The notes beneath the pieces are model-generated. The model had not been told where the DNA came from, ran no database searches, and was given only the letters and a program-made list of their open reading frames with translations. Source: Ferrovibrio sp. (GTDB taxonomy: Bacteria; Pseudomonadota; Alphaproteobacteria; Ferrovibrionales; Ferrovibrionaceae). From it: DNA of 64,000 bases. The translations under genes and the position numbers were made by a program. The first letter of the stretch is position 1. Each line of letters starts with the position of its first letter. The stretch is from NCBI RefSeq assembly GCF_025869515.1, contig NZ_JAOZVR010000016.1:1-64000 (forward strand), in the 5' to 3' direction. This document shows positions 1 through 64,000 of the stretch, piece after piece.

Positions 1-1519
1 GGGCCGCTTCCACGCTGGCATTCAATGCCAGCAGGTTGGTCTGGAAAGCGATCTCGTCGATCAAGCCGACAATATCACTGATCTTCTGGGCGCTGCCTTC
101 GATCCGACTGACCGCAGCCACCGCATCGGCCACCACGCTGCCGCCCTTTTCGGCAGTATCGCGGGCCGCGACCGCAAGCTGATTGGCGGCCTGGGCATTA
201 TCGGCATTCTGTTTCACGGTGGTGGTGACTTCGTGCATTGAGGCAGCGGTTTCCTCGATGGCGGCCGCCTGCGCTTCGGTCCGCTGTGCCAGATCCTGGC
301 TGCTGCCGGTGATTTCACCGGCGGCCGTCTTGACCGAATGCGTCGTGGAGGTCAGCCGGCCGGCAAAGTCGCGCAGCCGCGCCGCCATGCCATTGGCACT
401 GTCTTTAAGCTGGCCGAATACGCCGTGATACTCGCCGCGCACACTGCGGGTCACATCACCCTCGGCCATGGCCCCCATGACTTCAGCGAGTTCGCCGGCC
501 ATGGTCTGCAGCGTTGCGGCCAGCCTGTTGAGTTCCTGGCTGGTGGAAAGGAAAAACCCGTCCTTGCCAGTTTCGTTGATACGGCCGGTAAGGTCGCCGC
601 CAGCCACCTTGTTCACCAGGGCGGCGATTTCCTCGCCGGCGGCCTTTTCGCGCGTTTCGCGTTCGGTCCGCCGCAACTCCGCTTCCTCGCGCTGCTGCGC
701 AATCTGCGTCTCGGCTTCCTCGCGGGCAATCATGCTGTCCTTGAATACCTGCACTGCCTTGGCCATTTCGCCGATCTCGTCGCGGCGTTCGCTGCCGGTG
801 ATGGCAATGCCGGTATTGCCGGTGGCCAGCGTGTTCATCACGCCGGTGATGCGGCTGATCGGCCGGGTCAGGGTGGCAATGACGATATAAAGTGCCAGCA
901 GCACAGAAATGGCAATCGCCGCCACCGTGATGGTGATCAGCAGCGGGCGTTGGGCGTTGTAATACTCAGTCAGGCCGCTGCTGACCTCGATCACGCGCTC
1001 GGCATTACGTTTGGTGACGCCGTCGATCAGTTTGTTGACGGCCTGGCGGTTGGCACGATTGGCTTCGTTGTCACCATATTCGCGCGCCTGCTTGGTATCG
1101 ACATCGGTGCCAAGCCGTGCCAGTTCGCGGCGGAACTGGATGAACTGGTTGATCTGCGCGATAAACAGCTTGGCTTCGTCAGTTGACGCCGCCTGCGGAC
1201 CGATCAGGGTGGTCCAATCCTTGAGCACATTCTCCATCTCGGCGGTGAAACGCCGGATACCGGCGGCAAAGGGCTTGGCGGCATTGGTGTCCGCCGACAT
1301 ATAGACGCCCCGCGAGTCCATCACCACCGCATAGACCATGGCGTTCAGCCGTTCACCATACTGGGTCTGCTTGGCAATGCTCTCCATCACATTGGTCTGA
1401 CGCTCGAAGCGGTCGAGGGAAATCACGCCCATCGTGCCGATGGCCGCCGCTGCGATCGCCAAGAGCGCAACGACAGCGAGCACCCGCGGGCCGATCTTGA
1501 TATGAGAAGCGAATGACAT
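1..1519 (-). CDS. methyl-accepting chemotaxis protein, partial (C-terminus beyond window start)
   Basis: Reverse strand reads through the conserved MCP signalling hairpin ([18 protein letters not shown]) and a HAMP-like region; start codon CAT complement at 1517-1519; runs off the window edge so it is absent from the ORF track. Confidence 0.9.
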
Positions 1520-1757
1520 GTGCGTCCCCTCCCCCGAAGCTGAGATTAAGCTGTTGCAGGTTGGCACAACGGCTTGATCTTGCTGAGGTTGATAAACGTA
1601 CACCTGCGGAGGTTTCCGGGCGGGCGAAGCAGGCCACAACCGGGTACAATCCAATGTTCACATCTTAAAATTTAATTGTATGCGGATGATCTGGAACATG
1701 AATTCCGCAGGTACCGGCGAGACTCGGAAGCCCCGCCGGTCATCATCCGGCAGCGTA

Positions 1758-2291
1758 TTAAGCCGCCGCCGAAATCGACGGTACGCCGCGATTGAACAGA
1801 CGATTGACGTCGATCAAAGCCACCATACGCTCTTCGTGGGTGGCCAGGGCACTGAGGAAGGTGTGTTCCTCATCCGCCGCGGTAGCCGGCACCGGCTGCA
1901 GCGCCGAGGCATCCAGCGCAAGGATATCCGAGACCGTATCGACCAGCAGACCGACAGACTCGCTGCCGATCTCCACCACGATCACGACATTGGCGCTGGT
2001 CGGCTGGGTCACGCCACCGCCGAGGCGGACGCGCAGATCGAAGATTGGCACCACGGCACCGCGCAGGTTGATCACACCGCGCACGAAGGGCGGTGTATTG
2101 GGCAGCGGGGTCACGTCGGTCCAGGCGCGGATTTCGCGAACGCTGAGCAGGTCGAGGCCGTAATTCTGGTCGCCGATGGTGAAGGTCAGGACTTCCTGAC
2201 TGCCGCCCATGACGGCGGCGCCGGCCTTGTCGGTCGTGGCGGGGACGGCGGTGGCGGCGGAAACGGTCGCTGGCATGGACATGGCGCTCAC
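1758..2291 (-). CDS. cheW: chemotaxis protein CheW
   Basis: VLTFTIGDQNYGLDLLSVREIRAW...PPFVRGVINLRGAVVPIFDLRVRLG is a typical CheW signature. Confidence 0.95.
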   Translation of the reverse strand: MSAMSMPATVSAATAVPATTDKAGAAVMGGSQEVLTFTIGDQNYGLDLLSVREIRAWTDVTPLPNTPPFVRGVINLRGAVVPIFDLRVRLGGGVTQPTSANVVIVVEIGSESVGLLVDTVSDILALDASALQPVPATAADEEHTFLSALATHEERMVALIDVNRLFNRGVPSISAAA

Positions 2292-2584
2292 ACTTTCTGT
2301 TGTCGCACGGGCTGTCGGTCTGCGGCAGCGGCGGAAATCGTCTGGTTAGAACGCCGCCCTTTGGTAACGAGGACGGCGTGTGCCCGGTGGGGGCGGAAAA
2401 CTGCGGCTTATCCTTCGGTGATCGGGACCGGCAACCGGCTTGACCCGCCCGCTGCTTCAGGACTTCCGCGTCTAATGATTGGCAAAATTCCGGCCAAGCT
2501 GCAAACGGAATCCTAAAAATAGCCTCAAGGTTATCAAGACTTTAGCACCGGGCCGGCCAACCTCTACCAAGGCTTGTGGCAAAA

Positions 2585-4138
2585 TCAGAAGCGCAACTCA
2601 ACGAGTTGTGGTCCCCGGGTTTCCAGGGCCGCCGCGAAAGCCCGGCTGAAATCGCCCATCTCGTCGACGCTGACCGCCGCGACGCCATGGCCCTTGGCCA
2701 GAGCCACCCAGTCGGGGTCGGGCCGGTCGAGCGTCAGCATGTCGATGGCGCGCGGCCCGGGATTGGCGGCACCGACATTGGCCAGTTCGTTGCGCAGGAT
2801 GGCATAGGAGCGGTTGGCGAAGATCACCATGGTGACGTTGAGCTGCTCGCGCGCCATCGTCCACAGCGCCTGTAGCGTATAGAAGGCACTGCCATCGCCG
2901 GTCAGTGCAACGATCTTGCGATCCGGTGCTGCAATCGCCGCACCGACGGCCACCGGCAGGCTGTAGCCGATCGAACCGCCCATATTGTTGAGCCAGTCAT
3001 GCGGACCGGAGGCTTCTGCGGCGGCAAAAATGCCGCGGCCGGAGGTAACCGATTCATCCACCACCACGACGTTGTCGGGCAGAAGGGCGGAAATGGCGGC
3101 GGCGATCTTCTCGAAGCTCGGCGCGCCTTCGGGCAGGGCGGGCCTCAGCAGGCCCGGATTGTACGCCGGCACGGTCTTCGGTGCGCCGACCGCATCGGCC
3201 AGGCGCTCCAGCGCATCGATCAGGTCGCCCTCCACATCGAGCACCGGGGTGATGTTGCAGTCATCCGGCGTCAGGATACTGGGCTTGCCCGGATAGGCGA
3301 AGAAGGCGACCGGACGCTTGGCGCCGATCAGCGCGATCTCGCGCACATCCGCAAGATATTTCAGCGCCAGATCGACGACAAAGGGAATGCGGCCCACGCT
3401 GGGCAGCCCGCCGCCGCGCTCAATGCGCGCGCTGAAGCCATTATTCGACAGGCGACAGCCGGTGGCGGCCGCGATCCGAGCGGCCAGCAGCAGCCCCTGC
3501 CGCTGCAGCGCGATGCCGCCGAGGATCAGCATGCCTTTCGAGCCGGCTTTCTTCAGTGCGGCGGCCGCAGCCTTGACCTGGGTGTCATCGGCCCTGGCGC
3601 GCGGTGGCACGGGCAGCGGCCTGGCTTCACCCTGCGGCGCCTCGTTCCAGGCGGTATCCGCGGGCAGGATCAGGCTGGCGATCTGGCCGTTGTGACTGCG
3701 GGCTGCAGCCACGGCCTGAGCACCCAGGCCGGCAACCTCGCCAGCGGTGTTGGCACGGCCGATCCAGTGCGACACCGGACGGGCGATGCCTTCGATATCG
3801 GAGGTGAGCGGCGCATCATATTGCAGATGGTGCGTGGCGTGTTCGCCGATCACGTTCACCACCCCGGAACTGGCCTTGCGCGCGTTGTGCAGATTGGCAA
3901 CGCCATTGGCGAGGCCGGGACCGAGATGCAGCAGCGTGGCGGCCGGTTTCTGTGCCAAGCGCCAGTAGCCATCGGCCGCACCGGTTACCACGCCTTCGAA
4001 CAGGCCAAGCACACAGCGCACGCCGGGCACACGGTCGAGGGCCGCGACGAAATGCATCTCCGAAGTGCCGGGATTGGCGAAGCAGACATCGACGCCGGAC
4101 GCGACAAAGGTTCTGACCAAGCTCTCGGCGCCATTCAT
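2585..4138 (-). CDS. thiamine pyrophosphate-dependent enzyme, acetolactate synthase large subunit-like
   Basis: N-terminal NGAESLVRTFVASGVDVCFANPGTSEMHFVAAL and C-terminal TGDGSAFYTLQALWTMAREQLNVTMVIFANRSYAIL TPP-binding motif. Confidence 0.88.
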   Translation of the reverse strand: MNGAESLVRTFVASGVDVCFANPGTSEMHFVAALDRVPGVRCVLGLFEGVVTGAADGYWRLAQKPAATLLHLGPGLANGVANLHNARKASSGVVNVIGEHATHHLQYDAPLTSDIEGIARPVSHWIGRANTAGEVAGLGAQAVAAARSHNGQIASLILPADTAWNEAPQGEARPLPVPPRARADDTQVKAAAAALKKAGSKGMLILGGIALQRQGLLLAARIAAATGCRLSNNGFSARIERGGGLPSVGRIPFVVDLALKYLADVREIALIGAKRPVAFFAYPGKPSILTPDDCNITPVLDVEGDLIDALERLADAVGAPKTVPAYNPGLLRPALPEGAPSFEKIAAAISALLPDNVVVVDESVTSGRGIFAAAEASGPHDWLNNMGGSIGYSLPVAVGAAIAAPDRKIVALTGDGSAFYTLQALWTMAREQLNVTMVIFANRSYAILRNELANVGAANPGPRAIDMLTLDRPDPDWVALAKGHGVAAVSVDEMGDFSRAFAAALETRGPQLVELRF

Positions 4139-4229
4139 GAAGCATCTCCCGTTTCGCGATCTGCGATCAAATCAGATCGTCAGCATGGGGAGCAAGTGCT
4201 TGAAAGACCAAAAATGTCGCGCGCGCGGC

Positions 4230-6149
4230 TCAGTCTGCTTTGAAAAATGCCACCAGCTCGGCCAAGCGTTGCGCTTCGCCGGCCAGCGCCTGGGCGGAGG
4301 CGGATGTTTGCTCAACGAGGGCACCGTTGCGCTGGGTCATCTCATCCATACTACCGACCGCCGTGTTCACCTGATCCAGCCCGGTGGCCTGCTCGCGGCT
4401 GGCCGCGGCAATCTCGGCCACGATGTCGCTCACCTTCTTGATGGCACTGACGATCTCCATCAGTGACACGCCGGTCTGATTCACCAGACTGGCACCGGTC
4501 TTGACCTGGGCATTCGATTCGGTGATCAGCGCCTTGATGTCCTTCGACGCATTGGCCGAGCGTTGCGCCAGCGCCCGCACCTCCTGCGCTACCACCGCAA
4601 AACCCTTGCCGGCCTCGCCCGCTCTTGCGGCTTCCACGCTGGCATTGAGCGCCAGCAGGTTGGTCTGGAAGGCGATCTCGTCGATCAGCCCCACGATGTC
4701 ACTGATCTTCTGCGCGCTGGCCTCGATCTGGGTCACCGCGCTGACGGCATTCTTCACCACGCTGCCGCCTTTTTCTGCAGTATCGCGGGCGGCGACCGCC
4801 AGTTGATTGGCCGCCTGCGCATTGTCGGCATTCTGTTTCACCGTCGTGGTGATCTCATGCATCGAGGCTGCCGTTTCCTCGATGGAGGCCGCCTGCGATT
4901 CCGTGCGGCTGGCCAGATCCTGACTGCCGGAGGAAATCTCGCCAGACGCATCACGCACCGTTCGTGCGGTATCGTTCAGCCGATTGGCGATCTCGGTCAA
5001 TTTCTCGGCCGTGCCGTTGGCATCGCTCTGAATGCGGGCGAACACGCCGGCAAAATCGCCGCGGATACGTCGTGACAAATCGCCATCGGCCATGCCGGCC
5101 AATACCGCACTGATCTGCTGTAATGAACGGTCGGTCACATCAAGCAGTCGATTGATGCCCTCGGCAATACGTCCAACGGCACCGTTCAGATTGGCGGCAT
5201 CGATGCGATCTCCAAGATTGCCGCGCACCGCCGCATCGATGACTTTTGCCATCGAACGATCCAGTTCCTCCTCCTGCCGTGCACGCTCGGCCTCGTTGCG
5301 CTCACGTTCGGCCAGCTGCCCGGCCTGCGTCTGGCTGCGCTCAAGCTGCAGCGCCTGATTCTGCGCGATCTGCGCCTTGAACACATCAAGGCTGCGCGCA
5401 ATATCGCCAACCTCGTCGCCACGTCCGAGGCTGGGAATTACAACATCCTGCCGTCCCGCAACCAAATCGGTGATGGTCGCGGTTATCTTTCGCAGCGGAC
5501 GGCTGACCAGCAGCATCGTACCGAGCATCAACGCGACCATCAGCGCCGCCAGCAAGCCGCCACCGAGCAAGGCAGCGCGGCGGGAATCACGTGTGTAAGT
5601 GGCCTCGAGATTGGCCAGGCTGAGGGCCAGTGCCATAGTCCCGACATATTCCTTGTCGCGCCCGGCGACCACCGGCACGGCGACGATATAGTGCGTAGTG
5701 CCGATCACCGAAACCGGCTGACCGGCTTTCAGCGTCTGCAGCATGGCCGGCGAAATCAGGCTCGCCACCTCGCGGTTGGGCGGGAAAGCCTTGCTTTCGT
5801 ATTCGAGAATGACCTTGTGACTGGCATCGAATACCGCCGCATTGGCGAGCGCTGACCCTTCGAACTGCGCCAGCCCCTCCAGCGCCGGCTGGATCGTCTC
5901 CGGCTTGCCCCAGCGCACACCGCCGGAAATTTGCTGCGCCACCAGCGTGGCCAGTTGCTGATTGCTGTTGCGGAAATCGGCAAGCGTCGCCTCCAGCCGC
6001 AATTTCAGCTGAAGAAACACCGTGCCGCCGACCATAACGCAAAGAATGACGGCGATGACCAGACCAAGCTTCACGGCCAGGCTCAGCCGCAGACTGCCCC
6101 GCTTGCCCATCATCCTGGCTGCCCCCATCATCGCATCTGCATTCTGCAT
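4230..6149 (-). CDS. methyl-accepting chemotaxis protein with N-terminal TM and periplasmic sensor, HAMP domain
   Basis: TM helix, sensor region, HAMP, and MCP hairpin [42 protein letters not shown]. Confidence 0.95.
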   Translation of the reverse strand: MQNADAMMGAARMMGKRGSLRLSLAVKLGLVIAVILCVMVGGTVFLQLKLRLEATLADFRNSNQQLATLVAQQISGGVRWGKPETIQPALEGLAQFEGSALANAAVFDASHKVILEYESKAFPPNREVASLISPAMLQTLKAGQPVSVIGTTHYIVAVPVVAGRDKEYVGTMALALSLANLEATYTRDSRRAALLGGGLLAALMVALMLGTMLLVSRPLRKITATITDLVAGRQDVVIPSLGRGDEVGDIARSLDVFKAQIAQNQALQLERSQTQAGQLAERERNEAERARQEEELDRSMAKVIDAAVRGNLGDRIDAANLNGAVGRIAEGINRLLDVTDRSLQQISAVLAGMADGDLSRRIRGDFAGVFARIQSDANGTAEKLTEIANRLNDTARTVRDASGEISSGSQDLASRTESQAASIEETAASMHEITTTVKQNADNAQAANQLAVAARDTAEKGGSVVKNAVSAVTQIEASAQKISDIVGLIDEIAFQTNLLALNASVEAARAGEAGKGFAVVAQEVRALAQRSANASKDIKALITESNAQVKTGASLVNQTGVSLMEIVSAIKKVSDIVAEIAAASREQATGLDQVNTAVGSMDEMTQRNGALVEQTSASAQALAGEAQRLAELVAFFKAD

Positions 6150-6183
6150 GACCAGTTCCTTTTGCGATGAATGCTGATGGGCT

Positions 6184-6789
6184 TCACATCTCCATCAGCA
6201 TTTCAACATCCAGGCCGACAGTGACCGCGCCGATCACGGCGCCGCCTGCCGGGTCGACAATCGAGATGCTGACCTGGGTCTGGAATTTCTGGGTCGATTC
6301 ATCCTTGTCGACCTTGTCCACGAACACGGCCGCCGGGCCGACCGAGAATGTCTTCTGCCACTTGGCTTCATCGCCCTGCCAGTAGTCTGACGTCACATCG
6401 CTCTGGCCGACATTGAGCCCCTTGTTGTCCATGACGAAGATTTCGGTAACGAGACCCTTGCCCTCGGCTTCCTTCTTTTTCAGAAACGCCGAAAGCGGGT
6501 TGCCCATCACTTCATTGATCAGGGGTTTGGCAGAAGCCTTGGTTTCGGCGCGCCACTGCTTGTCGAGCGCATCGACCTTGTCCTGGGTCAGGCCGGCATG
6601 CTTGGCATTCTGTGCCTTGACCGCTTCGATCACGACAGGGTCTTTCATCCACTCACGCAGCGTTTTCTCCGCCCAGGCCTGGGCCTTGGGCGCATGCTTG
6701 TCCTGGGCCAGTACAGGCGCTGCGAATGCGACAGACAGTGCCGCGACGAGCGTGATGGCAATTATGCGGAATGCGGAATGCGGCTTCAT
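6184..6789 (-). CDS. secreted stand-alone Cache/PDC-like periplasmic protein
   Basis: Signal peptide (ALSVAFAAPVLAQD), no TM or cytoplasmic domain; VTEIFVMDNKGLNVGQSDVTSDYWQGDEAKW resembles a PDC/Cache sensor fold. Confidence 0.65.
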   Translation of the reverse strand: MKPHSAFRIIAITLVAALSVAFAAPVLAQDKHAPKAQAWAEKTLREWMKDPVVIEAVKAQNAKHAGLTQDKVDALDKQWRAETKASAKPLINEVMGNPLSAFLKKKEAEGKGLVTEIFVMDNKGLNVGQSDVTSDYWQGDEAKWQKTFSVGPAAVFVDKVDKDESTQKFQTQVSISIVDPAGGAVIGAVTVGLDVEMLMEM

Positions 6790-7023
6790 TTTTCATCCCC
6801 CTGCTGTTGCTTCCTCGGATCGGTGCGATCCAGCGCGAATTGCAACTATTCGTATTCTGATTGTGCGCGGCTGGGACATTAATAAAGCGTAATGCGGCTA
6901 AATTGCCGGGCCGACGCTCAGTGTGCGGCACATAAATCCATCTGAAGATGTGGAGCCGCTTGGTAATAATGGACCATAGCGTGCAGCTTACTGCAACGCA
7001 GTTATCGCCCTGACAGCCGCGCT

Positions 7024-8067
7024 TCAGACGGTGGCGATAGGCGAGGCCGGCGAACCGACCGCACCGGTCAGGCGCAGTGGCGGTGCCGTGAGCAGGAAGC
7101 GGTTGCGCTGGTGCTGTTTCAGCCAGGCGGCCAGCTCCGAGAGATACCACAGCTCGCCCAGCGGCACGCCGAGCTTGAACAGGCAGTGTTCATGCAGCGG
7201 CAGCATGGCATGGCTGCCCTCCACGGCTTTGGCCGGCAGGCCTTCGACCGCATAGTTGTCGGCAATCAGGCAGCTGACTTTGGAATCGGTGATCCAGTTG
7301 CGCAATCTGGCATCGCGGCCATCCAGCACGGCGCAGGAATTTTCCAACCGGTGGTGATCAGGCTTGCGTCCCATGGACATCAGCACATCGCCAAAGCCGG
7401 TGTAGAAGCAGAGCATGTCACCCTGCTCGATACTGACCTTCTGCTTTTCCATCGCCGTCATCAGCAGGTCATAACCGATCCAGGTGCGCGTCTCGCCCAC
7501 CTCGTCCTTCAGGTTGACCAGCACGCCACGGCCCTGCAGGCCATGCTTGGCGAAATTATGAATGCCAAGCGGCTCGGTGCCCTTGGACGGAAAGCGCTCC
7601 AGCCGCGGTTCGCCGACGCCGCGATCCTCGGCATCGGGAATATCGCTGCCGCCGCGCCAGCCATTGTAAAAGACCCGTTCGGGCTTGCCATCGCCATCGG
7701 CATCGAACATCGAGCCGATATGGGCGAAACTGTCCCATTGCGTGGAATACTGCAGATACAGCAGGGCTGCGTCGTCGCTTGAAACATCAGTCACTTTCGG
7801 ATCGTACAACGACAGCGGCAGCGCCATGTTCGGCTTACCCTCGCGCACCACGGCAAAGAGTTGCGGCGGGAAGCGGCGCGGATTGAGCAGATTGCCGCCG
7901 GGATATTCGAGCGGCAGTGACAAACAGAAAGTGCGGCCTTCACGCACCTCGGCGACACCCTGCTTCACCTTCTCGGGCGTGATCCAGTTGACGCGGCCGA
8001 TGCGGTCGTCGGCACCGAACTCGCCCCAGTTCGACCCGTCGGGCCGGTTCTTCCAGCGTTGCGTCAT
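7024..8067 (-). CDS. cyclase family protein (kynurenine formamidase-like)
   Basis: NWGEFGADDRIGRVNWITPEKV...; overall length and motifs fit the cyclase family. Confidence 0.75.
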   Translation of the reverse strand: MTQRWKNRPDGSNWGEFGADDRIGRVNWITPEKVKQGVAEVREGRTFCLSLPLEYPGGNLLNPRRFPPQLFAVVREGKPNMALPLSLYDPKVTDVSSDDAALLYLQYSTQWDSFAHIGSMFDADGDGKPERVFYNGWRGGSDIPDAEDRGVGEPRLERFPSKGTEPLGIHNFAKHGLQGRGVLVNLKDEVGETRTWIGYDLLMTAMEKQKVSIEQGDMLCFYTGFGDVLMSMGRKPDHHRLENSCAVLDGRDARLRNWITDSKVSCLIADNYAVEGLPAKAVEGSHAMLPLHEHCLFKLGVPLGELWYLSELAAWLKQHQRNRFLLTAPPLRLTGAVGSPASPIATV

Positions 8068-8198
8068 GCCAAGGCCCTTAAATGTGGATGGCCGGTCAGG
8101 ACAAAGCCTGAGCCGGCCATGATTGAAGGAAAATTGCCGTCAGAAAGATAGTGTCACCGCAGCTCTCACGCTGTCTTCATGGCGAAGAGCGCGGCGGC

Positions 8199-8741
8199 CT
8201 AAGCCGCTGCCCGCTCGCGCATGGCGCCAACAGAGTAATTCTTCCAGCGCGCCTCGACCGCATCATGCAGGTCTTTCTGCTGGCCGAGCGCGAAAACGGT
8301 TTCGGCCACCAGGAACATCGGACCGATCAGTGCCTGCAGCAGATTGTCGGCAAGTGCGGGGCGCCGACCTTCGAAGACATGGCCGACAAGCTGGAATATC
8401 CAGCCGCCGACGAAGAAAGCAGCGAAGGCGATCCAGCCTACAGTGCCGCCCTGCATCGCCACCCATTCGGCGATCTGCAGCAGCCCGAAGGAAAACAACA
8501 TCATCAGGCTGCCGATGCGGCGATCGAGCCAGATGTAAAACATGCCGGTGCCGAACCACAGCAGGCTGGCCAGGGTGATCACGGTTTCACCGCCCCAGAG
8601 TGTGAACAGCGTCACCCAGTGCAGCGGAATGAACAGCGCAAACACGATGGCCGGAATGCCGATGAAATGCGTGGCACGATTGCGCGCATCCCGGTGATAG
8701 GCCGAATACATCGCCATCTGCTCGACGAAGAACGGGTTCAT
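8199..8741 (-). CDS. Mpo1-like (DUF962/YGL010w) membrane protein
   Basis: MNPFFVEQMAMYSAYHRDARNRATHFIGIPAIVFALFIPLHWV; GGAGG RBS just upstream of the start at 8741. Confidence 0.8.
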   Translation of the reverse strand: MNPFFVEQMAMYSAYHRDARNRATHFIGIPAIVFALFIPLHWVTLFTLWGGETVITLASLLWFGTGMFYIWLDRRIGSLMMLFSFGLLQIAEWVAMQGGTVGWIAFAAFFVGGWIFQLVGHVFEGRRPALADNLLQALIGPMFLVAETVFALGQQKDLHDAVEARWKNYSVGAMRERAAA

Positions 8742-8924
8742 GGCGGTTTCCTCCATTTTATCGAGTCGCCGAGTCGCGTCCGGCGCCCGGAAAACCCCTT
8801 TGCTGTGGATAACCCTAATCGCCCCTAAAGCATTGTCAATCGTGGTGTTTTCGAGCTTCCGCAAGGTCACCGGGAATATCATTGACTAATATATGGCGCC
8901 GCCTATTCTCGCGGCGTCGCTAGC

Positions 8925-9130
8925 AGTCTGGCGGGAGAGACGCGAAACCCGTTCTACACGGGGGCCCGCGCGCCGAAGGAGCAACCGCCCCGGAAACTCT
9001 CAGGCCAACGGACCGACCGGACTGGCGACACTCTGGAAAGCGGATCGGGAGTCCAACCCCGGTCCCACCGAAGGAGTAAGCAGTACAAAATACTGCGAAT
9101 CTCTCAGGTTCCCGGACAGAGGGGGCGAAC
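8925..9130 (+). promoter_or_regulatory. tandem glycine riboswitch (two aptamers) upstream of gcvT
   Basis: gcGGGAGAGacgc...ccgaAGGAGcaa...ACTCTCAGGccaacGGACcga...gacACTCTGGAaagc, then a second copy gGGAGtcc...ccgaAGGAGtaagc...ATCTCTCAGGttcccGGACAGAGGGgg, directly before gcvT. Confidence 0.95.
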
Positions 9131-9182
9131 GGCGAAACCATCCGCCGGTTCGACTCTGACTCTGTCTGCAAGGGAACCTCGC

Positions 9183-10289
9183 TTGGGCGATACGGCCGAA
9201 AACCTCAAAATCACGCCGCTGAACGCGCTGCACAAAGAGCTGGGCGCGCGGATGGTGCCCTTTGCCGGCTATGAAATGCCGGTGCAGTATCCGGCGGGCA
9301 TCCTGACCGAGCACAAGCACACCCGCGCCGCTGCAGGTCTCTTTGACGTATCCCACATGGGCCAGGTGCGCCTGACCGGAGGCGACCCGGCCAGGGCCTT
9401 GGAAGCTTTGGTGCCCGGCGATCTCGTGGCGCTGGATGTCGGCAAGATGCGCTACACGGTGTTCACCAACGACCAGGCCGGCATCCTGGACGACCTGATG
9501 GTGAACAAGCGCGACCGCGATCTGTTCGTCATCGTAAATGCCGCCTGCAAGACCGAAGACATCGCGCATATGCGCGCGCATCTCAAAGGCGTCGAGGTCG
9601 AATACCTGGAAGATCGCGCGCTGCTGGCGCTGCAGGGGCCGGTCGCCGTCGATGTGCTGTCGCGGTTGAATTCCGTGATGCCGGCGATGAGCTTCGGCAT
9701 GGGCGCCACGCTGGCGCTCGGCAAATATGAGGCCTTTGTCACGCGTTCGGGATACACCGGCGAGGACGGTTTCGAGATTTCGCTGAAAGCCGATGAGGCC
9801 GAGGATTTCGCGCGCTGGCTGCTGGGTCAGCCGGAAGTAAAGCCGATCGGTCTCGGGGCGCGCGACTCTTTACGCCTTGAAGCCGGGCTCTGCCTCTACG
9901 GCCACGACATCGACACGTCTACGTCGCCCATCGAGGCCGGCCTGAACTGGACGATCTCCAAACGCCGCCGCGAAGACGGCGGTTTCCCCGGCGCCGCCAT
10001 CGTTCAGAAACAGCTGAAAGACGGCGTCATGCGCAAGCGCGTCGGCATCCAGCCCGAGGGCCGCGCACCCGCCCGCGAAGGTACCGAAATCTTCAATGAG
10101 AAAAATGAGAAGATCGGCGTCATCACCTCGGGTGGTTTCGGTCCCAGTGTCGATGCCCCGGTCGCCATGGGCTATGTCGCCATCGAATACGCCAAGCCCG
10201 GCACGCCGCTTACTCTGATGGTGCGGGGCAAGGCCCTGCCGGCCAAGACCTGCACCCTTCCCTTCATCACCAAACGCTACGCCAAGTAA
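9183..10289 (+). CDS. gcvT: glycine cleavage system aminomethyltransferase (TTG start)
   Basis: [51 protein letters not shown]. Confidence 0.97.
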
Positions 10290-10300
10290 GGAGACGATCC

Positions 10301-10672
10301 ATGACCACCCGCTACACCAAGGACCACGAGTGGATCCGTCTCGATGGCGATGTCGCCACCGTGGGCATTTCCGATTACGCCCAGAGCCAGTTGGGCGACG
10401 TTGTGTTCGTCGACCTGCCGGCACCGGGCAAAAAGGTGGATGCCGGCGCCGAAGTTGCCGTGGTTGAATCGGTGAAGGCGGCCAGCGAAGTCTACGCTCC
10501 GGCCGGCGGTGAAGTGGTGGAAGGCAACCAGGCCATCGTCGATGACCCCGCGCTGGTGAACCGCGCAGCGCAGACCGATGGCTGGTTCGTCAAGCTCAAG
10601 CTCAGCAACAAAGGCGAACTGGACGCCCTGATGGATCAGGTCGCCTACGACGCCTATCTCAAGACCCTCTAA
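10301..10672 (+). CDS. gcvH: glycine cleavage system protein H
   Basis: Lipoyl motif [25 protein letters not shown]. Confidence 0.97.
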
Positions 10673-10688
10673 TCAGGAGCGCCTCCCC

Positions 10689-12029
10689 ATGCGCTATCTC
10701 GGTCTGACCGAAGCCGACCGCGGCGAGATGCTGAACACCATCGGTGCCGGCGGTATCGACGCCCTGTTCAAGGACGTTCCTGCCGGTACACTGAACCCGC
10801 AGCTCGACCTGCCGCTGCACCAGGGCGAACTGGAAGTCGAGCGCGCTTTTGCTGCCATGGCGAAGAAGAATGTCTCGCCGATGGAGGTGCCGTTCTTCCT
10901 CGGCGCCGGCGCTTATCGCCACCATATCCCGGCTGCCGTGGATCACCTGATCCAGCGCTCGGAATTCCTCACCTCCTATACGCCGTATCAACCCGAGATC
11001 AGCCAGGGCACGCTGCAGTATCTGTTCGAGTTCCAGACCCAGGTGAGCATGATCACCGGCATGGAAGTGGCGAATGCCTCGATGTATGACGGCGCCACTT
11101 CGGCGGCCGAGGCCGTGCTGATGGCACAGCGCATCACCAAGCGCAGCAAGGCGGTGCTGTCGGGCGGCCTGCATCCGCATTACCGCGACACGGTCGCCAC
11201 CCTGATGGACCAGACCGACCAGCCGCATGTGGCGGCCCCGGTCGATCTTGCCGGCAATGAAGACCTTGCGACCCTGATCGACGAGCAGACCGCCTGCGTG
11301 GTGGTGCAGAATCCGAATGTGTTCGGTCATCTGCGCGATCTCACCGGCCTCGCCCGCGCCTGCCAGGCCAAGGGCGCATTGCTGATTGTCGCTGTTACCG
11401 AGATCACTTCGCTCGGTCTGATCATGCCGCCGGGCGCCATGGGCGCCGATATCGTGGTGGCGGAAGGCCAGAGCATCGGCGTGCCGCTCAGTTTCGGCGG
11501 GCCCTATGTCGGTCTGTTTGCCACCCGTGAGAAATATGTGCGACAGATGCCAGGTCGCCTCTGTGGCGAGACCGTCGACCAGGATGGCCGGCGCGGCTTC
11601 GTGCTGACGCTGTCGGCCCGCGAGCAGCATATCCGCCGCGAAAAGGCGACATCGAATATCTGCACCAATTCGGGTCTCTGTGCACTGGCCTTCACCATCC
11701 ATATGAGCCTGCTGGGCGAAGCCGGCCTGACCCGGCTGGCCGAGATCAACCATGGCAAGGCGGTACAGCTGGCCGAGAAGCTGAGCCAGATGAAGGGCGT
11801 CGCCATCGTGCCACAGGCCTTCTACAACGAATTCGCCATCACCCTGCCCAAGCCGGCAGCCGAGGTGGTGGAGAAGCTGGTGGAAAAGAAGATTCTCGGC
11901 GGCGTGCCGGCCTCGCGGTTATTCCCAGGCGATAAAAATTTGACAAATGTCCTGCTGATCGCCGTGACCGAAACCAATACTGAAGGCGACATGGACAAAC
12001 TTGCCGCCGCCCTGAAGGAGGTGCTGTGA
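10689..12029 (+). CDS. gcvPA: glycine dehydrogenase (decarboxylating) subunit 1
   Basis: [15 protein letters not shown]...[48 protein letters not shown]. Confidence 0.97.
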
Positions 12030-13597
12030 TGCTGAACCGTCAGGGACGCCCGACCACGCCGCATGCGGCCGCCAACAGCGCCGTCACCGGCACCATCACC
12101 GGCAATCGCGGCCTGCAGATGGAAGAAGCGCTGATCTTCGAAATCGGCGAAGAGGGCCGCACCGGCGTTGATCTGCCAGATGCGCCGAAAGTGAAAGACC
12201 GCCTCGGCGGCCTGAAGCGCCAGGGCAGGATCGGCCTGCCGGGCCTGAGCGAGCCGCAGGTGGTGCGCCACTTCGTGCGCCTGAGCCAGAAGAACTATTC
12301 CATCGATGCCGGCCTGTATCCGCTCGGTTCCTGCACGATGAAGCACAATCCGCGCCTGAACGAGAAGATGGCCCGCCTGCCCGGACTGGGCGACATCCAT
12401 CCGCTGCAGCCGGCCTCCACCGTGCAGGGCGCGCTGGAACTGATCGACCAACTGGCCGGCTGGCTCAAGACGCTGACCGGCATGCCGGCGGTGGCAATGT
12501 CGCCGGCGGCTGGCGCCCATGGCGAACTTTGCGGCCTGATGGCGATCCGCGCGGCGCTGAAGGCGCGCGGCGATGTGCGCAAGCGCATTCTCGCGCCTGA
12601 GTCTGCGCATGGCACCAACCCCGCCACCGCGGCACTCTGCGGCTATACCGTCGATCCGATCCCGGCCACCGCCGAGGGGCGCGTCGATCTCGATGCCCTG
12701 CAGGCCAAGCTGGGTCCGGATGTGGCGGCGATCATGCTGACCAACCCGAATACCTGCGGGTTGTTCGAGCGCGACATCAAGACGGTCGCCGACATGGTGC
12801 ATGCCGCCGGCGCCTTCTTCTACTGCGACGGCGCCAACTTCAACGCCATCGTCGGCAAGGTACGGCCGGGCGACCTCGGCATCGACGCCATGCATATCAA
12901 CCTGCACAAGACCTTCTCCACCCCGCATGGCGGCGGCGGCCCTGGCTCGGGCCCTGTCGTGCTGTCGGATGCGCTGAAGGATTTCGTGCCGGTGCCCTAT
13001 GTGGTGCATGGCAGCGATGGCTATCGGCTGGTTGAAAGCGGCGACGCTAAAAGCTTCGGCCGCATGAAGGCCTTCAACGGCCAGATGGGCATGTTCATCC
13101 GGGCTCTGGCCTACATGATGAGCCATGGCGCCGATGGTCTGAAGCGGGTGGCGGAGGACAGCGTGCTGTCGGCCAACTATGTGATGGCCAGCCTCAAGGA
13201 TGTGATGACCCCGAGCTTCGAGGGCCCCTGCATGCATGAAGCGCTGTTCGACGATCGCTTCCTCAAGGATACCGGCGTCACCACGCTGGATTTCGCCAAG
13301 GCGATGATCGACGAGGGCTATCATCCAATGACGGTGTATTTCCCGCTCGTCGTGCATGGCGCCATGCTGATCGAGCCGACCGAAAGCGAAAGCAAGGACA
13401 GCGTCGATGCCTTTGTGACCACTTTGCGCGGCCTGGCCGAGAAAGCGAAACAGGGCGATCAGGTCGCCTGGTTCCAGGCTGCACCGCAGCTTACGCCGCG
13501 TCGCCGCCTGGACGAAACCCGCGCCGCGCGGTCGCCCGTGCTGCGCTGGAAACCCGGCAGCAACGGTGCACCGATCGACAAGGCAGCCGCCGAGTAA
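12029..13597 (+). CDS. gcvPB: glycine dehydrogenase (decarboxylating) subunit 2
   Basis: PLP-site region MHINLHKTFSTPHGGGGPGSGPV; overlaps the gcvPA stop. Confidence 0.97.
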   Translation: MLNRQGRPTTPHAAANSAVTGTITGNRGLQMEEALIFEIGEEGRTGVDLPDAPKVKDRLGGLKRQGRIGLPGLSEPQVVRHFVRLSQKNYSIDAGLYPLGSCTMKHNPRLNEKMARLPGLGDIHPLQPASTVQGALELIDQLAGWLKTLTGMPAVAMSPAAGAHGELCGLMAIRAALKARGDVRKRILAPESAHGTNPATAALCGYTVDPIPATAEGRVDLDALQAKLGPDVAAIMLTNPNTCGLFERDIKTVADMVHAAGAFFYCDGANFNAIVGKVRPGDLGIDAMHINLHKTFSTPHGGGGPGSGPVVLSDALKDFVPVPYVVHGSDGYRLVESGDAKSFGRMKAFNGQMGMFIRALAYMMSHGADGLKRVAEDSVLSANYVMASLKDVMTPSFEGPCMHEALFDDRFLKDTGVTTLDFAKAMIDEGYHPMTVYFPLVVHGAMLIEPTESESKDSVDAFVTTLRGLAEKAKQGDQVAWFQAAPQLTPRRRLDETRAARSPVLRWKPGSNGAPIDKAAAE

Positions 13598-13616
13598 AAA
13601 ACCTCACGCTACAATG

Positions 13617-13647
13617 AAAAGCCCGGCCATAATTGCCGGGCTTTTTT
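13617..13647 (+). terminator. rho-independent terminator after gcv operon
   Basis: AAAAGCCCGGC-cataatt-GCCGGGCTTTTtta perfect stem with T-run. Confidence 0.92.
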
Positions 13648-13677
13648 ATTTCCCACACATTAACGGGAGTGCTGATA

Positions 13678-14451
13678 ATGCCGCAGAATAAAAAACAGGT
13701 AGAAATTTATACTCTGCAACTCTCTAAGGAAAAATTACTTAATAGCCCTAACGTTGAGCGTAATTTGTTTTTCCTGCTGGGCCACCTAGCAAACGACCTG
13801 CTTATACTAAACAGATTATTTTTGATAACCGCTCAAAGCACACATATTCGCGACGATAGCTTTGTAAAAAGATTTAATACGGCTCAGGCCCTACTAATCG
13901 GCAAGATCATTACGAGTAAGCTACATGAAGGTTGGGAATTAACAAAAAAACTCTACTTCATTAAAGAAGTATCTCAGAAATACGACAAGGTAATGCCAGA
14001 GCCCGGAAAGCAAGCTTTAAAAGCTCTAAAACGTTATTTTGGTAAAGCAAATATAGCTACATCAATTAGAAACGAGTTTGGATTTCATTATCCCATCAAC
14101 CGCATTGATAAAACAATCAAGAATATAAACGAAAGCGAAGAACTACTTCTCTATCTATCCCCAGCAAGCTCAAATACGCTCTATTATGCATGCGATCTGA
14201 TACCCAACCATGAAATGATCCATTCGATTGGTGAAGAGAATATGCAAAAATCCTATGATCGCTTGATTGATGAGACCGCAAAATGCGTGAAAAATTTCAA
14301 CGATTTCATTCAGAATTATATGATCGCTTTTATAGAATCTAACGATGTCTTGGAGGGAGATGCTGGAGATCGTCCGACTATCACATACAAATCCGCTCCT
14401 AAACTAAAGCACTTTAAAATGCCGTCTGTGTTTGATCAGAGAGGGATGTAA
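13678..14451 (+). CDS. AT-rich orphan protein, possible HEPN-like fold
   Basis: 257 aa from ATG 13678 after GGGAG RBS (the annotated 13633 start lies inside the terminator); visibly lower GC and Lys/Asn/Ile-rich protein; contains RNEFGFH (R-X5-H). Confidence 0.75.
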   Translation: MPQNKKQVEIYTLQLSKEKLLNSPNVERNLFFLLGHLANDLLILNRLFLITAQSTHIRDDSFVKRFNTAQALLIGKIITSKLHEGWELTKKLYFIKEVSQKYDKVMPEPGKQALKALKRYFGKANIATSIRNEFGFHYPINRIDKTIKNINESEELLLYLSPASSNTLYYACDLIPNHEMIHSIGEENMQKSYDRLIDETAKCVKNFNDFIQNYMIAFIESNDVLEGDAGDRPTITYKSAPKLKHFKMPSVFDQRGM

Positions 14452-14484
14452 AAAATTCCAATTCAGGCCACATGGCCGAAACGC

Positions 14485-14519
14485 AAACCGCCCGGTCAGC
14501 AATGTCCGGGCGGTTTTTC
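14485..14519 (+). terminator. rho-independent terminator after the AT-rich ORF
   Basis: AAACCGCCCGG-tcagcaatgt-CCGGGCGGTTTtt. Confidence 0.88.
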
Positions 14520-14535
14520 GTTTGGCGCGGGACTG

Positions 14536-15228
14536 TTACGCCGGCAGCGGCAGCATGATCTCGTAGCAGGCGCCGGGTCCGCCGCGGCGGATGTTGAAGG
14601 TGCCGGCCAGCTGCGCCACCAGGCCATGGATCAGTTTCATGCCGAGCCCCGTGGCCGCCTCGGGCTGGGCGGCTTCGGGCAGGCCGACGCCATCATCGCT
14701 GACGGTCAGATACAGCGCGCCATCTTCGCCCTTGCCGCAGGCAATCTCGATGACACCACCATCCTGCTGACCGGGATAGGCATGCTTGAGTGAGTTGAAA
14801 ATGAATTCGTTGACGATCATGCCGGTCGCACTGGCGATCCGCGCCGGAACCCAGAGCGGATCGACATTCACCAGCAGGGCATGACGGTGATGATCGACCA
14901 CAGCAGCAAAAATCTCGTCGCGCAGGCCGGTCAGATATTCTTCAAGTGCCACGATGCCGGTGCCGTCGCCGATCGACAGGCGTCGATGCAACTGGGCAAT
15001 CAGACGCAACCGTTTGCTGGTGCGGGCCAGGGCGTCGCGGGCCTGAGCATCGACGGCTTGCTTTTGCTGCATGTTCAGCAGACTGCTGATCATCTGCAGG
15101 CTGTTGCCGATCCGGTGATCGGCTTCCCTGCGCAGCAGTTCAGACAGCTCGACTGATACCGATGGCGAATCCGTTGCGGAATCGCCGACCGGATGCGGCG
15201 GGAATAATAATGCGGGCCAGGTGCTCAT
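14536..15228 (-). CDS. sensor histidine kinase, HWE/HisKA_2 family (soluble)
   Basis: LLRREADHRIGNSLQMISSLLNMQ (HisKA_2) plus HATPase motifs VNEFIFNSLKHAYP and DDGVGLPE...GLGMKLI. Confidence 0.9.
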   Translation of the reverse strand: MSTWPALLFPPHPVGDSATDSPSVSVELSELLRREADHRIGNSLQMISSLLNMQQKQAVDAQARDALARTSKRLRLIAQLHRRLSIGDGTGIVALEEYLTGLRDEIFAAVVDHHRHALLVNVDPLWVPARIASATGMIVNEFIFNSLKHAYPGQQDGGVIEIACGKGEDGALYLTVSDDGVGLPEAAQPEAATGLGMKLIHGLVAQLAGTFNIRRGGPGACYEIMLPLPA

Positions 15229-15395
15229 CGCTGTGTCCTCTGCCCAGACCCTACGTCCATGTCCAGAATAATCCTAACGGTATTAAAGACTTAATCTGAG
15301 CATTGAACTCCTTAGGGGGCTTCAGCGTTTTCTACTCATAAGACGCAAAATGAGCGTCAAATAACTCTGCCCAATAACCCGGATGGTGAAAGGCC

Positions 15396-15608
15396 ATGAA
15401 CGATCAACAAGCCCGCGGCGAACGGCTGCAGATCATGCTGACGCCCGATGAATTGAAGGCGCTGGACGACTGGCGCTTCAACAAGCAGATGCCCAGCCGC
15501 GCTGCCGCTATCCGCGAACTACTGCGTCGCGGCCTCACCGGTGAAGGATTCGCTTTCGCCGACCGCCACACCAAGTCGAAGAACTTCGGCGTGATCGAAG
15601 GAGAATAG
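15396..15608 (+). CDS. ribbon-helix-helix-like small protein
   Basis: ERLQIMLTPDELKALDDWRFNKQMPSRAAAIRELLRRGL. Confidence 0.65.
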   Translation: MNDQQARGERLQIMLTPDELKALDDWRFNKQMPSRAAAIRELLRRGLTGEGFAFADRHTKSKNFGVIEGE

Positions 15609-15665
15609 TCTGTTGCGAACTGCCATTTCCGCCGAACCCTCGGCGCCCGCGGATTTGAAATCCGC

Positions 15666-16751
15666 ATGAATGATCCGAGCACGCTCTTCGATCAAATCGT
15701 TGCCAGACTGCAATGGATGCCGGACTGGATGATCAGTCTGATCATTCTGGCCCTGGCCCCGTTTCTGGCCAATCTTCTGCATCGTATTCTATTCCGCATG
15801 GTGACCCGATGGGTCAGCCATATGGACCTGTTCTGGCGGGCGCTGCTGGCGCGTACCGAGGGGCCGACACGTCTGGCTTTCCTGATCGTCGCCGTCAGTT
15901 TCGCCGCCAGCATCGCACCGCTACCCCCTGGATGGGGCGCCATCGTGCGACAGGTACTCTCGGTGGGATTCATCGCTCTGCTGGGCTGGATCGCGCTGAC
16001 TGCTTTCCATGTCTGGATGGTGATGCATCTGCGCCGCTTCAAGCTGGACACCGAAGACAACCTTCTGGCGCGCAAGCATGTGACGCAGACCCGCATGCTT
16101 CAGCGCGTGGCGAATGTGCTGATCCTGGTGATCACCGCATCCATCGCGCTGATGACCTTTGACAGCGTGCGGCAATACGGCGTGTCGCTGCTGGCTTCGG
16201 CCGGTGCCGCCGGTATCATCGTCGGCCTCGCCCTGCAGCCGGTGCTGAAAAATCTGATTGCCGGCATCCAGCTGGCCATTACCCAGCCGATCCGCATAGA
16301 TGATGCCCTGATCGTGGAGGGCGAATGGGGCAATGTGGAGGAAATCACCTCCACCTACGTGGTTGTAAGGCTGTGGGACTGGCGCCGCATGATCCTGCCG
16401 CTCAGCTATTTCATCGAAAAGCCGTTCCAGAACTGGACCCGCGAGAATGCCGACCTGATCGGCGTGGTGATGCTGTATCTGGATCACACCGCCCCGGTAG
16501 CTGAGATTCGCAGCAAGGCCGAGGAGATTGTGGGCGCCTCACCCAACTGGGACAAGCGTGTGATTGCCGTGCAGGTGACTGATTTCAAGCAGAGCACAAT
16601 GGAAGTCCGCATCCTCGCCAGCGCCGGATCAGCCGGCCGCGCCTTCGACCTGCGCTGCGAAATCCGCGAGAAGATCATCGCCTTCCTGCAACAGAATCAC
16701 GTCTATGCCCTGCCGCGCCTGCGCGCCGAATTGCCGACATTATCCGCTTGA
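15666..16751 (+). CDS. mechanosensitive ion channel family protein (MscS-like)
   Basis: Several TM helices followed by LLASAGAAGIIVGLALQPVLKNLIAGIQLAITQPIRIDDALIVEGEWGNVEEITSTYVVVRLWDWRRMILPLSYFIEKPFQNWT. Confidence 0.95.
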   Translation: MNDPSTLFDQIVARLQWMPDWMISLIILALAPFLANLLHRILFRMVTRWVSHMDLFWRALLARTEGPTRLAFLIVAVSFAASIAPLPPGWGAIVRQVLSVGFIALLGWIALTAFHVWMVMHLRRFKLDTEDNLLARKHVTQTRMLQRVANVLILVITASIALMTFDSVRQYGVSLLASAGAAGIIVGLALQPVLKNLIAGIQLAITQPIRIDDALIVEGEWGNVEEITSTYVVVRLWDWRRMILPLSYFIEKPFQNWTRENADLIGVVMLYLDHTAPVAEIRSKAEEIVGASPNWDKRVIAVQVTDFKQSTMEVRILASAGSAGRAFDLRCEIREKIIAFLQQNHVYALPRLRAELPTLSA

Positions 16752-16999
16752 AACATCATTACAGACTGTTGCAGGCAATCGCCGGACGCAAATCCGGCAA
16801 GAGCTGCCGATGCGGATTTGCCGGGCGGTCCGGAGCATCCGCCACTGCAATCTCCTGAAACAATATCTCTTCGTAAACTCAGCAACTTATTGGCACCGGA
16901 CAATGGCATGCGACTTGATGCAGCTTTTTGCGGAGATATGGCAGCAGCCGTCGGCCGCATGCCACCTCCATATCCGCAATGACTTCGAAGGAGGTCCGT

Positions 17000-17581
17000 A
17001 TGAGTAGCATTGGCGGTGTCGGTTCCGGCACCAATCCACTTCAGCAGGCCATGCGCCAGCTGTTTTCCAAAAGCGACGCCAATACCGATGGCAAACTGGA
17101 TACCAGCGAGATCAGCTCCCTGCTCGACACGCTGCAGAGCGGTTCGTCCGACAGCAGCCTGACTTCGGACGGCATCGTCTCGGCTTTCGACACCGACGGC
17201 GACGGTGCCGTATCCGGCTCGGAATTCGATGCCGGATTCAAGAAGCTGGGCGAGCAGATGCACAGCACCATGCTGGCCATGCAGGAAAGCGGCCAGATGC
17301 CGTCGCCCCCACCGGGTCCGCCGCCCGGCATGTCGGGCGACAGCGCATCGGATGACGATGAGGATGATGACACCTCGACCGTTGCCACCCTGCTCGACCT
17401 GCTGCAGAGCTATAGCAGTGAGGAGACGGAGGATACCGCCTCCAGCAGCGACAGCACGACGACCACAACCGACACCCTGCTGCAGACCTTCCTTGGCCAG
17501 CTGGAGCAGTATGCCAGACAGCAGGATCGCCTGTCGGCATACCAGTCGCAGTATGGTAGCGGGGTATCTGTGTCGGCCTGA
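17000..17581 (+). CDS. EF-hand domain-containing protein
   Basis: Two EF-hand loops DANTDGKLDTSE and DTDGDGAVSGSE; GGAGG RBS before ATG at 17000. Confidence 0.88.
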   Translation: MSSIGGVGSGTNPLQQAMRQLFSKSDANTDGKLDTSEISSLLDTLQSGSSDSSLTSDGIVSAFDTDGDGAVSGSEFDAGFKKLGEQMHSTMLAMQESGQMPSPPPGPPPGMSGDSASDDDEDDDTSTVATLLDLLQSYSSEETEDTASSSDSTTTTTDTLLQTFLGQLEQYARQQDRLSAYQSQYGSGVSVSA

Positions 17582-17643
17582 CAGCCGACTGTCGCGAGAC
17601 CCAAGGTCGATCCGCCCGGACAGAAGGCCTGGGCGGCATCGCA

Positions 17644-18726
17644 CTAGATTTTCAGATTGGTATAGCTGGCATTGCCCAGTCCGGTGCCGATGGTCAGAGC
17701 AGCCCAGCGCCCGACATCGCGCATGCGCCAGACCTCGCTCAGACCCTGGACCACCGCGTCGTTATGCAGTGCGATGCTGATGCTGTGCCCGCCGATGCGC
17801 GGCAGGCGTTCAAAGAGTGCCTCTGTGAGGTTGAAATCCTCGCCTTCCCAATTGCCCGGCAGATTCTGCGCGCCGCGCTTGATCCAGCCGTCATCGGCAA
17901 TCAGGCCGGGGCAACCGACCGCGATCACCGGCGCCAGCCGAAGTTTCTTCCTGGCTGCATATGCGGCCAGCTCGCGCATCATGCCTCCTAGATGGTCAAT
18001 TGCTTCCTCGCGTCCCGGCCGTTCGTCACGATGCCGCCAGTGCAGCAGGCGCTCGACACGGGCGGTATCGCCCAGTCTATCCTTGCGGCGGATTGTCACG
18101 ATACCGCAGCGCAGGTTGGTGCCACCGATATCGATGGCGAGAAAGCCATCGTGGTCGTGCATGACATCAGGTGCCAGCAGTTGCAGTCCGCCGATCAGGC
18201 CGGCCTCGTCGGGGTGGTGCGCCAGCGGCACCATTCCGACATCGAGATCGGCCTGCCGCAGCAGAATCGCCGAGCGCAGGATGGCGATCTCGCCCACCCG
18301 GCTGCGCCGCAACCCGCCGCCTACACCGATGCGCTGCACACCGCGCCATGTCTGCTGGCGCAGGAAACGCTGCGCCACGGCCGACAGGTTCTGCGCAAAT
18401 TCCTCTATGGCACCCTGTACGATCGCGGCGGCGCCCAAGTCGTCGCCGGTGAGGATCCCATCGAGTTCAGCTTTCGACAGGTCGGCGTGCGGCGCCGTGT
18501 CCGCCTCAACCGCGTCGTCGGCCTCCTTGCGGATTTCGTCGAGCAGTCGGCGGAAGGCACGGCCACTGGCCTTATCGCCGATGAATCCCCCGGCGTCCCG
18601 CAGTTCGAGATTATAGCTGTCGACATGCACGGCCGGCAGGTCGGCGGCACCATGGTGCGGCAGCGCAGCCGGTTCGCCGGTGCGGCCGTTATTCCGTTTG
18701 ATCTTCCTTGCAGAGTCTGCCGCCAC
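17644..18726 (-). CDS. ROK/hexokinase-like sugar kinase with apparently circularly permuted domain order
   Basis: N-terminal half contains the distal ROK region (GDKASGRAF..., QRIGVGGGL); C-terminal half contains phosphate-1 (FLAIDIGGTNLRCGIV) then GCPGLI and phosphate-2 (LTIGTGLGNASYTN) just before the stop. Confidence 0.75.
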   Translation of the reverse strand: MAADSARKIKRNNGRTGEPAALPHHGAADLPAVHVDSYNLELRDAGGFIGDKASGRAFRRLLDEIRKEADDAVEADTAPHADLSKAELDGILTGDDLGAAAIVQGAIEEFAQNLSAVAQRFLRQQTWRGVQRIGVGGGLRRSRVGEIAILRSAILLRQADLDVGMVPLAHHPDEAGLIGGLQLLAPDVMHDHDGFLAIDIGGTNLRCGIVTIRRKDRLGDTARVERLLHWRHRDERPGREEAIDHLGGMMRELAAYAARKKLRLAPVIAVGCPGLIADDGWIKRGAQNLPGNWEGEDFNLTEALFERLPRIGGHSISIALHNDAVVQGLSEVWRMRDVGRWAALTIGTGLGNASYTNLKI

Positions 18727-18768
18727 ATCGCCCTCTTGATCTGGAGGACGGACAGCGCCCTCGGCTGA

Positions 18769-19089
18769 TCAACGTTCGGCACGTGCCAGCAGTGCCATAA
18801 GGAAATAGGCCAGGACGGCAAAGCCGAGACCGGGCAGCAGTATATTGCTGGCCACGAACCCCCAGTCGATCCCGCAGCCGGTGGGAATGCCACTGCCCCG
18901 GCTCATGTCGATGGGAATCAGGCCGCCGTTCGGTATTGGGTGGCACAGCCCCATCGGCTCGTAGCCATGGGTACGCAGCATCAGGATGGCATACAGCAGC
19001 ACCGGCAAGCCAAGGCCGGCCACCAGGCTGGTCATGATACGGCCAGCCACGCTGCGGGGCCGGATCACTCTGGATAAACGCGGCAGCAC
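18769..19089 (-). CDS. hypothetical membrane protein
   Basis: Hydrophobic segments; same strand as neighbours. Confidence 0.5.
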   Translation of the reverse strand: MLPRLSRVIRPRSVAGRIMTSLVAGLGLPVLLYAILMLRTHGYEPMGLCHPIPNGGLIPIDMSRGSGIPTGCGIDWGFVASNILLPGLGFAVLAYFLMALLARAER

Positions 19090-19168
19090 ATCTGTCTCCG
19101 AAAAGGACTGTCCTCGGGCTGGCTGCCTTCGAATAGCAGTCCCGGCGACCGGATGCCAGATGCGGCAG

Positions 19169-20668
19169 CTATCCGGCGGACAGTGCGATCCGCGCCCGGG
19201 TCACTGTACAGTCCCGGTCACCGGCGGCATCCACGGTCAGCCAGGCCGATTCCGTCGCCGCAGGCGGTTCCAGATGCTGCGCCTGCCACTGCACCACGGC
19301 TTCGTTGGCATCCGAGGCGTCGCCGCGCCGGCCGGCAACGCGCTGCGCCAGCACATCCAGCGGCGCCGTGAGCCAGAGGCCGGTGAAGCGTACCGCGCAA
19401 GTTTCCGCGACCCCGGCGACGCCGCGCCGTTCGTCAGGTCGGCCGAAAACCGCATCCAGGACGACGCTGTTGCCGTCCCGCAGCAGCAATGCCGCTCGGT
19501 GCAGCAAAGCCGCATAGGTGCGCTGGCTCGCCTCCGGCGTGTAGGTGTCGCGCGGCAGCGGCTGTGCCAGCGGCACGCCCAGCAGCTGCTTGCGCAACAC
19601 GTCGCTACGCAGCAGCACGCCGCCCCAGGGATAGCCGCCCAGATCGGTCGCCAAGGCACGGGCCACGGTGGTCTTGCCGGTGCCGGAGAAGCCGCCAACG
19701 GCCGCCAGGCGGACACCGCTGGATTGCAGGGCCCGTTGCGCGAGGGCCAGATAGCGCGCTGCCTCGTCGCGGCCTGCCGGCGTCATCGCCGCGATATGGC
19801 AGCGGATCGCGGCACGGAGCGCGACATAGAGCGGCAGCAGGTCGAGACCGGCATAGTCGCCGCTGGCTTCCAGGTAACGGTTGAGCGCCAGATTGGCCAG
19901 GTCGGCGCGATCATGCTGCAGCAGGTCCATCAGCAGGAAGGCAAAATCGTAGAGCGTGTCGATCTCGGCGAAACCGTCATCGAATTCGAGGCAATCGAAC
20001 AACACCGGCTTGCCATCGATCAGCGTGATATTGCGCAGATGCAGGTCGCCATGGGCATGGCGCATACGTCCGACGAAACGGCGCTGTGCCAGGCTGTCGC
20101 GCCGGCGGTTGCACTCGGCCGCCAGTGCGGTGTGAAAATCGGCCAGCGGCGCAGTCGGCAGGGCATCGGGGGCGAGCCGGTCGAAGGCGGCCCGGTTCAG
20201 TTCGATCGTGCGGGCAACGCTTGCCGCGGCGTCGACATCCACATGCGCGGCGCCGGCATGGAAGGCGGCGATGGTATCGGCCAGTGTTTCGACCAGCGCC
20301 GGCGTCAGGCAGTTCTGGGCGGCAAGCTCGTCGAACGTGGCTGCGGGCGGAAATCGCCGCATTTCGACCAGCCACTCCACCGGGTCGCCCTGTGCCGACA
20401 GGCTCAACCGGCCGGTGCTGTCACGGCAGACCGGGCGGCAGCCGAGATAGAGGGCCGGCGCTGTGCGGCGATTGAGCGCCACCTCGCGTTCGCAGGCGAC
20501 GCGCCGCTGCTCCAGACTGCCGAAATCGACATAGGGCAACGTGACGGCCTTCTTCAGCTTCCAGGCCCGGTCACCGGTGAGGAAGACGCGCGAAATATGC
20601 GTCTCAATCACCTTGTCGGGCGGCGGATCGAACAGGTCTTCGATATCGGCAGGATTGGGCTCGGTCAT
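19169..20668 (-). CDS. bifunctional aminoglycoside phosphotransferase-like / AAA ATP-binding protein
   Basis: HGDLHLRNITLIDGKPVLFDCLEFDD (phosphotransferase) followed by AAVGGFSGTGKTTVARALA (P-loop). Confidence 0.88.
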   Translation of the reverse strand: MTEPNPADIEDLFDPPPDKVIETHISRVFLTGDRAWKLKKAVTLPYVDFGSLEQRRVACEREVALNRRTAPALYLGCRPVCRDSTGRLSLSAQGDPVEWLVEMRRFPPAATFDELAAQNCLTPALVETLADTIAAFHAGAAHVDVDAAASVARTIELNRAAFDRLAPDALPTAPLADFHTALAAECNRRRDSLAQRRFVGRMRHAHGDLHLRNITLIDGKPVLFDCLEFDDGFAEIDTLYDFAFLLMDLLQHDRADLANLALNRYLEASGDYAGLDLLPLYVALRAAIRCHIAAMTPAGRDEAARYLALAQRALQSSGVRLAAVGGFSGTGKTTVARALATDLGGYPWGGVLLRSDVLRKQLLGVPLAQPLPRDTYTPEASQRTYAALLHRAALLLRDGNSVVLDAVFGRPDERRGVAGVAETCAVRFTGLWLTAPLDVLAQRVAGRRGDASDANEAVVQWQAQHLEPPAATESAWLTVDAAGDRDCTVTRARIALSAG

Positions 20669-20726
20669 GCCGGCAGTCTAACCCGCAGGTCGTGGCAGAT
20701 GTTTGACCGAGCGCAAATGGCGCGAT

Positions 20727-21347
20727 CTATTTGCCCTGCCGCTGCATCTGCCGGTCATGCCAGCGCGCCAGCAGCAGGGCCGCCAGGGCACCGACCAGGG
20801 CCATGAACATGTCGGACTGCGTATCCCACTCGTCGCCCTGGGTGCCGAGGAATTCATCCGCGCCCTGACCCAGGCTGAGCGCGGCCGCCCATTCGATCAG
20901 CTCATACATGGCGCTGATGGCGAGGCAGATGCAGACTGCCAGGAAACCGACCAGCCCCCGGCTGCCGATGCGGAACACACGGATCAGCAGTTCGCGCGCG
21001 ATGATCGCCGGCACGAAGCCCTGGGCCAGATGGCCGATGCGGTCGTATGGATTGCGCTCCAGCTGCAGCCAGTCCTGCAGCCAGAAACCGAGCGGCACGC
21101 GGGCATAGGTATAGGCGCCGCCCAGCATCAGGATCAGGCCATGCAGGGCGATCAGCGCCATCGCCAGATCGCTGAAGCGGAAACGCTGCCGCGTGGCGAA
21201 CAGGATCGGCCAGGCGATGATGGCGGGCAGGACCTCCATCAGCCAGGTGAGCCTGTCGTAGGGTGCGATGCCGCTCAGCACCAGTCCGACGGCCCAAGCC
21301 GCCGTCAGTAGCCAGAACATGCGACCGCTTATGCCGCCCCCCATCAA
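20727..21347 (-). CDS. DUF2238 family membrane protein (YjdF-like)
   Basis: Multi-TM; NPYDRIGHLAQGFVPAIIARELLIR and SAMYELIEWAAAL motifs. Confidence 0.85.
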   Translation of the reverse strand: MMGGGISGRMFWLLTAAWAVGLVLSGIAPYDRLTWLMEVLPAIIAWPILFATRQRFRFSDLAMALIALHGLILMLGGAYTYARVPLGFWLQDWLQLERNPYDRIGHLAQGFVPAIIARELLIRVFRIGSRGLVGFLAVCICLAISAMYELIEWAAALSLGQGADEFLGTQGDEWDTQSDMFMALVGALAALLLARWHDRQMQRQGK

Positions 21348-23398
21348 GCTGCCTGGGACCAGCTGCGGTCAACCAGCGCCACAATGGCGCGCATAATGGC
21401 GGTAAGGTCATAATCCTTCGGCGTGAAGACCCCGGCGATGCCGGCGGCTTTCAAGCGCGCCTCGTCCTCGGGCGGAATGATGCCGCCGACCACCACCGGC
21501 ACCCCGCCGATGCCCTCGGCGCGCATGCGCTGCATCACCTCGGTCGCGAGTTCCACATGGCTGCCCGAGAGGATGGACAGGCCGACCAGATGCACGCCCT
21601 CTTCGAGGGCGGCGGCGACAATCTGCTCCGGCGTCAGGCGGATGCCCTCGTAGACCACTTCCATGCCGCAATCGCGCGCCTTCACGGCGATCTGCTCGGC
21701 GCCGTTGGAATGGCCGTCGAGACCCGGCTTGCCGACCAGCAGCTTGAGCGGACGGCCCAGCCGCCTGGCCACGGCCTTCACTTCCTCGCGTAGCTCGTCC
21801 ATGCCGTCATTCGCCAGCGCGCCGCTGGCGGCCGAAACGCCGGTCGGCGCACGATATTCGCCGAATACCTTGCGCAGGATGGCAGCCCATTCGCCGGTGG
21901 TGACGCCGGCCTTGGCCGCAGCGATGCTCGGCTCCATGATATTGCGTCCCTCGCGCGCCGCAGCTTCCAGCCCGGTCAGTGCGGCATCGACAGCCTTCTG
22001 GTCGCGACTGGCACGCCACGCCTTCAGCCGCTCGATCTGCTCGGATTCGGCAGCCGGATCGACCGTCATGATCGCGCCACCCTCGGTGGCGACCAGCGGA
22101 GACGGCGCGCTTTCGGTGAACCTGTTGACGCCGACCACGGTGATCGCGCCGGTTTCGATGCCGCGCACGCGCGCGGTGTTGCTTTCCACCAGCGCCTGCT
22201 TGAGGTAGCCGCTCTCGACCGCCTGGATCGCGCCGCCCATATCCTCGATGCGCTTGAGCTCGGCACGCGCCGCCTGCTTCAGTTCCTCGACCTTGGCATC
22301 GATTGCGGGATTGCCATCGAACAGATCGCCGTATTCCAGCAGGTCGGTTTCATAGGCGACGATCTGCTGCAGGCGCAGCGACCATTGCTGGTCCCAGGGC
22401 CGCGGCAGGCCGAGCGCTTCGTTCCAGGCCGGCAACTGCACGGCGCGGGCACGGGCTTTCTTGGACAATACCACCGCCAGCATCTCGAGCAGGATGCGAT
22501 AGACGTTGTTTTCCGGCTGCGGTTCGGTCAGGCCCAGCGAATTGACCTGCACGCCGTAGCGGAACATCAGGGCCTTGGGGTCGGTGACGCCATAGCGTTC
22601 GCGTCCGATCTCCTCCCAGAGATCGACGAAGGCGCGCATCTTGCAGATCTCGGTGACGAAGCGGATGCCGGCATTCACGAAGAAGCTGATACGGCCGAAA
22701 GCCTGGGCAAAATCCTCCGCTGGCACCTGGCCGCTGTCGCGCACCGCATCGAGGACTGCGATTGCCGTTGCCAATGCGTAAGCCAGTTCCTGCACCGGTG
22801 TGGCGCCGGCTTCCTGCAGGTGATAGCTGCAGACATTGGTGGGATTCCATTTCGGCAGCTCGCGATAGGTGAAGGCGATCACGTCGGTGATCAGCCGCAT
22901 CGAGGCTGCCGGCGGATAGATATAGGTGCCGCGCGAGAGATATTCCTTGATGATGTCGTTCTGCACCGTGCCGTTCAGGTCGGCGCGCTTGGCGCCCTGT
23001 TCCTCGGCCACCGCGATATAGAGCGCCAGCAGCCAGGCGGCCGGGGCGTTGATGGTCATCGAGGTATTCATCTGCGCCAGCGGAATCTGGTGGAACAGCA
23101 CCCGCATGTCGCCCAGATGGCTGACCGGCACGCCGACCTTGCCCACCTCGCCCCGCGCCAGCACATGGTCGCTGTCGTAGCCGGTCTGGGTCGGCAGGTC
23201 GAAGGCGACCGACAGGCCGGTCTGGCCGCGGCCCAGATTGGTCCGGTACAGCTCATTCGAGGCCGTGGCCGAACTGTGGCCTGAATAGGTGCGGAACAAC
23301 CAGGGCTTTTCCGCGTTATTCTTTTCGCGGTTGCGAAGGCCAGTGGCCGTAGTACCATCAGTTGAGCGAGTCGCGGTCATAATTTTATTCCGTGTCAA
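21344..23398 (-). CDS. ecm: cobalamin-dependent acyl-CoA mutase, probable ethylmalonyl-CoA mutase
   Basis: PWLFRTYSGHSSATASNELYRTNLGRGQTGLSVAFDLPTQTGYDSDH; B12-binding GKPGLDGHSNGAEQIA; adjacent to ccr. Confidence 0.9.
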   Translation of the reverse strand: MTRNKIMTATRSTDGTTATGLRNREKNNAEKPWLFRTYSGHSSATASNELYRTNLGRGQTGLSVAFDLPTQTGYDSDHVLARGEVGKVGVPVSHLGDMRVLFHQIPLAQMNTSMTINAPAAWLLALYIAVAEEQGAKRADLNGTVQNDIIKEYLSRGTYIYPPAASMRLITDVIAFTYRELPKWNPTNVCSYHLQEAGATPVQELAYALATAIAVLDAVRDSGQVPAEDFAQAFGRISFFVNAGIRFVTEICKMRAFVDLWEEIGRERYGVTDPKALMFRYGVQVNSLGLTEPQPENNVYRILLEMLAVVLSKKARARAVQLPAWNEALGLPRPWDQQWSLRLQQIVAYETDLLEYGDLFDGNPAIDAKVEELKQAARAELKRIEDMGGAIQAVESGYLKQALVESNTARVRGIETGAITVVGVNRFTESAPSPLVATEGGAIMTVDPAAESEQIERLKAWRASRDQKAVDAALTGLEAAAREGRNIMEPSIAAAKAGVTTGEWAAILRKVFGEYRAPTGVSAASGALANDGMDELREEVKAVARRLGRPLKLLVGKPGLDGHSNGAEQIAVKARDCGMEVVYEGIRLTPEQIVAAALEEGVHLVGLSILSGSHVELATEVMQRMRAEGIGGVPVVVGGIIPPEDEARLKAAGIAGVFTPKDYDLTAIMRAIVALVDRSWSQAA

Positions 23399-23459
23399 GT
23401 TGACGTTAGGTCATTATATTTCCGGTTGCACGGCGTATTCGAAATATCATAACCTCTGC

Positions 23460-23525
23460 TGCATTGCAAAACGATCTTGCCATTTTTTCGCTTCTGCAAA
23501 AAGATGGTATCCGCTTTGCAATGCA
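23460..23525. promoter_or_regulatory. candidate regulator-binding region: perfect 11-bp inverted repeat plus an internal TGCAAA site
   Basis: TGCATTGCAAA (23460-23470) and TTTGCAATGCA (23515-23525) are exact reverse complements; CTGCAAAAA sits between them; located between divergent ecm and ccr. Confidence 0.6.
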
Positions 23526-23632
23526 CCGTCTTAGGTGTCCGGCAAGGCTAATCCCGGCCTAACCGGCCCAACAAGCACAAACCTGCGTTCATAACGAACG
23601 TCGTACAGGGATAGCACAGGAGGAGTTTCGTC

Positions 23633-24988
23633 ATGTCGAATGCGGGTGGATCCGTTGTCGCGCTGCCGACCGCCCAATTACAGGGGGGCCAGGCTCAGGC
23701 TGCCCAGGCCGCCGCTAAGGTTCAGGATGCGGCCGGCGCCCATAAAGACCTCTATGAGGTCGGTGAAATTCCGCCGCTCGGCCATGTGCCGAAGAATATG
23801 TATGGCTGGGTGATCCGGCGCGACCGCCACGGTCCGCCCGAGCAGTCGATGCAGCTCGAAGTCGTGCCCACCCCGGAAATCGATGCCGACGAGGTGCTGA
23901 TTCTCGTGATGGCTGCCGGCGTGAACTACAACGGCGTCTGGGCCGGCCTCGGCGTGCCGATCTCGCCCTTCGACGTCCACAAGGCCCCGTTCCACATTGC
24001 CGGCTCGGATGCTGCCGGTATCGTCTACGCCGTCGGCCGCCGCGTGAAGCGCTGGAAGGTTGGTGACGAAGTCATCGTGCACTGCAACCAGGATGACGGC
24101 GACGACGAGGAGTGCAACGGCGGCGATCCGATGAACTCGCCCTCGCAGCGTATCTGGGGCTACGAGACGCCGGATGGCAGCTTTGCGCAGTTCGCCCGCG
24201 TGCAGTCGCGCCAGCTGATGCCGCGGCCGAAGCACCTGACCTGGGAAGAAAGCGCCTGCTATACACTGACGCTGGCGACCGCCTATCGCATGCTGTTCGG
24301 TCATCGCCCACATATCCTGCGGCCGGGCCACAATGTGCTGGTCTGGGGTGCCGCCGGCGGCCTGGGTTCGATGGCGATCCAGCTGATCGCGATCTCCGGC
24401 GCCAATGCCATCGGCGTGATCTCCGATCCGTCCAAGCGCGACTTCGTGATGAGCCTCGGCGCCAAGGGCGTGATCAACCGCAACGACTTCGATTGCTGGG
24501 GCCAGCTGCCGCCGGTGCTGGATGCCGAGAAATACGGCGCCTACATGAAGAAGTGCCGCGAATTCGGCAAGGCGATCTGGGAAGTCACCGGCAAGGGCAA
24601 CGATGTCGATTTCGTCTTCGAACATCCGGGCGAGCAGACCTTCCCGGTCTCCTGCTTCGTGGTGAAGCGCGGCGGCATGGTGGTGTTCTGCGCCGGCACC
24701 ACCGGTTTCAACCTTACCTTCGACGCGCGTTTCGTGTGGATGCGGCAAAAGCGCATCCAGGGCAGCCATTTCGCCAACCTGCTGCAGGCCAGCCAGGCCA
24801 ACCAGCTGGTGATCGAACGTCGTCTCGATCCCTGCATGTCGGAAGTCTTCAGCTGGGCCGATATCCCGCGCGCCCATACCAAGATGTGGAAGAACCAGCA
24901 TAAGCCCGGCAACATGGCGGTACTGGTCAGCGCCAAGACGCCTGGCCTGCGCACCATCGAGGATGCTATCGAAGCGGGCAACTCATAA
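23633..24988 (+). CDS. ccr: crotonyl-CoA carboxylase/reductase
   Basis: YEVGEIPPLGHVPKNMYGWVIRRDRHGPPEQSMQLEVVPTPEIDADEVLILVMAAGVNYNGVWAGLG; AGGAGG RBS. Confidence 0.96.
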   Translation: MSNAGGSVVALPTAQLQGGQAQAAQAAAKVQDAAGAHKDLYEVGEIPPLGHVPKNMYGWVIRRDRHGPPEQSMQLEVVPTPEIDADEVLILVMAAGVNYNGVWAGLGVPISPFDVHKAPFHIAGSDAAGIVYAVGRRVKRWKVGDEVIVHCNQDDGDDEECNGGDPMNSPSQRIWGYETPDGSFAQFARVQSRQLMPRPKHLTWEESACYTLTLATAYRMLFGHRPHILRPGHNVLVWGAAGGLGSMAIQLIAISGANAIGVISDPSKRDFVMSLGAKGVINRNDFDCWGQLPPVLDAEKYGAYMKKCREFGKAIWEVTGKGNDVDFVFEHPGEQTFPVSCFVVKRGGMVVFCAGTTGFNLTFDARFVWMRQKRIQGSHFANLLQASQANQLVIERRLDPCMSEVFSWADIPRAHTKMWKNQHKPGNMAVLVSAKTPGLRTIEDAIEAGNS

Positions 24989-25005
24989 CGCCCCTCGATG
25001 CTGAC

Positions 25006-25033
25006 CGGTTGGCGGGGGCAACCCCGCCAACCG
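25006..25033 (+). repeat. 12-bp perfect hairpin with GCAA tetraloop in the ccr-mcd intergenic region
   Basis: CGGTTGGCGGGG-GCAA-CCCCGCCAACCG; no T-run follows. Confidence 0.8.
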
Positions 25034-25085
25034 CCTTTCAGGATTTAATTTCCACTCCGATTTTTTTGTCGAGAATGAGCCCCGC

Positions 25086-26786
25086 ATGTCTGCTGCTCCC
25101 AAGCCCACTCCCATTTCTGATGTCCTGCTGATTGCCGATCTGCTACCGCTGTGTGGCAAGGCCCTGGAAGCCGCCGAACAGCTGCTTGGCCACGCCACCG
25201 CTGCCGTGGCGCAGCGGGTGCGCGGCATCGACGGCAATATCGACGGCGCGCGGCTGGAAGAAGAGCAGTTCGCCACCCATGGCCTGGCCTGGCTCGCTAC
25301 CTATGTGGCAACGCTGAAGGAAAGCCTGCACTGGGCCGAGCGCCTGCAGGCCGAAGGCAAACTGCGTGAACTGGAACAGCTGATCCTGCAGGCCGGCTTC
25401 GGCGAATATCTCGCCCAGATGATGGGCGGCATCAGCATGAGCCAGGTGGAAATCTGCCGCCTGTCCGATCTCGGCGTCACTCCGGACGCGCAGCAGGCAA
25501 TGCTGGTGCCGGCGGCGAAAACCCTGATCGGTGCCGGTAATACGCCGGCCGTGCGCAGCCGCATCGCCGAATTGGTCAAGGACGGGCTCGCGACCGGCGA
25601 TTTCGGCGAGCTGGGCCTCGACGAGACCATGGCGATGGTGCGCGAGCAGTTCCGCCGCTTCGGCGAGGACAAGGTGGTGCCGTTTGCCCATGACTGGCAT
25701 CGCAAGGACGAATTCATTCCGATGAGCGTGGTGGACGAGATGGCCGAACTCGGCGTCTTCGGCCTGACCATCCCGGAAGAATACGGCGGCCATGGCCTGG
25801 GCAAGACGGCGATGTGCGTCGTCTCCGAGGAACTCAGCCGCTGCTATATCGGCGTCGGCAGTCTCGGCACCCGCGCCGAGATCGCCGCCGAACTGATCCT
25901 GCGCGGCGGCACTGAAGAACAGCGCAAGCAGTGGTTGCCCAAGCTGGCTTCGGGCGAAATCCTGCCCACCGCCGTGTTCACCGAACCAAATACCGGCTCC
26001 GATCTCGGCTCTCTGCGTACGCGGGCGGTGAAGGACGGCGATGTCTACAAGGTGACCGGCAACAAAACCTGGATCACCCATGCGGCACGCACCGACCTGA
26101 TGACCCTGCTGGCGCGCACCGATCCCAATGAGAAGGGCTATCGCGGTCTTTCCATGTTCCTGGCCGAAAAGCCGCGCGGCGACGATGCCAACCCCTTCCC
26201 TGCCGAAGGCATGACCGGTGGCGAGATCGAGGTGCTGGGCTATCGCGGCATGAAAGAATACGAGATCGGTTTCGACGGTTTCACCGTGAAGGCCGAGAAC
26301 CTGCTGGGCCAGCGCGAGGGCCAGGGCTTCAAGCAGCTGATGGAGACCTTTGAGTCGGCCCGCATCCAGACCGGCGCCCGGGCACTCGGTGTGGCGCAAT
26401 GCGCTATGGAGCTTGGCCTGAAATATGCGAACGAGCGCATCCAGTTCGGCAAACCGATCTACAGCTTCCCGCGCGTGCATGGCAAGATCGCCTGGATGGC
26501 GGTGGAAACCATGCTGGCGCGACAGCTCTGCTATTTTGCCGCGCGCGAGAAGGATCAGGGCCGGCGCTGCGACCTGGAGGCCGGTATGGCCAAGCTGCTG
26601 GCCGCCCGCATCGCCTGGGCCAATGCCGACAACGCCCTGCAAGTGCATGGCGGCAACGGCTATGCCGAGGAATATCCGATCAGCCGCGTGCTCTGCGACG
26701 CGCGCATCCTCAACATCTTCGAGGGTGCCGCCGAAATCCAGGCGCAGGTGATCGCGCGTCGCCTGCTGGAAACCCGCAACGGTTAG
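25086..26786 (+). CDS. mcd: acyl-CoA dehydrogenase, probable (2S)-methylsuccinyl-CoA dehydrogenase
   Basis: 566 aa with an N-terminal extension; acyl-CoA dehydrogenase motifs AVFTEPNTGSDLGSLRTRAV and QVHGGNGYAEEYPISRVLCDARILNIFEGAAEIQ; downstream of ccr. Confidence 0.88.
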   Translation: MSAAPKPTPISDVLLIADLLPLCGKALEAAEQLLGHATAAVAQRVRGIDGNIDGARLEEEQFATHGLAWLATYVATLKESLHWAERLQAEGKLRELEQLILQAGFGEYLAQMMGGISMSQVEICRLSDLGVTPDAQQAMLVPAAKTLIGAGNTPAVRSRIAELVKDGLATGDFGELGLDETMAMVREQFRRFGEDKVVPFAHDWHRKDEFIPMSVVDEMAELGVFGLTIPEEYGGHGLGKTAMCVVSEELSRCYIGVGSLGTRAEIAAELILRGGTEEQRKQWLPKLASGEILPTAVFTEPNTGSDLGSLRTRAVKDGDVYKVTGNKTWITHAARTDLMTLLARTDPNEKGYRGLSMFLAEKPRGDDANPFPAEGMTGGEIEVLGYRGMKEYEIGFDGFTVKAENLLGQREGQGFKQLMETFESARIQTGARALGVAQCAMELGLKYANERIQFGKPIYSFPRVHGKIAWMAVETMLARQLCYFAAREKDQGRRCDLEAGMAKLLAARIAWANADNALQVHGGNGYAEEYPISRVLCDARILNIFEGAAEIQAQVIARRLLETRNG

Positions 26787-26795
26787 CCTCTGGGT

Positions 26796-27743
26796 CTAAC
26801 GGCCTATGAAATCCGTGCTGGTCGGGTTGCTGCCGCAGACCAGCACGGCGACCTTCTCGCCCGGCTGCGGCACATAGCGGCCAGACAGCAATGCGGCAAA
26901 GGCCGCGGCGCCGCCAGGCTCGGCTACCAGCCGGAGCTTGTCCCAGAGCGCCGCCTGCGCTTCACTGATCGCGTTGTCAGCCACCAGCACGGATGCAGCG
27001 ACATGCTTCTGCGCGATCGGAAACATCAGGCTGCCGATCATCTTCGGCGCCAGTGAGTCCGCGGCAATCCCGCCGGCCGGCGCCTCCACCGGCCTGCCGG
27101 CCTTGAGCGCCATATGCAGCGTCGGTGCCGCCTCCGGTTCTACAGCCACCACCTTCACCTTGCCGCTATACCACGCGGCGATGCCGCCGATCAGGCCGCC
27201 GCCGCCGACGGCCACCAGCAGGGTGTCGATTTCCGGCGCCTGCTGCTCCAGTTCGAGGCCGACGCTGCCTTGGCCGATCAGCGTTTCCGGCTGATCATAG
27301 GCATGAATCGCCATGGCGCCGCTCTGCGCCAGCCAGGCCTCACTGGCCGCCAGCGCATCGGCATAACGCTCCCCGCCCACCACCAGATCGGCGCCATAGC
27401 CGCGGATACGCGCGATCTTCATCGGTGCCGCGATGCTGGGCACGAAAATCTTGGCCGGCACCTTCAGCACCATGGCGGCATAGGCCACCGCCGCGCCGTG
27501 GTTGCCGCCCGAGGCCGCCACCACGCCAGCCGCCGGCACCGGACGCTGCAGTAGGCTGGTGAAGGCGCCACGCGGCTTGAACGAGCCGGAATGCTGCAGC
27601 AGTTCAAGCTTGAACTGCACCTCTGGTATCGGCAGGCCGAAATCGATGCCATTCACCGCAATCATTGGCGTGCGCCGTATGTAAGGTGCGATCCGCTCAT
27701 AATTGGCGGCGATGGTGGCACGGTCGACGATTGGCTGGGTCAT
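26796..27743 (-). CDS. PLP-dependent threonine/serine dehydratase family protein
   Basis: FKLELLQHSGSFKPRGAFTSLL (PLP Lys) and LLVAVGGGGLIGGIAAW. Confidence 0.9.
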   Translation of the reverse strand: MTQPIVDRATIAANYERIAPYIRRTPMIAVNGIDFGLPIPEVQFKLELLQHSGSFKPRGAFTSLLQRPVPAAGVVAASGGNHGAAVAYAAMVLKVPAKIFVPSIAAPMKIARIRGYGADLVVGGERYADALAASEAWLAQSGAMAIHAYDQPETLIGQGSVGLELEQQAPEIDTLLVAVGGGGLIGGIAAWYSGKVKVVAVEPEAAPTLHMALKAGRPVEAPAGGIAADSLAPKMIGSLMFPIAQKHVAASVLVADNAISEAQAALWDKLRLVAEPGGAAAFAALLSGRYVPQPGEKVAVLVCGSNPTSTDFIGR

Positions 27744-27825
27744 GGGCTCTGGGTGAAGGTGGGGCCGACAGGGGCGGGCGTGGAAACCGGCTTGACTATA
27801 ATTAGGGAAATGGCTAATTGGCAAT

Positions 27826-28137
27826 ATGCCTTCCGGCGAAACATTTCACGCTCTCTTCCGGGCACTGGCCAGCGACCGCCGCCTGGCTATTCTGGACTGG
27901 CTGCGCAATCCCCGTGCGCATTTCCGCCCGCAGACGGACGGCGACCTAGTGAAGGACGGCGTCTGCGGCCTGCTGATCGCCGAGAAACTGGGGGTCAGCC
28001 AGCCAACCGCCAGCGAACATCTGAAAATCCTGCAGCAAGCCGGCCTGCTGCAGGGCAAGCGGATCAGGCAGTGGACCTTCTACCGCCGCGACGAAGCCGC
28101 CATCGCCAAGCTGAAGCAAGCTCTGCGCGATCTCTAG
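27826..28137 (+). CDS. ArsR-family transcriptional regulator
   Basis: FHALFRALASDRRLAILDWL...KLGVSQPTASEHLKILQQAGLLQGKRIRQWTFYRRDE winged helix. Confidence 0.88.
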   Translation: MPSGETFHALFRALASDRRLAILDWLRNPRAHFRPQTDGDLVKDGVCGLLIAEKLGVSQPTASEHLKILQQAGLLQGKRIRQWTFYRRDEAAIAKLKQALRDL

Positions 28138-28580
28138 TCCGGCCGCCCGCCATCGAGAATCCGCATGATTGTCTGCATGGCAGACAGCAGATCGCGCTGT
28201 TCGCCTTCAACCAGCGGCCGCAACAGCTGAGCCACCTCGCGGCTGGCGGCACGATCCAGCGGTGCGAAGGTGGTCCGGCCGAGAGACGTCAGCCGCAGAT
28301 GATATTCGCGCCGGTCATGCGGACTGGGCTCGCGCAGGAGCAGGCCATTGCGGCGGAAACGCTGCAGAATCCGGCTCAGATAACCAGCGTCGAGGCCTAG
28401 CCGCTGTCCGAGTGTACCGGCCGTGGTCGGTTGCCCATGCGCAAGCTCGAACAGCACCCGCACTTCCGTCAGCGAAAATTCGCTTTGCAACAGGCCATCA
28501 TCCAGCGCACCGATACAGCGCGTGTAAAACCGGTTGAAACGCCGCACCGCGGCAATGCGCCCGACCTGCCGCCCCGTCAT
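28134..28580 (-). CDS. MarR-family transcriptional regulator
   Basis: FSLTEVRVLFELAHGQPTTAGTLGQRLGLDAGYLSRILQRFRRNGLLLREPSPHDRREYHLRLT; start at 28580 overlaps the upstream stop. Confidence 0.88.
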   Translation of the reverse strand: MTGRQVGRIAAVRRFNRFYTRCIGALDDGLLQSEFSLTEVRVLFELAHGQPTTAGTLGQRLGLDAGYLSRILQRFRRNGLLLREPSPHDRREYHLRLTSLGRTTFAPLDRAASREVAQLLRPLVEGEQRDLLSAMQTIMRILDGGRPD

Positions 28581-29497
28581 GCCGGCCGGCCGCGTTGCGA
28601 CGCCGACCATGTCGCCAGCGCAAAGCCTGCAATGATCAGTACAATGCCCGCAATGTGGAAACTGCGCACCGGTTCGCCCAGCGTCAGCATCGCGAGGATG
28701 GCGGTAAAGACCGCGACCAGGTGGAACGATACGCCGGTCATCGTCGCCCCCAGCATGGCAACGCAGCGGTTCCATAGGATGAAGGCAAGCAGCGAGGCGA
28801 ACAGGCCGATATAGAGCACGGCCGCCACGGAGGCCGGATCGAAAGGGATTGTCGCACCGGCGGCAAGCTCCCACAGCCAGAAGGGCAGTAGCACGAGCAG
28901 GCCTGAAACCATGGTCGCCGCAAGAAAAACGAAGGGATCGAGCGCTGCAGCACGACGGCGCAGCAATACCGAGTACAACGCGTAATTCAGAATCGCCAGC
29001 AGCACCAGCAGGTCGGCGCGCTCAAACCGCAACGCCAGCAGGGCTGCGACATCCCCCCGCGAAACGATCCAGCAGACACCCGCGAAAGACACCGCAATAC
29101 CCAGCAGCGTGGGGCGTGATACCTTCTCGCGTCCCAGCAGAAAGGCAGCGACGGGAATCATCAACGGCAGGGTCGAGTTCAGGAACGCCACATTGACGGC
29201 CGGCACCGAGCGCAGGGCAACATAGGCCAGCGCATTGTAGCCCGCGATACCGAAACCGCCGCAGAGCAGGATCAGCCCGCGCTGGCGCCACAGCAGGGCG
29301 CGCTGGCGCCAGGCCTGTGCGGCAACGAAGGGCAACAGAAGCAACAGCGCCACCAGCCAGCGCCCGACCGCGAGCGTCACCGGCGGCATCGTCTCGGCCA
29401 GTCCTCGCCCGAGCACCAGGTTACCTGCCCAGAATGCCGGCGGCAGCCAGAGCAGCAGGTAAGGGCGCTGCCAGATCGCCTGCAGCCACCGGGTCAT
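28577..29497 (-). CDS. EamA/DMT family transporter
   Basis: About ten hydrophobic segments; typical DMT repeats (NVAFLNSTLPLMIPVAAFLLGREKVSR). Confidence 0.9.
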   Translation of the reverse strand: MTRWLQAIWQRPYLLLWLPPAFWAGNLVLGRGLAETMPPVTLAVGRWLVALLLLLPFVAAQAWRQRALLWRQRGLILLCGGFGIAGYNALAYVALRSVPAVNVAFLNSTLPLMIPVAAFLLGREKVSRPTLLGIAVSFAGVCWIVSRGDVAALLALRFERADLLVLLAILNYALYSVLLRRRAAALDPFVFLAATMVSGLLVLLPFWLWELAAGATIPFDPASVAAVLYIGLFASLLAFILWNRCVAMLGATMTGVSFHLVAVFTAILAMLTLGEPVRSFHIAGIVLIIAGFALATWSASQRGRPA

Positions 29498-29500
29498 GTC

Positions 29501-30220
29501 TCAGGCCGGATCAAGGCCGAGCCGCAGACGCCGGTTATGCCGCCCCTTGTTGTCGATCTTGAGGATGCGCAGCTGACGCGAGGCCCCGGTCGAGGCCAGA
29601 TGCGTGCCACCGCAGGCCTGGCGGTCGAGTCCTGCAATTTCGATGACACGGATCAGCCCGTCGCTGGTCGGCGGTGGCGCGACCGAGCGCGACCGCAGCA
29701 GGCCCTTCTCGTCATAGGCGTCATCGAGTGGCAGATAGCTTTCCCGCACCGGCAAGTCCTGACGGATGGCATCGTTGATCGCCGGTTCAAGCGCACGCAG
29801 CCGGTCGTTATCGGCATCAGGCAGATCGAAGTCAATTCGTGCCGTGGCATCGGCATTCATCTGTACCCCGGTGACCAGTGCGCCGTCGAAGGCCTGGAAG
29901 ACCAGCGCATTGATGATGTGCAGATCGGTATGCAGCTCGCGCATGGTCTGCCGGAAAACCGGATCGACCTTGGCCTCCACCTCGCCGGTCAGCTCCACCG
30001 GCTGCGCCAGCCTGATCCACAGCCGGCCGTCGATGCTGTCGAACCCCGCCACCGCCACCGCCCCTTCGCTCCAGTGTAGCATGCCCTGGTCGGGTAACTG
30101 GCCGCCGCCGCCGGGATAGAAGGGCATCTCGGCCAGGCGCACGAGGCCCGGGCGGCTCTCCGCCACCGTACTGCGCAGCTCCATGACATCGGGATTCAGA
30201 TGACAGAAATATCGTGACAT
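29501..30220 (-). CDS. alanyl-tRNA editing protein (AlaX-like)
   Basis: PFYPGGGGQLPDQG and ELHTDLHIINALVF; RQACGGTHLASTGASRQLRI. Confidence 0.88.
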   Translation of the reverse strand: MSRYFCHLNPDVMELRSTVAESRPGLVRLAEMPFYPGGGGQLPDQGMLHWSEGAVAVAGFDSIDGRLWIRLAQPVELTGEVEAKVDPVFRQTMRELHTDLHIINALVFQAFDGALVTGVQMNADATARIDFDLPDADNDRLRALEPAINDAIRQDLPVRESYLPLDDAYDEKGLLRSRSVAPPPTSDGLIRVIEIAGLDRQACGGTHLASTGASRQLRILKIDNKGRHNRRLRLGLDPA

Positions 30221-30310
30221 TAACCACCTCATAGTCCTGGGGCGGACGATAGGCAGGCGATCAGCGGCATTCTTGGTGAAAATTGCGCGCGCGGAACTCC
30301 GCCGCCGCAG

Positions 30311-31135
30311 CTAGCCCGCCTGGGCCGCGACGAACTGCCGGGGCGTGATGCCGTAGATGCGGCGGAAGTGCCGGTTCAGCGCACTCTGGTCGAAGAAGCC
30401 GGCCGCCACGGCCGCTTCGGCAATCGGCAGGCCGACCCGCAGATGCCGCAGGACTGCCTTGAGCCGGATCTGGGTGAGATAGGCATGCGGTGTCAGGCCG
30501 GTGGCCTGGCGAAACAGCCGGATCAGCTGGAAGGAGCTGAGGTCGAAGGAGGCGCCCAGTTCGGTGAGAGTCAGCCGTTCGGTATGGCGCTCCTGCATTT
30601 CCGCAATCAGCCGGCGCAGCAGGTCCGGTATTCCGCCGGCATGCCGGGCCGGCTGGCGGCTGCCGTAACGGCCGCTCAGCAGGGCAAAACCCTGCGCGAG
30701 CAGCTCCTGCTGCCGGAACCGGTCGTCGTCCTGCTCGAGTGCGCAATGCAATTCATGGAAGATCGTCACCAGTTCCGGGTCGCGGAACAGGTTGGCGGTG
30801 AAATAACTCGGCCGGTCCAGGCCGGCCAGCCGGCCGGCCGCGGCGATGGCTGGGCTGTCCAGATATAATGAACGATAGCGCCAGCGCGGGCTCCGGGCCA
30901 TCCGGCCGGAATGCGGCTCGCCGGGGTTGAACACCATCAGGGCTTCGGCCCGGGCCTCTTCGGTGCGGCCGCGGCTGGTGAATTCGGCGCCGCCGGCCTC
31001 GGTGACCGCCACCACCAGAGCGTCATGGCTGTGCGGGGCATAATCGTGCCGGGTGAAATCGGCATGCAGCAGGCTCAGGCCCGGCATATGTCGATCCTGC
31101 CAGTAATGGGCTGCATTTTTCGAATTTGCCTGCAT
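30311..31135 (-). CDS. AraC-family transcriptional regulator
   Basis: C-terminal AraC HTH: IAEAAVAAGFFDQSALNRHFRRIYGITPRQF. Confidence 0.92.
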   Translation of the reverse strand: MQANSKNAAHYWQDRHMPGLSLLHADFTRHDYAPHSHDALVVAVTEAGGAEFTSRGRTEEARAEALMVFNPGEPHSGRMARSPRWRYRSLYLDSPAIAAAGRLAGLDRPSYFTANLFRDPELVTIFHELHCALEQDDDRFRQQELLAQGFALLSGRYGSRQPARHAGGIPDLLRRLIAEMQERHTERLTLTELGASFDLSSFQLIRLFRQATGLTPHAYLTQIRLKAVLRHLRVGLPIAEAAVAAGFFDQSALNRHFRRIYGITPRQFVAAQAG

Positions 31136-31296
31136 GGGCCCTCCTGAACAGCTGCAGAATAGTGTCGCCTCGCCCAGGCCACCACAGGATTATCGCCATG
31201 CCGGCCCCGCCCTGCGGCCTTGGGTCGCGCCCGGATCGGACGGCGGTCGGGTTCTGGCTGTTGGATTGCCCCCCGCCGACCCTATATCCTCCAGTC

Positions 31297-31494
31297 ATGC
31301 AGACCGTCATCAACATGCTGATCCCGGCCTTTGCCGTGGCCACCTTCCTGGTGCTGTGCGTGGGCATCTTTGCCCTGTTCCGCGGCGGCCGGTTCAACCG
31401 GTCCTATTCCAACCTGCTGATGCGCTGGCGCATCCTGCTGCAGTTCATCGCCATCATCCTGATCGGCATTGCCAGCTTCGCCTTCCGCAACTGA
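31297..31494 (+). CDS. twin transmembrane helix small protein (HIG1-like)
   Basis: 65 aa, two TM helices flanking FRGGRFNRSYSNLLMRWRILLQF. Confidence 0.85.
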   Translation: MQTVINMLIPAFAVATFLVLCVGIFALFRGGRFNRSYSNLLMRWRILLQFIAIILIGIASFAFRN

Positions 31495-31505
31495 GGCCGC
31501 CTTGC

Positions 31506-32084
31506 ATGGTTAAACTCGACCGAATCTATACGCGCGGCGGCGACAAGGGCATGACCTCGCTGGGCAATGGCGAACGGGTGCCCAAGCATGACCTGCGGGT
31601 CGAGGCCTATGGTGCGGTCGACGAAGCCAATGCAACCATCGGCCTGGTCCGCCTGCATACGGCTGGCGGCGATCTGGATGCCATGCTGTCGCGCATCCAG
31701 AACGATCTGTTCGATCTGGGGGCCGACCTTTCCACTCCGGAAGACGAAGATAACGATCCGCGCCGCCGGCCCGCCCTGCGGGTCACCCAGGTGCAGGTCG
31801 ACCGGCTGGAAGCCGAGATCGATGCCCTGAATGCCCGGCTCAGCCCGCTGACCTCTTTTATATTGCCCGGCGGCAGTGCGGCAGCCGCCTATCTGCATCT
31901 GGCCCGCACCGTCGTACGCCGGGCCGAGCGGCTGGTGACAGCCCTGCAAGACGCCGAACGGCTGAATCCAGCCGCGCTCAGCTATATCAACCGGCTGTCC
32001 GACCATCTCTTCGTTGCCGCCCGCCACGCCAATCAGGATGGCACCGCCGACGTGCTCTGGGTGCCCGGCCTCAACCGCGGCTGA
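31506..32084 (+). CDS. cob(I)yrinic acid a,c-diamide adenosyltransferase (PduO/MMAB type)
   Basis: MVKLDRIYTRGGDKGMTSLGNGERVPKHDLRVEAYGAVDEANATIG. Confidence 0.95.
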   Translation: MVKLDRIYTRGGDKGMTSLGNGERVPKHDLRVEAYGAVDEANATIGLVRLHTAGGDLDAMLSRIQNDLFDLGADLSTPEDEDNDPRRRPALRVTQVQVDRLEAEIDALNARLSPLTSFILPGGSAAAAYLHLARTVVRRAERLVTALQDAERLNPAALSYINRLSDHLFVAARHANQDGTADVLWVPGLNRG

Positions 32085-32230
32085 GCCCTGCAGGACCGGC
32101 CACACCCGGCAAATTCTGCCGCCACAGCCCCTGCAATGATGTGACACGGCAGAAGCTGCCGCGTTTACCGAATTCCGAAATATTATGAAATCCCCTGAAA
32201 TAATAATGCGTTAGCCCAGGCGTCCGGAAC

Positions 32231-32246
32231 TGGCACGACGCTTGCT
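32231..32246 (+). promoter_or_regulatory. sigma-54 (-24/-12) promoter upstream of flgE
   Basis: TGGCAC-GACGC-TTGCT matches the TGGCAC-N5-TTGCW consensus, 41 bp before the flgE ATG. Confidence 0.85.
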
Positions 32247-32286
32247 CATATCCTGCCAAATCGGTTTCCAGCCAGGAGGCAGTGTT

Positions 32287-33642
32287 ATGTCAATTAGTGG
32301 CGCTTTGCAGACTTCTATTACCGGCCTGAATGGTCAGTCGTCCGCCATCGGCTTCATTTCGGATAACGTCGCGAACGCGAGCACCATCGGCTACAAGAAA
32401 GTCGAATCGCGCTTTCAGACGCTGGTAACGCAATCCAGCGCCCAGGCAAACACCCACTCGCCGGGCGGTGTGCTCAACCAGCCATTCTTCGCCAACAATT
32501 CACAGGGCGCGATCCAGCAGGTGTCTTCCACCACCTCGATCGCCCTGGTCGGCGGCGGCTTCATGCCGGTGTCCAAGAAGAACGGTACGGACGGCACTAC
32601 CGGCCTGCCGACCTTCGAGACCACCAGCTACTTCACCCGCGTCGGCGACTTCAACCAGAACAACGATGGCTTCCTGGTGAACTCGTCGGGCTACTACCTG
32701 CGCGGCTGGCCGATCGATCCGGTCACCGGCGTGGTCGACAGTTCGGCGACCGAAGAAGTGCGCGTGTCCAACCTGCTCGATGCGCCGGTAGCGACCAGCG
32801 TGGTGGATTACGCCGCCAACCTGCCGTCGAATGCGCAGAACGGTTCGGGCTCGCTTCCGGCCACCCTGCCGGCCAGCTCGATCCAGATCTTCGACGCACT
32901 GGGCAATGCCCGCACGCTTGATCTGACCTGGACCCGCACCGGCGGCAACACCTGGGAACTAAACGTTGGCGCCACAGGAGCCACCTCCACCTCCTTCGGC
33001 CCGGTCACCGTGGTCTTCGGCGGTTCGATTGCCGGCACCGACATCGCGCCGGGCACGATCGCCGCGCTGGGCGCCGCTGACGGCACGACCAGTTCGAACG
33101 GCCTGATCGGCTCTCTCGCTTCGGCAACCAACGACGACGCCTCGCTGAGCTTCAGTCTCAATTATGGCTCGGGTGGTCAGCAGATCCGCCTGGACCTGGG
33201 CTCCTATGGCAACTCGATCGGCACCACGCAGTATGCCGGCGACACCCTGACGCTGAACAATTTCCAGCAGAATGGTGTGCCGCAGGGTAACTTCAAGAAC
33301 CTTGCAATCGACCAGGACGGTTTTGTTTCGGTCACCTTCGACAATGGTAACGTCAAGCAGTTCTACCAGATCCCGGTGGCCAAATTCCGCGATCCGACCG
33401 AACTCGACCGCGTTGCCGGTAACGCCTTCGTCGAAACCCCGAGCTCGGGCGCTGCGGTTCTGTCGCAGTCGGGTGCAAGCGGCGCTGGCGACTACGTCTC
33501 GGCCGCCATCGAAGGCTCGAATGTCGATATCGCGGAAGAGTTTTCCAAACTGATCGTCGCCCAGCGCACCTACTCGGCCAATGCCCGACTGATCACCGCT
33601 GCGGACGAACTGCTGCAGGAAACCATCAACATCCGCCGCTAA
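32287..33642 (+). CDS. flgE: flagellar hook protein FlgE
   Basis: SISGALQTSITGLNGQSSAIGFISDNVANASTIGYKKVESRF; C-terminal VDIAEEFSKLIVAQRTYSANARLITAADELLQETINIRR. Confidence 0.93.
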   Translation: MSISGALQTSITGLNGQSSAIGFISDNVANASTIGYKKVESRFQTLVTQSSAQANTHSPGGVLNQPFFANNSQGAIQQVSSTTSIALVGGGFMPVSKKNGTDGTTGLPTFETTSYFTRVGDFNQNNDGFLVNSSGYYLRGWPIDPVTGVVDSSATEEVRVSNLLDAPVATSVVDYAANLPSNAQNGSGSLPATLPASSIQIFDALGNARTLDLTWTRTGGNTWELNVGATGATSTSFGPVTVVFGGSIAGTDIAPGTIAALGAADGTTSSNGLIGSLASATNDDASLSFSLNYGSGGQQIRLDLGSYGNSIGTTQYAGDTLTLNNFQQNGVPQGNFKNLAIDQDGFVSVTFDNGNVKQFYQIPVAKFRDPTELDRVAGNAFVETPSSGAAVLSQSGASGAGDYVSAAIEGSNVDIAEEFSKLIVAQRTYSANARLITAADELLQETINIRR

Positions 33643-33713
33643 GCCTGACCTGACTGCCGGGCAGCCCACCGCCCGGCAGTCGACAGCCCCTCTGTAAAAA
33701 AGGTTTCTGTGTC

Positions 33714-35141
33714 ATGTCTCTGAGCGCCGCCCTCAATACCGCCGTGATCGGTCTGCAGACGCTGCAGAGCCAGACGCGCGTCGCGGCGGGTAACGTCTCG
33801 AATGCGCAGAATCCGAACTACACCCGCAAGATCGCCACTCTCACCACACCGGTTGCAGAAGGCCTGCCGCAGGCCGCCCTGATTTCCAGCGTAGTTCGCG
33901 TCGCCGCTCCGGAAATCCAGCAGGATTACTACGAGGCCAATGCCGATTTCGGCCGCCTGCAACAGCAGTTGACCTATTCCAAGGAACTGGCCGAAGCGCT
34001 GGACGCGACCAATACGACCGGCGACCAGCCGGCCCTGCTGGCCATGATGACCCGCTTCGAGGATGCCTGGAAGCAGCTGGAAGCGACGCCGGAAAACAAC
34101 GACCTGAAGAATCTGGTCGTGCAGCGCGGCAACGAATTGGCGACAGAAATTCGCCGTCTCAATGGTTTGCAGTCCGAATTGCAGAATCGTGCCCAGGCGA
34201 ACCTGCAGAGGGATATCGAGGCGATCAACCAGTCGACGATCAAGATCGCCGAACTCAACGGCAAGATCGCCTCGCAGGCTGCCAGCGGTTCGCCGGTCGG
34301 CGACCTGCAGGATCTGCGCGATGCCGAGGTCGCCATCCTGTCCGACAAGGTCGGCGTGCGCGCCATTCTTAACGACCGTGGCGAGCTGTTTGTTTACACC
34401 GAAGGCGGCGTCCAGCTGGTTGGCTCCACCGCCCAGCAGTTCGACTATATTACGACCGCCAATCCGCCGACCCATCCGCAGGCCGGCATCTATCTGCAGG
34501 GATCGAGCACCGATGTCACCGGCGGCTTCCTGAATGGCTCCACGCGTGCCTCGATCGACTATCTGGATGTCACCGCGACCGCCCTTGCCACCAGCGATCC
34601 GAATATCGGTGCCCTGCCCAAGTTCTTCAACCAGCTGGACACATTTGCCGCCAACCTCGCCGATGTGGTGAACACTGCCTACGGCGGCGTCTTCTTCGAT
34701 TTCAGTGGCGCCATCAGCACGCCGCCGGATGAAGCCGGTCTGATCGTTGTCGAAGCCGGTGTTATGGGTGATCCCAGCACGCTGGATTCAACAGTGGCCG
34801 GCACGGTTCAGCAGGCTATGCGCAACACCACGATGACCAATGCGCAGATCAATCGAACGACCGATCCGAACGGCCTGGTGATCGCCAATGTGAACATCTT
34901 CGGCGTCGCCAACGGCATCCTGGCTTATCAGGCCCGCGCCGCAGCCGATAATGAAATCCAGCGCGATTCATCCGAGCGCCTGCAAAACACGCTCGACCAG
35001 AAATACCGCAACCTGACCGGCGTGAATATCGACGATGAGCTTGCGCAATTGCAGGTTCTGCAGAACAATTATGCGGCATTGGCCAATGTGATGAACACGA
35101 TCACGCAGATGTTCGACACACTCGTCAGCATCGGGAGGTAA
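33714..35141 (+). CDS. flgK: flagellar hook-associated protein FlgK
   Basis: LSAALNTAVIGLQTLQSQTRVAAGNVSNAQNPNYTRKIATL; position between flgE and flgL. Confidence 0.9.
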   Translation: MSLSAALNTAVIGLQTLQSQTRVAAGNVSNAQNPNYTRKIATLTTPVAEGLPQAALISSVVRVAAPEIQQDYYEANADFGRLQQQLTYSKELAEALDATNTTGDQPALLAMMTRFEDAWKQLEATPENNDLKNLVVQRGNELATEIRRLNGLQSELQNRAQANLQRDIEAINQSTIKIAELNGKIASQAASGSPVGDLQDLRDAEVAILSDKVGVRAILNDRGELFVYTEGGVQLVGSTAQQFDYITTANPPTHPQAGIYLQGSSTDVTGGFLNGSTRASIDYLDVTATALATSDPNIGALPKFFNQLDTFAANLADVVNTAYGGVFFDFSGAISTPPDEAGLIVVEAGVMGDPSTLDSTVAGTVQQAMRNTTMTNAQINRTTDPNGLVIANVNIFGVANGILAYQARAAADNEIQRDSSERLQNTLDQKYRNLTGVNIDDELAQLQVLQNNYAALANVMNTITQMFDTLVSIGR

Positions 35142-35144
35142 ATC

Positions 35145-36197
35145 ATGGTTGCGCTTGTAGGAACCACCCAATACGCCACTCAGCTCGACGTGACCCGCAA
35201 CATCCGGCTGCTGAACCTGCAGCTGAACAAGCAGAACCAGCAGCTGGCAGATGGCCGTTATGCCGACGGCCTGATCGGCGTGTCGCAGCGCGCCCAGGAA
35301 CTGGGCTCCCTTAAGTCTGAAGTCGGCACCGTCAACAACTACAAGAGCGCGGTGCAGACGGCGCAGAACCGCACCAACCTTTACGCACTGACCATCGAAG
35401 AGCTCATCGATATCGCCACCGAGGCGCAGGATACGATGATCAAGAACCGCGATCCGTTCTTCGCGGCGACCTCTGCTCCCAACGTACAGGCCAATGTGCT
35501 GCTCGACCGCGTCGGCAGCCTGCTGCAGACCAAGGATGGTGACCGCTTCCTGTTTGCCGGCACCAATTATACCGACAATCCGATCAACGGCGCGATCTCG
35601 GGTCTGGCGACCGTCTATCCCGCCGGCGCGGTCCCCGGAATTGGCTTCAATACCTTCGTGCCGTTCACGGCTCCGGCAGCCTTCCCGGGTACAACGAACT
35701 ACGCCACGGCCAATGACTTTTACGTCAACCCGACGGCCACCGCGCCGGGCACGTATGACGATTTCTACAATACCACCGGCACGACGCTGTATTCCGACGA
35801 CAACGAGCAGATGAGCTACGGCGTTTCAGCGGCGGAAGATGGCTTCCAGACCATGATCGACTCGATCATCCGCTTCCGCGATGCCACCCAGGACATCGCG
35901 ACCGATCCGAACAATTACCAGGCCCGCGTCGACGATGCGCGTGACCAGCTCAACACCGCGATCACCCAGCTGAAGACGATTGCTTCGCGCAACGGCTATA
36001 AGCAGCAGCAGATGAAGGAAGTGCAGGGGCGCCATGATCGCGCACTGGATGTCCTCAAGGTTCGTATCGGCGGCATCGAGAATATCGATATCGGCGAAGT
36101 TTCGGTTAACATCAAGAACCTGCAGACCACGCTGGAAGCCAGCTATGTGATCACCCGCGACAGTCTGCAGCTTTCGCTGGTCAACTACCTGCGTTAG
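35145..36197 (+). CDS. flgL: flagellin-related hook-associated protein FlgL
   Basis: Flagellin-like coiled-coil ends, GTTQYATQLDVTRNIRLLNLQLNKQNQQLADGRYADG. Confidence 0.8.
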   Translation: MVALVGTTQYATQLDVTRNIRLLNLQLNKQNQQLADGRYADGLIGVSQRAQELGSLKSEVGTVNNYKSAVQTAQNRTNLYALTIEELIDIATEAQDTMIKNRDPFFAATSAPNVQANVLLDRVGSLLQTKDGDRFLFAGTNYTDNPINGAISGLATVYPAGAVPGIGFNTFVPFTAPAAFPGTTNYATANDFYVNPTATAPGTYDDFYNTTGTTLYSDDNEQMSYGVSAAEDGFQTMIDSIIRFRDATQDIATDPNNYQARVDDARDQLNTAITQLKTIASRNGYKQQQMKEVQGRHDRALDVLKVRIGGIENIDIGEVSVNIKNLQTTLEASYVITRDSLQLSLVNYLR

Positions 36198-36309
36198 TTC
36201 GCACTTTCTGGACGATTTTCCGGCCTGATGAAGCACTGGCGGGCTGCCCCGCCGGTTGCGATTCCACGTCCATCGCCTATATTCCGGGCCATAACACGGG
36301 CCCCGGACC

Positions 36310-37689
36310 ATGGACATTCAACTTTACAATACGCTTACCCGCCAGAAGGAAGTCTTTTTGCCGCTCGATCCGCAGCGGGTGACCATGTATGTCTGCGGCC
36401 CCACCGTCTACAACTACGCCCATATCGGCAACGCCCGGCCGGCGGTGGTATTCGATATCCTGTACCGGCTGCTGCAGCGCAGTTTTCCGACCGTGGTTTA
36501 TGCCCGTAACGTCACCGACGTGGACGACAAGATCAATCAGTCGGCCAGGGACCAGGGTGTGCCGATCAGCACCATCACCGACCGGTATCTGGCGGCCTAT
36601 CATGCCGATATGGGCGCGCTCGGCGTGCTGCCGCCGACCATCGAACCGAAGGTGACCCAGCATATCGACGCCATTATCGCGATGATCGAGCGGTTGATCG
36701 CCAACGGCAATGCCTACGAGAAAGACGGCCAGGTGCTGTTCCATGTGCCGTCGTTTGCACAATACGGCCAGCTGTCGCGCCGTGACCGCGACGAGATGAT
36801 TGCCGGCGCCCGGGTCGATGTCGCCCCGTACAAGCGCGACCCGGCCGACTTCACGCTGTGGAAACCCTCGACCGAGGACATGGTCGGCTGGGACAGCCCC
36901 TGGGGCCGCGGCCGGCCCGGCTGGCATATCGAATGCTCGGCGATGATCGAACGCAATTTCGGCACCGGCCCGATCGACATCCATGGCGGCGGACACGATC
37001 TGATTTTCCCGCACCATGAGAATGAAATCGCCCAGAGCACCTGCGCCCATAACGGCGCGCTGTTCTGCCGCACCTGGCTGCATAACGGCTTCGTCAACAT
37101 CAACGCCGAGAAGATGTCGAAATCGCTCGGCAATGTGACGCTGGTGCATGATCTTCTGGAGCTTGCTCCGGGTGAGGCGCTGCGCCTGGTGCTGCTCTCG
37201 GCACATTATCGCCAGCCGCTCGACTGGACCGAGAATGCCGTGAAGGATGCGCGTGCCCAGCTCGACCGCCTGTATCGCGCACTGGACAGCCTGAAAGATG
37301 TCGAGGCCAGCAACAACGCCGTACCGGCCAGCTTCATGACCGCCCTGGCCGACGATCTCAACACGCCGAAGGCGCTGGCCGAACTGCACCAGATCGCCAA
37401 TGCCGCCAACAAGGCCACGGATGCCGCCGAACGCGCCCGACTGAAGGGCGAACTGCTCGCCGCCGGCTGGCTGCTCGGCCTGCTGCAGCAGGATCCCACC
37501 GCCTGGCTCAAAGGCACCGGCGCCGCCGATGTGGATGCAGCCGCCATCGAGGCGCTGATCGCCGAACGCAAGGCGGCCCGCGCCCGCAAGGACTGGGCCG
37601 AGTCCGACCGTATCCGCGATGAGCTTGCCGGCCGCGGCATTCTGCTGGAAGACAAAGCCGGTGAAACCACCTGGCGGGTAGCATCATGA
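36310..37689 (+). CDS. cysS: cysteinyl-tRNA synthetase
   Basis: [26 protein letters not shown] (HIGH), EKMSKSLGN (KMSKS). Confidence 0.97.
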
Positions 37690-38114
37690 GTGAGCCCGAT
37701 ATCAAGGCCGTGCAGGAAGAGATCGTCGGGGATTTTGCGACATTCGACGACTGGATGGACCGCTATCGCTTCCTGATCGACCTTGGCCGCGCCCTGCCCG
37801 CCTATCCCGACGAGTTACGCACCGACGAATGGCGCGTGAAAGGCTGCATCAACCGCGCCTGGCTGCATGGCGAGGCGCGCGATGGCCGGGTATATTACCA
37901 GGCCAGCAGCGAGTCCGAGATCGTCGCCGGGTTGATCGCCCTGCTGCTCAAGGTCTATTCCGGCCGCAAGGCGCAGGAGATCGTCGACAATCCGCCGGAC
38001 TTCCTGCAGCGCATCGGCGTGTGGGAAAATATCACGTCCAACCGCATCAACGGACTGAACGGCATGATCGCCCTGATCCAGTCGGTGGCAAAGGCCGAGC
38101 TGAAGGCTGCCTAG
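37686..38114 (+). CDS. sufE: SufE family protein
   Basis: [39 protein letters not shown]. Confidence 0.93.
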
Positions 38115-38569
38115 ACAGGTTTTCTCGCCGCCTCGATCTGGTCGATCGCCTTTACCGCCGCCTCGAACGGCAACAGCACGGCATTATGGCGGGCCTTGTG
38201 CTCGCGCACCGGTACCAGCACTTCCAGGTCGCAGAAAGCGCCCCCGGCAAAATCCGGGCCCGGCGGCGCGCCGTTTTCCTTCAGCATGCTGCGCATCACG
38301 CCGACCAGCTGGCGCAGTGTGGCGGCATCCTGGCCGACGATATGCTGGCCCAGGATGCTGGCGGCGGCCTGGCCGAGCGCACAGGCCCGGACCTGCTGGC
38401 CATAGGCGGCCACCCGGCCGTCCGGGGCCAGGGTCAGGTCCACGGTAATCCGGCTGCCGCAAAGCGGGCTATGGTGCGTCACGGTCGCATCCGGGGCGGC
38501 CAGGCGCTCGGTTTGCCCGATATGTGCCGCAAAATTAAGGATTTTTTCGTTGTAGAGGGCATTCAGCAT
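38111..38569 (-). CDS. iron-sulfur cluster assembly scaffold (NifU/IscU-like)
   Basis: HHSPLCGSRITVDL and VRACALGQAAASILGQHIVG, conserved Cys. Confidence 0.85.
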   Translation of the reverse strand: MLNALYNEKILNFAAHIGQTERLAAPDATVTHHSPLCGSRITVDLTLAPDGRVAAYGQQVRACALGQAAASILGQHIVGQDAATLRQLVGVMRSMLKENGAPPGPDFAGGAFCDLEVLVPVREHKARHNAVLLPFEAAVKAIDQIEAARKPV

Positions 38570-38695
38570 GGCGCGTAGGCTACTCCTCGGCCGGCTCGGC
38601 TTGAAGCACCGGCCACCCGACGATATATAACGGCCATTCTTTCAAGAGCAATCCGGCATCACGGGTCCCCCGTCCGGCCGGCAGGAGCAAAGCCC

Positions 38696-39160
38696 GTGTT
38701 CGCCAAACGCGTCTCGATTGAGCAGGTTGAGGAAGGCAAGGATCTGGCGCCGAAATTCGACGCCGATGGCCTGATTGCCTGTGTCACCACCGCCGCCGAA
38801 AGCGGCGAGGTACTGATGCTGGGCTATATGAATGCCGAAGCTCTGCAGAAAACCATCGAGACCGGCGAGGCGCATTATTACAGCCGCAGCCGCAAGGTGC
38901 TGTGGCACAAGGGCGCCACTTCGGGCCTCGTGCAGAAAGTGGTCGAAATGCGCATCGACGACGACCAGGATGCCGTCTGGCTGCGCGTGACGATTCCGGG
39001 CGATGCCTCCTGCCATGTGGGCTATCGCTCCTGCTTCTACCGTTCGGTGCCGACCGGCACACCGGCCGACAAGCCGGTGGAGCTGACCTTCGAGGAGAAC
39101 GAAAAGATGTTCGATCCGAAGGACGTCTACGGCGACGCGCCCAATCCTACAATTTTGTAG
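38696..39160 (+). CDS. hisI: phosphoribosyl-AMP cyclohydrolase
   Basis: [53 protein letters not shown]. Confidence 0.97.
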
Positions 39161-39181
39161 GGCCGACGATTCTGTAATCCG

Positions 39182-40405
39182 CTAAAGCCCGAGCGCCTCG
39201 TAAGGATAGAAGCGTGCGGGCTGGCCCGGCTCCAGTCGCAGCAGGTCTTCCGGCAGTTCCAGCAGCCCGTCGGTGCGCGTCAGCGACGTGATCACCCCGG
39301 CACCGTCGACGGGGTATTTCTCCGCCCGCCAGCCGCCCTTGCCGTCATCCTGCAGCGAGACCCGCACCCATTCGCGGCGGTCGGATTTCTTCTTGTAGGA
39401 AAAACCGGCCGTGACCGGGAAGCTGCGCATCGGCTTGGGATATGCACCGTTCAGGCGCTGCAGCAGCGGGCGGGCGAAAAAACAGAATGTCAGCAGGGCA
39501 GCCACCGGATTGCCCGGCAGGCCGAAAAACGGTATCCGGCCGATCTGGCCGAGCGCGACCGGCCGGCCCGGCTTGATCGCCAGGCGCCAGAAATCCAGCC
39601 GGCCATGCGCCTCGATGGCGGCCTTCACATGATCCTCGTCGCCAGTCGACACGCCGCCGGAACTGACCACCGCATCATGCTCCCGGGCCGCCTGGGCAAA
39701 AACACCGGCCAGATGGTCACGGCGGTCGGGCTGGATGCCAAGATCGTTCACCTTGCAGCCGGCCGCCGTCAGCAAGGCGGCCAGCAATGGCCGGTTGGCG
39801 TCATAAATGCCGCCATCGGGCAAGGCGCTGCCGGCCTCATGCACTTCGTCGCCGGTGGAGACCAGGGCCACGCGCAGCGGCCGATGCACCGCCAGCATGG
39901 CATGGCCGCCGGCCGCGGCCAGCGCCAGGTCGGCGGCCGTCAGGATATTGCCGGCCTTGAGCACGGTCTCGCCCTGCCGCAGATCCTCACCAGCCAGCCG
40001 GCGATTGGCGCCACGCCTGATGCCGGGACGGATCACCACGACATCGCCATCACGCGCGCAGTCTTCCTGCATCATCACGGTATCGGGACCGCCCGTTTCG
40101 CCGAATGGCATGACGGCGCCGGTCAGCATGCGAACGGCCGTGCCGCGCGGTTGCGGCCCCTCGAAAGGATGGCCGGCCGCGGCACGACCGATCACCCGCA
40201 GATGCGTTTCGCCGTCTGCGGAAAGATCATCATGATAAACCGCATAGCCATCGACGGCCGAATTGTCGCGCGGCGGCACGGCAACCTTCGCCACCAGCGA
40301 GGTGGCAAGAATGCGATTGTGGCACAGCGCCAGCGGCAGGGTCTCCATGGCAGCAATGGGGACAAGACGCTGGGTCAGTTCGGCCAGTGCATCGTCCAGC
40401 CGCAT
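39182..40405 (-). CDS. moeA: molybdopterin molybdotransferase MoeA
   Basis: VPPRDNSAVDGYAVYHDDL, VSSGGVSTGDEDHVKAA, FGLPGNPVAALLTF. Confidence 0.96.
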   Translation of the reverse strand: MRLDDALAELTQRLVPIAAMETLPLALCHNRILATSLVAKVAVPPRDNSAVDGYAVYHDDLSADGETHLRVIGRAAAGHPFEGPQPRGTAVRMLTGAVMPFGETGGPDTVMMQEDCARDGDVVVIRPGIRRGANRRLAGEDLRQGETVLKAGNILTAADLALAAAGGHAMLAVHRPLRVALVSTGDEVHEAGSALPDGGIYDANRPLLAALLTAAGCKVNDLGIQPDRRDHLAGVFAQAAREHDAVVSSGGVSTGDEDHVKAAIEAHGRLDFWRLAIKPGRPVALGQIGRIPFFGLPGNPVAALLTFCFFARPLLQRLNGAYPKPMRSFPVTAGFSYKKKSDRREWVRVSLQDDGKGGWRAEKYPVDGAGVITSLTRTDGLLELPEDLLRLEPGQPARFYPYEALGL

Positions 40406-40433
40406 GAGCGCCCCGCCATGGGCGAAGCAGTCG

Positions 40434-40970
40434 TCACTCAGCTGCGCCACGGCGCGCCTCGCCCCGTGTGGCGGCCGGCCGGCCCATCCACGCCACGATG
40501 AAATCCGCCACCTGCTGCGGCCGGTTGGTATCCAGCTGCGGCACACTCAGATTCGGCACCGGCGCATCGCTGGCCACCGCAATCACGGCGGTATCCTCGA
40601 TCTGCAGCATCGGCTTGCCAACGGAGGCGCGCCAGACTTCGATCTTGGCATGGCTCGATTTCTTGAAGCCTTCGACCAGCACCAGATCGACCGGGCTGAG
40701 CCGGGCCAGCAGCTCATCCAGTGTCGGCTCCGGTGCGTCGCGATGCTCATGCATGATGGCATAGCGTTTCGCCGAACTGATCAGCACCTCGCTGGCGCCG
40801 GCCTCGCGGTGGCGATAGGAATCCTTGCCCGGCTGGTCGACATCGAAGTCGTGGTGCGCATGCTTGATCGTGGAGACCTTCACGCCGCGCGCCGTGAGCA
40901 GCGGGATCAGTTCGGCCAGCAGGGTGGTCTTGCCCGACCCGCTCCAGCCGGAAATGCCCAGTACTTTCAT
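40434..40970 (-). CDS. mobB: molybdopterin-guanine dinucleotide biosynthesis protein MobB
   Basis: MKVLGISGWSGSGKTTLLAELIPLLTARGVKVSTIKHAHHDFDVDQPGKDSYRHREAGA. Confidence 0.95.
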   Translation of the reverse strand: MKVLGISGWSGSGKTTLLAELIPLLTARGVKVSTIKHAHHDFDVDQPGKDSYRHREAGASEVLISSAKRYAIMHEHRDAPEPTLDELLARLSPVDLVLVEGFKKSSHAKIEVWRASVGKPMLQIEDTAVIAVASDAPVPNLSVPQLDTNRPQQVADFIVAWMGRPAATRGEARRGAAE

Positions 40971-40980
40971 GCCGGCACCT

Positions 40981-43050
40981 TCATGACGGCTTCTTGCCGG
41001 CCGCCTTCAGTTCGGCGGCGGCACGTTCGGTCAGGTAATCGTCGGTGGTGCGCACATCGGGTCGCGGCGCGCCGGCATAGGGATCCAGCTTGGTCTCGCT
41101 CTGCACGATGATGCGGCAGTCGGCACACATGCGCATGCGGTCGGCAATATCGCCGCCCTTGCCATACATCCAGTGCTTGCCTTCCAGTTTGGCAATCACC
41201 TTCTCGATGGAAGATTTTGTGCCGAACGGCTTGGCGCAGCGGATGCAGTGGAAGGGTTCTTCTTCCTTGATCAGCCGCGGACGGCCTGAAGCCGTGGTGA
41301 AATTCACCCGCGGTTCCAGTGCAATCACCTTCTCCGGGCAGGTCGTCTTGCACAGCCCGCATTGCACGCAGGCATCTTCAGTGAAACTGAGACGCGGGGT
41401 TTCCGGATCGTCGCTCAGCGCGCCGGTCGGGCAGGACGACACGCAGGCCAGGCACAAGGTGCAGCCTTCGGCATCGATCTGCAGATTGCCGAAAGGCGCG
41501 CCCGGCGGCAGGGCCACTGTGTCGACCGGCTGCGGTGCAACCGCATGCAGGTGCCGGAATGCCATTCGCGCCAGATCGCGGTTGCGGCCCATCGGCAGAT
41601 AGCTGGCGCCGCTCGGGCCTTCGCGCCGCGGCAGGGCGGCCAGTGCGCTGCCCAGCTGGTCCGGATCGTCGGCCTCAATCAGGCCGAGCCGCCCGCCTTC
41701 ATACCCCAGGCCGACCAGCACGCTTTCAGCCAGCGCCATCTGCTGGCCGATACCGGCGACATCGTCGCTGCGCCTGGCCGGCGCCAGCAGGCGCAGATCG
41801 GCGGCGCCGTAGGAAAAGGCGGAAGCCAGGAAAGCGACATTGCATTCGCCGAGCGCATGTACGGCAAAAGGCAGTACCCGGGCCGGCAGGCCGTCGCCAT
41901 GACGGGCCAGCGCATCGATCAGCGGCGCGCCGTGTTTGGCATCGTGCAGCAGCACAACGGCCTGGCGCCCGCCGGCTTCGCGGTAGGCCAGCAGCAGGGC
42001 GCGCAGCTGTTCGGTCAGTGTCGCCGGCGGCGGCAGGCTGTATTCGGCCGCGCCGGTGGGGCAGACTGCACCGCAATTGCCGCAGCCACCGCAGATAAAG
42101 GGGTCGATGGCGACATGATCGCCGGCCGGGGTGATCGCGCCGGTCGGGCAGACATCCAGGCAGCGCGTGCAGCCGGTCTTCTTCGAACGGCTGTGGGCGC
42201 AGATTTCGGCATGGTAGCTGACATAGATCGGCTTCTCGAAACTGCCGGTCAGGTCGCTGGCCTCGAACAGGGCCCGGTGCACTGCCGCCGGATCCTTCGG
42301 ATCGGGGCGGAAATAGCCGTCGCGCTTTTCATGCGCCGGAAACAGCGGCGTGCCGCCGGTGAGGTCGATGATGATATCGCATTTCGAGCTGGCCCCGTTG
42401 CGGGCCGGGCTGAACACCAGGCTGCGGCGCGACGATGGCAGCGGCAACGCATAATTGTCGACCACCAGCTCGAAGGCGCCCAGATGGCCGCGCGCACCGG
42501 CGATATGGCCCTGCACGACGGGCAGGTCCATCAGTGGCGGCGCCGCGACGTCTTTCGGGCGATCCAGCATGACGGTGACATCCAGCCGGCTGCTGAGCTG
42601 GCGCGCGGCGGCAATCGCCACCTCGTCGCGGCCATAGATCAGCGCCACGCCTTCCGATTTCATAGTGACGACCGGCAGCGCCGGAGACGGCACCGCAGCC
42701 GCCGCAATCAGCGCCGCCATTTTCGGGGTGGCATCGCCCGCTTCGGCGGACCAGCCGGCGGTTTCACGAATGTTGACGTAAGTGACGGGCGTCTGGCTTT
42801 CCAGCTCTTCGCGCTGCTCGTCGAACAGCGGACTTTCCTGGGTGCAGGCCACCGTCAGGGGCTCGCCGGCCTTCAGCGCGGCCTGGAACACGCCGATCTC
42901 GGCGCGGCAGAGCTGGGTCGCGACCTCGCCTGCGACACTCGCGCCACATGCCTTCGCCAGCGCCTTGCCATCCAGCGGCATGGTGCCTTCGCAGTTGCAC
43001 ACCAGGACGCGTTTTCCGTCCAGCCGCATGACCCGTTTTCCACCCGACAA
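40981..43050 (-). CDS. multi-[4Fe-4S] ferredoxin-like protein of the FDH locus
   Basis: Repeated CxxCxxxCP motifs (CTRCLDVCPTGA, CGGCGNCGAVCPTG, CTLCLACVSSCPTGA, CVQCGLCKTTCPE). Confidence 0.88.
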   Translation of the reverse strand: MSGGKRVMRLDGKRVLVCNCEGTMPLDGKALAKACGASVAGEVATQLCRAEIGVFQAALKAGEPLTVACTQESPLFDEQREELESQTPVTYVNIRETAGWSAEAGDATPKMAALIAAAAVPSPALPVVTMKSEGVALIYGRDEVAIAAARQLSSRLDVTVMLDRPKDVAAPPLMDLPVVQGHIAGARGHLGAFELVVDNYALPLPSSRRSLVFSPARNGASSKCDIIIDLTGGTPLFPAHEKRDGYFRPDPKDPAAVHRALFEASDLTGSFEKPIYVSYHAEICAHSRSKKTGCTRCLDVCPTGAITPAGDHVAIDPFICGGCGNCGAVCPTGAAEYSLPPPATLTEQLRALLLAYREAGGRQAVVLLHDAKHGAPLIDALARHGDGLPARVLPFAVHALGECNVAFLASAFSYGAADLRLLAPARRSDDVAGIGQQMALAESVLVGLGYEGGRLGLIEADDPDQLGSALAALPRREGPSGASYLPMGRNRDLARMAFRHLHAVAPQPVDTVALPPGAPFGNLQIDAEGCTLCLACVSSCPTGALSDDPETPRLSFTEDACVQCGLCKTTCPEKVIALEPRVNFTTASGRPRLIKEEEPFHCIRCAKPFGTKSSIEKVIAKLEGKHWMYGKGGDIADRMRMCADCRIIVQSETKLDPYAGAPRPDVRTTDDYLTERAAAELKAAGKKPS

Positions 43051-43115
43051 TCTGGTAAACTCAACATCTGAAACTATAGTGTTGAGGCAACAGGAAAACC
43101 AGCCGGAGGGTCCGG

Positions 43116-43517
43116 GTGCGTATCGTCATTTGGCTGCTGATTCCCGGGCTGCTCGCCTGCGCCGGGGCGGCATCGGCGCAGGTCGCCAAACCCGAGGACC
43201 TGGAGCCGCCGAGCGTGGAGCGCGGCGCCGAATTATGGGGCAAATGCCGGGCCTGCCACACCATCGAGGCCAGAGGCCGCAATATCGTCGGCCCGCGTCT
43301 CCATGGCGTGTTCGGCCGCAAGGCCGGCAGCGTCGCCGACTACCGCTATTCCGAGGCGATGAAGACGTCGTCTGTGGTCTGGACGGAGCAGACGATGGAC
43401 GCCTATCTGGCCGCCACCCAGGACTTCATGCCGGGCAACAAGATGTATGGCGGGCTGGCCATCGCCCAGGATCGGGTCGATCTGATCGCTTGGCTCAGAC
43501 AGGCCTCGTCTCAATAG
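43116..43517 (+). CDS. class I c-type cytochrome
   Basis: Signal peptide; CRACHTIE haem motif; GRKAGSVADYRYSEAMK; FMPGNKMYGGL distal Met. Confidence 0.93.
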   Translation: MRIVIWLLIPGLLACAGAASAQVAKPEDLEPPSVERGAELWGKCRACHTIEARGRNIVGPRLHGVFGRKAGSVADYRYSEAMKTSSVVWTEQTMDAYLAATQDFMPGNKMYGGLAIAQDRVDLIAWLRQASSQ

Positions 43518-43586
43518 CCAAGCTCTTCCCATTGGTCTGCGAAATCCTATATAATTTAGTTGTATCAATACTTTGGAGGTCGCCCC

Positions 43587-43730
43587 ATGAAAGCCTTCGT
43601 TTCCGGCCTGATCGCCGCCCTGGTTATTGCCATCGGCGCCGCCTTCATTCTGCAGACGGTCAACAAGCCCGCCGATGTCGCCTTCAGCACGGAAGGCGCA
43701 CGCGTCACCCACGAGACGCATCAGAATTAA
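43587..43730 (+). CDS. 47-aa single-TM small protein
   Basis: TTTGGAGGTCGCCCC then ATG; MKAFVSGLIAALVIAIGAAFILQTVNKPADVAFSTEGARVTHETHQN; below the ORF-track size cutoff. Confidence 0.7.
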   Translation: MKAFVSGLIAALVIAIGAAFILQTVNKPADVAFSTEGARVTHETHQN

Positions 43731-43751
43731 ACCGGACTTCGCTGTTGCGGT

Positions 43752-44732
43752 TCAGGATTTCGGCGCGGGAATCAACGCGCCTGTTTCCAGCGACCAGACT
43801 TTGATCACCGTATCGTAGCCGCCCGACACGGCGCGCTTGCCGTCCGGCGTGAAGGCAACCGACCAGACCGGCTTTTCATGGCCGGCGAACTGCTTGAGCT
43901 GGCGACCCTCTTTCAGATCCCACAAACGCATCAGACGATCCCCGCCGCCCGACAACGCGTAGCGGCCATCTTTCGAAATCGCAATCGAGGTAATGAAGCT
44001 GCCATGGCCAGGCAGTCTGCCGCTTTCGCGTTGCGCGGCCAGGTCCCAGCGTTTGATCGCGCCATCGGTGCTGCCGGTGAAAGCGGTCTTGCCATCAGGC
44101 ATCACAGCCACAGCATTCACGCTGGCCTGATGCCCGGTCATCACGGCAAGCTCCCTGCCGCTGGCGACCTCCCACAGGCGGACGGTCCGGTCGTAAGCCA
44201 CCGAAACCAGCTGCTTGTCATCCATGGCAAAGGCAACCTGCATCACGTTGGCGTCGTGACCCTCGAAGCTGCGCTCCAGCGCATTGGTCGACAGGTTCCA
44301 CAGCTTGACTGTGCGGTCCCAGCTGGCGGTTGCCAATCGGCGGCCATCGCGACTGAGCGCCATGCCGGCGATATTGTTGACATGGCCGGTGAGCCTGGCG
44401 ATTTCCCTGCCGCTGTTCAGATCCCAACGGATCACCATGTGATCCCAGCTGGCCGATAGCGCGCTTTTGCCATCGGGCAGAAAGACCACGGCATTGACGC
44501 TGGCTGTGTGGCCGTCCAGCACCTTCAGCTCGCTCTGCCTGCCAAGATCCCAGAGCCGCACGGTGTAATCCCAGCTCGCCGAGAGCAGGCGTTTGCCATC
44601 GGCCGAAACCGCCACGGCATTGACCATGGCACCATGGCCGGTCATATCGGCCCTCGCCGCATCTGCCGGCAAACCGGTCGCCAGAGCAAGCGCGGCAATA
44701 GCCGCATAATGCCGCAACGTCATCCGCCGCAT
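43752..44732 (-). CDS. secreted WD40-repeat protein
   Basis: Signal peptide from 44732, then repeated GHxxxVNAVA...S(A/G)SWDxTVRLWDL blades. Confidence 0.92.
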   Translation of the reverse strand: MRRMTLRHYAAIAALALATGLPADAARADMTGHGAMVNAVAVSADGKRLLSASWDYTVRLWDLGRQSELKVLDGHTASVNAVVFLPDGKSALSASWDHMVIRWDLNSGREIARLTGHVNNIAGMALSRDGRRLATASWDRTVKLWNLSTNALERSFEGHDANVMQVAFAMDDKQLVSVAYDRTVRLWEVASGRELAVMTGHQASVNAVAVMPDGKTAFTGSTDGAIKRWDLAAQRESGRLPGHGSFITSIAISKDGRYALSGGGDRLMRLWDLKEGRQLKQFAGHEKPVWSVAFTPDGKRAVSGGYDTVIKVWSLETGALIPAPKS

Positions 44733-44946
44733 CCTGTGCAACTTTTCCATTCCGATGGCGTTTATCATGCCTGCATGCGCCTGCATTGCAAGCGCGCCTG
44801 CGCCCGGACCGGTCACAGCTGCGACGGCCACCGCCGCACCGTCACAGCCCGGCCACGTAAAAACCGCATCATATTGCTGCGCAGAAGCGTTCCGCCCTAT
44901 ATGAGGCGGGTATCCCAGACGACCAGCACATCATAAGGAGTGAATA

Positions 44947-45552
44947 ATGAGCGCCCCCTTCACCATGAAGCCCCTGCCCTATGCCGATGACGCCCTGGAT
45001 CCGGTGATTTCCGCCCAGACCATCGGCTTTCATTATGGCAAGCATCACACCACCTATCTCAATACCCTGAACAAGCTGATTGCCGACGAGCCGTCGCTTC
45101 AGGGCAAGAGCCTGGCCGAAATCGTCAGGGCCACACATGGCAAGCCGGACAGAACCGCGATCTTCAACAATGCCGGTCAGGTGTGGAATCACGATTTCTA
45201 CTGGCAGAGCCTGTCGCCCAAGGGCGGCGGAAAACCGGGCGGCCGCATCGCCGAGATGATCAAGGACAGTTTCGGTGATTATGACAAGTTCAAGAGTGAA
45301 TTCGCCAATACCGGCGTGACCCAGTTCGGTTCCGGCTGGGCGTGGCTTTGCCTGGAAGGCGGCAAGCTGGTGCTAAAGAAAACCGCGAATGCGGAAAACC
45401 CGCTGCATATGAATGGCGTGACGCCGCTGCTCACCCTCGATGTCTGGGAACACGCCTATTATCTGGATTACCAGAACAAGCGGCCCGACCATCTGAACGC
45501 CGCCATCGACAAACTGCTGAACTGGGAATTCGCCGAAAAGAATCTCGGCTGA
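44947..45552 (+). CDS. sodB: superoxide dismutase (Fe/Mn family)
   Basis: GFHYGKHHTTYLNTLNKLI, NHDFYWQSLSP, LTLDVWEHAYYLDYQNKRPDHL. Confidence 0.96.
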   Translation: MSAPFTMKPLPYADDALDPVISAQTIGFHYGKHHTTYLNTLNKLIADEPSLQGKSLAEIVRATHGKPDRTAIFNNAGQVWNHDFYWQSLSPKGGGKPGGRIAEMIKDSFGDYDKFKSEFANTGVTQFGSGWAWLCLEGGKLVLKKTANAENPLHMNGVTPLLTLDVWEHAYYLDYQNKRPDHLNAAIDKLLNWEFAEKNLG

Positions 45553-45569
45553 CGCAACCGGCACAAAAA

Positions 45570-45600
45570 GAAAGGGCGGTGGAAATCCACCGCCCTTTTC
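45570..45600. terminator. bidirectional rho-independent terminator between convergent sodB and FDH gamma genes
   Basis: AAAGGGCGGTGG-aaat-CCACCGCCCTTTT. Confidence 0.9.
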
Positions 45601-45619
45601 GTTTGGTTCGCCTGCCAGT

Positions 45620-46591
45620 CTAGTCGTCGCCCGCGCCACGCGCGGTAACGTCCTTGACCCACAGACTGTGATGCTCGCGCGCCCAGTTCACGTCGACCTG
45701 GCCGCTGCCCATCGCATCGAAAGCGCCCTCCATGCCGATGCTGCCGATATAGATATGGGCGAGGATCACCGCCACCATCAGGATGCCGGCAATGGCGTGG
45801 ACCAGCTGCGCCAGCTGCATGCCGGCGATATCGGTGACGTAGAAAGGAAACATCAGCATATAGCCGCTGACTGCCAAGGCGGCGGCACCCAGCACAACCA
45901 GCCAGAAGATGATCTTCTGGCCACCGTTGAACTTGCCGGCCGGCGGATGCACACCTTTCTGCAGCAGCCCGCCACCCTGGCGAAACCACTCCATGTCGAT
46001 GGCATTGAAGATGTTGTGGCGAATCCACAGCACCGCCATCAGCAGCACGCCCAGCACGAAGGGGAAGCTGAGGAAGTTATGCGCCAGCTTGCCGAAGGCG
46101 GTGAGCCCAGTGAAAGCCTCCGGACCCATCACAGGCAGCAGCAGACTGCGGCCGAACGAGATGTTGAGGCCGCTCAGCCCCAGGATGACGAAGCAGATCG
46201 CTGTCAGCCAGTGAGCAAAGCGTTCGATGCCCTTGAAGCGTTCGATGGTGCGGCCCGACATGCCATGCTCGATCTTGATACGGCCGCGGATCGCCAGGAA
46301 AGCGGCAAGCGCCACCACGGTGAGCACCAGCAGCCAGCCGCCGGCCGATTTGACCGGACCTTCCAGCGTCTGGCGCCAGTCGCGACCCTGCGGCTGGATC
46401 AGCACGCCTGACTTGGCATCGGGAATCGAAACACGACCGGTGACGGGCCCGCCCTTGAGCTGCAGCAACAGCGCAGCCTCGTCGGCCGGGGCCTGCTGCT
46501 GGGCCGAAGCCGGCGCAACGGAACCGAGGCTGAGCATGATACCAAAGGCGAGCGCAGCCCAGATCGTGCGCTTGATGTTGAAAAGGCGCAT
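45620..46591 (-). CDS. formate dehydrogenase gamma subunit (cytochrome b)
   Basis: Start at 46591 with signal peptide; RFAHWLTAICFVILGLSGLNISFGR and VHAIAGILMVAVILAHIYIGSIGMEGAFDAM. Confidence 0.93.
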   Translation of the reverse strand: MRLFNIKRTIWAALAFGIMLSLGSVAPASAQQQAPADEAALLLQLKGGPVTGRVSIPDAKSGVLIQPQGRDWRQTLEGPVKSAGGWLLVLTVVALAAFLAIRGRIKIEHGMSGRTIERFKGIERFAHWLTAICFVILGLSGLNISFGRSLLLPVMGPEAFTGLTAFGKLAHNFLSFPFVLGVLLMAVLWIRHNIFNAIDMEWFRQGGGLLQKGVHPPAGKFNGGQKIIFWLVVLGAAALAVSGYMLMFPFYVTDIAGMQLAQLVHAIAGILMVAVILAHIYIGSIGMEGAFDAMGSGQVDVNWAREHHSLWVKDVTARGAGDD

Positions 46592-46614
46592 CTTGTGTCT
46601 CCCTTGAACTGCGA

Positions 46615-47211
46615 TCAGGCCGCGGTGCCGGACTTGTAGGCCGTCGCCCAGCCCCAGGCACCGGAGCCATAGCCACGACGGCTGACGCGCTCCTTGTAAA
46701 TCTGGGCGATCACATCGCCGTCGCCGGCGAGCAGTGCCTTGGTCGAGCACATCTCGGCGCAGAGCGGCAGCTTGCCTTCGGCCAGACGGTTGGCGCCGTA
46801 TTTGGCATATTCTTCCTTGGTGTTGTCGGCTTCCGGACCGCCGGCGCAGAAAGTGCACTTGTCCATCTTGCCGCGGCTGCCGAAGTTGCCGACCTGCGGA
46901 TACTGCGGCGCGCCGAACGGGCAGGCGTAGAAGCAGTAGCCGCAGCCGATGCACAGGTCCTTGGAATGCAGGACCACGCCTTCATCGGTCTTGTAGAAGC
47001 AGTCGACCGGGCAGACGGCCATGCAGGGTGCATCTTCGCAATGCATGCAGGCCATCGAGATGGAGCGTTCGCCCTTGGCGCCGTCATTCAGCGTGACGAC
47101 GCGGCGGCGATTGATGCCCCACGGCACTTCATTTTCGTTCTTGCAGGCGGTGACGCAGGCGTTGCATTCGATGCAGCGCTCGGAGTCGCAGAGGAATTTC
47201 ATGCGGGCCAT
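46615..47211 (-). CDS. formate dehydrogenase beta (4Fe-4S) subunit
   Basis: CIECNACVTACKNENEVPWGINRR, CMHCEDAPCMAVCPVDC, CIGCGYCFYACPFGAP. Confidence 0.95.
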   Translation of the reverse strand: MARMKFLCDSERCIECNACVTACKNENEVPWGINRRRVVTLNDGAKGERSISMACMHCEDAPCMAVCPVDCFYKTDEGVVLHSKDLCIGCGYCFYACPFGAPQYPQVGNFGSRGKMDKCTFCAGGPEADNTKEEYAKYGANRLAEGKLPLCAEMCSTKALLAGDGDVIAQIYKERVSRRGYGSGAWGWATAYKSGTAA

Positions 47212-47234
47212 GGTGTATCTCCCCTAACCTTCGC

Positions 47235-50135
47235 TCAGGCCGCTTCGATGCGGCAGAGCGTGGCCTTGTTCTCATGCATATGGGTGACCGGGTCGTAGCC
47301 GTAGGTGGTCACGCCGTTGACCGATTCACCGAGCACGATTGGATCGGCGCCCGGCGGATAGTTCTTGCGCTGGTCCACACCCTGCCAGAAGCCGGAGAAG
47401 TGGAACGGCATGAAGGCAACGCCTTTGCCGACGCGCGGCGTCACCATGGCTTTGACCCTGGCCTTGGCGTTGTTTTCCGGACCGTAGACCCAGACATTCT
47501 GGCCTTCCTTGATGCCAAGGCGGGCCGCGTCTTCCGGGTTGATCTCGACGAACATGTTCTGCTGCAACTCGGCCAGCCACTTGTTCGACCGGGTTTCTTC
47601 GCCACCGCCCTCGTATTCCACGAGACGACCGGAGGTGAGGATGATCGGGAAATCCTTGCTGACATCCTTGTCCTGGATGCTCTTGCCCAGATGCGGCAGA
47701 CGATAATCGCGGCGGTCGGCCATCGCCGGATACTTGGCGACAAGGTCGCGCCGCGAGGTATAGATCGGCTCGCGATGCACCGGGATCGGATCGGGCAGAC
47801 CGAAGGCATTGGCGCGCGCCTTGGCATTACCCATCGCCTGCACGCCATGCGCCATGGTGACGCGAATGATGCCGCAGCTCAGGTCGATCGCCCAGCCGAC
47901 CGCATCCGGATTGTTGCCGCCGATCTTCTCGATCGTGGCGCGTTCCGCGTCGGTCAGCTCCTTGTCCCAGCCCATCTTCTTGAGCAGGCCATAGGTGAAC
48001 TCGGGGTGGCCGTCCTGGATTTCCGAACCCAGCGGGTAGGACCCATCGGCCAGCAGCGACACGCCATTGCGCTCGACACCGAAACGGGCGCGGAAGGCGC
48101 CGCCGCCGTCTTTCACCGGCAGGTTGGTATTGTAAAGCACATGGGTGCCCGGATGTTTCATCTCCGGCGTGCCCCAACAGGGCCACGGCAGACCATAGAA
48201 TTCGCCCTTGAGCGGGCCCTTGGTGGCGCGCAGCGACACGATGTCGAAGTCGCCCTGGTTCGCCATATGCTCCTTCAGGCGCTCCGGCGACTGGCCGGAA
48301 TAGCCGATCGAGATGGTGCCCTTGTTGATCTCGCGCAGGATGTCTTCGACGTTCGGTTCGTCGCCCTCGTCGATCTTGATGTTCTTGAACAGCTCCTGCT
48401 CGAAACCGAGCTTCTTGGCCAGCTTGTACAGAATCCAGTGATCGGGCTTCGATTCGAAGACCGGCTTGACGATCTGTTCGCCCCACTGCAGCGAGCGATT
48501 CGAGGCGGTGCGTGAGCCGCGCGTCTCAAGCTGGGTGCAGGCCGGCAGCAGGTAGGTGCCGTTCTTGCGGTCCGGCAGGGCCGCGGCTGTGGTCGGATGC
48601 GGGTCGACCACGACCATCAGCTCGACCTTTTCCATGCCGGTGCGCATCTCGGGCATGCGCGGCACGGTGTTACCGCCATGGCCCCAGAAGAACATCGCCT
48701 TCACGTTGTCGGGCTGCTCCAAGTCCTTCTTGTCGATCATGACAGCATCGAACCAGCGGGTCGACGGGATGCCCTTGGTCTCCATGAACTTCTTGTCCTG
48801 GAAGCGGCTGAGCACCCAATTGTAGTCGACATCCCAGACGCGCGACCAATGCTTCCAGGCGCCTTCGACCAGGCCGTAATAGGCCGGCAGACTGGTGACG
48901 TCCAGGCCAAGATCCGTACAACCCTGAACATTGCAATGGCCGCGGAAGATGTTGGCACCGCCGCCTTCCACGCCGATGTTGCCGAGCGCGAGCTGCAGGA
49001 TCGACAGCGCACGCACGTTGGCGGTGCCGACGGTATGCTGCGTCACGCCCATGCACCAGATCAGGGTGCCGGGCTTGTTCTTTGCCATCAGCTCGGCGAC
49101 GCGCTTCATCTGCTCGCCGGGAACGCCGGTGACCTTCTCGGTCTCCTCCGGAGTCCACTTGGCGACTTCGGCGCGGATATCATCCATGCCGTAGACGCGC
49201 TGGCGGATGTATTCCTTGTCCTCCCAGCCGTTCTGGAAGATGTGCCAGAGCAGGCCCCAGATCACCGGGATATCGGTTCCGGGACGGATGCGCATGTATT
49301 CGGTGGCGTGCGCGGCCGTGCGCGTGAAGCGCGGATCGATCACCACCATCGGCGCGCGATTCTTTTCCTTGCCGCGCAGCACATGCTGCAGCGACACCGG
49401 ATGCGCCTCGGCGGGGTTGCCGCCCATGATCACGATGCATTTCGAATTGTGAATGTCGTTATACGAATTGGTCATCGCGCCGTAGCCCCAGGTATTGGCT
49501 ACGCCGGCGACAGTGGTCGAATGGCAGATACGCGCCTGGTGGTCGATATTGTTGGTGCCCCAGAAGGCGGCGAATTTGCGGAACAGGTAGCCGCCTTCGT
49601 TGGAGAATTTGGCCGAGCCGAGCCAGTAGGCCGATTCCGGACCGGACTTCTGGCGGATTTCCAGCAGCTTGTCGCCGATCTCGTTGATCGCGGTATCCCA
49701 GCTGATGCGGGTCCATTTCCCGTCGACCAGCTTCATCGGATATTTAAGGCGACGGTCGCCATGGGTGAGTTCGCGGATCGAGGCGCCCTTGGCGCAATGG
49801 GTGCCGAGATTGATCGGGCTGTCCCAGGTCGGTTCCTGCCCGACCCAGACACCGTTCTCGACTTCGGCGGTCACGGTGCAGCCGACCGAGCAATGGGTGC
49901 AGATATTCTTCTTCTTGACGAGATTGGCGCTCGATGAGGGCGCTGCTTTGGCAGTCTTGACCATTGCCGGCGTCAGCGCCGAAATGGCAGCCAGACCACC
50001 AGCAGCAAGACCCGAAGCCTTCAGAAAGCCACGGCGATCCATTGTCTGCAGGGCGGCGCCGGCCAGGATGCCGGACAGTTTGCCGCCGGCCTTCTGAGGC
50101 GCGGCGCCAGTGGTAGAGCTTTTCTTGATCAACAT
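47235..50135 (-). CDS. formate dehydrogenase alpha subunit (molybdopterin, Tat-exported, Cys-type)
   Basis: Tat motif DRRGFLKASG; ICTHCSVGC 4Fe-4S; ARICHSTTVAGVANTWGYGAMTNSYND with Cys at the metal-ligand position, no in-frame TGA. Confidence 0.95.
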   Translation of the reverse strand: MLIKKSSTTGAAPQKAGGKLSGILAGAALQTMDRRGFLKASGLAAGGLAAISALTPAMVKTAKAAPSSSANLVKKKNICTHCSVGCTVTAEVENGVWVGQEPTWDSPINLGTHCAKGASIRELTHGDRRLKYPMKLVDGKWTRISWDTAINEIGDKLLEIRQKSGPESAYWLGSAKFSNEGGYLFRKFAAFWGTNNIDHQARICHSTTVAGVANTWGYGAMTNSYNDIHNSKCIVIMGGNPAEAHPVSLQHVLRGKEKNRAPMVVIDPRFTRTAAHATEYMRIRPGTDIPVIWGLLWHIFQNGWEDKEYIRQRVYGMDDIRAEVAKWTPEETEKVTGVPGEQMKRVAELMAKNKPGTLIWCMGVTQHTVGTANVRALSILQLALGNIGVEGGGANIFRGHCNVQGCTDLGLDVTSLPAYYGLVEGAWKHWSRVWDVDYNWVLSRFQDKKFMETKGIPSTRWFDAVMIDKKDLEQPDNVKAMFFWGHGGNTVPRMPEMRTGMEKVELMVVVDPHPTTAAALPDRKNGTYLLPACTQLETRGSRTASNRSLQWGEQIVKPVFESKPDHWILYKLAKKLGFEQELFKNIKIDEGDEPNVEDILREINKGTISIGYSGQSPERLKEHMANQGDFDIVSLRATKGPLKGEFYGLPWPCWGTPEMKHPGTHVLYNTNLPVKDGGGAFRARFGVERNGVSLLADGSYPLGSEIQDGHPEFTYGLLKKMGWDKELTDAERATIEKIGGNNPDAVGWAIDLSCGIIRVTMAHGVQAMGNAKARANAFGLPDPIPVHREPIYTSRRDLVAKYPAMADRRDYRLPHLGKSIQDKDVSKDFPIILTSGRLVEYEGGGEETRSNKWLAELQQNMFVEINPEDAARLGIKEGQNVWVYGPENNAKARVKAMVTPRVGKGVAFMPFHFSGFWQGVDQRKNYPPGADPIVLGESVNGVTTYGYDPVTHMHENKATLCRIEAA

Positions 50136-50196
50136 CGGGGCGTCTCCCTAAGACGGGACTTGGGAATGGGCTGGTCGCGGGCCTGAACGTGCCGGC

Positions 50197-50409
50197 TCAG
50201 AGCCGGTTGCTGTCGTAATAGCGCTTCACGTGCTCGGTTTCCTTGTAGCGCTGCTTCTTGCGGGTCTCGGCATTCTCGGCAGCCTCGGCGCTGGTCGGCG
50301 CAACGACAACGCCGGCCACGGCAGCCGCGGCAGCGCCCACGCCTGCGGTGCGCAGGAAACTGCGACGATCGAGGGCATCTTTCTTCTCAGCGGATTTGTC
50401 TTTGCTCAT
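50197..50409 (-). CDS. small Tat-signal protein of FDH operon (FdhX-like)
   Basis: DRRSFLRTAGVGAAAAAVAGVVVAP...RYKETEHVKRYYDSNRL. Confidence 0.85.
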   Translation of the reverse strand: MSKDKSAEKKDALDRRSFLRTAGVGAAAAAVAGVVVAPTSAEAAENAETRKKQRYKETEHVKRYYDSNRL

Positions 50410-50443
50410 GGCGGGTCCCTCCGTACGCGTGTGTGCCGGCCGC

Positions 50444-51253
50444 TCAGGCGGCCATGGCAAAGGCCTGATTTTCGATGGTGACGAACAACCGGCCGGCTGT
50501 GCCGAGCGGTCGATAGAGTTTCGCGCTGGGCGCCAGTTCGAGATCGGTGAAGAACCGCTCGCCCCAGGGCGCCAAATGCTGGCGGAACAGGCGTTCCTGC
50601 GTCGCCAGCTCGGCCGGACCGCGGCCTTCGCCGCCGCGGATCAGCAGGGCCATCAATTCGCACAGCGCGCCCATATGGTCCTCGGGTTCGGCGACATGAT
50701 CGGCCCGGGCATAACCCAGCTTCTCCATGTCGCCGCGCAGCTTGGCGAGCGGGCGTTCGTACAGAAAGCCGGTGCGGTAGAAAGAGGCATAGGGCACCAG
50801 TTCGCCGCGCGGCAGCCCGATGAACAGCGTGTCGTATTCGTCCTGGGCGCGTTCCAGCGAGGTGGTGCGGGCCGCTTCGGCCAGACTGGCGAGCGCCTGA
50901 CCCATTGGGCTGCTGTCGCCCCTGAGCTGGGCCAGCGCGGTCAGCAGCGCAGTATCGGGACGGCGCGCCAGGCCGCGGCCGAGCAATGCGTAAATCTGGG
51001 CGCGCCAGAGGTCTTCCTCGGCAATCGCCGGCAACGCATCGGGCGCCTGGGCGTCGGGATAGAGGTCGGGGCGCAGAGCGTGGCGCGTCACCTGGCCGCC
51101 GGTGGCGGTCTCGATGGCCAGGACATACTCGCCCGGCACCCGCTCGGCCTTGTTCAGCCAGTGCCAGACATTGGCCTGCTTCACGCCGAGCAGCCGGGCC
51201 AGTTGCGTCTGGCCCCCTACAATTTCAATCGCGTTCGAGAGTGCGCTGGTCAC
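50444..51253 (-). CDS. N-terminal YdaS/Cro-like HTH fused to TorD-family chaperone
   Basis: Residues 1-65 SNAIEIVGGQTQLARLLGVKQANVWHWLNKAERVPGEYVLAIETATGGQVTRHALRPDLYP (HTH); remainder EDLWRAQIYALLGRGLARRP...YDTLFIGLPRGELVPYASFYRTGFLYERPLAKLR (TorD); one uninterrupted frame. Confidence 0.88.
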   Translation of the reverse strand: MTSALSNAIEIVGGQTQLARLLGVKQANVWHWLNKAERVPGEYVLAIETATGGQVTRHALRPDLYPDAQAPDALPAIAEEDLWRAQIYALLGRGLARRPDTALLTALAQLRGDSSPMGQALASLAEAARTTSLERAQDEYDTLFIGLPRGELVPYASFYRTGFLYERPLAKLRGDMEKLGYARADHVAEPEDHMGALCELMALLIRGGEGRGPAELATQERLFRQHLAPWGERFFTDLELAPSAKLYRPLGTAGRLFVTIENQAFAMAA

Positions 51254-51279
51254 GAATCCCTTCCTGCCGGCGTTAACTT

Positions 51280-51293
51280 ACAAACTGATTTGT
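51280..51293. promoter_or_regulatory. short perfect palindrome upstream of the HTH-TorD gene; candidate operator
   Basis: ACAAA-CTGA-TTTGT, 26 bp upstream of the 51253 start codon. Confidence 0.4.
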
Positions 51294-51493
51294 CGGGCGC
51301 CAATCAAAATCGGCATAACCTGCTGATATTTCAGGGTTTTTGCTGCACCTGCGAAATTTTGAGAGCGATTCTTATTCGCAGTTTATAAGGATTTTAAACT
51401 GGAGCAGCGATGTATTAACCGCTGGGCAACTACCTGTATTCCCTGAGAGTTCGACGACCGCCCATCATTCTGTAGCGTAAGGATTTGACCGGC

Positions 51494-52738
51494 ATGCCGC
51501 ATGACGCCCCGCTGATCACCATGCTGGCTCTCGCATTCGTGATTGCGTTTGCCTTCGGCATGATCGCGCAGCAGTTTCGGCTCTCGCCGCTGGTCGGCTA
51601 CCTGCTGGCCGGCATTGCCGTGGGTCCGCACACACCGGGCTTCGTCGCCGACAGCGTGCTGGCGCAGCAGCTGGCCGAGATCGGCGTGATCCTGCTGATG
51701 TTCGGCGTCGGCCTGCATTTCTCGCCTGCCGACCTGATACGCGTGCGCTGGATCGCCATTCCCGGTGCGCTGGCGCAGATTGCCGTCGCCACCCTGCTCG
51801 GCTTCGGCATCGCGCAGCTGTTCGGCTGGGGCCTCGGCGGCGGCCTGGTCTTCGGGCTGGCGCTGTCGGTCGCCAGCACCGTGGTGCTGTTGCGGGCGCT
51901 CGAGGCGCGCGGCGAGGTCGACACTGACCAGGGCCGCATCGCGGTCGGCTGGCTGCTGGTCGAGGATATCCTGATGATCGTGGCGCTGCTGCTGCTGCCG
52001 GTTTTCGCCGATCTGCTGGGCGACCGCCCGAGCAGCAGCGACAGCAGCCTGGCGCTGACGCTCCTGATGACGGCAGTGAAAGTGGCGCTCTTTGCCGCAC
52101 TGGCGCTGGTGGTCGGCAAACGCGCGATTCCCTGGCTGCTGCAACATGTCGCCGACACCGGTTCGCGCGAACTGTTCACGCTGGCGGTGCTGGCTTGCGC
52201 GCTCGGCATCGCCTTTGGCGCCGCCATGCTGTTCGACGTCTCGTTTGCGCTCGGCGCTTTCTTCGCCGGCGTGATCATGAACGAATCTGACCTCAGTCAT
52301 GATGCCGCGCAGCGCTCGCTGCCGTTTCAGGATGCCTTCGCCGTATTGTTCTTCGTCTCGGTCGGCATGCTGTTCGAACCTGCCATCGTGTTCGAGGCGC
52401 CGCTCGCCCTGCTGGCGGTGGTACTGATCATCGTCCTGGGTAAATCGATTGCCGCCTTCCTGATCGTGCTGGCCTTCCGTCACCCGCTGACCACGGCGCT
52501 GACGGTCTCGGCCAGCCTGGCGCAGATCGGCGAATTCTCCTTCATCCTGGCCGGACTGGGCGTGTCCTTCGGGCTGCTGCCCGCGGAAGGCCGCGACCTG
52601 ATCCTGGCCGGCGCGCTGCTGTCGATTGCGCTCAATCCGCTGCTGTTCCGCGCGCTGGAGCCGCTGGAAGACTGGCTGCGCGCACGGCCGGATCTGCTGC
52701 GTCGGCTCGGCGCCGACAAGGAGGACGGCAGGTCCTAG
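51494..52738 (+). CDS. cation:proton antiporter, CPA2/KefB-like
   Basis: FRLSPLVGYLLAGIAVGPHTPGFVAD...LAEIGVILLMFGVGLHFSPADL. Confidence 0.92.
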   Translation: MPHDAPLITMLALAFVIAFAFGMIAQQFRLSPLVGYLLAGIAVGPHTPGFVADSVLAQQLAEIGVILLMFGVGLHFSPADLIRVRWIAIPGALAQIAVATLLGFGIAQLFGWGLGGGLVFGLALSVASTVVLLRALEARGEVDTDQGRIAVGWLLVEDILMIVALLLLPVFADLLGDRPSSSDSSLALTLLMTAVKVALFAALALVVGKRAIPWLLQHVADTGSRELFTLAVLACALGIAFGAAMLFDVSFALGAFFAGVIMNESDLSHDAAQRSLPFQDAFAVLFFVSVGMLFEPAIVFEAPLALLAVVLIIVLGKSIAAFLIVLAFRHPLTTALTVSASLAQIGEFSFILAGLGVSFGLLPAEGRDLILAGALLSIALNPLLFRALEPLEDWLRARPDLLRRLGADKEDGRS

Positions 52739-53340
52739 CTGGGCAATGCCCCGCCATGCCGGCGGCGCGACAGCGACACTGCCGGCTCAGCTTCAACCGG
52801 CGCAGCTTCGACTGCCGGCTCAGGCCGGGAGACCTGCGCCACGGGCCGCTCATCCGGAACCGGCAAGGCCTGCTGCGGCTCGGCCGCTGCCTCCGGAACC
52901 GCCGGCGGCTCGTCTTCCGGCTTCGGCTCCTGGCTGAATCCCGAAAAGACCTTCTGCGCCATCTTCACCACATCGTCGCCCGGCAGCAGGTCGCCATAGC
53001 CCGGCGCGGTGAAATCCCAGTTGTAGTCGACCAGTGGCTGGTAATTCACCACGCTGGGCTCGACCAGCCAAAGTTTGCGCAAAGCCGCGGCCTTCAGGGC
53101 CGGGGGCACGCCCTTGCGCAGGAACAGGCTGAAATCGCTTTCGGCTGTCAGGCTGTCGATCGGCGGCAGCGAAGCCAGATCGATTTCGGGTTCGGCCTCG
53201 GTTTCCACGGCAGGGACAGCGTCCGTTTCCGGCGCCTGTTCCTGGCGCCGGATCTCGGCCTTGCGGCGCGACCAGCGCGACAGGAAGCTGCCGGCTTCCG
53301 CGTCGGTCGGGTCGGGCTTGCTGCGGTCGTCGCTGCTCAT
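52735..53340 (-). CDS. DUF3306 family protein
   Basis: FLSRWSRRKAEIRRQEQ...LPPIDSLTAESDFSLFLRKGVPPALKAAALRKLWLVEPSVVNYQPLVDYNWDFTAPGYGDLLPGDDV. Confidence 0.88.
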   Translation of the reverse strand: MSSDDRSKPDPTDAEAGSFLSRWSRRKAEIRRQEQAPETDAVPAVETEAEPEIDLASLPPIDSLTAESDFSLFLRKGVPPALKAAALRKLWLVEPSVVNYQPLVDYNWDFTAPGYGDLLPGDDVVKMAQKVFSGFSQEPKPEDEPPAVPEAAAEPQQALPVPDERPVAQVSRPEPAVEAAPVEAEPAVSLSRRRHGGALPS

Positions 53341-53882
53341 TCGTCTTCCGGCACCTGTCGCAACGGATCGGATTCGTAAAGCCGCGTGCGCCGCGCCAGC
53401 GCTTCGGGGTCGGCGCGGTCACGCTTGCGCTTGTAATGCTCTTTCGTGGGCGGGTGGCGGCGCACGTAATCCTGCATCCATTCCAGGATCGCCGTCGGCA
53501 TCGGCACGAAATCGACAATGTCGTCGCCGGTATCGTTATGGGCATGCGCTTCACCCGGGTCGACCGAAGCGCCGTACAGGGCAATGCCAGGTTCCACATC
53601 GCTGTTGCGCAGGAAGACCCAGACAGCGGGCTGCGCGCTTTCGATATTGTAGACGTAGGTCTCGCTTTCATGGCGATACAGCGCCAGTTCGGCATCGCCG
53701 GCATAGAACTGCACCCAGCCTTCGCCCTCGGCCAGCCTGGTCCAGGGCGCCGAGTCCGGTACGCCGGGCAGCACCTGCACCGGGCGCCAGCTGTAATCCT
53801 TCCAGGGATTGTCGAGCTTGCGACGCTCCAGGATCACACCGACGCGGCGGATTTCGGTTTCAGGCGGCAGGATATCGGTCAT
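53337..53882 (-). CDS. DUF3305 family protein
   Basis: RRVGVILERRKLDNPWKDYSWRPVQVLPG...FYAGDAELALYRHESETYVYNIESAQPAVWVFLR; overlaps DUF3306 gene. Confidence 0.88.
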   Translation of the reverse strand: MTDILPPETEIRRVGVILERRKLDNPWKDYSWRPVQVLPGVPDSAPWTRLAEGEGWVQFYAGDAELALYRHESETYVYNIESAQPAVWVFLRNSDVEPGIALYGASVDPGEAHAHNDTGDDIVDFVPMPTAILEWMQDYVRRHPPTKEHYKRKRDRADPEALARRTRLYESDPLRQVPEDE

Positions 53883-53885
53883 GTC

Positions 53886-54902
53886 CTAGCTTCCCGCATT
53901 CAGCGGCAGGTTGACCACCAGATTCTGCGGCTTCAGCCGAACCTTGCCATGGTGGTCCATCGCCATGCCGAGATAGACCGGGCGGCCGGCAATGCGTGGC
54001 AGCATCAGCGACGGATCGCGGAATTCCAGCCGGAACAGCGCCAGAATCTGGCGCATGTGATCCTCATCCACCGGCTTGCCTTCATACAGCGCATTCATGA
54101 TGGCGCTGGAGGTCGTGTCCATGCCGACATGCCAGACCCAGCGTTCGTCGCGGATGGTCTGCACCGGCTGCACCTGCACGGCAGCGCCGGTCAGCCGTTC
54201 GACCCAGGCCTCGACCACGCGGGCAAAGGCATCCTGCCCGGTGCGGGTGAAACCGAAGTCGAGCACGAAATCGTGCCGATCGCTGCGCGACCAGTATCCG
54301 GCGGCGTTTTCCTTGGTCAGGATATCCATATCGACGCTGCGCAGCACCGTGCCGGCCTCGGCCACCAGCGCACCGAGCGACCCGAAACCGCCGCCGGCCG
54401 ATAGCATCTCGACGGTTTCGTCGTCGGCCAGCAGGATGCGGCTGTCCTGGATCGTGGCCTTCTGCACGCGGAAGAACAGTTCGGCGGCGCGAACGCGGAA
54501 GGCATCGCGGCTGCCGTCCAGCAGGTCGCGCAGGATGGCGGCGGCCAGATGATCCATGAACATGGCCGGCACGGCCGGCGCCTTGGGCCGAAACAGGCCG
54601 ACATAAGCCGCCTCCAGACTGCCGGCGCGGATCAGGTGGTCGCGGAAGCGCAGGAAGATGGTGTAATTCTCCTGCGCATCGGCATCGGCCAGCGCGCCGA
54701 GATCGGCGGCGGTCACACTGCGCAGCGGTTCGGCCAGCAAAGCGGCATGCAGGGCACGCTCGGCATCGCAGGCCTCGTCGGGCGGCGCCATTTCCGGCCG
54801 GCTGAGATAGGCACGGATGAAATCGCCGCTGACGCCCAGACGCCCATCGGCACCGCGATCGAGCAGGTCGTAGCCGCTGCTGATCCAGAAGGGTTCAGAC
54901 AT
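53886..54902 (-). CDS. DUF6352 family protein
   Basis: MSEPFWISSGYDLLDRGADGRLGVSGDFIRAYLSRPEMAP; neighbours of DUF3305/3306. Confidence 0.75.
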   Translation of the reverse strand: MSEPFWISSGYDLLDRGADGRLGVSGDFIRAYLSRPEMAPPDEACDAERALHAALLAEPLRSVTAADLGALADADAQENYTIFLRFRDHLIRAGSLEAAYVGLFRPKAPAVPAMFMDHLAAAILRDLLDGSRDAFRVRAAELFFRVQKATIQDSRILLADDETVEMLSAGGGFGSLGALVAEAGTVLRSVDMDILTKENAAGYWSRSDRHDFVLDFGFTRTGQDAFARVVEAWVERLTGAAVQVQPVQTIRDERWVWHVGMDTTSSAIMNALYEGKPVDEDHMRQILALFRLEFRDPSLMLPRIAGRPVYLGMAMDHHGKVRLKPQNLVVNLPLNAGS

Positions 54903-55371
54903 CGGGGGTGATCTCCCAGATCCTGGTATGCGGCTTGTCGCCCGGCGGCGGCACGATGCGGAACTGCTCGCGGATCGCATCGCCCTCGATGAAGCGGCTC
55001 AACGACAGCAGCGTGTTGATCGGGTGCTCGCAGAGCGAGGCTGTATAATCGATCTCTTCCCTGGCCGCAGCCTTCGCCGTGGCAAAGTCCGGCGCACCGT
55101 AATCCTGCTGCAGATGCCGCGCCAGCACCTCGATCACCGCGTCATACTCGTCGCGTTCGATGGTCGCCACCGTCACCAGAGTGGACCAGCCGAAACTCTC
55201 GAGGCCGAGAAAACCGTTGGCGAAAGCCTGGCGTTCCTGCCGGCTGAGCGTCTCCGGATCGGCATCGGCAAAGGCGAAGGTGCCCGGCACCGCCCATTCG
55301 CCGGGATCGGCGGCTTCGGGGAAAACACGCGTGTCGGACTCATCGAACCGGATGGTGCGCAGCAGTTTCAT
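54895..55371 (-). CDS. DUF6505-like protein of FDH accessory operon
   Basis: [34 protein letters not shown]; overlapping gene arrangement. Confidence 0.65.
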   Translation of the reverse strand: MKLLRTIRFDESDTRVFPEAADPGEWAVPGTFAFADADPETLSRQERQAFANGFLGLESFGWSTLVTVATIERDEYDAVIEVLARHLQQDYGAPDFATAKAAAREEIDYTASLCEHPINTLLSLSRFIEGDAIREQFRIVPPPGDKPHTRIWEITPDV

Positions 55372-56093
55372 GACACGGCCTTCACGATCTCGGGCAACTG
55401 CCAGCTCGGCTGACGCAGACGGTCGCGCAGGGCATAAACCGTCTTGCCCGCGCCGGCCTCCAGCCAGGCATCGCCATTGGCTTCGATCTTCAGAGTCTTG
55501 TCGTCCAGATCGTGCAGCACCGCGCGACGCACCGGTTCGAAGCCTTCTTCCTGCCAGCGGTCGAGCCAATGCAGCAGATGGCGGGCAAAAGCCTCCACCA
55601 GCTGCGGCACGCTCACCTCGCCGCAACCTTCCTCATGCAGGTCGGTATAGTCCAGTTCGGTGCCCGGCATATCGTCGTCGCGGTCTGCCGCCATCTGCAC
55701 GGTGATGCCCAGCACCAGCCAGTCGGGCACATCAATCATGCCCTCTTTCTCGACCAGCGGACCGTGCTCCAGCCGGATGCCGCCGACGCAGGCGGCATTC
55801 ACCAGCAGGCGATCCGGCCAGCCGATGCCGGCCGGCGTCTCCGCCGGCGCCACGGCGGCCAGGCCGTCATGCAGGCCGAGCAGGCCGACATAGGCGAGCG
55901 TCAGCGCCGGCTGGATCGGATCGAGCGGGCGCAGCACCAGCGCCGCCTCGCAGCGATCCTGACGGTCGACCATCAGCATGAAGCCATCCTCGGCGCCATC
56001 CCGCGCCGCCTGACAGGCCGTGTCGAAGGCATCGGCAACACAGAGCTTCAATATGTAACCCGGCGGCAGGTCGGGCCATTCATCCGGCGTCAT
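55368..56093 (-). CDS. biotin/lipoate ligase-fold protein (DUF4444-like), catalytic motifs degenerate
   Basis: [20 protein letters not shown]...[21 protein letters not shown]...[12 protein letters not shown] aligns by eye with BirA KWPNDLLV...KLAGIL..E...VVVGIGINV but lacks the catalytic Lys. Confidence 0.75.
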
Positions 56094-56716
56094 GCCGCAT
56101 CTCCCAGCAAATTCAGCAGCCGTTCGGCCTCGGCGAGGTCTTCCGGGGCATTGGCGTTGAAAAACGGATCGACCGGCGCGGCCGGAAAGTCCACCTGCAC
56201 CAGCCTATACCGCGCCGTCCAGCGGTCCACCTTGCGGATATCCTCCACCACCACGGCATGGCGCAGATCATCATGCAGCCGCACCGGCCACAGGCCGACG
56301 ACCGGATAGGCCTGGCCGGCTGAAACCGCGCAGGCGAGATCGGCGCCGGCCTGCGCCCGCGCCTCGACCATGCGGGCGACCAGGTTGCGCGGCAGGAACG
56401 GTCCATCGCCCGGCACGGTGACGATGTCGGTGATATCGGGCCGGTTCGCCCGAGCCCAGGCCAGTCCCGCCAGCACGCCGGCCAGCGGACCGACGAAACC
56501 TTCGACCGCATCGCCGGCCACCGGCAGACCCCAGGGGGCGAAACGCGCCGGGTCGCCATTGGCATTGAGGATGATGCCATCCACCTGCGGCGCCAGGCGC
56601 TCGATGATGCGGTTCAGGATCGGCTTGCCGCCGAGCAGCTGCAGCCCCTTGTCGCCGCCGCCCATGCGACGGGCCAGCCCGCCAGCCAGCACCACGCCGA
56701 GAACGTTGCCAGACAT
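56090..56716 (-). CDS. mobA: molybdenum cofactor guanylyltransferase MobA
   Basis: [37 protein letters not shown]. Confidence 0.96.
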
Positions 56717-56717
56717 G

Positions 56718-57611
56718 CTATGCCGCCTCGTCGTCGCGGCCGCCCTTGCGCTGGCTGCGGGCGTCTTCGTCGGCCACCGCGGCCGGATCGGCATCGAAAT
56801 GCAGCCGTTCGGTGCCGGCCAGCGCCACGAAACGCCTGCCTTTGGCGCGGCCGATCAGGGTCATGCCGATCTGGCGGGCGAGTTGCACGCCCCAGGCGGT
56901 GAAGCCAGAACGGCTGATCAGGATCGGAATCCCCATCTGCGCCGTCTTGATCACCATCTCCGAGGTCAGCCGCCCGGTGGTATACATGCTCTTGCCTTTG
57001 GCAGTCAGGCCATGCACGCGCATATAACCGGCAATCTTGTCGATCGCATTATGGCGGCCAACATCCTCCATGTAGATCAGCGGGCGGTCATTCTCGCACA
57101 GCACGCAGCCATGGATGGCGCCGGCTTCGAGATACAGCGACGGCGTCAGGTTGATCTGCTTCGACAGGCTGTAGATCCACGAAGTGTTCAGCCTGGCATC
57201 GGGATCGAGCGACACGCTTTCCACCGCATCCATCATGTTGCCGAACACCGTGCCCTGGGCGCAGCCCGAGGTCTGGGTCTTTTTCTTCAGCCGCTCCTCA
57301 TAATCGGTCTGGCGCGCGGTGCGCACCACGATGGTCTCGATCTCGGCATCGAAATCGATGGCGGTGACCTCGTCCTCGGGCAGCAGCATGCGCTGGTTGA
57401 TCAGGTAGCCGAGCGCCAAGAAATCCGGATAGTCGCCGATCGTCATCATGGTGACGATCTCCTGTCCATTGAGAAACAGGGTGAGCGGACGCTCCACCGG
57501 CACCTTGGTCTCGACCGGACGGCCATCCTGGTCGATGCCCTGGACGGTCTCGGTCAGCGTCGGATCGAGCGGGTCGGGGTGGACGAGATAGTCGGGCTGC
57601 TGGCTCTTCAT
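56718..57611 (-). CDS. fdhD: formate dehydrogenase accessory sulfurtransferase FdhD
   Basis: [35 protein letters not shown]...[10 protein letters not shown]...[15 protein letters not shown]...[26 protein letters not shown]. Confidence 0.97.
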
Positions 57612-57633
57612 GCATCCCTATATAGGGCAGAAC

Positions 57634-58065
57634 TCAGCCGGTGGCGATGTACTGCCGCAGCGCTTCGGCTTCCATCTGGGTGTCGGCGATCCGGCGCTTG
57701 ACCACGTCACCGATGGAAATCATGCCGGTCAGCTTGCCGTTATCCACAACGGGCAGGTGGCGAATCCGGCGCTTGGTCATCAGGTGCATCACGTCTTCGA
57801 TGGTGTCCTTGCTGGAACAGACCATCACGCTGCGGGTCATGATGGTATCGGCGCTCTGCTGCAGCAGATCGGTGCCGATCATCGCCAGGCCGCGCACGAT
57901 ATCGCGTTCCGACAGGATGCCGGCAATGCCGCCATCGGGCCGCAGCACCATCACTGCACCGATACCTTTGTCGGCCAGTTTCTGGCACACCACCTCGATG
58001 CCCTCGTCTGGCCTGACGCTGATCACGCCAGGCGTCTTGTCCCTGAGAATTGCCGCAACGGTCAT
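57634..58065 (-). CDS. CBS-domain pair protein
   Basis: MTVAAILRDKTPGVISVRPDEGIEVVCQKLADKGIGAVMVLRPDGGIAGILSERDIVR; second CBS repeat. Confidence 0.92.
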   Translation of the reverse strand: MTVAAILRDKTPGVISVRPDEGIEVVCQKLADKGIGAVMVLRPDGGIAGILSERDIVRGLAMIGTDLLQQSADTIMTRSVMVCSSKDTIEDVMHLMTKRRIRHLPVVDNGKLTGMISIGDVVKRRIADTQMEAEALRQYIATG

Positions 58066-58603
58066 GGTGGTTCCTCCTCTTTTATGCCCGGTCGCCGGAG
58101 CGCCGGACTTGTTCACGCTCGATCCGGTGACACAGCCTCCTGCAGATGCTGCAGCCGTGCGGCCGGTGCACGAACGCTGGGGTCTGGTCCGGCGATGCTG
58201 CAGAAAATCGATGGTGCGGGGATGGCCGCGCGGCATAGCACTGCCGGTAAAGAGCGGCCTGCGGCGACCGCGCGGCCGCTGCCGTCGATGTCGCGAGTCG
58301 TGGCGCCTGGAAGCGCAGACAGGCCCTTTGTCCCGGTGCTCATGCGGCCTCCCGGTTCCGGCGCCGTCGAGCCCGCCTGCGGCGGGGCCGGGCGGCACCT
58401 TGGCGACAGTGTCGGACAAGCCCGTCGCGATGACAAGACCGTTCGCGACGACCTGAAGGGACGGAATTAAGTGCTTGAACCGGCTTCCGCTTTGCCGCGC
58501 CCTGCCGGGCGGGTGGGAGCCTTGCGGGCGGGGAGCGGTTCGGTTAAGGTCCGCGCCGTTTTCGACCCCCGGCGACGGTTTGCACCTTTCGCCGGTTCCT
58601 CGC

Positions 58604-58693
<90 letters not shown>

Positions 58694-58746
58694 AAAACTT
58701 CAATAACGTATTGAAATATATAGATTTTATATTAAAAGCCCTGCAA

Positions 58747-58770
58747 TACCCACAATTCTACCCACAACAT
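58747..58770. repeat. direct repeat next to tRNA-Ser, candidate integrase arm-type sites
   Basis: TACCCACAATTC TACCCACAACAT: 9-bp TACCCACAA repeated at 12-bp spacing, 54 bp past the tRNA 3' end. Confidence 0.55.
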
Positions 58771-58877
58771 GTTGATCTCTAGCGGGTTGGCTTTACAAGC
58801 TTGCGACGGGAATTAGCCCCCCTAGCCCGTTCCTAATTTCTCAAAATTTCAAAAATATTAGCGTACCGCTAGTCGGG

Positions 58878-61800
58878 TCATTCCTCCGGGTTCCCAAACG
58901 GAATCAGGATCTGAGGCGCTTCAGTCAATGCGACTAACTTCACGCCATTCAATGGGCGGACGGTCGCGCGATTGGCCGGATCGAATATCAACCGCACCTC
59001 GTCCTGATAGCCATCCTCGAGACCGCTGACCAAAGCCAGGATGAAATCGTTGCCGCGTTCCTTAGCGCGCTCATATTCGGCGTTCGACATCTCGATCGAA
59101 CTCTGCGGCGCACGGCCAGTCGCTTTCATTTCGACGAAGGTCTTCCAGTCTATCGCGCCATCGGCGCCGACTCCATGCCGGTTGCGGAAGTCAATTAGTA
59201 GTTCCTCCGCCGAGGTTTCCAGCGCCTGCGTCAGCAGCTCCCAGCCACGTTGTTCTAGATCGCGATCAGTGTAGGTCGTTGGCGCCGTGCGCGATCCGGG
59301 ATGGGGTGGTTTTGGCGGAGGCGGCGTGTCGTGCAGCTTCGGCTTTGCTGGCGGTGGTGTCAGCTTCGGATCGCGCCCCGGCACCACCGTGGCGCCCAGA
59401 ATAGGGCCAACGCTATTCTTAAGGGTTCGGGGCTTCACGGTGGGGCCTTTCCCACCGGGGGTGCTCACTGAGATTTTCTTCTTCGGGGCGGCGTTGATCT
59501 TTGCAGCTCGGCCTTCCATTGCCTCCACGTGCTCCTCGTCCGATGCCAGACGAATGGCTGCGGCCGTGGTCTCGCGCGCTTCCTGCCAAGCCACCACCCA
59601 CTCGGCCTCAATGCCGCGGCGCAATGCATGCGGGAACAACGACGCGATCGCGTGACCGCCGTATTCACGCTTGGGCAGGGCCTCCTCCCAGACATGCAAT
59701 TCGAGTGGATCAGGCACGATCAATGCTTGAAGCTGGATTGGAATTTTCCCCGCTGACAATTCCTCGTCCATTGCCCGAATAGCAATCGGACCGGAGTATA
59801 CGAATAACGGAATCTCTCGCAGCGCATCCCAACTGATCGCCATGCGCTTGCGTACTTCTGGATTGTTGCGTGCTAGTTCATCGGAGAGATGATCGACCGC
59901 CTGCCGGAAATGCACTCGCATGCCGTCCCCACGATCCAAGGCTGTCTCGCGATCGTCCGCGACGACCAAGGTAGGCTCGCTGCGCGTCACCCCTGTGAAA
60001 ACCACCAACGACGTTAACTCACGAAGGTCACAAGGCGGCATCCAGAATTTCTTGGCGGGCAAAGCCTTCGCCAATTGCGATCTAAGTTCGGATTCTTCAA
60101 CCAGGAAAATGGGCCGCTCAGCCTCCCAACAATCGTCGCAGTACAGCGGCAGGACTTTCATCCGCTCACGGTGCCGCCGCTCCGCATTAGCCAGCAGGGG
60201 CTCCATATAGCGATATACGTCTATCAGGCGCGATGTGAGCCCAACATCATGCGCTTGCCCCGCGAGCGACTTTAGAAACATAAGGCAGTCATCAAGCGTA
60301 GGCTCACGCACATCCAAAGCAGACCAGAGGCTAGCCAAGGCTGGTCCGCCCGGCACAAAGCGCGAGCGGTTATGAAAGATATCCTTGCCGCGCATCAATT
60401 CATTTGGCCTGCGCCAAACATCGCCACCGATGTGAATAAGGCCCTGATTCTCCGTGAAAGCCTTGCGCAGATCCTGAATCATCATGTCGCCGATTCGCGT
60501 ATTCCACGCGACCGTGCTGGGCACGTATCTCGCGAGGTTGCGGTAGATCGCCATGACCTGCGCGTCGTCGACGACGTCATCCCCATCGCACATACCACGC
60601 AGCAGCCTTACTAGATCGCTGACGCGCACCGACGTTACCAACCCCAGTGTCGCCGCGAAGTCCGCGCTAAAATCCCTCACATCAATGCCAACCGCGAACG
60701 CAGTGCTAGCATATAGCGTTTGCGTCTCTTGTGTCTTCACCACGGCTTCGTTCGGCTTCACCAACTCACCCTTGCCGACCGCCACCCACGGCATTTCACG
60801 CAAGTGGATCAGCCATTGTGCGGTGACAGGCGCCCTCGGATAAACGTAGACGCGCGCCTCGTGCTGCGAGGCGACCATCTTGCGGTCAGCGTAAGACCGC
60901 TCCCAAGCGCGGGCCACGGCCTTAAATAAAGCGGGGCTTCTCTCGCGCAGGTCCTTCTTAGAGAGCTTTTGGAATGCGGTTAGAACGCGTTCGAGATCCG
61001 GACTAATCCAATCGGTCGGCACTTGCTCGGCCTGGGCCGCACGGAGTTCCTGGCTCCGCGTCCCGCCACCCCAACGGACTAAGCCGGTTTTCTTCAATCG
61101 CGGTGCATTTTCCACGCCGAGTAAAGCGAAAAACTTACGCGCGCCCCGCGAGATGGTTCCATCAGCGCGTTTACGCTGCGCGCGAGTTGCACCTGTCTTC
61201 AGTTTCTCATCGTATCCGGCAGCGATCCAATGAATGCCCGGTACGGTACCAGCCGCCGTGGGCCAGTTTGGGAAATCACTATCCAACGTCTTGCATAGAT
61301 AGGCTTCCGTCGGACACACCTTCTGCCTGTGCATCTTACCACGCCTATAAACGAAGCCATCCACCATCAGCGCCGCGCCTACGGCATGGCCGATCTCTTC
61401 CGCACGGCGATCGCTCAGCTCATCGAAGCGATTGCGAAGCTCGCGCAAGTCAGCATCCTCTATCTCTAGCGGCGTAGCCCCGAATCGCTCGGCAAAGGCC
61501 TCGAGTTCGGTCGATGCATCGACACTTGTTCGGAACGCTGCGTGCTTATTCAGCCAACGAATCGCAACATCACCATCCTTTTCGATACCGTATGCCGCAT
61601 GCAAGCGATCGAGCAGGTTCCACCGCAATGAAAACATTGAAAGCTCTTCGCATAGAACGAGCGGTTTGTCCGTAGTGCCTAGGCGCTTGCAGGCCACGGC
61701 ACTGCCTTTGTCCGTCAGCCAGAATGGAGTATCGAATAGCTCCTCATTGACGTGGGTCTCCACCAACACGCGCGCAGCCTTCACCCACCAACTTGGTCTC

Positions 61801-63299
61801 TTCGGTTGGAATACTGATTTCTTGAAGCCCTCAAGCAGTTCCGTCGTGCCAATAATAGTGCAGGCTCCGATTTGATCAAGCACGGCGCGCCACCTGCCAC
61901 CCGCATCGCGAATGTCGCGCGGCAGAGCCCGCGATCCTTCAGCTAATGCCTCGATATCGGCGTCCATCAGAAGATCGCTTAGACCGGCATGTTCATAGGC
62001 GATGTTCGACAGGGCAACGTGCGCGCCTCCAATAAGGACGTCCGCATGGCCGCCAAGCCAAGCGCGCGCCGTGTCGAACGATTTCGTGAAGCCATTGCGC
62101 AGCCAACGGTCACCTTCGTTTCCGATGTACTCAACAGCCAGCGGCACAAACCGCCAGGCCTCCTTGGGCGCCTCCAGCATCAGGCCATGCGCGATCTCGC
62201 CAAGCACATCGCCACATCGCTCGATTAGCCAATTGTTCCAAGTGCTTTCGATCAAGGCTTCGCGCGTGGTGCTGGGGTCGAATTGCGCGTCGAGCGAAAA
62301 TGACAGATCCACCGGAACACGCGTTTTAAAGCCGATATAAAGACTCCCCGCACCCGCCTCGCTTGGAACGGCGATGGAAATATTCGTCACCTCGGCGCGA
62401 GCCTTGTGAGCTGGATGCACATGACCCGGCACCGGCAAGGTCGCGCGCCACACGGTCCATGATGCCCCCCTTCTGCGTACCTCGCGTCTCGATAGCGCGG
62501 TGATGGAGGTGCGACCGCTAACTAGGGCAATGTTTTCCCACGCGCCGAAGCTCAGGATGCGGCCATCAAGGGTTGCGCCGGCGATATCACACCAGCGGAA
62601 ACTCGAGACCCAGCTCAGAAAGATTAGGCCGTCTTCCTTCCACTCCGCGAACCAGGCTTTCAGCCCCTCCTCGCTGAAGTCCGATCTCAGGCGAATTACG
62701 ATCATGGTATCGGTCGCGGGATCATAGAAGCCTGGCAGTGGCCCTTCCGCTGGCACAACTTGGATCGAAAGTTGATCCCCGGAAAAATGATACGGTGCCG
62801 AATGGACCGCGAGATCATCTGAGATTCGCCTGAGTGTCTTCAGGCCAATGCCAAACCGCCCGCGCTGATCGGTTCTGTTAGTCTTGGTCGTCACGAATGG
62901 TAGTGCCATGCCTAGCACGTGCTGGCAGGCTACCGGCTGACCATTATGCACGATCAATAGCTCGCGGCTGGCCTCCGTGTCACGCAAAGCGAAGCGCACT
63001 TCCGAGGCATGTAAATCATCCGCGTTTTGGATCACTTCCGTCAGCCCCTGAAATGGCTCAACGTTCAAATCCTCGGCGGCGGCAGCCGCGCCGCGCATCA
63101 TCTTCTTCAAGGCACCAGGCGAAGATGCCAAAGCATTCGCCAATCCCGCGATCACGGCATCCGCAAATTCGGGCGTGCGCGTATCGATCAGATCATCAAT
63201 ACCCGGCTGATCGTCCCAGATCATCCGCGCGGCGCGTGCACCCAAATCGGCGTCACTCTCTGCCGCAATTTCCGACGGAGGAACCGTTAGTTCGTTCAT
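58878..63299 (-). CDS. sacsin/Hsp90-like GHKL ATPase with NOV_C (DUF3883)-like C-terminal domain, 1473 aa
   Basis: N-terminal EVIQNADDLHASEVRFAL (Bergerat N-box) and RGRFGIGLKTLRRISDDLAVHS; C-terminal DWKTFVEMKATGRAPQSSIEMSNAEYERAKERGNDFILALVSG resembles a NOV_C/PD-(D/E)XK-like ExK core. Confidence 0.85.
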   Translation of the reverse strand: MNELTVPPSEIAAESDADLGARAARMIWDDQPGIDDLIDTRTPEFADAVIAGLANALASSPGALKKMMRGAAAAAEDLNVEPFQGLTEVIQNADDLHASEVRFALRDTEASRELLIVHNGQPVACQHVLGMALPFVTTKTNRTDQRGRFGIGLKTLRRISDDLAVHSAPYHFSGDQLSIQVVPAEGPLPGFYDPATDTMIVIRLRSDFSEEGLKAWFAEWKEDGLIFLSWVSSFRWCDIAGATLDGRILSFGAWENIALVSGRTSITALSRREVRRRGASWTVWRATLPVPGHVHPAHKARAEVTNISIAVPSEAGAGSLYIGFKTRVPVDLSFSLDAQFDPSTTREALIESTWNNWLIERCGDVLGEIAHGLMLEAPKEAWRFVPLAVEYIGNEGDRWLRNGFTKSFDTARAWLGGHADVLIGGAHVALSNIAYEHAGLSDLLMDADIEALAEGSRALPRDIRDAGGRWRAVLDQIGACTIIGTTELLEGFKKSVFQPKRPSWWVKAARVLVETHVNEELFDTPFWLTDKGSAVACKRLGTTDKPLVLCEELSMFSLRWNLLDRLHAAYGIEKDGDVAIRWLNKHAAFRTSVDASTELEAFAERFGATPLEIEDADLRELRNRFDELSDRRAEEIGHAVGAALMVDGFVYRRGKMHRQKVCPTEAYLCKTLDSDFPNWPTAAGTVPGIHWIAAGYDEKLKTGATRAQRKRADGTISRGARKFFALLGVENAPRLKKTGLVRWGGGTRSQELRAAQAEQVPTDWISPDLERVLTAFQKLSKKDLRERSPALFKAVARAWERSYADRKMVASQHEARVYVYPRAPVTAQWLIHLREMPWVAVGKGELVKPNEAVVKTQETQTLYASTAFAVGIDVRDFSADFAATLGLVTSVRVSDLVRLLRGMCDGDDVVDDAQVMAIYRNLARYVPSTVAWNTRIGDMMIQDLRKAFTENQGLIHIGGDVWRRPNELMRGKDIFHNRSRFVPGGPALASLWSALDVREPTLDDCLMFLKSLAGQAHDVGLTSRLIDVYRYMEPLLANAERRHRERMKVLPLYCDDCWEAERPIFLVEESELRSQLAKALPAKKFWMPPCDLRELTSLVVFTGVTRSEPTLVVADDRETALDRGDGMRVHFRQAVDHLSDELARNNPEVRKRMAISWDALREIPLFVYSGPIAIRAMDEELSAGKIPIQLQALIVPDPLELHVWEEALPKREYGGHAIASLFPHALRRGIEAEWVVAWQEARETTAAAIRLASDEEHVEAMEGRAAKINAAPKKKISVSTPGGKGPTVKPRTLKNSVGPILGATVVPGRDPKLTPPPAKPKLHDTPPPPKPPHPGSRTAPTTYTDRDLEQRGWELLTQALETSAEELLIDFRNRHGVGADGAIDWKTFVEMKATGRAPQSSIEMSNAEYERAKERGNDFILALVSGLEDGYQDEVRLIFDPANRATVRPLNGVKLVALTEAPQILIPFGNPEE

Positions 63300-63547
63300 A
63301 ATTTAAGGGGCCTCAGATAGTATCCTTGCTTAAGAACCGTGAGGATTCTGGCATCTTTTGGCGCACTGGTCGCGAACATCGGAAATCCCAGGGGCAAACA
63401 AGGCAATACCAGATCGGGACAACCCTGCGTTTCTGCCTTATGAAGCCGGAATCGAAATCCCAATCTATGAACAGCGCGTCTAACGGCAAATTCAGGAGGA
63501 GTAGCCCTGCTTGCATACTCGACAATGAACACTCTTCTCAGAAATCT
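63296..63547 (-). pseudogene. decayed very-short-patch-repair endonuclease (Vsr)-like ORF
   Basis: RATPPEFAVRRAVHRLGFRFRLHKAETQGCPDLVLP matches the Vsr N-terminal core (T.PE.AVR..LH.LGFR(Y/F)RLH...PG.PDLV.P), but the following HGCFWH catalytic block is missing; stop overlaps the ATPase start (TTATGA). Confidence 0.65.
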
Positions 63548-64000
63548 CATGAGCATCGACGGCACCCCTCCAACAGTGGAGAGCATCGCAAACTTGGGAC
63601 GACATTTAATTGAAAGGTATACGAAAGATGCGGGCGTTTCGGCATATAGACCGGTGATGGCAAGCGTGTTCGGGCATTGCACCAGAAGCCAAACGTATAA
63701 GATATTTCAACTTCTCCCTCACAAAACTGAAAATGGCTTTGAGCAGCAATGTCGTGAGATTGATATTGAGAATGGCGACTTCCTGTTGATGGGAGATGAC
63801 GCGGAAGCTTTGAGGCCCAGAATTATCGAACTCGCAGCGAAACAGAATCCTCGTTTTAGAGGTATAGAACCGAAGATCATTCTACAAAATCGCATCGTCG
63901 GCACTGAAGTGGGTACCGTGGGCGGCACTATTCAGGTTGGTATCGCAACTGCGAATTCCTTCAAAGTCTATGCAAGCGTATTTAATGGACAGCCGGGCGG
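63525..64000 (+). CDS. hypothetical protein, partial (runs off window end)
   Basis: ATG at 63525 with 158 open codons to the window edge: MNTLLRNLMSIDGTPPTVESIANLGRHLIERYTKDAGVSAYRP...; divergent from the ATPase. Confidence 0.6.
   Translation, partial: MNTLLRNLMSIDGTPPTVESIANLGRHLIERYTKDAGVSAYRPVMASVFGHCTRSQTYKIFQLLPHKTENGFEQQCREIDIENGDFLLMGDDAEALRPRIIELAAKQNPRFRGIEPKIILQNRIVGTEVGTVGGTIQVGIATANSFKVYASVFNGQPG

What the first reader, a model, noticed from the sequence alone, without database searches (positions are those of the whole stretch)
17644..18726. Circularly permuted ROK/hexokinase-like kinase
In canonical ROK kinases the order is phosphate-1 (DxGGT), GPG, phosphate-2 (GTGxG), then an xASG segment, the GGG adenosine motif and the C-terminus. 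Here the ORF begins with the distal part (GDKASGRAF; AAIVQGAIEEFAQNLSAVAQRFLRQQ; QRIGVGGGL), continues into FLAIDIGGTNLRCG and GCPGL, and ends right after LTIGTGLGNASYTN. Each element occurs once, so this is a permutation rather than a fusion of two kinases. The cut falls just after phosphate-2.
Basis: partly seen in the sequence, partly recalled or inferred. Interest (0 to 1): 0.7.

Follow-up and report, generated by a model that had tools for sequence, protein, structure and literature searches.

The report
Naturally circularly permuted ROK-type kinase
This gene encodes a relative of a common bacterial sugar-kinase family in which the two halves of the protein are swapped end to end; the rearrangement is real, old and shared by many rhizobia and other Pseudomonadota, where such genes are filed simply as 'ROK family protein'.

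Summary
Window 17644-18726 (minus strand, GTG start, 360 aa) encodes a ROK-type kinase whose segments run distal half first, then phosphate-1, CPG, HND and phosphate-2 at the extreme C-terminus. It is not an artefact: more than 40 homologues (44-82% identity, full length) in many Alphaproteobacteria, and in non-alpha families of the phylum, share the order. A family profile aligned to 38 canonical ROK proteins gives two order-swapped matches in native order and one full-length match once rotated (E 2.7e-18). A rotation scan peaks at residue 191 (score 137.6; native 86.5; shuffled 23 or less). AlphaFold (pLDDT 89.7) plus structure alignment puts residues 191-358 on ROK residues ~1-142 and the N-half on ~141-306. 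Catalytic Asp, phosphate-1, phosphate-2 and GGG are kept in all 38. The ROK zinc motif is lost in all and ExGH in all but one, so the substrate is unknown. EcfG (general stress response) promoters precede 9 of 38 homologues (about 1 expected); otsB or DUF892 genes are neighbours in some. The window's own gene lacks that promoter. No report of a permuted ROK kinase was found in the open-access library. New variant of a known kind; function inferred.

The parts
17644..18726 (-). CDS of the circularly permuted ROK-type kinase, 360 aa, GTG start, stop codon included
18731..18736 (-). AGAGGG, likely ribosome-binding site 4 nt before the GTG start
   Evidence: sequence itself; a GAGG-type site before GTG is also seen in L004 and L011
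18157..18654 (-). N-terminal half (residues 25-190), equal to the C-terminal half of canonical ROK kinases (about residues 141-306 of 3vgk)
   Evidence: hhalign N-half to ROK 196-302, P 1.1e-8; VIA-align 3vgk_A Z 9.1, 135 residues, model 12..160 to chain 141..306
18604..18654 (-). HG..LP.V.VD.YN.E segment (residues 25-41), which stands where canonical ROK has the AGExGH sugar/zinc segment; ExGH absent here
18313..18324 (-). VGGG (residues 135-138), adenosine motif, invariant GGG
18145..18189 (-). junction joining the canonical C-terminus (GLIGGLQLLAP) to the canonical N-terminus (HDGFLAIDIGGT), residues 180-194
17653..18156 (-). C-terminal half (residues 191-358), equal to the N-terminal half of canonical ROK kinases (about residues 1-142)
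   Evidence: Pfam PF00480 profile 2-142; VIA-align 2yhy Z 13.4, rmsd 2.0, 147 residues
18118..18132 (-). DIGGT phosphate-1 (residues 199-203)
17905..17913 (-). CPG (residues 272-274), counterpart of the GxPG motif
17758..17766 (-). HND (residues 321-323) with the invariant Asp that matches the ROK catalytic base
   Evidence: catalytic base of PsNagK in PMC10031466
17674..17688 (-). GTGLG phosphate-2 (residues 347-351), 9 residues before the C-terminus
18769..19089 (-). 106-aa upstream gene without Pfam match, 42 nt before the kinase gene; a homologue precedes the kinase gene in related L004 too

Best explanation
A natural circular permutant of a ROK (ASKHA-fold) sugar kinase. The ancestral N- and C-termini, which lie together on the small lobe, were joined by a short linker, and new termini opened at the beta-2/beta-3 turn of the large lobe just after phosphate-2. 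The polypeptide then folds into the usual two-lobed kinase (shown in silico). It most likely binds Mg-ATP through DIGGT, GTGLG and GGG, and uses Asp323 as base to phosphorylate a hydroxyl of a sugar or sugar-like acceptor (inferred from the conserved catalytic residues). In many relatives, though not demonstrably in this genome, it is expressed from EcfG general-stress promoters (inferred from promoter sequences). A plausible role there is to make a sugar phosphate during osmotic or desiccation stress, for example glucose-6-phosphate for trehalose synthesis (speculative).
For: Same order in over 40 genomes. Two swapped profile matches become one full-length match on rotation, with the maximum at residue 191. 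The AlphaFold model has pLDDT 89.7 and pTM 0.88, and its halves superpose on complementary halves of ROK structures. D199, G201-G202, H321-N322-D323, GTGLGNA and GGG are invariant. EcfG promoters GGAAC-N16/17-[CG]GTT lie 89-125 nt before the residue-22 codon in 9 of 38 loci, none with scrambled or mis-spaced patterns, and also in S. meliloti, Bradyrhizobium sp. 195 and R. binae. otsB lies next door in three loci, DUF892 near it in four, and an NAGGN osmoprotectant peptidase gene in S. meliloti. Trehalose synthesis via OtsA/OtsB is under EcfG control in B. diazoefficiens (PMC8092242).
Against: No activity data. ExGH and the zinc motif, which carry three of the five sugar contacts in GNE (PMC2742894), are absent, so the acceptor may not be a hexose. 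The window gene has no EcfG promoter and no NepR was found in its 94.7% complete genome. Gene neighbourhoods are mostly not conserved.
Confidence: 0.75

Rival explanations
1. An assembly error, frameshift or fusion of two separate genes that only looks permuted.
For: None beyond the odd order itself.
Against: The same single-ORF order is seen in independent isolates and MAGs, including complete plasmids and single-contig genomes; each motif occurs once; the codon-position pattern is that of a conserved gene.
Confidence: 0.01
2. Only the C-terminal half is ROK-derived; the N-terminal half is an unrelated added domain and the true distal lobe is supplied by another protein.
For: Pfam finds nothing in residues 1-190, and rotating a single sequence barely lengthens the Pfam match. 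The N-half model is of medium confidence (pLDDT 73).
Against: Profile comparison places the N-half on ROK 196-302 with P 1.1e-8 and the whole rotated family end to end on ROK. The N-half model's best structural matches are ROK C-terminal halves. The full-length model is confident over both halves.
Confidence: 0.03
3. It is a catalytically idle ROK-fold protein, a sugar sensor or stress regulator rather than a kinase.
For: ExGH and the zinc motif are lost; ROK includes repressors; expression looks stress-linked in relatives.
Against: The catalytic Asp, phosphate-1 and phosphate-2 are invariant in 38 sequences up to about 55% diverged; no DNA-binding domain is found by Pfam.
Confidence: 0.15
4. 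It is a permuted polyphosphate-type glucokinase (PPGK branch) that uses polyphosphate as donor.
For: With four template sequences, the C-half scores 90 against PPGK-like proteins at 32% identity over 132 columns, and both share ND-A-x-x-QG and lack the zinc motif; 1woq is among the best PDB sequence matches.
Against: The N-half does not align to the PPGK-like set, while it aligns end to end with ordinary ROK proteins. The four-sequence comparison is noisy. The donor cannot be read from sequence.
Confidence: 0.15

Closest known systems
ROK sugar kinases of Pfam PF00480 (hMNK 2yhy, S. griseus glucokinase 3vgk, F. nucleatum NanK 5nck)
   Same: Both lobes of the fold, phosphate-1, GxPG, catalytic Asp in ND, phosphate-2, GGG and the small-lobe C-terminal helix
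   Different: Order is rotated with new termini after phosphate-2; zinc motif and ExGH are absent
Polyphosphate/ATP glucomannokinase 1woq and PPGK-like proteins
   Same: Closely matching phosphate-1 to phosphate-2 half (27% identity to 1woq), NDAxxQG motif in the PPGK-like set, no zinc motif
   Different: Canonical order; shorter distal part with a PHxELAHHP segment that the permuted family lacks
'ROK family protein' entries in RefSeq/GenBank for Sinorhizobium, Rhizobium, Shinella and Bradyrhizobium plasmids
   Same: They are members of this very family (46-50% identity, full length)
   Different: The annotation label does not mention the permuted order

Membership tests
ROK family (PF00480) | Match to the family profile above the curated cut-off | tested here: met
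   27.3 bits against 22.9, but only over profile 2-142 of 294
ROK family (PF00480) | Linear order phosphate-1, phosphate-2, distal lobe, GGG, C-terminal helix | tested here: not met
   Permuted order in 37 of 38 by regex; rotation optimum at residue 191
ROK family (PF00480) | Both lobes of the ROK fold | tested here: met
   Halves superpose on complementary halves of ROK structures
ROK family (PF00480) | Zinc motif GHx9-11CxCGx2G(C/H)xE, called characteristic of all ROK members (PMC2742894) | tested here: not met
   0 of 38; present in 36 of 38 canonical controls; the window protein has no Cys before residue 207
ROK family (PF00480) | Catalytic Asp with preceding Asn (N516-D517 in GNE) | tested here: met
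   N322-D323 invariant in 38 sequences
ROK family (PF00480) | ExGH sugar-binding motif (E566 and H569 in GNE) | tested here: not met
   1 of 38 has any ExGH string, against 36 of 38 canonical controls
ROK family (PF00480) | ATP-dependent sugar kinase activity | not testable with these tools
   needs an enzyme assay
Polyphosphate glucokinase (NF045942) | Match to the NCBIfam model above its cut-off | tested here: not met
   17.3 bits against 250
EcfG general stress regulon | GGAAC-N16/17-[CG]GTT promoter upstream | tested here: inconclusive
   9 of 38 homologues and 3 annotated plasmid loci; not at the window gene

The most novel reading that the evidence does not exclude
The permutation was selected because it frees the acceptor side of the large lobe. 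It would have produced a stress-induced kinase with a substrate that canonical ROK enzymes cannot take (for example a disaccharide such as trehalose or another compatible solute), widespread in soil and plant-associated Pseudomonadota and hidden under the 'ROK family protein' label.
Probability: 0.15. Interest if true: 0.75.

Novelty: new variant of a known kind. Interest (0 to 1): 0.55.

Why it matters
Natural circular permutants of multi-lobed, hinge-closing enzymes are uncommon (own knowledge), and none was found in the literature searched for the ROK kinases. The family is large and present in genetically tractable rhizobia, so its function can be tested directly. It shows that the order of the two ASKHA lobes can be rotated while the catalytic residues stay, and that sequential tools (Pfam, Foldseek) see mainly half of such a protein.

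Tried and rejected
Rotating the single window sequence did not extend the Pfam or PDB sequence match much beyond phosphate-2; profiles were needed. Sequential structure search with the full model aligns mainly the C-half to ROK, so the N-half was modelled and searched alone. A conserved operon partner was sought in 29 loci; only otsB (3 loci) and DUF892 (4 loci) recur close by among non-close relatives, and the other recurrent clusters are overlapping antisense frames or were not followed up. A guessed S. meliloti locus tag, SMb20485, proved to be a sugar ABC transporter gene, and four further guessed tags gave no paper. Derivation from the PPGK branch was tested and left open. Occurrence outside Pseudomonadota was not tested.

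Full report
What is there. The minus-strand ORF 17644-18726 encodes 360 aa from a GTG start preceded by AGAGGG. Pfam recognises ROK only in residues 196-358, as profile positions 2-142 of 294, above the curated cut-off. The first 190 residues have no family match.

Is it real. The gene is not an isolated oddity. tblastn and genome searches find full-length homologues in the same order in Ferrovibrio, Reyranella, Enhydrobacter and Xanthobacteraceae MAGs or genomes. They occur in 17 of 385 sampled alphaproteobacterial species genomes (one of these matches is weak) and in several large genera and non-alpha families of the phylum (the weak matches there, in open frames of mostly 308-358 aa, look like canonical ROK proteins). 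They also occur on 205 plasmid records, mostly Rhizobium and Sinorhizobium, including S. meliloti pSymB, labelled 'ROK family protein' where annotated. An alignment of 38 has invariant residues in both halves: H25, D51, E108, W127, G136-138 and D173 in the N-half; D199, G201-202, CPG, QNLPG, HND, QGLS and GTGLGNA in the C-half. Codon-position differences are those of a protein-coding frame.

Is it a circular permutation. Three tests agree. (1) Profile comparison with 38 canonical ROK proteins from Pseudomonadota: in native order hhalign gives two separate matches, C-half to ROK 7-139 (P 4.8e-13) and N-half to ROK 196-302 (P 1.1e-8); in rotated order it gives one match of 284 columns, ROK 7-302, E 2.7e-18. 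(2) Rotating the alignment in steps of 20 columns, plus the cut at residue 191, gives its maximum at residue 191 (score 137.6), against 86.5 in native order and at most 23 for shuffled columns. (3) AlphaFold2 gives pLDDT 89.7 and pTM 0.88 for the whole protein. Residues 191-358 superpose on the first ~142-150 residues of ROK kinases (2yhy Z 13.4, rmsd 2.0, 147 residues; 3vgk_B chain 2..142). The N-half modelled alone (pLDDT 73) superposes on the remainder (3vgk_A Z 9.1, rmsd 3.3, 135 residues, chain 141..306; 5nck Z 8.4, 143..280). These Z values for the N-half are modest taken alone, but the top six rows are all ROK proteins and the ranges abut those of the C-half. The new termini sit between strands beta-2 and beta-3 of the large lobe; the old termini are joined by about 10-15 residues.

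No canonical-order sister was found close by. A reordered five-sequence profile searched in 240 genomes of the class hits this family only as two pieces lying in swapped order, plus two weak matches.

What it probably does. By position and invariance, D199 (metal site), T/S203, T348 and D323 correspond to D6, T10, T132 and D105 of the NagK enzyme of Plesiomonas shigelloides, whose mutation abolishes or lowers activity (PMC10031466). This favours an active kinase. The ROK zinc motif and the ExGH sugar contacts are missing (against PMC2742894). In their place stands HG..LP.V.(D/E/T).(Y/F)(N/S).E. The acceptor therefore cannot be inferred. The phosphate-1 to phosphate-2 half resembles PPGK-like glucokinases, but the other half does not align to them, so ancestry is left open.

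Context. Nine of 38 homologues carry GGAAC-N16/17-[CG]GTT at 89-125 nt before the codon for residue 22; background predicts about one, and scrambled or mis-spaced patterns give none. Some of these loci come from close relatives (L018/L019, L028/L030), so the independent number is about seven. Sinorhizobium meliloti, Bradyrhizobium sp. 195 and R. binae also have it. This is the EcfG consensus (PMC4814048). Neighbours in some genomes are otsB, DUF892 ferritin-like genes, Hsp20, Ku/LigD, and an NAGGN osmoprotectant peptidase gene. Trehalose synthesis is EcfG-controlled in B. diazoefficiens (PMC8092242). A stress-induced sugar kinase feeding compatible-solute synthesis is therefore a reasonable but unproven idea. 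It does not transfer directly to this window: no EcfG site lies upstream of the gene, no NepR was found in the genome, and the gene appears to follow a 106-aa gene and an AAA-domain kinase gene on the same strand.

Membership. It is homologous to ROK kinases and works on the same fold, but it fails tested ROK features (linear order, zinc motif, ExGH), so it is best called a permuted ROK-type kinase rather than an ordinary ROK member. No paper describing a permuted ROK kinase was found in the open-access library; a 2025 review of glucose kinases and a 2023 mechanistic ROK study do not use the word. Subscription papers were not searchable.

Noticed in passing
L020, L033-L035, L037, L038, L042, upstream of the kinase gene: A conserved element, roughly CAACNAACGGGTTCCC followed by GTTGTCC, lies about 60-100 nt before the conserved start of the protein in the g271 genomes, which lack the EcfG motif; it is partly palindromic and unexplained.
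   Followed up: no
L032 (G295:C38:1908-2186): A second, short copy in the same genome covers only query residues 265-358 in a 116-aa frame.
   Followed up: no
L025 and L026: Homologues with one in-frame TAG stop codon each, perhaps decaying copies or sequence errors.
   Followed up: no
window 14536-15228 (-): A small HisKA_2/HWE histidine kinase, a class that often feeds the alphaproteobacterial stress pathway, about 2.4 kb from the kinase gene; no NepR was found in the genome.
   Followed up: partly
window 19169-20668 (-): A 499-aa protein with a C-terminal AAA_33 P-loop domain and an N-terminal part that looks like an aminoglycoside-phosphotransferase-type fold by eye, upstream on the same strand; a homologue is in the same place in L004.
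   Followed up: partly
window 16928-17581 (+): A 217-aa EF-hand protein with a low-complexity tail, convergent to the kinase gene.
   Followed up: no

What the first reader, a model, noticed from the sequence alone, without database searches (positions are those of the whole stretch)
58878..63299. 1473-aa sacsin/Hsp90-like ATPase with NOV_C-like C-terminus as a candidate single-gene defence effector in a tRNA-linked island
Seen directly: a Bergerat-type ATPase N-terminus (EVIQNADD; GRFGIGLKTL) followed by about 1100 residues with no domain I recognise, then a C-terminal segment with an ExK core (FVEMKATG...SSIEMSNAEYERAKERG). Established: GHKL ATPases and DUF3883/NOV_C domains recur in prokaryotic defence islands, and large single-protein GHKL ATPase systems (e.g. 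Tiamat) exist. Inference: an ATP-gated nuclease or conformational sensor acting in phage or plasmid defence. The next gene upstream is a vsr remnant, which points to an R-M/DNA-modification neighbourhood.
Basis: partly seen in the sequence, partly recalled or inferred. Interest (0 to 1): 0.78.

Follow-up and report, generated by a model that had tools for sequence, protein, structure and literature searches.

The report
Tiamat anti-phage protein beside a tRNA
This 1473-residue protein is a full-length member of Tiamat, a known single-gene bacterial anti-virus system, sitting in a defence island inserted at a serine tRNA gene; its invariant ATPase and nuclease-like residues suggest a testable mechanism for a system whose mechanism the reviews we could read call unknown.

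Summary
The ORF is real, intact and on the minus strand (58878-63299, 1473 aa). It is not a new kind of system: PADLOC's Tiamat (TmtA) model PDLC03968 matches residues 13-1470 at 1688.8 bits. Thirty-one full-length relatives (25-87% identity) were recovered from Alphaproteobacteria, Gammaproteobacteria, Actinomycetota and Chloroflexota. All 32 share the GHKL catalytic motifs and a C-terminal D-x9-E-x-K in a NOV_C/DUF3883-like domain. Selection, measured against a relative 87% identical, is purifying (dN/dS 0.15; 0.036 in the C-terminal domain). The N-terminal half folds like Hsp90. The gene is accessory: absent from nine congeners, whose similarity to this contig ends at the tRNA-Ser(CGA) 3' end. 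Relatives lie beside BREX, MZA or a DSR2-like gene, and this contig carries a prokaryotic viperin 8.3 kb upstream of tmtA, beyond the window. Best mechanism: an Hsp90-like ATP-driven switch that licenses a C-terminal nuclease after sensing infection. The nuclease fold could not be confirmed by structure search, and activity is untested. The Vsr gene is a truncated remnant and says little. New member of a known kind; modest interest, because Tiamat's mechanism is reported as unknown and the invariant residues name the mutants to make.

The parts
58878..63299 (-). tmtA (Tiamat), 1473-aa ORF including stop codon
   Evidence: open frame; PADLOC TmtA PDLC03968 1688.8 bits over 13-1470; dN/dS 0.15 versus Mesorhizobium soli relative
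62700..63062 (-). sacsin/Hsp90-type GHKL ATPase domain, about residues 80-200
   Evidence: NCBIfam NF047352 59.2 bits at 85-165; sacsin structures 5v44-5v47 E 1e-9 to 3e-8 at 82-166; AlphaFold model pLDDT 87.5, top 50 PDB fold matches all Hsp90 family
63015..63038 (-). N-box EVIQNADD, residues 88-95; E88, Q91, N92, D95 conserved at 97% or more in 32 homologues
62832..62861 (-). G2 box GRFGIGLKTL, residues 147-156
   Evidence: G147-G152, T155, L156 at 97% or more in 32 homologues
59562..62219 (-). large middle region, residues 361-1246; conserved tryptophans, no recognised domain
   Evidence: no significant PDB fold match for residues 560-1473
59277..59561 (-). mostly low-confidence, partly proline-rich linker, about residues 1247-1341
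   Evidence: pLDDT below 50 at model 688-729 and 752-782
58881..59282 (-). C-terminal NOV_C/DUF3883-like domain, residues 1340-1473, putative nuclease
   Evidence: Pfam PF13020 25.3 bits, in 12 of 29 homologues at E<=0.01; dN/dS 0.036 for 1346-1473
59124..59162 (-). putative catalytic core D1380-x9-E1390-x-K1392
   Evidence: D1380, E1390 and K1392 invariant in all 32 sequences
58604..58693 (+). tRNA-Ser(CGA), left boundary of the island
   Evidence: congener similarity ends at 58693-58695
63296..63682 (-). truncated vsr remnant (pseudogene)
   Evidence: Pfam Vsr 32.5 bits, profile 9-54 of 74; NCBIfam vsr far below cut-off

Best explanation
The gene encodes a Tiamat (TmtA) anti-phage protein, horizontally acquired as a single-gene unit into a defence island at tRNA-Ser(CGA). 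Shown: homology, intact ATPase motifs, invariant D-x9-ExK, purifying selection, accessory distribution, defence neighbours. Inferred: ATP binding and hydrolysis drive an Hsp90-like dimer clamp whose middle region recognises an infection signal, and closing the clamp licenses the flexibly tethered C-terminal NOV_C domain to cut nucleic acid, phage DNA or the host's own. Membership in Tiamat about 0.95; this mechanism about 0.6.
For: Tiamat membership: PADLOC PDLC03968 1688.8 bits end to end; two shorter relatives, L005 and L006, each match all nine TmtA profiles, so the profiles form one homologous family. ATPase: E88 and N92 sit where Hsp90-type ATPases have the catalytic Glu and Mg-binding Asn (general knowledge), near-invariant; Hsp90-like fold; sacsin sequence match. 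Nuclease: NOV_C above Pfam's cut-off; DUF3883 was described as a restriction-endonuclease-type domain (PMC3710099); D1380, E1390, K1392 invariant in 32 of 32; strongest constraint in this domain. Defence: absent from nine congeners, horizontal spread, DNA similarity to the 87% relative limited to the gene, relatives next to BREX, MZA and DSR2-like, pVip on the same contig. A GHKL-plus-nuclease design is experimentally supported in VcSduA, where mutating either activity abolished defence (PMC12137116).
Against: No assay of defence, ATPase or nuclease activity exists for this protein. No significant structural match for the C-terminal domain, and the loop holding D1380 is low confidence in the model. 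The original Bacillus cereus Tiamat could not be retrieved for direct comparison. Fold matches to Hsp90 mostly have TM-scores below 0.3, so the clamp and dimer are inferred.
Confidence: 0.6

Rival explanations
1. Tiamat defence protein, but the NOV_C domain is a non-cutting nucleic-acid or protein-binding module and the effect comes from Hsp90/sacsin-like remodelling of a phage or host protein.
For: Nuclease fold not confirmed; the Hsp90-like architecture is the best-supported structural feature.
Against: Invariant D-x9-ExK in 32 of 32 and the lowest dN/dS in that domain fit catalysis better than simple binding.
Confidence: 0.25
2. A housekeeping or stress chaperone unrelated to defence that happens to lie in an island.
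For: Hsp90-like N-terminal fold.
Against: Absent from nine congeners, spread across phyla against taxonomy, relatives beside BREX, MZA and DSR2-like genes.
Confidence: 0.05
3. Part of a restriction-modification unit with the neighbouring Vsr.
For: A Vsr-like ORF lies immediately upstream.
Against: Vsr is truncated; no methyltransferase appeared among the ten island proteins scanned; DNA similarity to the 87% relative covers only tmtA.
Confidence: 0.03

Closest known systems
Tiamat (TmtA), PADLOC PDLC03968 group
   Same: Full-length profile match, single large protein, N-terminal GHKL ATPase, C-terminal NOV_C-like domain
   Different: No tested difference; relation to the B. cereus founder is indirect, through intermediates
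VcSduA, Shedu with N-terminal GHKL ATPase (PMC12137116)
   Same: GHKL ATPase at one end and a PD-(D/E)xK-type nuclease at the other in one polypeptide; likely a similar gating logic
   Different: C-terminal domain there is DUF4263; no DUF4263 match here; this protein is far longer
Sacsin
   Same: N-terminal Hsp90-like ATP-binding domain matches solved sacsin structures
   Different: No HEPN or DnaJ match, and only one stretch matched; C-terminus is NOV_C
Plant NO VEIN (source of the NOV_C family name)
   Same: Shares the NOV_C C-terminal domain; GHKL plus NOV_C architecture recalled from memory, not tested
   Different: Eukaryotic developmental protein; no alignment made here

Membership tests
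Tiamat (TmtA) | End-to-end match to a TmtA profile | tested here: met
   PDLC03968 1688.8 bits, protein 13-1470, profile 6-1482 of 1486
Tiamat (TmtA) | N-terminal GHKL ATPase with intact motifs | tested here: met
Tiamat (TmtA) | Single-gene system without a conserved partner | tested here: met
   No neighbour cluster shared by more than 6 loci, against 37 loci that hold the gene; DNA similarity to L038 confined to the gene
Tiamat (TmtA) | Direct homology to the experimentally tested Bacillus cereus protein | tested here: inconclusive
   Founder sequence not retrievable; L005 and L006 match all nine TmtA profiles
Tiamat (TmtA) | Protection against phage | not testable with these tools
   needs a plaque assay
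PD-(D/E)xK nuclease (NOV_C/DUF3883) | NOV_C profile match above curated cut-off | tested here: met
   25.3 bits against 22.1
PD-(D/E)xK nuclease (NOV_C/DUF3883) | Invariant acidic residue plus ExK | tested here: met
   D1380, E1390, K1392 in 32 of 32
PD-(D/E)xK nuclease (NOV_C/DUF3883) | Restriction-endonuclease-like fold | tested here: inconclusive
   no significant match; best hint is a SPARDA chain at E 1.9, prob 0.28
Shedu (VcSduA type) | DUF4263 nuclease domain | tested here: not met
   one search lists no DUF4263
Sacsin | Repeated sacsin modules with DnaJ and HEPN domains | tested here: not met
   only a weak SACS match at 86-109 and no HEPN or DnaJ
Restriction-modification with Vsr | Intact Vsr and partner methyltransferase | tested here: not met
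   truncated Vsr, no methyltransferase among the scanned neighbours

The most novel reading that the evidence does not exclude
Tiamat is an ATP-gated nuclease in which an Hsp90/sacsin-like clamp senses a phage-made protein or nucleic-acid structure and licenses a tethered NOV_C nuclease. That would give Tiamat its mechanism and make it a prokaryotic counterpart of the sacsin and NO VEIN protein families.
Probability: 0.45. Interest if true: 0.5.

Novelty: new member of a known kind. Interest (0 to 1): 0.33.

Why it matters
Papers held here list Tiamat's mechanism as unknown (PMC10482375, PMC12926258). The 32-member alignment names a small set of residues, E88, N92, D1380, E1390 and K1392, whose mutation would show directly whether Tiamat is an ATP-gated nuclease. 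The locus is also a clean example of a defence gene moving as a single-gene unit into a tRNA hotspot, on the same contig as a viperin.

Tried and rejected
Housekeeping chaperone: rejected on distribution and neighbourhood. R-M unit with Vsr: rejected, Vsr truncated and no methyltransferase among the scanned neighbours. A direct repeat of the tRNA 3' end marking the island's right end: none on the contig, so the right boundary is unknown. Low G+C of the gene as evidence of foreignness: tmtA is 0.584, within the 0.559-0.669 range of windows of equal length in the left part of the contig; only its flanks (0.397 and 0.488) stand out. Phage and viral-contig searches: no relatives. Promoter and terminator scans: fewer sites than chance. 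PDB matches by profile to residues 560-1473 or to the C-terminal domain alone: nothing significant. A literature search for a Tiamat mechanism found none in the held library; the original Tiamat paper is not held.

Full report
What is there. The interval 58878-63299 holds one intact ORF on the minus strand, 1473 codons from an ATG; read on the plus strand it is full of stops. Pfam NOV_C matches 1367-1429 above its cut-off, and NCBIfam's sacsin-type N-terminal ATP-binding model matches 85-165 above its cut-off.

What family it is. PADLOC's TmtA model PDLC03968, the protein of the Tiamat system, matches residues 13-1470 over profile positions 6-1482 of 1486 with 1688.8 bits; other TmtA models match the ATPase region or the C-terminus weakly. 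Two shorter class-level relatives, L005 and L006, each match all nine TmtA models, so the models describe one homologous family. The original Bacillus cereus protein was not available for a direct comparison, which is the one gap in the membership test.

Relatives. A scan of one genome per species returned 38 loci, and with three plasmid loci a set of 32 full-length sequences was aligned, including the window's. The closest is Mesorhizobium soli NHI-8 at 87%, then Bauldia 68%, Yoonia 63%, Stappia 52%, Pseudomonas sp. REP124 49% and Kluyvera ascorbata 47%; Chloroflexota and Actinomycetota members lie near 25-31%. In the tree gammaproteobacterial sequences nest among alphaproteobacterial ones, which indicates horizontal transfer. 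No relatives were found in the phage or viral collections.

Anatomy. E88, Q91, N92, D95, H118, G120, K139, G147-G152, T155 and T198 are conserved at 97% or more across the 32, as expected of a hydrolysing GHKL ATPase (general knowledge of Hsp90 and MutL). The AlphaFold model of residues 1-700 is confident (mean pLDDT 87.5); its 50 best PDB matches are all Hsp90, TRAP1, GRP94 or HtpG, E from 1e-9 to 4e-6 but with low TM-scores. A profile of this region finds sacsin structures 5v44-5v47 at E about 1e-9 to 3e-8. The middle region has no significant structural match. A mostly low-confidence, partly proline-rich linker (about 1247-1341) leads to the C-terminal domain, where D1380, E1390 and K1392 are invariant in all 32, the spacing expected of a PD-(D/E)xK nuclease. 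DUF3883 was earlier called a novel REase domain (PMC3710099). The fold itself is not confirmed: neither fold nor sequence searches of the PDB gave a significant match.

Selection. Against the Mesorhizobium relative, dN/dS is 0.15 overall and 0.036 for residues 1346-1473, the lowest of all segments. The gene is maintained and the C-terminal domain is the most constrained part.

Island. The gene is absent from the nine other genomes of the genus. DNA similarity to congeners runs up to the tRNA-Ser(CGA) and ends at its 3' end, 58693-58695; the four congeners examined carry different cargo behind that tRNA, so it is an insertion hotspot. Similarity between this contig and the Mesorhizobium locus covers only tmtA, from 13 bases upstream of the start to just past the stop, so the gene appears to have moved as a single unit. 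Beyond the window the contig carries a tyrosine recombinase at C16:64272-64847 and a prokaryotic viperin at C16:71601-72521 (PADLOC pVip 290 bits; NCBIfam 309.5 bits against a cut-off of 180). The right end of the island was not found. A segment C16:64164-68488 is 92% identical to a stretch elsewhere in one congener, so the island is a mosaic.

Neighbourhood. Among 116 proteins flanking twelve relatives, 117 PADLOC families were matched at E<=1e-15, against one family among 54 genes from the left part of this contig. The control comes from a different organism than the test set, and several families can match one protein, so this is an indication, not a rate. Specific cases: BrxA, PglZ, BrxHI and PglX beside the Mesorhizobium soli copy, MzaB, C, D and E beside another Mesorhizobium copy, and a DSR2-like gene beside the Pseudomonas reidholzensis copy.

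Vsr. The upstream ORF 63296-63682 matches only part of the Vsr profile and is truncated just before tmtA. It is a remnant and gives little support to an R-M setting.

Mechanism. The best-supported reading is an ATP-driven Hsp90-like switch that licenses a C-terminal nuclease after sensing infection. VcSduA, a Shedu variant with a GHKL ATPase and a nuclease, loses defence when either activity is mutated (PMC12137116), which makes the logic plausible, though it is not the same family: no DUF4263 was found here. The trigger and the target are unknown.

Verdict. The value lies in naming the residues that would settle how Tiamat works.

Noticed in passing
contig C16:71601-72521 (-), beyond the window; L002:15602-16522: A prokaryotic viperin (pVip) lies on the same contig, 8.3 kb upstream of tmtA; the gene beside it at C16:72457-73803 (+) matches PADLOC's 'Ankyrin' model at 243 bits.
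   Followed up: partly
contig C16:64164-68488; L002:8165-12489: A segment with a tyrosine recombinase, a DUF3768 protein and an XRE-type regulator is 92% identical to a stretch at a different place in one congener (G295), suggesting a separate mobile module.
   Followed up: partly
L040:9968-14404 (Bauldia MAG) and L039 (Yoonia): By eye, the Bauldia copy sits between phage-tail-like genes on the opposite strand and the Yoonia copy near phage-like genes, suggesting carriage by prophages or gene transfer agents; no family search was read gene by gene there.
   Followed up: no
L036:8001-8138 (Rhizobium rhododendri pTi6.2) and two further Rhizobium plasmids: A 46-residue remnant of the TmtA C-terminus, 72-74% identical, survives with no annotated gene on three Rhizobium plasmids, perhaps a relic of a lost copy.
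   Followed up: no
L034:3924-7295, L043:6124-9597, L047, L059:4450-7911: A TM0106-type RecB-like nuclease gene recurs beside four of the TmtA relatives; it may be a recurrent companion or a shared hotspot resident.
   Followed up: partly
L038:3849-5924: A 691-aa protein near the Mesorhizobium soli tmtA looks by eye like another GHKL ATPase; it has no PADLOC match.
   Followed up: no
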